Virus record (IMG/VR): IMGVR_UViG_3300031707_000202
Span: 1-22,258 of that record
Strand: one strand, 5' to 3'
DNA length: 22,258 nucleotides
From: a virus
The notes under the pieces are model-generated. The model made no database searches. It worked only from the letters and a program-made list of their open reading frames with translations, and was not told where the DNA came from. Positions within the stretch are counted from its first letter, which is position 1. Each line of letters begins with the position of its first letter. The position numbers and the translations under genes are program-made. Positions 1-22,258 of the stretch are shown here, piece after piece.

Positions 1-63
1 GTGAAGAAGATCTACGAGGAATGGCAGCAGAATACCAAGCAGCCGGAGCAGCCGTCCGTCTAG
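1..63 (+). CDS. C-terminal end of an upstream gene (partial)
   Basis: Frame 1 is open from the first base to a TAG at 61-63 and would encode about 20 hydrophilic residues rich in Lys, Glu and Gln, ending in a Pro-rich tail. The window cuts the gene, so neither start nor product can be given. The first codon is GTG, but without upstream sequence it cannot be called a start. The hairpin that follows supports a real gene end here. No function is assigned. Confidence 0.45.
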   Translation: MKKIYEEWQQNTKQPEQPSV

Positions 64-78
64 GGCCGTCCTCCTAGT

Positions 79-101
79 CCCCCGGTCTGGCCCACCGGGG
101 G
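79..101 (+). terminator. GC-rich hairpin, possible terminator
   Basis: A perfect 8-bp inverted repeat (CCCCCGGT / ACCGGGGG) encloses a 7-nt loop and starts 15 nt after the upstream stop codon. It is followed by CGTTGTTAC, only a weak T-tract. It is therefore a terminator or mRNA-end structure rather than a textbook intrinsic terminator. Its place between a stop codon and the first replication gene fits a transcription boundary. Confidence 0.5.
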
Positions 102-134
102 CGTTGTTACCGATAGCAGGAAGAGGGGGGATGG

Positions 135-857
135 ATGAGAGCAAGAACCATCAAGCCAGGTTACTTCTCAAATGAGCATTTGGCAGAGATTGACCCACTT
201 GGACGCATACTATTTGCAGGCTTGTGGTGTGTTGCAGACCGTGATGGACGTCTTGAAGACAGGTCAACGCGCATCAAGGCACAAGTGTTGCCATATGACC
301 TATGTGATGTTGACAAACTGTTGAATGACTTGTTTCGCAATGGGTTTATTATCAGGTATGAAGCAAATGGCGAAAAATATATACAGATCAATAAGTTCAC
401 AGAGCATCAACACCCACATCAAAGGGAATTGCCCAGTATTTTCCCTGCCTACAACGAGTCTGAGCACAACCTAGGCAATGCTCAGGCACGACCTAGGCGA
501 TGTCGAGCCCGGCCTATTATCTTTAATCCCATTCCTAGTAATCCCATTCCTAGTAATCCCTCTCCGGTGACAGGGTCATCTTTCGATGACCGGAACGGTT
601 TTGATTTGTTCTGGAGAACCTACCCCAAGAAGGTACAGAAACAAGCAGCCATCCGGGCATGGAAGAAGCTCGGTCCCAACGACCTCCTTCAGGGGATGAT
701 CTTCCGGGATGTTCAGGATAAGGCGCAGTCCGACCAGTGGCTGAAGGAAGATCGGCAATTCTGCCCACACCCTGCTAGTTACCTCAACGGTCGTCGGTGG
801 GAAGATGAAGTCGTCAAGGAACCGCCACGAGACCCCTTCGGATTCGCCAAGGAGTGA
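135..857 (+). CDS. Phage replisome organiser (lambda O-like replication initiator)
   Basis: A 240-residue protein with the layout of phage replication initiators. The N-terminal part (about residues 1-95) has the conserved opening MRARTIKPGYFSNE and a winged-helix-like region ending in YIQINKFTEHQHPH, as in DnaD/replisome-organiser N-termini. A Pro-Ser linker (about 130-142) has a duplicated PIPSN unit. The C-terminal part has an FDLFWRTYPKK motif and FCPHPASYLNGRRWEDE, typical of proteins that recruit helicase or loader. It should bind the origin and nucleate the replisome. The next gene looks like its helicase-loader partner. An AGGGGGG SD lies just upstream; an out-of-frame ATG at 131 is ignored. 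The first ~400 bases are visibly AT-richer than the rest. Linker DNA repeats resemble iterons (listed separately). Confidence 0.8.
   Translation: MRARTIKPGYFSNEHLAEIDPLGRILFAGLWCVADRDGRLEDRSTRIKAQVLPYDLCDVDKLLNDLFRNGFIIRYEANGEKYIQINKFTEHQHPHQRELPSIFPAYNESEHNLGNAQARPRRCRARPIIFNPIPSNPIPSNPSPVTGSSFDDRNGFDLFWRTYPKKVQKQAAIRAWKKLGPNDLLQGMIFRDVQDKAQSDQWLKEDRQFCPHPASYLNGRRWEDEVVKEPPRDPFGFAKE
464..560 (+). repeat. Iteron-like direct repeats inside the replisome-organiser gene, candidate origin
   Basis: Two repeat types sit together. A 17-bp unit GCACRACCTAGGCRATG occurs at 464-480 and 486-502, 22 bp apart with two mismatches. A perfect 15-bp unit AATCCCATTCCTAGT occurs at 525-539 and 540-554, followed by a partial third copy AATCCC at 555-560. 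In lambdoid phages the origin iterons lie inside the initiator gene, so this is a reasonable origin candidate. The alternative is that the 15-bp units only reflect the repeated Pro-Ser linker they encode. Confidence 0.45.
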
Positions 858-861
858 CCCC

Positions 862-1482
862 ATGCAAGAAGCAACCTTCCGAGCAGCCCTAAACGACCTG
901 TACGGGTACTTCGGCAGGAAGGCACTATCTGAGGGCCAGGAGCGAATCTACTGGCAAGCACTCCGCAGGTACTCGGATGCTACCTGGACGGAGACGATTA
1001 CACGCCTGATGAGATCTTCACGACCACTCCAGGGTAATTTCCCGAGTCCGCAGGACTTAATCAACTCCTGCCAGACCTACCAGGACAGCGAGCCCTCGCA
1101 GACACCCGAGAAGATCCCGGAGCATTTCTGCGCCAGTTGCGGGGGCCGGGGCTATCTGGAGAGTTACGATGGGGACGATCCGATGAGGGATGTTTCCATC
1201 GTTCGCTGCGGGAACTGCGAGAACTGGAAGAGGAGGTTCACGAAGAGCCTTCCGATCCGTACACGAGGACAGCTCGAGGACCGCGGGCGCATCGTGACCT
1301 TCGGCCCATACACCCGAGAGGACTGGGACGAGGCAGTTAAGCTCGACAAGGCGGTACTCATCGCAGCAGTGGGAGGGATCACACGACAGACAGATCCACG
1401 GGAGATACTGGCCGGTCTGCGAGAGCAGCGGAGAAAAGATCCGGTAGAGGCGCCTGTGCAGGATGACGGGATTCCCTTCTGA
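862..1482 (+). CDS. Zinc-ribbon replication protein, candidate helicase loader
   Basis: A 206-residue protein. ATG 862 is chosen because AAGGAG at 849-854 sits 7 nt upstream; an earlier in-frame ATG at 805 would overlap the previous gene by 53 bases. Residues 1-75 form a helical domain (Y30, W31, then a FPSPQDL turn) resembling the N-terminal region of phage helicase loaders of the P/G39P type. A zinc ribbon follows, with Cys90, Cys93, Cys116 and Cys119. The C-terminus is charged and ends in DDGIPF, similar to acidic tips of replication-fork proteins. Position directly after the replisome organiser supports a helicase-loading or primosome role. No ATPase Walker motif is seen, so it is not a DnaC-type loader. 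The family link is inferred from architecture. Confidence 0.55.
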   Translation: MQEATFRAALNDLYGYFGRKALSEGQERIYWQALRRYSDATWTETITRLMRSSRPLQGNFPSPQDLINSCQTYQDSEPSQTPEKIPEHFCASCGGRGYLESYDGDDPMRDVSIVRCGNCENWKRRFTKSLPIRTRGQLEDRGRIVTFGPYTREDWDEAVKLDKAVLIAAVGGITRQTDPREILAGLREQRRKDPVEAPVQDDGIPF

Positions 1483-1491
1483 GGAGGAGTG

Positions 1492-3666
1492 ATGGAATAT
1501 CAAGAGTTTTTGGAATCAAAACGACACAAGAATCAAGATGCCGGATTCAATGTACCAGAACATTCCATCTCACCTAAACTCTATGACTTCCAAAAAGCGA
1601 TCGTGCGGTGGGCGCTCCGAAAGGGACGAGCTGCTATCTTCGCGGATTGCGGACTCGGGAAGACGCCGATGCAATTAGAATGGGCGAGACTCATTGGTGG
1701 GACTGCTCTTATTGTGGCGCCTCTCTGTGTGGCTGAACAGACCATCCGGGAAGGTAATAAATTCGACATCCCGGTGTCTTTTGTCAGATCCAAGGCAGAA
1801 ATACGGCCGGGAATAAACATCACCAATTACGAGATGGTGGAACACTTCGATGGGACCGTTGACTCAATTGTGCTGGACGAATCCAGCATCCTAAAGAGTC
1901 TCGCTGGAAAGACGAGGAGGAAACTCATAGATATTTTTGGCGATACGCCATTTCGTCTCTGCTGTACGGCTACCCCATGCCCAAACGATATCGCCGAACT
2001 CGGGAATCATGCAGAGTTTCTTGGGATCTGTACCCACGCAGAGATGCTTGCGACATTCTTCGTCCATGATGGGAACGAGTGGCGCATGAAGGGCCATGCC
2101 GAGGATGCCTTCTACCGGTGGCTCGCATCTTGGGCTATGTGCATCAATCGGCCCGAGGATATCGGATTCGATGGGTCCGCCTTCGTCCTACCGGAACTTC
2201 GCATCCATCACGTGAGCGTTCCGTGCAAAATCGAACGTGAGGATGAACTCTTCTTCGGCGGACTCCATGGCGTTCAGGATCGTTCAGCAGTTCGGAAGGC
2301 AACGGTTGACGCAAGAATCAATGAGGTTGCCAGGATCGTTTCAGGCTGTAATGGCAATCAGTGTATCGCATGGTGCGGTCTCAATACCGAGGCCGACAAA
2401 CTCAACTCGATGCTCACGAATAGTAGAAACGTCCAGGGATCTGATACAAGCGAGAAAAAGAAAGAGGCGATTCTTTCTTTCCTGGATGATGGATATAAAA
2501 CCCTTGTCACGAAGCCGCGTATAGCCGGGTTCGGAATGAATTTCCAGAATGCCAGCAAGATGGTTTTTGTTGGACTCGGAGATTCTTACGAACAATATTA
2601 CCAGTGCATCAGAAGGTCATGGAGATTCGGCCAGACGAAGGATGTCGATGCCTATGTGGTCCTCTCGGATGCCGAGGAAGGAATCTTTCGCAATGTTCTT
2701 CGAAAAGAGGCGGAGGCAAAGAAGATGAGCAGAGAACTTGTTTCTCGTATGGAGGAATATGAGAAGGAAGAGATTGGGAAAGGACGGATCGAAAACGTCA
2801 TGCCGTCGATACGCAGGGCAGGAGACGGTTGGGAGATGTGGCGTGGTGACTGTGTGGAAGTGACGGAGAAGATGGAAGAGAATTCCATTGACTTCTCGGT
2901 TTATTCTCCTCCTTTCATTTCGCTCTACACATATACGGCATCGGCTCTGGACATCGGGAATAGCAAAACAAACGAAGAGTTTTTTGATCACTATGCCTTT
3001 TTGATTCGCAACCTATTGAAGGTGACGAAGCCGGGCCGGAACACAGCGGTTCATGTTTCCCAGGTTCCCGCTATGCTTGTGCGGGATGGGTATATCGGAC
3101 TCAAGGATTTTCGAGGCATGGTGGTTAGGGGATACGAGAAGGCTGGATGGATCTATCACGGAGAGATTGTGATTCAGAAGAATCCGCAGAGCCAGGCAGT
3201 AAGAACCAAGAGCAAGAGCCTCCTGTTTGTCCAGTTAAAGCGGGACTCCTCCTGGCTCCGTCCAGGACTTGCCGATTACGTCTGTGTTTTTCGAAAGCCT
3301 GGGGAGAACAAAATTCCGATTCATCCCAAAGACATCAGCAACGATGATTGGATCAAGTGGGCGCATCCGATCTGGACCGACATCCGGGAGACGCATACTC
3401 TTTCTGCGGCAGAAGCCAGAACAGAGAAGGATGAACGTCATGTCTGCCCGCTTCAGTTGGATGTGATCGACCGATGCGTCAGACTGTGGTCGAATCCAGG
3501 AGAACTTGTGCTTTCCCCATTCGCAGGGATTGGAAGTGAAGGATATCAGGCGATCCTGCGCGGGCGTAGGTTTGTCGGGATTGAACTGAAACCAGAATAC
3601 TTTGAGACGGCGTGTCTCAATCTTCAGAGGGCGGAGAACGAAATGAAGAAGGAGACTCTATTTTGA
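1492..3666 (+). CDS. SNF2-family helicase fused to a beta-class DNA methyltransferase
   Basis: A 724-residue fusion. ATG 1492 follows a GAGGAGG SD; a GTG at 1489 is the alternative. The N-terminal half is an SF2/SNF2-type motor: Q-motif-like YDFQ at 31-34, Walker A DCGLGKT at 52-58, Walker B LDESS at 128-132, motif III TATP at 159-162, and motif VI QCIRRSWRFGQ at 371-381. The C-terminal third is a DNA methyltransferase with catalytic motif IV SPPF at 472-475 and the AdoMet-binding SPFAGIG loop at 675-681, then the GIEL strand. The order IV before I marks the beta class. SPP[FY] is most often N4-cytosine but can be N6-adenine. The region between (about 490-660) would recognise the target. No nuclease motif was seen. 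Likely roles are modification of phage DNA against restriction, or remodelling coupled to methylation. Confidence 0.85.
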   Translation: MEYQEFLESKRHKNQDAGFNVPEHSISPKLYDFQKAIVRWALRKGRAAIFADCGLGKTPMQLEWARLIGGTALIVAPLCVAEQTIREGNKFDIPVSFVRSKAEIRPGINITNYEMVEHFDGTVDSIVLDESSILKSLAGKTRRKLIDIFGDTPFRLCCTATPCPNDIAELGNHAEFLGICTHAEMLATFFVHDGNEWRMKGHAEDAFYRWLASWAMCINRPEDIGFDGSAFVLPELRIHHVSVPCKIEREDELFFGGLHGVQDRSAVRKATVDARINEVARIVSGCNGNQCIAWCGLNTEADKLNSMLTNSRNVQGSDTSEKKKEAILSFLDDGYKTLVTKPRIAGFGMNFQNASKMVFVGLGDSYEQYYQCIRRSWRFGQTKDVDAYVVLSDAEEGIFRNVLRKEAEAKKMSRELVSRMEEYEKEEIGKGRIENVMPSIRRAGDGWEMWRGDCVEVTEKMEENSIDFSVYSPPFISLYTYTASALDIGNSKTNEEFFDHYAFLIRNLLKVTKPGRNTAVHVSQVPAMLVRDGYIGLKDFRGMVVRGYEKAGWIYHGEIVIQKNPQSQAVRTKSKSLLFVQLKRDSSWLRPGLADYVCVFRKPGENKIPIHPKDISNDDWIKWAHPIWTDIRETHTLSAAEARTEKDERHVCPLQLDVIDRCVRLWSNPGELVLSPFAGIGSEGYQAILRGRRFVGIELKPEYFETACLNLQRAENEMKKETLF

Positions 3667-3998
3667 AACTCGCATTTATCTCCGGTCCTTATCGTGCAGA
3701 AACAAGGCATCAGGTTGTGCAGAACATCATGCGAGCCGAACAGATTGCGAAGAAATACTGGAAGCTCGGGTACGCCGTAATCTGCCCGCACAAAAATACG
3801 AGTCTGTTCGATGGGATTCTCCCCGATGAAGTATGGCTCGAAGGGGATCTTGAGATCCTTTCCAGGTGCGACGTGATCGTGATGATGGATACATGGCGGG
3901 AGTCGGTTGGGGCTACCGAAGAACTGAAGTTCGCAAGAGATTTGGGAATGGAAATCATATTCGATGAGGAAGAAGGGAGAAACCATGACCTCATATGA
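3663..3998 (+). CDS. DUF4406-like protein (nucleoside deoxyribosyltransferase fold)
   Basis: A 111-residue protein. The chosen start is TTG 3663, which overlaps the previous stop by four bases (TTGA) and has AAGGAG at 3649-3654. The peptide then begins directly at the first beta strand, LKLAFISGPYRA. An ISGPYR N-terminal loop, a central VICPHKNTSLFDG segment, an LEILSRCDVIVMM strand and an ESVGATEEL helix match the DUF4406 / nucleoside 2-deoxyribosyltransferase-like fold, which binds nucleotides or nucleosides. In the transferases the Glu in a helix like SVGATEE lies near the sugar, but catalysis here is unproven. It could act in nucleotide metabolism or sense a nucleotide derivative. It is translationally coupled to the helicase-methyltransferase. 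Confidence 0.65.
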   Translation: MKLAFISGPYRAETRHQVVQNIMRAEQIAKKYWKLGYAVICPHKNTSLFDGILPDEVWLEGDLEILSRCDVIVMMDTWRESVGATEELKFARDLGMEIIFDEEEGRNHDLI

Positions 3999-4272
3999 CG
4001 ACAAGCGCGAGGCCATTTCCAAAATCCTCGACGCCGCTCGGGAGATGATCGAGCAGCACCTGGATGAACGAAGCCCCGATGTGGCGCAGGCCATGGGGCT
4101 CTCGGAAGATGGGACTGTGGCTCTCGGAATCACGGTCAAGATCGAGAATGCCGGCGCCGGCCAGTTCACCCTCGACGTCGGCTTCCGGCTAGTGAAGGAG
4201 CGGATCCGGGACAGTAAGACGCGGATTGTCAGCACGCAACCGCTGCTTATCCAAGAGGAGACCAGGTCATGA
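3985..4272 (+). CDS. Hypothetical protein, paralogue of the C-terminal domain at 6885-7148
   Basis: A 95-residue protein starting at ATG 3985 after GGGAGA; it overlaps the DUF4406-like gene by 14 bases. The N-terminal half is helical and acidic (ILDAAREMIEQHLDERSPDV). The second half alternates hydrophobic residues as a small beta sheet would (GTVALGITVKIENAG, then FTLDVGFRLVKERI). From residue 11 onward it is very similar, also at DNA level, to the C-terminal part of the gene ending at 7148. I recognise no family. It lacks the zinc ribbon that precedes the domain in the second copy. Its stop overlaps the next start as ATGA, so the two are probably co-translated. The next gene is itself duplicated, which suggests they function or move as a pair. 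Confidence 0.75.
   Translation: MTSYDDKREAISKILDAAREMIEQHLDERSPDVAQAMGLSEDGTVALGITVKIENAGAGQFTLDVGFRLVKERIRDSKTRIVSTQPLLIQEETRS
4015..4272 (+). repeat. Duplicated segment, copy 1 (partner 6885-7148)
   Basis: The DNA here is closely similar to 6885-7148, with long identical stretches near GGCCATGGGGCTCTCGGAAG and the only obvious indel being 6 bases near the 3' end. Many differences are at third codon positions, which indicates that the protein has stayed under selection. Confidence 0.85.
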
Positions 4273-4664
4273 AGAAGGACGATGCCGTCCTTTGTCGCAA
4301 ATGCCAGACCTGGATCGGGACTGCACGCTATTCCGGCAGGGATCTCTGCTCAGACTGCGGAAAGGCTCGGAACAGGGCATACGATGCGTTACGGAAAGCC
4401 CGTGGATACTACAGGGATCGTGCAAAGGAACTCAGCAATCGTAGGTTCCCAGGCGATATCCGCAGGAAGGTAAGCCGTAAGCATCAGCCTCTAACCGAGG
4501 AGGAGATCCAGGAGGGAGCGAAGATCGGGAGAGGGTTGTCGATCCTAGATCTCCCCGTCTGGGACATGGTTGACCTTGCGACGTTCGGGCCAGAGGCGTG
4601 GAAGATGCCAACGGAAAGAGATGAGGAGGATAGCGATGAAGGTGCTACAACGGGTTATCTGTAA
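4269..4664 (+). CDS. Zinc-ribbon hypothetical protein, paralogue of the gene at 7838
   Basis: A 131-residue protein starting at ATG 4269 in an ATGA overlap with the upstream stop, preceded by GAGGAG. An N-terminal zinc ribbon uses Cys9, Cys12, Cys27 and Cys30. A strongly basic region with many Arg and Lys follows (about 31-75), then [17 protein letters not shown] and a [15 protein letters not shown] motif. The layout, including W15-I16-G17-T18 after the first Cys pair, is repeated in the protein at 7838-8221. Zinc ribbon plus basic stretch suggests nucleic-acid binding, possibly HNH-like remnants or regulation, but no catalytic motif was found. Function unknown. Confidence 0.75.
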
Positions 4665-5271
4665 AGCACTTGACGAAAACAGGATGGCCTACAAGGTTAT
4701 GGACCACAATTATCTGAGTAGTAACGGGGGCTCGTTCGACTGGCGGCCCTATCTACCATCCGAGACCAGTCCTGGAAAGTGGCTACCGGAGATAGACGAC
4801 ACGGAACTGTGCTCCAGTGGGTATCACGTCACCAAGGATCCGGCAATCTGGATCGGGAATATCGTCTATCTCTGTGAGACCAGGGAACCCGTGTGCCTGA
4901 CCGACAAAACCGTCCATGCAACTCTCAGGTTGCTCGTTCGCACGCGGCCCGAGGACTGCATTGATCCGCGAGTCTATGTGCGGGTGATGTACCCGTTTCT
5001 CACCAGGGCCAATCTCACCGGGGCCAATCTCTCCGGGGCCGATCTCTCCGGTGCCGATCTCTCCGGTGCCGATCTCTCCGGGGCCAATCTCATCGGTGCC
5101 GATCTCTCCGGGGCCAATCTCTCCGGGGCCTATCTCATCGGTGCCGATCTCTCCGGGGTCTATCTCATCGGTGCCGATCTCTCCGGGGCCTATCTCTCCG
5201 GGGCCAACCGGACTCAGGACGATATACCAGGATGGAAAATCAACAAAGATGGAAGATTGGAAAAGGCATAG
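4636..5271 (+). CDS. Pentapeptide-repeat protein
   Basis: A 211-residue protein. ATG 4636 is preferred because GAGGA lies just upstream; it overlaps the previous gene by 29 bases. An N-terminal domain (about 1-105) contains [17 protein letters not shown], resembling the CxxGFHxxxxP signature of small phage domains often found before pentapeptide repeats (DUF7666-like; tentative). Residues 125-189 are 13 uninterrupted pentapeptides of the form A(N/D/Y)L(S/I/T)G, with one V replacing A, predicting about three coils of a right-handed beta helix. A short tail follows. Some pentapeptide proteins (Qnr, MfpA) mimic DNA and bind gyrase, but that is not shown here and the helix is short. The 15-bp DNA repeats are prone to expansion and contraction. 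Confidence 0.85.
5008..5202 (+). repeat. 13 tandem 15-bp units encoding pentapeptide repeats
   Basis: Thirteen consecutive 15-bp units of the form GCC-RAT/TAT-CTC-TCC/ATC-GGG/GGT occur without interruption; one unit begins GTC. Neighbouring units are almost identical, which indicates recent expansion by slippage or unequal recombination. Confidence 0.95.
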
Positions 5272-5286
5272 TTGAGGAGGATAACG

Positions 5287-5565
5287 ATGCTACTTTGTGA
5301 CCACGCCGCCGAGTGCGGCCAAAGGTGCAAACACGCTACGGCTCACGAGAGCTACGGGAAGCAGTGTGAAGGAGAGTGGAAGTGCGTGCATGTCAAGGTT
5401 GATGAGAGGACGGTGTGCAAGCCGCTCGAGGCGGAGCTGAAGGCGGAGTGTAATCATCCATGCCACGTGATTAACCGTTCTGGACTCCACTATGCGGAGG
5501 TCACCGGGCAGTGGGAATACTGTTCAAGGTGTGGCCTCCCGCTGGACGAGAAGGAGGAGAAGTGA
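5287..5565 (+). CDS. Cys-rich hypothetical protein
   Basis: A 92-residue protein starting at ATG 5287, six bases after GAGGAGG (5274-5280). It contains ten cysteines: 4, 10, 14, 27, 33, 44, 55, 59, 79 and 82. Several His residues lie close by, and the C-terminal CSRCGLPLDE resembles a zinc knuckle. It probably binds one or two zinc ions. No signal peptide or membrane segment is present, so disulfide use is unlikely. It overlaps the next gene by one base (TGATG). I recognise no family; it is one of several small Cys-rich proteins in this accessory block. Confidence 0.7.
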   Translation: MLLCDHAAECGQRCKHATAHESYGKQCEGEWKCVHVKVDERTVCKPLEAELKAECNHPCHVINRSGLHYAEVTGQWEYCSRCGLPLDEKEEK

Positions 5566-5831
5566 TGAGCGAGACAGATCTGGCGGAACTTTCGATGGCG
5601 TTTGGTGCGCTGCAAGTCGATGCCCGGTTACAGTACGGACTGAGCCAACTCATCCGTCAGATGGATGAGCGGTATGCGAAGAGGGAGGAATTTGAGGAAC
5701 ACAGTAAATGGCTGCTCAGTCAACAAGCAGCAGCATGGGAAAGAATGATGGACCATAGTCATGGAGCAAGAGGAGAGCTTGTATTTCCACCGAAGGATTC
5801 TGCTGGTGTGGATTCTGTAGAAGAAAATTGA
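5565..5831 (+). CDS. Small hypothetical protein, helical
   Basis: An 88-residue protein. ATG 5565 overlaps the upstream stop by one base and follows AAGGAGGAGA. Residues about 5-60 are predicted helical and charged, with LSQLIRQMDERYAKREEFEEH suggesting a short coiled coil, followed by a disordered Pro/Gly-containing tail. No Cys, membrane segment or known motif is seen. The tight spacing supports a genuine gene co-translated with its neighbours. Function unknown. Confidence 0.6.
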   Translation: MSETDLAELSMAFGALQVDARLQYGLSQLIRQMDERYAKREEFEEHSKWLLSQQAAAWERMMDHSHGARGELVFPPKDSAGVDSVEEN

Positions 5832-5865
5832 TGGTTTATCCTTATCCAAGGAAGGAGGAGAAGAC

Positions 5866-6366
5866 ATGAGGGACATAATTGCTGAGATAAAAAGTAAATG
5901 TGAACAATATTGGAATGAGAGGAACATATGTGATGAGGAAATTCATGCAATTTTGGAATTCATTCATGTTAGGTGTTCTGCCCTAGATCAGGAGAGAGAT
6001 AACTCTAAGAAGGAGGCCGAGCACGAGGAAGTCTTTGAGGCTCTTTGCGAAGAAATCGCAGAGCTGCATACAGAGATCGATGATCTGAATAAGGATAGGG
6101 CCTCCCGGTGTGCCTGCCGATTCGACCTTGACTCGATTCCTGCGGCAAAGGTGGAGGCCTCAAGATTCATGCACGGGGATTGTTACTCTATCTGCGCTTA
6201 CCACCAGCATAGGGAGGCATGGCACGCCAAGGAGATAGCCTCCCTCGGAAATGAAGAATACTTCGACCTGGAGCATAAGTGCGAAGAGGCAGTGAGGCGA
6301 ATCTCTAAGCAACTGGAGGAGGTGAAAGAATGGGAGGAATGGTATGCAAACGGAGGGAAGACATGA
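5866..6366 (+). CDS. Hypothetical coiled-coil protein with Cys/His residues
   Basis: A 166-residue protein starting at ATG 5866 after AAGGAGGAG. It is strongly acidic and helical. Coiled-coil segments lie at about 40-80 (ALCEEIAELHTEIDDLNKDR) and near the C-terminus (CEEAVRRISKQLEEVKEWEEW). Between them, CRFDL, HGDCYSICAYHQH may coordinate a metal. The first ~130 bases are AT-richer than the surroundings. The stop overlaps the next ATG (ATGA). It resembles the loosely conserved ead/Ea22-type early proteins of phages only in style; no family is claimed. Confidence 0.6.
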   Translation: MRDIIAEIKSKCEQYWNERNICDEEIHAILEFIHVRCSALDQERDNSKKEAEHEEVFEALCEEIAELHTEIDDLNKDRASRCACRFDLDSIPAAKVEASRFMHGDCYSICAYHQHREAWHAKEIASLGNEEYFDLEHKCEEAVRRISKQLEEVKEWEEWYANGGKT

Positions 6367-7148
6367 TCGGTGATATGACAAAGCATGTCCTGCATAATTA
6401 TGTCCCATGGCGCAGCCAAAATTCATTGTGGCATGAGGCCCTAGCCGACCTTGAAGCGTTGCAGGCGATGGTGATCGTGTCCTGCAATGATGACAGATGC
6501 GGGTGGGTAGGATGTCTCGGGGAGACTCACAGTCCAAAACACGCTCCCGAGAAAATCTTATGCCCGCAATGTAGCGAGACCACCGAGACGGTAACCCCGG
6601 TATGGTTCGCAGACCTCCGGAGGCGCATTGCCGAGCTGGAGGCTCAACTTCGGGCCGGCCGGATTCAAATATCTGATCCGTTACAACAGATCGACACAAC
6701 GAATGAACGAGATCGGAATCCTCAGCAATCGTATGACGGACGACACGGAGGAGAGAAAGCCATGACCACAACCATCCACGTTGACATGGACAAACCGTGC
6801 GCCAAATGCGGGCAGAACGGGGCAACACAGAGCGGCCTCTGCCTCGTTTGCGCGACGAAAATGGGTCGGGTACTCCGGGACGACATCAGCAAGGTCCTCG
6901 ACGCAGCCCGCGAACTCATCGAGCAGCATCTCGAGGAGCGCAGTCCCGACGTAGCCCAGGCCATGGGGCTCTCGGAAGATGGGACCGTGGCTCTCGGCAT
7001 CACGGTCAAGATTGAGAATGCCGGAGGTGGACAGTTTACCCTCGACGTCGGCTTCCGGCTGGTGAAGGAACGGATCCGGGACAATAAGACGCGGATCGTC
7101 AGCACGCAGCCGACTTTGCTGCAAAACCAAGAGGAGACCAGAACATGA
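6363..7148 (+). CDS. Two-part zinc-ribbon protein; C-terminal half is a paralogue of the 3985 gene, with an internal start at 6762
   Basis: One open frame of 261 residues from ATG 6363 (ATGA overlap, GGAGGGAAG upstream). Residues 1-100 carry a zinc ribbon (Cys41, Cys46, Cys67, Cys70; Cys51 nearby) and a short coil RRIAELEAQL. Residues 101-133 look like a linker. From Met134 a second unit begins: zinc ribbon Cys146/149/160/163, then the same alpha-beta domain as the gene at 3985. ATG 6762 has its own strong SD, GGAGGAG at 6747-6753 with 8-nt spacing. Two products may therefore be made, or two former genes have fused by loss of a stop codon. If read as two genes, the second is 6762-7148 (128 residues). 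Function unknown; zinc binding is likely. Confidence 0.65.
   Translation: MIGDMTKHVLHNYVPWRSQNSLWHEALADLEALQAMVIVSCNDDRCGWVGCLGETHSPKHAPEKILCPQCSETTETVTPVWFADLRRRIAELEAQLRAGRIQISDPLQQIDTTNERDRNPQQSYDGRHGGEKAMTTTIHVDMDKPCAKCGQNGATQSGLCLVCATKMGRVLRDDISKVLDAARELIEQHLEERSPDVAQAMGLSEDGTVALGITVKIENAGGGQFTLDVGFRLVKERIRDNKTRIVSTQPTLLQNQEETRT
6885..7148 (+). repeat. Duplicated segment, copy 2 (partner 4015-4272)
   Basis: Second copy of the duplicated coding segment, here joined to an upstream zinc ribbon and larger frame. It carries two extra residues near the C-terminus compared with copy 1. Both copies are followed by an ATGA overlap into the next gene. Confidence 0.85.
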
Positions 7149-7594
7149 AAAGCGAAATGAAAGTGCGTATCGGTGTTTGGGCGGCTTCGATCCTGATGCT
7201 GCTTTACGCGATCATGGTCACCTGCGGGTGGATAACAAACGTCTTCGCCGCGGACACGGACTATCAGTTCGTGACGCCGGGGGCGGCGTTCACCATGGCC
7301 AGCACGGGGGCCACGGGGGCGACCGGATATGAATGGGCCAGACAACCATCGGGAGGCGCATGGACTACCTGGGACGGGTCCGCCGTGACAGCCACGGACA
7401 CGCTGGCCGCGAAGGCGGCGGCCCGGTACCGGCTCCGGGGATACCTGACCGTCCCAGGCTGGATCTGCGATGCTGCGGGCTGCACGGAAACCGGGACGCG
7501 GAACGTATACGGGGAATTTTCAGACCCAAGCGACTGGAATATAGCGGTCACGATCCCGGCGTGTGGCAAGGCATCCAAACCCGCAAAGCAATAA
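7145..7594 (+). CDS. Secreted or membrane-anchored hypothetical protein
   Basis: A 149-residue protein starting at ATG 7145 (ATGA overlap). Basic residues at the N-terminus are followed by a hydrophobic stretch (about 9-35, IGVWAASILMLLYAIMVTCG) and VFAAD. This reads as a signal peptide with cleavage after VFA, or as an uncleaved anchor. The mature part is Gly/Thr/Ala-rich and beta-like (PGAAFTMASTGATGATGYEW), with two Cys in CDAAGC and one near the end. A small Ig-like or fibronectin-like fold is possible. Phage proteins exported from the cytoplasm can act in superinfection exclusion or lysis, but neither is shown. It is inserted between members of the duplicated gene families. Confidence 0.65.
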   Translation: MKSEMKVRIGVWAASILMLLYAIMVTCGWITNVFAADTDYQFVTPGAAFTMASTGATGATGYEWARQPSGGAWTTWDGSAVTATDTLAAKAAARYRLRGYLTVPGWICDAAGCTETGTRNVYGEFSDPSDWNIAVTIPACGKASKPAKQ

Positions 7595-7606
7595 GGGGTG
7601 GGCGAA

Positions 7607-7834
7607 ATGGGAATACTATACCCCCCGAAGATCGACCTGGAGATCCTGACCTTTCTCCCAAGCCCGGTCACTGCCGTGCAGAAGGACGCAGATGAAGAAC
7701 TAAAGCTCATGCTTTTGGCTGCGATCGAGGCTCACCAAACGGGGGCAAACTTCTACACGATCCTGAAAAACAACCGAGGCCCGTGGACCGTCTATCTCCG
7801 ACAGAAGCCGGTTCTGCATTCCAAGCAGGGGTGA
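7607..7834 (+). CDS. Small hypothetical protein
   Basis: A 75-residue protein. ATG 7607 is chosen with AAGGGGTG six bases upstream; an in-frame GTG at 7598 lies inside that SD and is less likely. It has a hydrophobic N-terminal part, a helix DEELKLMLLAAIEAH, and a short C-terminal strand region ending in a basic tail. No motif is recognised. The three-base gap to the next ATG suggests co-translation. Confidence 0.6.
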   Translation: MGILYPPKIDLEILTFLPSPVTAVQKDADEELKLMLLAAIEAHQTGANFYTILKNNRGPWTVYLRQKPVLHSKQG

Positions 7835-7837
7835 GAA

Positions 7838-8221
7838 ATGCAAGGCCGAATCCCGGTGGTCCTTTGTACCAAGTGCGGCGCATGGATCGGGACGAAACGA
7901 CGGAACGGCTGCCATGCGATATGTGTGACGTGTGCTCGGCTCCGGAACAAGCAGTATTGCCAGATCTACTACGCCAAGCATGGGAAGCGAGTGCACCGAA
8001 AGAGATTGCCCGGAGAACCCAAGCTGAGGCCAGGCCCGAGGAAAGAACCGATCACGGATGCAGAATGCCAGGAGGCTATGAGGTTGGGGCAGCAATTGCC
8101 GATCCGCAGGGTAGACCTTTGGAGCTTGGTGGATCAATCCAAGTTCGGATCTATGCCTTGGGGGTTGCGAGGAGGGAGAAAAACCGCAGCGGAGGAAAGT
8201 TCGTATGGAAGAGAGAGCTGA
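7838..8221 (+). CDS. Zinc-ribbon hypothetical protein, paralogue of the gene at 4269
   Basis: A 127-residue protein starting at ATG 7838 with AGGGGTG upstream. A zinc ribbon uses Cys10, Cys13, Cys29 and Cys32, with an extra Cys25. The basic stretch (about 38-75), the PITDAECQEAMRLGQ segment and the DLWSLVDQSKFGSMPW motif line up with the protein at 4269-4664. The two are clearly related but far more diverged than the neighbouring duplicated pair. Zinc and basic residues suggest nucleic-acid binding. The 3' end overlaps the RusA gene by 17 bases. A 148-residue frame over the same stretch (7783-8229) lacks family features and is treated as a shadow. Confidence 0.75.
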   Translation: MQGRIPVVLCTKCGAWIGTKRRNGCHAICVTCARLRNKQYCQIYYAKHGKRVHRKRLPGEPKLRPGPRKEPITDAECQEAMRLGQQLPIRRVDLWSLVDQSKFGSMPWGLRGGRKTAAEESSYGRES

Positions 8222-8612
8222 GGACGTGATCGAGTTCTTCATCGCGGCCGATCCGGTGGCCCAGGGACGGGGGCGGATCGTGAAGCGTGGAGGCTTCTAC
8301 GGGATCGCGGATCCACCCAAGAGCCGGGACTGGAAAGCCGGGATCCGGGCGATTGCGCAGGCCTACGCACAGGATCCGCTCTGGGATGTGCCCCTTGCCA
8401 TGGCTCTCACGATCGTCTGCCAGAAGCCAAAAAGCGCAAAAAAGGGCGAGGTCTACAAGGCCAGCCGTCCCGATCTATCGAACTACGAGAAGGGGATCGA
8501 GGATGCGCTCGAAGGCGTGATCTACACCAACGATTCCCGGATCTGCGTGAAGAACTCGCGCAAGGTCTACGGATCGGCGCCGGGAATCCGGATCAGAATC
8601 TGGATGTTGTGA
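8205..8612 (+). CDS. rusA: RusA-like Holliday-junction resolvase
   Basis: A 135-residue protein, slightly longer than E. coli RusA (120). ATG 8205 has GGAGGA at 8191-8196. The family core is clear: an N-terminal strand EFFIAADPVAQGRGR, then RPDLSNYEKGIEDAL at 88-102, GVIYTNDSRIC at 104-114, and a final beta strand. Asp90, Lys96 and Asp110 match the metal-binding/catalytic Asp70, Lys76 and Asp91 of E. coli RusA. The position of Asp72 is Ser92 here. RusA dimers cut four-way junctions. In phages they resolve recombination intermediates and clear branches before packaging, which fits its place as the last early gene before the terminase. Confidence 0.9.
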   Translation: MEERAEDVIEFFIAADPVAQGRGRIVKRGGFYGIADPPKSRDWKAGIRAIAQAYAQDPLWDVPLAMALTIVCQKPKSAKKGEVYKASRPDLSNYEKGIEDALEGVIYTNDSRICVKNSRKVYGSAPGIRIRIWML

Positions 8613-8749
8613 TGCAAAATAGTTGAGATCCAGATTGCTCAACAAAATCATGATGTTGACGCACAATGCGTGACAAATAGGCTTGGTTGATGTCGTTTTT
8701 TCTTGACAGGATGGATTTCAAAGTGCTGTTCTGAGGGTGACCGAGTCCT

Positions 8750-8763
8750 CCTTTGCGCAAAGG
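8750..8763. promoter_or_regulatory. Perfect 14-bp palindrome, possible operator
   Basis: CCTTTGCGCAAAGG is a perfect palindrome lying 65 bases before the terminase start. Its symmetry and size fit a dimeric DNA-binding protein site. It could also form the top of an RNA structure, but it has no loop, so a protein site is more likely. Confidence 0.5.
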
Positions 8764-8801
8764 GGCCTGTTTCTAGGGGAGAAATCTCTGGAGCAGGCCC
8801 C
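8762..8801 (+). promoter_or_regulatory. GC stem-loop upstream of the terminase genes
   Basis: GGGGCCTG (8762-8769) pairs perfectly with CAGGCCCC (8794-8801). Inside, TTTCT (8770-8774) can pair with AGAAA (8780-8784), stacking directly on the first stem. No T-run follows, so it is unlikely to be an intrinsic terminator. It lies in the presumed leader of the late transcript and overlaps the 14-bp palindrome by two bases. CCGAGTC occurs on both sides (8741-8747 and 8800-8806). Confidence 0.5.
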
Positions 8802-8827
8802 GAGTCGTTTGTGGGGCAAGAGAAACG

Positions 8828-9283
8828 ATGGCAACGACAAAAAAGGCAGCCCTCACCACAGAGCTGATTGCCTCGGCCCTAAAGGCCACTGGAGGCAGTC
8901 AGGCTGGGGCCGGCAGAAGGTTGCGTGTTGATCGTAGCGCCATTTGCAAACGAGTGCAGAAGTCGAGGTTACTCCAATCCATCCAGCGCCAGGCCCGAGA
9001 ATCTCTCATCGATGAGGCTGAGACAGGGCTCCTCAAGTCGGTCAAGCGTGGCAAGGGCTGGGCCGTGTGCTTCACGCTCAAAACCTTGGGCAAGGATCGC
9101 GGGTACATCGAGCGGCAGGAGATCACGGGAGTCGATGGACAGCCGTTTGCGGCGGGCTATTTCGTCGGGCCGAGCAAGCTGACCGATGTTGACGAATGGG
9201 AAAGAGCAATCCAGACCGGAAACTCCGATGGCAACGGCAAGGGGAACGATGGCGGAAACGGCAAGACACATCCAGACGCCTGA
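8828..9283 (+). CDS. terS: Terminase small subunit
   Basis: A 151-residue protein. Residues 10-45 (LTTELIASALKATGGSQAGAG then RRLRVDRSAICKRV) form a helix-turn-helix of the kind that opens phage small terminases. A central helical part (about 50-85) should oligomerise. The GWAVCFTLKTLGKDRGYIERQE motif at 77-98, ending ITGVDG, is typical of this family. The Gly/Asn/Asp-rich tail (130-151) is flexible and probably contacts the large subunit. TerS binds the packaging site and regulates TerL, encoded next and overlapping by 35 bases. The SD is weak (GGGG about 11 nt upstream), so translation may depend on the upstream RNA structure. Confidence 0.85.
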   Translation: MATTKKAALTTELIASALKATGGSQAGAGRRLRVDRSAICKRVQKSRLLQSIQRQARESLIDEAETGLLKSVKRGKGWAVCFTLKTLGKDRGYIERQEITGVDGQPFAAGYFVGPSKLTDVDEWERAIQTGNSDGNGKGNDGGNGKTHPDA

Positions 9284-10670
9284 AAACATCGTCTGGAAGG
9301 CCCAGCTCCGGCAGGCGCACGCCTTGTCCTGCCCTGCGTTCGAGCTCTTCTACGGCGGCGCCAAGTACGGCGGGAAGACCGATTTCCTGCTCGCAGATTT
9401 CGCGCAGGACGTGAACACCTGGGGCCGAGCCTGGAAGGGCATCATCTTTCGGCGGACCTACAACGAGCTCGAAGAGATCATCGCCCGCAGCCTGGAGCTC
9501 TACCCCTACGCATTCCCTGGTGCGAAGTACGGCGCGACCTCAAAGACCTGGTACTTTCCCAGCGGAGCACGGCTCAAGCTCCGGTTCATCGATCAGATCA
9601 AGGACATTCACCACTACCACGGCCATTCGTATTCGTTTGCCGGTTGGGATGAGCTGCCGCGCTGGAATGATCTGGAGCTCTACCTGGAATTCATGTCCAT
9701 GATCCGCTCGCCGGCGGGAGCCCCGTGCCGAGTTAGGGCCACGGGAAACCCGGGCGGGCCTGCCCATCTCCACGTGAAACAACGCTTCATCGACGTCGCG
9801 GCTCCCTTGCGCATCTACCGGGATCCCGAGACTGGACTCACCCGTGTCTTTGTGCCCGCACGCCTCGAAGACAACCCGCAAGGCACGATGAGAGATCCAG
9901 CCTATGAAGCGCGCATGAAGCTGCTACCTCCGCACCTCTACAAGATGTACCGGGAGGGGCGATGGGATGTAGTGGCCGGATCTGTATTCGGGGAGATCTG
10001 GAACCCGGCTGCCCATGTCATGAAACCCTTCCGGATCCCGAAGGCTTGGCGCAAGTTCCGGGCCCTGGATTGGGGATCGAGTCGGCCGTTCTCGGTCGGC
10101 TGGTACGCAGTCGATACCGAAGGGCGCCTGTTCAGGTATCGGGAACTGTACGGGTGGGGCGGAAAGCCCAACGTAGGGCTCAAGTGGGATTCCCGGACCT
10201 TGGCGCGGGAGATCCTGGCCAGGGAGAAAGGCGCCTTCGACGAGGGCCAGGTGGATGCTGGTCCGGCCGATCCGTCTGTGTGGAACAAGCAGGACGGACC
10301 GTCAGTCGCCGAGAAGATGGCCGAAGAGGGAGTCTCCTGGATCCGCGCGGACAACGACCGGTTGAATGGATGGCAGGAAGTCATGGCGCGCCTTCGATGG
10401 AGTGAACCCCTACCCGGCAGGCCCGCAGCCTCCGAACGGCCTGGGCTGGTCATCTTCGAGAATTGCGTGCATCTGATCCGTACCCTGCCGGTGCTCACCT
10501 ACGATGAGACGCACCCGGAGGATATCGACACCGACCAGGAAGAGCACGCGGCGGACGAACTCCGATACGCCTGTATGAGCCGGCCGTGGAGAACCTACAC
10601 GGTTCCGGAGATAGCCAGATTCAAGGAGATGCAAGAGTTCAAACCTCTCGACCCGTTTGCTGGGTACTGA
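9249..10670 (+). CDS. terL: Terminase large subunit (packaging ATPase and nuclease)
   Basis: A 473-residue protein of usual TerL length. ATG 9249 has AAGGGGA upstream; in-frame ATGs at 9186 and 9228 are alternatives. The ATPase domain has Walker A GGAKYGGKT at 36-44, Walker B YSFAGWDE at 128-135, and a coupling motif ATGNPGG near 160-166. The RNase-H-like nuclease domain starts at ALDWGSS (Asp274) and has Asp336 (VDAGPADPS) and Asp436 (HAADELRYA) as probable metal ligands. This is the Terminase_6 type. The enzyme cuts concatemeric DNA and drives it into the procapsid through the portal. The packaging mode cannot be deduced without a larger comparison. Confidence 0.95.
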   Translation: MAETARHIQTPENIVWKAQLRQAHALSCPAFELFYGGAKYGGKTDFLLADFAQDVNTWGRAWKGIIFRRTYNELEEIIARSLELYPYAFPGAKYGATSKTWYFPSGARLKLRFIDQIKDIHHYHGHSYSFAGWDELPRWNDLELYLEFMSMIRSPAGAPCRVRATGNPGGPAHLHVKQRFIDVAAPLRIYRDPETGLTRVFVPARLEDNPQGTMRDPAYEARMKLLPPHLYKMYREGRWDVVAGSVFGEIWNPAAHVMKPFRIPKAWRKFRALDWGSSRPFSVGWYAVDTEGRLFRYRELYGWGGKPNVGLKWDSRTLAREILAREKGAFDEGQVDAGPADPSVWNKQDGPSVAEKMAEEGVSWIRADNDRLNGWQEVMARLRWSEPLPGRPAASERPGLVIFENCVHLIRTLPVLTYDETHPEDIDTDQEEHAADELRYACMSRPWRTYTVPEIARFKEMQEFKPLDPFAGY

Positions 10671-10672
10671 CC

Positions 10673-10891
10673 ATGCCTTCTGCAACCATCATCGATCTGC
10701 GCGACTACATGGAGCAGGGAGTTCCCGCTCCTTGCCCAAAAAGCACGGAACAAAAGTACGTCAAGCCCGCTCCTCTCTTCTGGACCTGCGCGTGCGGATG
10801 CCACGTCTTTCTCGTCTCGTCCGACGGCATTCTTTGCCCTGATTGCGGATCGTACCAACCTTTTGTAACCCACGGAGGAATCGACCGATGA
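10673..10891 (+). CDS. Small zinc-ribbon protein
   Basis: A 72-residue protein starting at ATG 10673, two bases after the TerL stop. The core FWTCACGCHVFLVSSDGILCPDCG is a classic short zinc ribbon (CxC then CxxC), flanked by flexible ends. No clear SD precedes it; it probably relies on coupling to TerL. Similar small zinc proteins near terminase genes occur in phages, but their role is unclear. It overlaps the following start by four bases. Confidence 0.7.
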   Translation: MPSATIIDLRDYMEQGVPAPCPKSTEQKYVKPAPLFWTCACGCHVFLVSSDGILCPDCGSYQPFVTHGGIDR

Positions 10892-11832
10892 AAAAGACCG
10901 TTCTCGCGATGGTACTCGTTGCCTGCGCCGGCCTACTGATGGCCTTCCCGATCCACGGGCCGCAAGAAATCACCGACATTTGGACCTTCCGGGTGGCGCC
11001 GATCTTCGGATCTGGAGTGAGCTTTCCCAACATTGCGCTCACCGGGGATCCCACGCTGGCCTCCGATGCAACAGGAGGGAACGCTGGAGCGAGGAGCGAA
11101 TTCCAGGGGCTTCTGAAGGTCGATCTCGTTCCGTTCGGGACGATGACCAACGGCACCACGGAGACGACCTCCTACATTGACGACACTCCGACTGGGGAAT
11201 GGGCGCCAGTGGATGCTGACGTTGTGGAGAGCGCGAGCACCACGATCTATCGGATCGGCACCACGTCGTACAAGGCAGCCTTTGCCGCTACTGCTGCGAC
11301 GGGCGACGGCGCCAGCAACACCATCACGTCAGACAACTTGGAAGCAGATGAATCGATCGGCTTTTGGATCTACTCGGATACGAATCTCACAGCGGCTTGG
11401 CTGACCTTGGTGTTGACGGATAACGGCGGCGCCAGGACCTTCAATTTCCCGGCTGTATCCCCGAATGTCTGGACCTGGGTTGAGATCGATATCACTTCCC
11501 TTGCGGCAGGTACCGGAGATCAGATCACTGCGGTGGCCGTGCTGCTTTCTTCTGCGGGAGCTACCGGGCTTGGGGCTTTCAACATCTACCTGGACGGTAT
11601 GTGGAAATGGGACGCCGCGGACGAGCTCGCCCTGGGCCAGAATCTCATCACGGGTGGAGTGCTCAGGGTTCTGACTTGGGTAAAGGCCGATGCCGGTACT
11701 CAGGCTCATGATATGGCGGCGCTCGCGGAAAATACGGACTGGTTCCCGAATTACCAGGCAAGCACTGATGTGATTGTCCAGATCACGGACCAGAGCACCA
11801 AGGCCGGAATGGCTCTCGTCGCCTACCAGTAA
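10888..11832 (+). CDS. Beta-rich protein with N-terminal signal sequence, candidate surface or decoration protein
   Basis: A 314-residue protein. ATG 10888 follows GGAGGA with good spacing. The N-terminus MKKTVLAMVLVACAGLLMAFP looks like a signal peptide; LVAC could be a lipobox (Cys13), or cleavage could follow LMA. Residues about 100-260 resemble a jelly-roll or carbohydrate-binding-like sandwich: ESIGFWIYSDTNLTAAWLTL, NVWTWVEIDITSLA, AFNIYLDGMWKWD. Such domains occur in phage fibres and head decorations. Its location between TerL and portal suggests a virion role, whereas the signal sequence argues for export. Both are inference. A possible alternative is a phage-encoded receptor-masking lipoprotein. 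Confidence 0.65.
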   Translation: MKKTVLAMVLVACAGLLMAFPIHGPQEITDIWTFRVAPIFGSGVSFPNIALTGDPTLASDATGGNAGARSEFQGLLKVDLVPFGTMTNGTTETTSYIDDTPTGEWAPVDADVVESASTTIYRIGTTSYKAAFAATAATGDGASNTITSDNLEADESIGFWIYSDTNLTAAWLTLVLTDNGGARTFNFPAVSPNVWTWVEIDITSLAAGTGDQITAVAVLLSSAGATGLGAFNIYLDGMWKWDAADELALGQNLITGGVLRVLTWVKADAGTQAHDMAALAENTDWFPNYQASTDVIVQITDQSTKAGMALVAYQ

Positions 11833-11844
11833 GAGGAACGGACC

Positions 11845-12189
11845 ATGCAGATCCCCGGCTGGTTGATGAAGATCCTCGGAAATCTCGCGGAGCAGTTGGC
11901 CATGCTGATTGCTCGGGAGGTGTACGCATGGGTGGAGGGTTGGGCGGAGGGACTTACCGAAAAGTTCGGATTCAAACCGGATCCACAGCTCAAGGCCGCC
12001 GCCTTCAACCAGGAATTCGCGAAACGCTGTGAATCCGAAGTGGTTGGAACACCAACCGCCGGCCAGGTCAACTTCTTGAGGGAATGGGTTCACCAGGAGC
12101 ACGAGCACCCTGAGCTGGCCGTGGCCGTAAACGGGCATGAGTTCCCAGGCCCTATCAAATTCACGCCTCCGCACAGGATGCCAGAATGA
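11845..12189 (+). CDS. Hypothetical protein
   Basis: A 114-residue protein starting at ATG 11845 with AAGAGGAACGG upstream. Residues 1-40 form an amphipathic helix rich in Trp and aliphatic residues (PGWLMKILGNLAEQLAMLI), perhaps membrane-associated, but with too many charges for a true membrane segment. The rest is mixed, ending in a Pro/His-rich tail. No family recognised. It overlaps the next small membrane protein by four bases, so the two may act together. Confidence 0.6.
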   Translation: MQIPGWLMKILGNLAEQLAMLIAREVYAWVEGWAEGLTEKFGFKPDPQLKAAAFNQEFAKRCESEVVGTPTAGQVNFLREWVHQEHEHPELAVAVNGHEFPGPIKFTPPHRMPE

Positions 12190-12386
12190 GCAATAACCGA
12201 GGCAAACCCATCAGGGCGAATCCAGCGACCATCAAGATCAGGCCACGAAGCCAAATCGAGATCAAGGCCAACCGTGGCAACGCCCTGCTCTTCTGGGTCT
12301 ACCTGGCGATCTGTGGGCTCATTGCGGGAGCCATGCTTTACGCGGGCCAGTACATTCTTCACCTCTACCGAGGGATCAACCCATGA
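12186..12386 (+). CDS. Small single-pass membrane protein
   Basis: A 66-residue protein starting at ATG 12186 (ATGA overlap). A very basic N-terminus (about 1-30) precedes one membrane helix (about 33-58, ALLFWVYLAICGLIAGAMLY) and a short tail. By the positive-inside rule the N-terminus stays in the cytoplasm. Single-pass holins and inner-membrane accessory proteins have this size, so a holin-like role is possible. No endolysin is visible nearby, and it lies among head genes, which weakens that idea. Confidence 0.65.
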   Translation: MSNNRGKPIRANPATIKIRPRSQIEIKANRGNALLFWVYLAICGLIAGAMLYAGQYILHLYRGINP

Positions 12387-12700
12387 AGCTCATTGATCTC
12401 AAACGGCCGAAGCTCTCGGAGAAAGAGACGAAGGACTCGATGGGCGTTCCGGGGGACCAGAACCGGTATCCATACGGGCTCGAACTGCACTTCGACACCG
12501 AGGAAGTGGAAAAGATCGAGGAGCTGCAGGACGTGGAGGCTGGCGCGACTCTAAAACTGATTGCCGAGGTAACGGTGACCGGGGTTCGCGTGAGTGAGCA
12601 CCAAGGCGATAAGAAGAAGAGCCACAGCGTTGACCTCCAACTCACGAAGGTTGCGATTGTCAACGAAGACGATTTCGATGCTGGATTCGAGGAAGGGTGA
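12383..12700 (+). CDS. Small head-associated protein candidate
   Basis: A 105-residue acidic protein starting at ATG 12383 (ATGA overlap, upstream CGAGGGATC). It opens with MKLIDLKRPKLSEKE, then RYPYGLELHFDTEEVEKIEEL, then beta strands (ATLKLIAEVTVTGVRVSEH, SHSVDLQLTKVAIVNED). This layout is familiar from a group of about 100-residue phage proteins encoded just before podovirus portals or capsid genes, some described as capsid-stapling or minor head proteins. I assign it by that resemblance only. It may bind the capsid shell or act in assembly. Confidence 0.55.
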   Translation: MKLIDLKRPKLSEKETKDSMGVPGDQNRYPYGLELHFDTEEVEKIEELQDVEAGATLKLIAEVTVTGVRVSEHQGDKKKSHSVDLQLTKVAIVNEDDFDAGFEEG

Positions 12701-12706
12701 GAATCC

Positions 12707-14557
12707 ATGGGAATGGTTTACCCTGGCCAGACCACCACATCCAAGCAGGAGCGCAACGGCCTCGCCTCGCTCGTTGATGGCCGGCTGGAGCGATATTCAT
12801 CCGATCGGTCTTCCTGGGAAAGCGAGTGGCGTCTGGATTACGACTCCTGGCAGCGGGTCTACTCCGAGAAGTGGAAGGCCATGGAGGGCGTGGACTGGCG
12901 CTCGAACATCTTCGTGGGGATCACCGATCTCAAGGTGAGAACGATCGTCGCCACCTTGAACGATGCCCTGGGCCAGAAATTCCCGTTCGATGTGCAGCCT
13001 ACCCCGGAGCCCGACCAGATGCCGGGCAGTTACCAGATCAAGCCTGATGAAATGGCGTGGCGCAGCCGGAACATGCGCCGACTCATCGAGGACCAGCTCG
13101 TCGAGATGCGGGCCGACCGGGAGCTGAAATCCGCAATCCTAGAACTCGTGGTCTATGGCAATGTCGTGATCAAATGCCCGATTCTCGTGCCTTACAAGAG
13201 ACGGCGTTACATGACCGAGCTTCAGGGGGCGATCGATGGACAGCCCTACTACAGCTTCAACCGCAAGGTAACCCAGGGCCACCGGCTCGCCTTCCGGCAC
13301 ATCGATTTGTTCAGCTTCTTCTGTGATGCCGACGCAACGAGTCCCCAGGAGGGCGAGGGATGCGTTCACAAGCAGCTCTTCAGCGCCGGAGAATTCCTTC
13401 GGTACACGAAATCTTCCCGTGGGTTTATCCCGGAGGAGATCAAGCGGGTCCTCGAAGAACTCACGAAGGATGGGCGGATATCTACCACCACCGACGAAGG
13501 CCCGACAAAGGACGATGTGACCCGCAGGCGGCCGATCGAGGTGAAGGAGTACTGGGGTCTCGTGACCAGGAGAGAGATCGAGGAAGGAGGCGGAGACTTC
13601 GACATCATCGTGAACGAATACCGGAAGTTCGATCCGGAGCAGCTCGACGATTACGAAGAGCTCGAGGTGGTGCTCGTGGTCGCCAACGGGCACCTGATCA
13701 AGGTGGCGCCAAACTACCTGGACGGGCAGAGGCCCTTCCTGCTGGGCCGCTACGATATCGTACCGAACCGGATCTTCGGTTGGGGCGTGCCGAAGCGGAT
13801 GCGGGACGCGCAGGCCATGCTCAACAGCTCGGTCCGGGGCTTCATCGACAACATGGCGGTTTCCGCAAACGTCATGGGTGCGATGGATCCGGAAGCTTTC
13901 ATGCCCGGGACCACGAACAAGTTCGCTCCAGGCGAGATGAAGATGATGAAGAAAGGGGCGGATGTCGCAAAAGCCCTAAAGGCGATCGTCTTCCCGAACA
14001 TCGGGGCATCGCTCCTCCCCATGATCGAACTCTTCGAGCGGTACGCCTCCGAGCAATCCATTCCGAATCTGCTTTCCGGGCAGAGCGAGCAGTCGCAGCC
14101 GAAGACCGCCTTCGGCCTCTCGAAGCTATGGGAGGGATCCCACAAACAGATGACCGAACCCCTGCGGAACATTGATGACGATCTGATTGAGCCGATCGTG
14201 ACCGAGTTCTACCACTGGAACATGAGCGATCCGACGGTCCCGGACCAGTACAAGGGGGATTGCCAGTGCCAGGCAACGGGGTACTCCAGCTTTCAGGACA
14301 AGACAGTCAAGGGCGAGCGGATCCGGTTTCTCCTGCAGCTCGCTCTTGATTCGCAGGTGATGGGGGCAGCGATCAAGATCCTGCCCCTGGTCAAGGACCT
14401 GGTGAAGACCTTGGACGAAGATCCTGACCTGCGCGTGGCCTCTGAAGAGGAATTCAACGCCAAGATGATGGAGATGCAGCAAGCGAGCATCCAGGCAGCG
14501 AGTCTCAAGGCAAGCCCGAAACCTTCAAGACCTACGGGGATGAACCGTGCTGCGTGA
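12707..14557 (+). CDS. Portal protein
   Basis: A 616-residue protein, the size of podovirus portals. ATG 12707 is used (12713 is an alternative). The N-terminal helices include RWR-rich stretches and SNIFVGITDLKVRTIVATLNDAL (about 63-85). A QPT/PDQ segment follows, then ELVVYGNVVIKCPI near 145-158, RHIDLFSFFCDADAT near 200-214, and the crown/stem-side segment YDIVPNRIFGWGVPKRMRDAQAMLNSS near 348-374. The VYGN, YD.VPN.IFG.G..K.M.D.Q...N pattern is typical of P22/podovirus-type portals. A C-terminal barrel-like helix ends in Met/Gln-rich sequence. Twelve copies would form the DNA channel at one capsid vertex and dock TerL. Confidence 0.92.
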   Translation: MGMVYPGQTTTSKQERNGLASLVDGRLERYSSDRSSWESEWRLDYDSWQRVYSEKWKAMEGVDWRSNIFVGITDLKVRTIVATLNDALGQKFPFDVQPTPEPDQMPGSYQIKPDEMAWRSRNMRRLIEDQLVEMRADRELKSAILELVVYGNVVIKCPILVPYKRRRYMTELQGAIDGQPYYSFNRKVTQGHRLAFRHIDLFSFFCDADATSPQEGEGCVHKQLFSAGEFLRYTKSSRGFIPEEIKRVLEELTKDGRISTTTDEGPTKDDVTRRRPIEVKEYWGLVTRREIEEGGGDFDIIVNEYRKFDPEQLDDYEELEVVLVVANGHLIKVAPNYLDGQRPFLLGRYDIVPNRIFGWGVPKRMRDAQAMLNSSVRGFIDNMAVSANVMGAMDPEAFMPGTTNKFAPGEMKMMKKGADVAKALKAIVFPNIGASLLPMIELFERYASEQSIPNLLSGQSEQSQPKTAFGLSKLWEGSHKQMTEPLRNIDDDLIEPIVTEFYHWNMSDPTVPDQYKGDCQCQATGYSSFQDKTVKGERIRFLLQLALDSQVMGAAIKILPLVKDLVKTLDEDPDLRVASEEEFNAKMMEMQQASIQAASLKASPKPSRPTGMNRAA

Positions 14558-14789
14558 CGTGAAAGATGCTCAACAGATCCAGGGATTCATCGGGACTCAG
14601 GCGTGGGCGGCATTGGTCATGGTATACGCACAGAGACTTGATGATCTGCACAAACAGATGGACGAAATGGACCCCGACCTCGGGGATTACGCAATTCTTG
14701 CGGGCCGATGCAGAGAGATCCGTGAGTTCCTGGAACTGCCACAGGAAGCTGAAGGCTTAATCAGGCATGCGGCGAAGGGTGCCACGTGA
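14547..14789 (+). CDS. Small helical protein after the portal
   Basis: An 80-residue protein with a GTG start at 14547, overlapping the portal by 11 bases, with GGGGATG upstream. It is predicted as two or three helices: IGTQAWAALVMVYAQRLDDL, DYAILAGRCREIREFL, and a C-terminal helix. Small helical proteins in this position are common in podovirus head modules. No function is assigned. A GTG at 14559 is an alternative start. Confidence 0.65.
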   Translation: MLRDVKDAQQIQGFIGTQAWAALVMVYAQRLDDLHKQMDEMDPDLGDYAILAGRCREIREFLELPQEAEGLIRHAAKGAT

Positions 14790-14816
14790 AACACATTTGC
14801 GCAGGAGGGGCAACCG

Positions 14817-14867
14817 ATGCCGTGCGGTGGAAAGAAGAAGGGCAAGAAAAGAGGCAGAGGCAAATAG
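14817..14867 (+). CDS. Tiny very basic ORF (16 residues)
   Basis: ATG 14817 opens a 16-residue frame, MPCGGKKKGKKRGRGK, ending at TAG 14865-14867. The SD AGGAGGGG (14803-14810) is among the strongest in the window and well spaced. More than half the residues are Lys, Arg or Gly. Comparable tiny Lys/Gly-rich proteins are encoded between portal and scaffold in some phages. It could bind DNA or acidic scaffold. Length alone makes the call uncertain. Confidence 0.45.
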   Translation: MPCGGKKKGKKRGRGK

Positions 14868-14975
14868 CCTCATCCGATCCTGGCGCATGCGGGGAGGGCA
14901 CCCGGGGAAACCTGGCCTCTCTGGTACCGCTGGCGCCGGCACATCAGGAGGGCTTGAATAGGGGAGTGAGAGAGA

Positions 14976-15971
14976 ATGGGCAAAGCAGCAGGATCCCAGG
15001 GCGAGATCGTGAAATCCAAGGACCCGAACGAAACCCCTGAAGACGACTTCGATGCGGCCTGGGAGTTCAATGCCCCGGCACCCGCAAAAGAAGCCGGAAC
15101 CGGGGACAAGGGGACCCCTTCGGGTGAGAAACCTGTAGAGGCCAAACCCGGAGACGGGATGGGCTCTCAGGAGGCCAAGGGAGCCTTGGAAGGGCAAGAG
15201 GACACCCCTGCGAAGAAAGAGGGCGCAGACGCGACCGTAGCGTCTCAGACAGGCCAAATCGCCCAGGGTGGCGAAGGAGCTACAGCGGGCCAGGGCGCAG
15301 CAACCACCATGGAGGATGAGCCATACAAGAAGCGCTACGAGGACCTCCGGGGCCTGGTCGATCGTGCGACGTCAAAGAACAGCGACCTGGAGAGGCGTCT
15401 GGCAGCCATAGAGGCTGAAAACAGGAAGCTCCTGGAGAAGGAAGCGGCCAACCGGGATCCCCTTGAGGACCTCGACCTCGACGAAGAGGAACGGGAACTC
15501 CTCACGGAAGATCCAAGGCAAACCAACATCCTTCGGAAGCTCGTTCGCAAGCTGAAGCCTGCAAACGGCGGAGCGGACACGGGCCGTCCCCGAGAGGGGG
15601 CCACGCCCATGCCCGAAGCCGAGCAGGAACTTGCACGCCTTCGGTTTCAGAATGGGGTCATCCGGAAGCACGCCAACTTCGAGGAGCTGGCGAAGGAACC
15701 CGAGTTCATCCCGTGGGTGAAGGAACAGTCTCAAGAGATCCAGCGGAAGGCCCTCTCTCAGGACCCGGTGGACGGCATCTCGGTCTTGGATGCCTATGTA
15801 GACCACAAAACAAGAAAGGCCAAGGACTCTCACGATCTGGACCTCTCCGGTAAGCAGAAGCTCAGGGAGGAACAAGCTCGTGGGAGTCTGAGAGGCGGAA
15901 AAGCTTCAGGCGGTAAACCAGCGGACGAAAAAGACATGAACGATTACGGGGCCGGTTGGGCAGAGGCTTGA
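14976..15971 (+). CDS. Scaffolding protein
   Basis: A 331-residue hydrophilic protein starting at ATG 14976 after GGGGAG. Residues 1-110 are low-complexity and rich in Ala, Gly, Glu, Pro and Lys. A long coiled coil (about 112-160) follows: YKKRYEDLRGLVDRATSKNSDLERRLAAIEAENRKLLEKEA. An acidic LEDLDLDEEERELLTED block comes next, then further helices, and a basic C-terminus. Position immediately before the major capsid gene, high charge and coiled coil are the usual marks of scaffolding proteins. It would form the inner core around which the procapsid assembles and then leave. No protease domain is seen. Confidence 0.85.
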   Translation: MGKAAGSQGEIVKSKDPNETPEDDFDAAWEFNAPAPAKEAGTGDKGTPSGEKPVEAKPGDGMGSQEAKGALEGQEDTPAKKEGADATVASQTGQIAQGGEGATAGQGAATTMEDEPYKKRYEDLRGLVDRATSKNSDLERRLAAIEAENRKLLEKEAANRDPLEDLDLDEEERELLTEDPRQTNILRKLVRKLKPANGGADTGRPREGATPMPEAEQELARLRFQNGVIRKHANFEELAKEPEFIPWVKEQSQEIQRKALSQDPVDGISVLDAYVDHKTRKAKDSHDLDLSGKQKLREEQARGSLRGGKASGGKPADEKDMNDYGAGWAEA

Positions 15972-16004
15972 TCTCTCTCGGCCGGACCATGGAGGAGTAA
16001 CGAG

Positions 16005-17087
16005 ATGATGAATCAAAGAATCCGAAGGACTTTTGTTCTGTGGGCGACCCTTGTCTGCGCCATTCTCGGTAACGTAGCCGGGACGGTGGGCACGACCGAG
16101 TACGGAGACATCAAGCCTCGGACTGCCGGGTGGATTTGCAAGAAAATGCTGCTTGTCGGTAAGCCGCTCCTGGTTTCGGACAAGTTCGGACAGATTATCA
16201 CGATGCCTAAAAACGAAAGCGAAAACATCGTACTCCGGAGATACACAAAGCTGCCAATTACGGGAGCCAAGGTGCCCATGGCCGAAGGAGTGACTCCGGA
16301 CGCGACGCAACTCACCAAGGAAGACGTGGTGGCTACGCTCCTGCAATACGGAGCCTGGGTGCAGATCTCGGACAAGATCGAGGACCTGCACGATGACCCC
16401 ATCCTGAACATCGCCTCGGAGCGACTCGGGGAGCAGGCGGCGGAGACCATCGACTCGATTCGGTTCGACTACCTGGTCGCTGGGACATCCGTGCAGTACG
16501 CAAACGGAGCCCTCCGAACGTCCGTCAATACGGTCATCGACCGGGGGGACATCCGGATTGCGCAGAGAACCCTTGCCAGGAACCTCTCCAAGTTCATCAC
16601 CCGCTTGATCTCACCGAGCCCCGACTTCGGGACTGCGGCTGTCGAGGCCGGGTACTGGGCCGTGACCCACGTGGACCTGGAACACGACATCAGGAGCATG
16701 AGCGGTTTCATCAATGCCAAAGACTACCCACGCGGCGGAGCGATCGAAGGTGAGATCGGCGCCGTTGATAAGGTGCGGTTCGTGACGACAACCCAAATGC
16801 CGTACTGGACGGGTGGCGGCGCTGCAGGCGGAACGAATGTGCTGGAGACCGGAGGGATCGCCGACGTGTACCCGGTTCTCATCTTCGCTCGGGACGCCTA
16901 CGCGATCATTCCCCTGGCCGGAAAGAACTCGCTCAAAGTCATGGTTCTGAATCCGAACGTACCCAGGGGCGGGGATCCCCTCGGACAGCGCGGTTCTGCG
17001 GCTTGGAAGACCATGCAAACCGTCTGCATCTTGAATGATTCGTGGATGACCCGGATCGAGACGGCTTGCACCAGCGTTCCGACCTAA
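16005..17087 (+). CDS. Major capsid protein, N4-gp56 type
   Basis: A 360-residue protein. ATG 16005 has GGAGGAG about 10 nt upstream. Family signatures are TTEYGDIKPRTAGW near 29-42, LLVGKPLLVSDKFGQ, LRRYTKLPI, MAEGVTPDATQLTKEDV near 99-115, YGAWVQISDKIEDLHDDPIL, GEQAAETIDSIRFDYLVAGT, and a C-terminal GQRGSAAWKTM. These match the N4-gp56 family of HK97-fold shells. Residues 1-27 are unusual: MMNQRIRRTFVLWATLVCAI followed by LGNVAG looks like a signal sequence. Family members normally begin near the TTEYGD motif. A GTG at 16086 would give MGTTEYGD, but its SD is weak. The leader may be removed, or two forms may be made. Confidence 0.92.
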   Translation: MMNQRIRRTFVLWATLVCAILGNVAGTVGTTEYGDIKPRTAGWICKKMLLVGKPLLVSDKFGQIITMPKNESENIVLRRYTKLPITGAKVPMAEGVTPDATQLTKEDVVATLLQYGAWVQISDKIEDLHDDPILNIASERLGEQAAETIDSIRFDYLVAGTSVQYANGALRTSVNTVIDRGDIRIAQRTLARNLSKFITRLISPSPDFGTAAVEAGYWAVTHVDLEHDIRSMSGFINAKDYPRGGAIEGEIGAVDKVRFVTTTQMPYWTGGGAAGGTNVLETGGIADVYPVLIFARDAYAIIPLAGKNSLKVMVLNPNVPRGGDPLGQRGSAAWKTMQTVCILNDSWMTRIETACTSVPT

Positions 17088-17130
17088 CCCTAACGCACTT
17101 ACACCTTTTTGGACATGAGGAGATAGAACC

Positions 17131-17646
17131 ATGAGAGGAAATTTTGTCATCCCGGGAAAAATCATCACCAACACCGGTACGGCGGTCAATGTCTGCCTGG
17201 GGGATATCCCGACCGCTCTGATTTTGTTCGAGGTCACGGACGCTACGAACGCTCCTATCGTCTTTTGGATGCGTTCTCTGACGGTGCTCTCCGCAGCTCC
17301 GGAGGGCGGGATCATGATCGAGACGATAGCCAACCTGGTGGGGGTTCTGCTCACCTCGGCAACCGGCATCGCGCCTTATGCCGGAGGGACCGTCCTTGTT
17401 TACGACGGCGTGACGGATAACCGGTGGGAAACCACGGCCGGAGCGGACGCCACAACGATCTACCAGTCCGGAAACGGCGGTTGTGTGTTCGATGTTCTGG
17501 CCCCGAAGCCATGGCACGGAGAGAAGCGGATCACACCTCCGGGATTCACCGTTGGCACAAATTCACATCTGAATCCTGCGGCCGGAGTTCTGCACTTCAT
17601 CGCCTTGATGGCCGGGCACCTTGTGGCCGGGTCTGACGGCGCTTGA
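17131..17646 (+). CDS. Candidate head decoration protein
   Basis: A 171-residue protein. ATG 17131 follows GAGGAGATAG. It is rich in beta-forming and Gly/Ala/Thr residues: GNFVIPGKIITNTGTAVNVCL, ALILFEVTDATNAPIVFWMRSLTVL, VLVYDGVTDNRW. No membrane segment or signal is evident despite its hydrophobicity. Position directly after the major capsid protein, with a strong hairpin behind it, suggests a head protein made in large amounts, such as a decoration or cement protein. No family is recognised, so this rests on context. Confidence 0.55.
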   Translation: MRGNFVIPGKIITNTGTAVNVCLGDIPTALILFEVTDATNAPIVFWMRSLTVLSAAPEGGIMIETIANLVGVLLTSATGIAPYAGGTVLVYDGVTDNRWETTAGADATTIYQSGNGGCVFDVLAPKPWHGEKRITPPGFTVGTNSHLNPAAGVLHFIALMAGHLVAGSDGA

Positions 17647-17667
17647 GTTTGAGGAACAACTGACCTG

Positions 17668-17705
17668 GACGGCCTGGGGAGGGAGCGATCCCAAACCAGG
17701 CCGTC
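17668..17705 (+). terminator. Strong hairpin after the capsid genes
   Basis: GACGGCCTGG (17668-17677) pairs perfectly over 10 bp with CCAGGCCGTC (17696-17705). Inside, GGGA (17681-17684) and TCCC (17689-17692) pair around the GNRA tetraloop GCGA, giving an extended stem. No T-run follows (TATAGG), so it is either a Rho-independent-like attenuator of low efficiency or a 3' structure that stabilises the capsid mRNA and lowers downstream expression. Confidence 0.65.
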
Positions 17706-17741
17706 TATAGGAAGATCACCACGAAACAGAGAGGGTTGGAT

Positions 17742-18233
17742 ATGGCTCTAGGAACCAAGCAAGCCCAAGCTCCGATCCAGAGCGAGGACATGGCGCGGAT
17801 CGCCGGCAAGGAGGCGTTCACCGACGTCTTCAAGAGGACAGAAGGGAAGGAATCCAAGAAATCTGCGGATCTGGATCCCGATGGATGGTACTTCGTCAGG
17901 ATCCCGCCCAGGGCGTCGAAGTACGAACCACTGGACGTGACCCCGATCATCAACGGTCAGCGGTGGGACATCCGGCGTGGAGAGGTTGTCTGTCTGCCTT
18001 TCTGCGTTCTCCATGTATTCGACAACACGCAGTATCCGCATTGGGAGCTGCAAGATGCGGAGGAAGGAAAGCCGAGAATGGTCGGTGAGCTCCGGTTCCG
18101 CATCCCTTATGAACTCATCCGGCAGGCGACCGAGGAAGAGGTCGATCGCTGGTGGAATGAAGTTCTCGGGAGGCCTCGCCCAAGGCTTGCTGAAAAGGTG
18201 ACGGTAGCTAAGAAGGAGCACCTGAGTGGGTGA
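17742..18233 (+). CDS. Hypothetical structural-region protein
   Basis: A 163-residue protein starting at ATG 17742, with GAGAGGG upstream. After a helical N-terminus rich in Lys and Glu, a beta-like core reads DGWYFVRIPPRASKYEPLDVT, RRGEVVCLPFCVLHVFDN, MVGELRFRIPYELI. It ends in a helix EEEVDRWWNEVL and a basic tail. Similar VxLP-type segments occur in uncharacterised virion proteins encoded just after the major capsid gene of podovirus-like phages; this resemblance is loose. It overlaps the next gene by eight bases. Confidence 0.6.
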   Translation: MALGTKQAQAPIQSEDMARIAGKEAFTDVFKRTEGKESKKSADLDPDGWYFVRIPPRASKYEPLDVTPIINGQRWDIRRGEVVCLPFCVLHVFDNTQYPHWELQDAEEGKPRMVGELRFRIPYELIRQATEEEVDRWWNEVLGRPRPRLAEKVTVAKKEHLSG

Positions 18234-19053
18234 TTACGTTCTGACCCTAGAGCAGCTCCGAGCCAGGGCACGAGCCCTTGCGAGGGATACCTCGGCCGGA
18301 GAGCGATTCACGCCCGCCCAGGTGGATGAATGCCTGGTGGACGCCCTTCTCGATTTCGCGGGGGATACGGAGCTGCTCAACGCCCACATGTGGATCCCGC
18401 TCCGGGAGAATGTCTGCATCTACGACATGCCCGCGGACATGTTCCGTTGCAAGAGGGTCTGGTTCTCGGATCTCGACGGCTGGGTGTGCTTTCCATGGCC
18501 GCATTCCACATGGGATTCTGCCGGGGGTACCTACTCAACCCAGGGTGACCCCTTCCAGTATTTCCGGGACCTTCTTCCTCCTGGGAAGATCTGGGTCTAC
18601 TACATCCCGCATCAGGACGGCTCGACCTTCACGAGAGATGCCGTCACCGGACTTCTTCGGGCCATCCATGACGCGGCAACGGGCGAATCCATGCCGTTCA
18701 GCCCGGGAAGCACTGGAGGACTCCGCACGATCGAGGGCGTGGCCTTCGAGGTGATCGGAGACGGCCACATCATCCGGGATCTTATCCCAACGACTGGCAA
18801 TCTCCGGATCGACTACATCCGGTATCCAAGGCTCGCAACCGATTCGGACGGGATCGACACTGACATTCCCGAGCATTACCACCGGGATCTTCCCCTGGGA
18901 GCAGCTTTCTTTCTCCTCGAACGCTACGGGAATTCCGACGCAGAGGACCGGCAGAAGATGAGCGACAACCTGACCCGGTGGGAAGACAGGAAGTCTCGGG
19001 CAGGATCCGAAAAGACCATCGAGATGTTCAGGTACGGGGTCAGGCCGGGGTGA
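18226..19053 (+). CDS. Candidate head-tail adaptor
   Basis: A 275-residue protein with GTG start 18226 and AAGGAG upstream. The N-terminal region (LTLEQLRARARALARDTSAGERFTPAQVDECLVDALLDF) resembles the helical opening of phage DUF6682-like/adaptor proteins: a short helix, a loop with the binding-site residues FT, then a long helix. Strand-rich sequence follows (MWIPLRENVCIYDMPADMFRCKRVWF), then an IRIDYIRYP segment and a C-terminal helix DLPLGAAFFLLERYG typical of adaptor/connector proteins that ask whether a subunit column is filled. Its place between capsid and tail-hub genes fits docking below the portal. Family assignment is moderate. Confidence 0.55.
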   Translation: MGDYVLTLEQLRARARALARDTSAGERFTPAQVDECLVDALLDFAGDTELLNAHMWIPLRENVCIYDMPADMFRCKRVWFSDLDGWVCFPWPHSTWDSAGGTYSTQGDPFQYFRDLLPPGKIWVYYIPHQDGSTFTRDAVTGLLRAIHDAATGESMPFSPGSTGGLRTIEGVAFEVIGDGHIIRDLIPTTGNLRIDYIRYPRLATDSDGIDTDIPEHYHRDLPLGAAFFLLERYGNSDAEDRQKMSDNLTRWEDRKSRAGSEKTIEMFRYGVRPG

Positions 19054-19056
19054 AAG

Positions 19057-20874
19057 GTGAAACAGGCGATTACCGAGTTTCGAGGTATCGCGCCCCTTTT
19101 CGGGGACAACCTATCGGCTGGTTATGCCAAGATTGCCGAAAACCTGGATCTATCCACGGGGAAGATCCGGCCCCTGGCCAAACACCTGCGCATCACGCTC
19201 CTGGGGGCCGGAGCCCAGGATTTCATCCGTTGGCAAGGCGTATGGTACTTCGGGACCGGGAAGTGGTTCTCTACCTGGATCTACAACGGGATCAACATCC
19301 TTTTCTCTCTCACCGGAACGACTGCAAAGCGCCGGATCGGCGCAATTGAAACCGACCTCGGACAAGACCTCCCTCCGCAGCCTACGGTCGCCCTATACAC
19401 CGCAGAAGATGGAGCGATCGGAGCTGAAGTTGACAGTGGGACGACAACCGCAGCGGCCGCATACGAGCTCGAAGAGGCCGGCCAGGATTTCCTCACCACC
19501 GTCACGGTGGGAATGATCGTCAAAAACACGACAGATTCGACATACAGCACGGTAACCGTTGTTGAAACGGACACACAGCTAACGCTGGCTGACGACATCA
19601 TGGCGGTCGGGGAAACTTACATCATCTATGAGAACCCCGGCGTGCTGACGGGAACCTATCAATATTTCGTGGTCCATAAGCGCGTAGTGGGCGGGTACCA
19701 AGACCTATCCGGGCCGTCTGCTCTTTCCGTGGAAGTCACTCCTTCAGCCCAAGAGGTACGAATCACCCGGGGCGCGATCTCCGATCCGTATGTCACCCAC
19801 TGGTGGATCTATTGCATGTCCAGCAATACGGGAGAGTGGCTCTTTGTCGCTGAGGTGGACGCAGGAACTACCATCTACGATCACAACTTCGCTGACGATC
19901 AACTCGGGGAGGGCCCCACGACTTTTTACAAATCAAACCAGAGCAACACGATCCTGCTCCAAAAGCCTCCGGACTTCGAGGGGATCTGTCCGAAGATCTA
20001 TCGGGGGATGTTGCTGGGCTGGAACAAGGATCTGCTCTCCACGAGCGAGTCCGTGATGCCGGATGGATGGGACCTCGATGTCTTCAACCAGCGCCTTCCC
20101 TATGAAATCTACGCGGTCCTCCCGATCGGTGATGAGCTCGTGGCCTTGACCAAAGCCGGCCCTTACCGCGTCTTCGGGACAGAACCGGAGCTTCTTGCCC
20201 AAGACCGAGGGAAGAATATGAAGCCCGCCATGGGCAAAAGGGCCAGGGTAGAGACCGATTCCGGCTTATTTTACCTCTGCGATGAGGGAATAGCCCTGTT
20301 CGACGGCCTGGGAGTCTCGATGTTCTCGGACGCGGAGTTCGCGAAAGAATGGTTCCAGGCGAATGTGGCGGGGGCTCAGGCGCACATGGCGAGGTCGGAC
20401 GATAGATTGTACCTCTTCCATCCAGGTGGGGTCCTGGTGTGCGATTCCAGGGCAGGGAAAAGGAATTGGATCACTCTTTCTGATGTCTTTTCCGGGTCCT
20501 GGGTCGACGAGGAGACTGGGGAGCTCTTCGTCTCCATGACGGATGGGATCTATAAGCCCTTCAGCCTGCCCTATTTCATGCCCTCGGATCTTCTGACCTG
20601 GAAATGGCGAAGTGGGGATCTCCCTTTCTTTGCGGAAGCCCCTTCCGTCGATCGCAGGAAAGAGTTCGGGAAGGTCCGGGTGATCGGTTCAGGGGATGTG
20701 ACGGTCAACCTCTACGTGGATGGCGCGGCCGTCGGATCGAAGGTCCTCGATTGGATCGGGGATTCAGGGAAGGAGCTCAAATACCCGGCCAGGACTCGGG
20801 GAAGGGCGACCCAGGTTGAACTGGCCGGGACCGGGACGGTGGATGAATTGACGATCGAGGCGGCGCTCGCATGA
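19057..20874 (+). CDS. Large beta-rich tail hub / DNA-stabilisation protein candidate
   Basis: A 605-residue protein with a GTG start at 19057 three bases after the upstream stop. The opening EFRGIAPLFGDNLSAGYAKIAENLDLSTGKIRPL is common in podovirus proteins of the P22 gp10-like (packaged-DNA stabilisation, beta-propeller) type. Further repeated propeller-like strands occur at WYFGTGKWFSTWIYNG, YRGMLLGWNKDLLSTSE, GDELVALTKAGPYRVFGT, GLFYLCDEGIALFDGLG, RLYLFHPGGVLVCDSRAG and LFVSMTDGIYKPF. An extra small domain (about 125-191, DSGTTTAAAAYELEEAGQDF to YIIY) resembles a module shared by phage structural proteins. It likely closes the head after packaging and forms part of the short tail. Function is inferred from architecture and position. 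Confidence 0.7.
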   Translation: MKQAITEFRGIAPLFGDNLSAGYAKIAENLDLSTGKIRPLAKHLRITLLGAGAQDFIRWQGVWYFGTGKWFSTWIYNGINILFSLTGTTAKRRIGAIETDLGQDLPPQPTVALYTAEDGAIGAEVDSGTTTAAAAYELEEAGQDFLTTVTVGMIVKNTTDSTYSTVTVVETDTQLTLADDIMAVGETYIIYENPGVLTGTYQYFVVHKRVVGGYQDLSGPSALSVEVTPSAQEVRITRGAISDPYVTHWWIYCMSSNTGEWLFVAEVDAGTTIYDHNFADDQLGEGPTTFYKSNQSNTILLQKPPDFEGICPKIYRGMLLGWNKDLLSTSESVMPDGWDLDVFNQRLPYEIYAVLPIGDELVALTKAGPYRVFGTEPELLAQDRGKNMKPAMGKRARVETDSGLFYLCDEGIALFDGLGVSMFSDAEFAKEWFQANVAGAQAHMARSDDRLYLFHPGGVLVCDSRAGKRNWITLSDVFSGSWVDEETGELFVSMTDGIYKPFSLPYFMPSDLLTWKWRSGDLPFFAEAPSVDRRKEFGKVRVIGSGDVTVNLYVDGAAVGSKVLDWIGDSGKELKYPARTRGRATQVELAGTGTVDELTIEAALA

Positions 20875-21407
20875 ACCAGAGCTCAGACCTCAAGAAAATG
20901 GAATCGGACCTTCGAGATCTCAAACGCCGAATGGATCTCGTGGAAGGCAGAACCGGGAATCCGGACTTCCGAGGCCGGAAACTCCTGAATGCTCGCTTTG
21001 ACGCTCTCAACGTGGACATCCCCGAATCCGTGCTACGCAGCGGAATCAGGTACAACAACGTGGGAGGGTACTGGGAACAGAGCCCAGACGGGATGAACTG
21101 GGAGAAAATCATCAATCTGGACGAAATCGACCGGCTGACGAGTCAGGTGGGGGCTCATTCCACGCTGATTCTCACGGATGACTCGATAGATCAAGTCTTG
21201 ACGGGAAATTTGGGCAATATGCACTTTCGCCAGATCGGCGGACATTACTATTTCGAGATCGGCGCAGGAGTTGAGGCACAAGTACATGGCAAATTTTTAC
21301 TGAATCCTACCGTCTCTGACGTGACGGCGACTCGATCCTTGGGCGTCGTCTACCAAAACACAAACGCAACGATGCTCGATGTGAGGGTATCGGTAAAACT
21401 CTCTTAA
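20871..21407 (+). CDS. Tail-fibre-associated coiled-coil protein
   Basis: A 178-residue protein starting at ATG 20871 (ATGA overlap). Residues 1-30 form a coiled coil (SDLKKMESDLRDLKRRMDLVE). A linker with IRYNNVGGYWEQSPDGMNWEKI follows; such YWEQSPDG segments often appear where phage proteins display short beta modules. The rest is beta-rich (HYYFEIGAGVEAQVHGKFLL, DVRVSVKLS), similar to trimerising fibre stalk ends. It could be the adaptor joining the tail hub to the fibre encoded next. No exact family is assigned. Confidence 0.6.
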   Translation: MNQSSDLKKMESDLRDLKRRMDLVEGRTGNPDFRGRKLLNARFDALNVDIPESVLRSGIRYNNVGGYWEQSPDGMNWEKIINLDEIDRLTSQVGAHSTLILTDDSIDQVLTGNLGNMHFRQIGGHYYFEIGAGVEAQVHGKFLLNPTVSDVTATRSLGVVYQNTNATMLDVRVSVKLS

Positions 21408-21419
21408 GGATTGATCTTA

Positions 21420-22258
21420 ATGGGCGGTACTGTTCGATTTGGTGATGTTACTGGAGCCGGTACTGTAAATTATGCTGGGACGCAAGATACTGACATAAAT
21501 GAGGTCTATGTCAACTATAATTATGGTACATCAACACTTCTTTATGCTGGGAGTGTTACAGCAAATAAAAATCGTCGTATTCTTTTGGCATTTGACTTAG
21601 AAGCATTCAACGATGCCTACCCACTTGCGGAAATTACTGCGGTACGGATTAAAGGATATGGGGCTCTAACTGGAACTGCGGCTAGACTGTCTGTCCTTCC
21701 GGTATTGAAATTATACGGAATTATCGGACAATTTGCATCTGGTCATGGAGATGTTTCGGAAGGTACAAAAAATGCAGCAACTGCCTATACGAATGAACCA
21801 TCGTGGACTTACACTAAGTATAACACGGTCTCATGGGGGACCGCTGGTTGTGGGGATATAAGTCAGAGTTTGGATGGAACCAGTTCATCCCATTACAATG
21901 CAGGGGATGATTGCGGTAATGTAGTTATAGGTTATGTGGATATTTCGGCTACTGGTGCATTTACAATCACCTTAAGCGCAACCGGTAGAGCAGTAGTCAG
22001 CACGCAGGTAAAGAATTCTGGATGTAGACTTGGATTTCTGTTGTCTTGGGGAGAAACATCTACTGGAAATTACCTCACACTAGCAAGTTCTGAAAATGCA
22101 ACGACTGCGAATTGTCCTTATCTTGAAATTGACTTTACAGATACTTCTCCATCAGCTTCCATTTCCGCGTCTCCGTCTGCCAGCGTATCTGGTAGCCCTT
22201 CTACTAGCATATCCGGGTCGCCCTCGGCAAGTATCTCTGCAAGTCCGAGTTCTTCTCC
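21420..22258 (+). CDS. Tail fibre / receptor-binding protein with DNRLRE-like domain and Ser-Pro repeats (partial)
   Basis: The frame opens at ATG 21420 with AAGGA nine bases upstream and has no stop to the window edge (279 codons seen). Residues about 20-240 match the DNRLRE / CBM96-like beta sandwich: DTDINEVYVNYNYGTSTLLYAG, RRILLAFDLEAF, EPSWTYTKYNTVSWGTAGCG, SGCRLGFLLSWGE, NCPYLEIDF. Such domains occur in surface adhesins and phage fibres and may bind carbohydrate. From residue 245 four 8-residue repeats of type SASISASP follow, forming a flexible linker to a domain beyond the window. Codon use is strikingly A/T-rich compared with all upstream structural genes, suggesting acquisition from another phage. 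It is probably the host-recognition fibre. Confidence 0.75.
   Translation, partial: MGGTVRFGDVTGAGTVNYAGTQDTDINEVYVNYNYGTSTLLYAGSVTANKNRRILLAFDLEAFNDAYPLAEITAVRIKGYGALTGTAARLSVLPVLKLYGIIGQFASGHGDVSEGTKNAATAYTNEPSWTYTKYNTVSWGTAGCGDISQSLDGTSSSHYNAGDDCGNVVIGYVDISATGAFTITLSATGRAVVSTQVKNSGCRLGFLLSWGETSTGNYLTLASSENATTANCPYLEIDFTDTSPSASISASPSASVSGSPSTSISGSPSASISASPSSS
22152..22247 (+). repeat. Four 24-bp units encoding Ser-Pro octapeptides
   Basis: Units at 22152-22175, 22176-22199, 22200-22223 and 22224-22247 encode SASISASP, SASVSGSP, STSISGSP and SASISASP. The DNA units differ at many third positions although the peptide pattern is kept, so selection maintains the protein repeat. The array probably continues beyond the window. 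Confidence 0.85.

Follow-up and report, generated by a model that had tools for sequence, protein, structure and literature searches.

A signal-peptide-like leader before an N4-gp56 family major capsid protein, known from a single viral contig

The capsid gene and its neighbours

The window (the whole stretch of viral DNA analysed here, 22,258 nt) carries a head module in which a portal gene, a gene in scaffold position and a capsid gene follow each other in the order typical of N4-gp56 relatives:

12707..14557, + strand: portal / head-tail connector protein (phrog_332, phrog_1216)
14976..15971, + strand: scaffold-position gene, 331 aa, immediately preceding the capsid gene (match to phrog_13678, a family of unknown function, E 3e-12)
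16005..17087, + strand: major capsid protein of the N4-gp56 family, 360 aa with its leader (TIGR04387, phrog_1357, AlphaFold)
16095..17066, + strand: conserved N4-gp56 core of the capsid protein, residues 31-354 (TIGR04387 profile match)

Profile searches and structure prediction clearly identify the product of 16005-17087 as an otherwise ordinary N4-gp56 major capsid protein with a predicted HK97-type fold like that of N4. The TIGR04387 match is full-length, aligning positions 1-323 of the 324-position profile with residues 31-354 (E 4.9e-89; 298.8 bits at a curated cut-off of 60 bits), and phrog_1357 (major head protein) matches with an E-value of 1.2e-57. An AlphaFold model built with 68 relatives reaches a mean pLDDT of 85, its top PDB matches being the capsid proteins of N4, B2, DEV and Moo19 (E ~1e-20 to 1e-14, TM 0.51-0.62); residues 1-30 are modelled outside the fold at a pLDDT near 44. 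Since the TIGR04387 match begins only at residue 31, no part of the leader falls within the family domain. The ORF is as described in an earlier note on this DNA, which had placed a leader of about 27 residues before the usual TTEYGDI start of N4-gp56 capsid proteins. N4-gp56 relatives have their N-terminus a few residues before YGDI, a position which is no criterion of the TIGR04387 family model; here, the 27-residue leader is found instead.

The gene directly upstream may have a scaffold role, as its position suggests, and its product displays C-terminal similarity to that of the gene preceding the capsid gene in two related loci (L104 and L132). In 163 related loci, too, a portal homologue precedes the capsid gene.

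Make-up of the leader and choice of the start codon

The features around the capsid start are the following:

15963..15977, + strand: 5' arm of an inverted repeat, overlapping the stop codon of the upstream gene (14 of 15 positions complementary)
15991..15997, + strand: Shine-Dalgarno (SD) sequence GGAGGAG of ATG 16005 (anti-SD pairing -9.3 kcal/mol)
16005..16085, + strand: 27-codon signal-peptide-like leader with n-region MMNQRIRRT, hydrophobic core FVLWATLVCAIL and c-region GNVAG
16086..16088, + strand: GTG codon (codon 28, V28), aligned with the family initiator and without usable SD (alignment, anti-SD pairing)
16105..16119, + strand: corresponding 3' arm, within codons 34-39 of the capsid gene

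Capsid residues 1-27 (MMNQRIRRTFVLWATLVCAILGNVAGT) are directly followed by VGTTEYGDI. The first 26 of them (MMNQRIRRTFVLWATLVCAILGNVAG) combine a charge of +3 ahead of the core with a 12-residue hydrophobic run and a subsequent VAG, the mean Kyte-Doolittle hydropathy of the core FVLWATLVCAIL amounting to 2.63. The leader therefore possesses the layout of a Sec signal, i.e., a basic n-region, a hydrophobic core and, at a V-A-G (V-x-G) site, small residues in positions -3 and -1. A simple, home-made rule (not SignalP) was applied to comparable sequences, demanding (i) an n-region charge of at least +2, (ii) a 12-mer of mean hydropathy of at least 1.8 without polar or charged residues, and (iii) a small-residue site thereafter. 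Within the window, 7 of the 1002 start codons with 30 open codons pass this rule; they fall at five independent places, among them the starts of three actual genes (7145, 10888 and 16005). Of the 549 SD-led ORFs in the related loci that are 150 aa or longer, just 3 satisfy the rule, as do 3 (bases shuffled) or 371 (residues shuffled) of 20000 shuffled versions of the leader. Since shuffled sequences, window starts and related-locus ORFs so rarely pass, the signal-like make-up, which occurs at about 0.5% of comparable starts, is unlikely to be a product of chance.

In its synonymous codon usage the leader fits this phage poorly, ranking in the lowest 6% of in-frame windows and being typical of out-of-frame ones (26 codons, hence little power), unlike the leaders of the genes at 10888 and 7145. 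A break in composition at the leader was not seen. Twin-arginine (Tat) signals carry the motif polar-R-R-x-hydrophobic-hydrophobic in the n-region; by eye, RRTFV of the leader fits RRx plus two hydrophobic residues, the residue before RR being Ile, which is not polar. The leader lacks a lipoprotein lipobox (small residue before Cys), C18 being preceded by Val (TLVC). Neither a longer copy of the leader within the window nor a meaningful match to it among phages (tblastn of residues 1-43, blastn of 15960-16110) was found.

Initiation signals differ markedly between the two in-frame start codons. ATG 16005 is preceded at a distance of 8 nt by GGAGGA, with anti-SD pairing stronger than at about 95% of random window positions. 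The best pairing available to GTG 16086 (-3.1 kcal/mol, at 13-nt spacing) is weaker than the random median of -3.8 kcal/mol, and the region of this codon lies in a helix of the predicted mRNA fold. From the end of the upstream gene (15971), the distance is 33 nt to ATG 16005 and 114 nt to GTG 16086; the corresponding gap measures 40 nt or less in 172 of 197 relatives, and the relatives' spacers are short, at about 20 nt. Due to the strong SD, as opposed to the weak one at GTG, and the family-typical gap of 33 nt, these sequence signals favour ATG 16005 over GTG 16086 as start, and the leader is probably translated. This agrees with the earlier note, which had deduced probable translation from the strong SD; the GTG that it offered as a second start appears of little practical use, considering the near absence of an SD and the helix in which its region is predicted to reside.

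The leader is enclosed by the inverted repeat 15963-15977/16105-16119, the sole pair of its kind with a loop of up to 250 nt in the window. The duplex of the repeat regions (-45 kcal/mol) is more stable than those of all 1000 window pairs of the same geometry and of all 211 relatives, and this inverted repeat was seen in none of the relatives. In the predicted fold, the repeat closes a domain comprising the SD, ATG 16005 and the leader, the GTG region being paired. Compared to shuffled sequences, the leader region alone folds no better (z 0.14), and together with the flanking arms only mildly better (z -1.48). The window yielded no Rfam match. With the upstream gene's stop codon lying inside the 5' arm, translation of this gene could open the repeat, pointing to a possible translational coupling hairpin. 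The repeat could also mark the event of leader insertion, i.e., represent an insertion scar.

Relatives and origin of the leader

A total of 212 related loci was compared (a few fetched twice from one contig), with alignment-based scans of IMG/VR and a scan of bacterial and archaeal genomes contributing about 200 more loci of up to 50% identity. The chosen initiator aligns exactly with V28 in 132 of the 212 loci and falls within -6 to +8 residues of it in 205. Six loci (L067, L123-L126 and L007) carry polar N-terminal extensions of 19-23 residues, and a further one is a distant hit that aligned wrongly. A basic plus hydrophobic leader occurs in none of the 212. The nearest annotated phages, i.e., Pseudoalteromonas phage vB_Pun_Y3, Stenotrophomonas phage StenR_269 and Pseudomonas phage Rollin (38-41% capsid identity), have capsid proteins starting 2-5 residues before the YGD region. 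Single queries of IMG/VR with the capsid protein, the portal and the product of gene 19057 retrieved no closer relatives sharing the leader, and each of the three relatives from the bacterial/archaeal genome scan is devoid of it. The leader is known from one contig only, the virus record of 22,258 bases containing no other.

N4-gp56 capsid proteins (TIGR04387/phrog_1357), comprising N4 gp56 and DEV gp77 of the Schitoviridae as well as environmental relatives, share with the present protein the core (38-50% identity to the nearer ones), the HK97-type fold and the surrounding gene order, differing in their start around the V28 position. The leader is unusual and in all probability genuine, although seen in one contig only; apart from it, the protein is an ordinary representative of a well-known family. 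Since the relatives' initiators align at V28 and none of the relatives has a hydrophobic leader, the leader was probably acquired recently, in this lineage alone, and sits immediately ahead of the ancestral start. The exact alignment of GTG 16086 with the family initiator codon suggests this codon to be a fossil of that start. The earlier note had named an acquired fragment as one of several possibilities and proposed to check homologues for a shared leader; the absence of a hydrophobic leader from all 212 loci supports this possibility. Its expectation of what would speak against the leader applies by half: the homologues' starts do lie where the GTG is found here, but in the present gene the initiation signals have moved upstream.

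Two other leads on the origin were discarded. Apparent N-terminal matches in five loci (L210, L178, L103, L120 and L202) cross stop codons, the true starts being canonical. Derivation from a small gene in the spacer between scaffold-position and capsid genes was rejected, as relatives with long gaps contain no signal-like ORF there (translations judged by eye). Literature searches joining N4-gp56, major capsid protein and signal peptide returned only StenR_269, where the signal peptide is that of the endolysin, and those on twin-arginine together with major capsid protein returned nothing relevant.

A signal-like leader is also carried by the 314-aa product of gene 10888-11832 (+), located between the terminase and portal genes. 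Queries from its start or from two codons upstream gave no Pfam, NCBIfam or PHROG match. Ten relatives were retrieved from IMG/VR (L215-L224; ~41-50% identity). All ten start with a leader that is signal-like but varies in sequence from one to another, and several adjoin portal, scaffold-position or capsid-like genes (judged by gene order and size). Gene 10888 and its relatives thus possibly form a family of exported proteins encoded in phage head modules. The gene resembles the capsid gene in providing a head-module protein with a signal-like leader; however, its leader is common to all ten relatives whereas that of the capsid protein is private, and the two are dissimilar in sequence.

Possible roles of the leader and further genes of the window

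The explanation put forward here, to which we give somewhat less than even credence, is a capsid protein translated from ATG 16005 that bears the leader as a recent private addition and thereby binds the inner membrane, either as nascent protein or via its N-terminus in the prohead. Initiation at ATG 16005 would place the leader, which is physically built like a cleavable export signal, on every copy of the capsid protein. The nascent protein, or the N-terminus carried by the prohead, would then attach to the host inner membrane from the cytoplasmic side. Family membership, the strong start signal, the absence of the leader from relatives and its signal-like composition beyond chance are shown by the sequence, whereas translation in the cell, membrane contact and the fate of the leader are inferred. 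Two fates of the leader may be envisaged: it could escape cleavage and lengthen the N-arm by a lipid-seeking segment, or the secretion machinery could engage a small fraction of the molecules while the bulk of the capsid protein completes folding and assembly in the cytoplasm. It is in this compartment that tailed phages assemble and package, and their capsid proteins are generally assumed to remain there. Since efficient export would remove capsid protein from this compartment, a fully working signal should be harmful. Most likely, a retained leader would confer inner-membrane affinity on the capsid protein; signal peptidase is less likely to cleave those molecules that form the shell, as full export would be self-defeating. 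Also counting against this explanation are the leader's synonymous codon usage, which is not phage-like, and its restriction to a single carrier contig.

Alternatively, start signals may have moved upstream into the spacer, yielding a neutral extension which forms an uncleaved disordered or hydrophobic arm inside the capsid and has no role at the membrane. Such an origin is rather unlikely, yet several points speak for it: the private extensions of 19-23 residues in L067, L123-L126 and L007 indicate that the N-terminus tolerates additions, the leader's codon usage resembles that of non-coding frames, and AlphaFold predicts no fold in it. The relatives' extensions, however, are polar, a succession of basic, hydrophobic and small residues being found at only about 0.5% of comparable starts. 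Moreover, with relatives' spacers of ~20 nt, 81 nt had to be gained and not merely read.

Translation from GTG 16086 as in the homologues, which would reduce the leader to an untranslated or rarely translated 5' region, is decidedly less probable. While the exact alignment with the family initiator in 132 related loci and the non-coding-looking codon usage of the leader are consistent with it, this start would operate without a usable SD, although that of ATG 16005 is among the phage's good ones, from a region paired in the predicted mRNA fold and across a gap (114 nt) unusual for the family. Similarly improbable, if marginally more so, is a far-reaching form of membrane involvement, in which a host-type signal would route the HK97-fold capsid protein to the inner membrane and proheads would start or coat there, possibly together with the gene 10888 protein.

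Formation of two products is very doubtful. A membrane-bound leader form from ATG 16005, e.g., nucleating proheads, and a leaderless, shell-building form from GTG 16086 would reconcile the signal with cytoplasmic assembly, and both codons are in frame, with the GTG exactly at the family start; yet the short form would need to be the abundant one despite weak initiation signals, and no evidence of an internal ribosome binding site was found. An assembly or sequencing artefact, i.e., an indel or chimeric join fusing a separate short hydrophobic ORF to the capsid gene, would agree with the leader's occurrence in one metagenomic contig only, with stops shortly before the GTG in the other two frames (one indel would produce a separate ORF of ~21-25 residues ending just before a coupled start) and with a flanking inverted repeat able to mislead polymerases or assemblers, but it is very unlikely in view of the expected order of the upstream portal and scaffold-position genes, the normal spacing to ATG 16005 and the lack of a composition break at the leader.

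Among comparable systems, a cleavable signal peptide is known from the major coat protein pVIII of filamentous phages; this protein, however, is unrelated and does not possess the HK97 fold, being a small coat protein that inserts into the membrane and belongs to a secreted ssDNA phage. Comparable in principle is also the engineered phage T7::PhoE, in which capsid protein gp10A is fused to the PhoE signal peptide: its burst size stayed normal, and its capsids were reported to carry phospholipid (PMC5157022). Such a fusion in a tailed phage need not, therefore, lower the burst size; that of T7 is man-made, whereas the present leader is natural and N-terminal. The capsid leader would then be a natural counterpart of the engineered capsid, and a natural export-like capsid start would render membrane contact in HK97-type assembly directly testable. 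Were the leader neutral, it would still illustrate how freely the N-arm accepts additions.

Further genes of the window were noted as separate observations. The 149-aa protein encoded at 7145-7594 (+), which matches nothing in Pfam or NCBIfam, has an N-terminus resembling a signal or a membrane anchor. ORF 3964-4272 and the C-terminal part of ORF 6330-7148 share a nearly identical stretch of ~60 residues, running from KILDAAREMIEQHL or KVLDAARELIEQHL to VKERIRD, i.e., a duplicated module. The protein encoded at 4570-5271 (+) displays a C-terminal tract resembling pentapeptide repeats, and 1489-3666 (+) encodes, on this phage contig, an SNF2-type helicase fused to an N6/N4 DNA methylase (Pfam).
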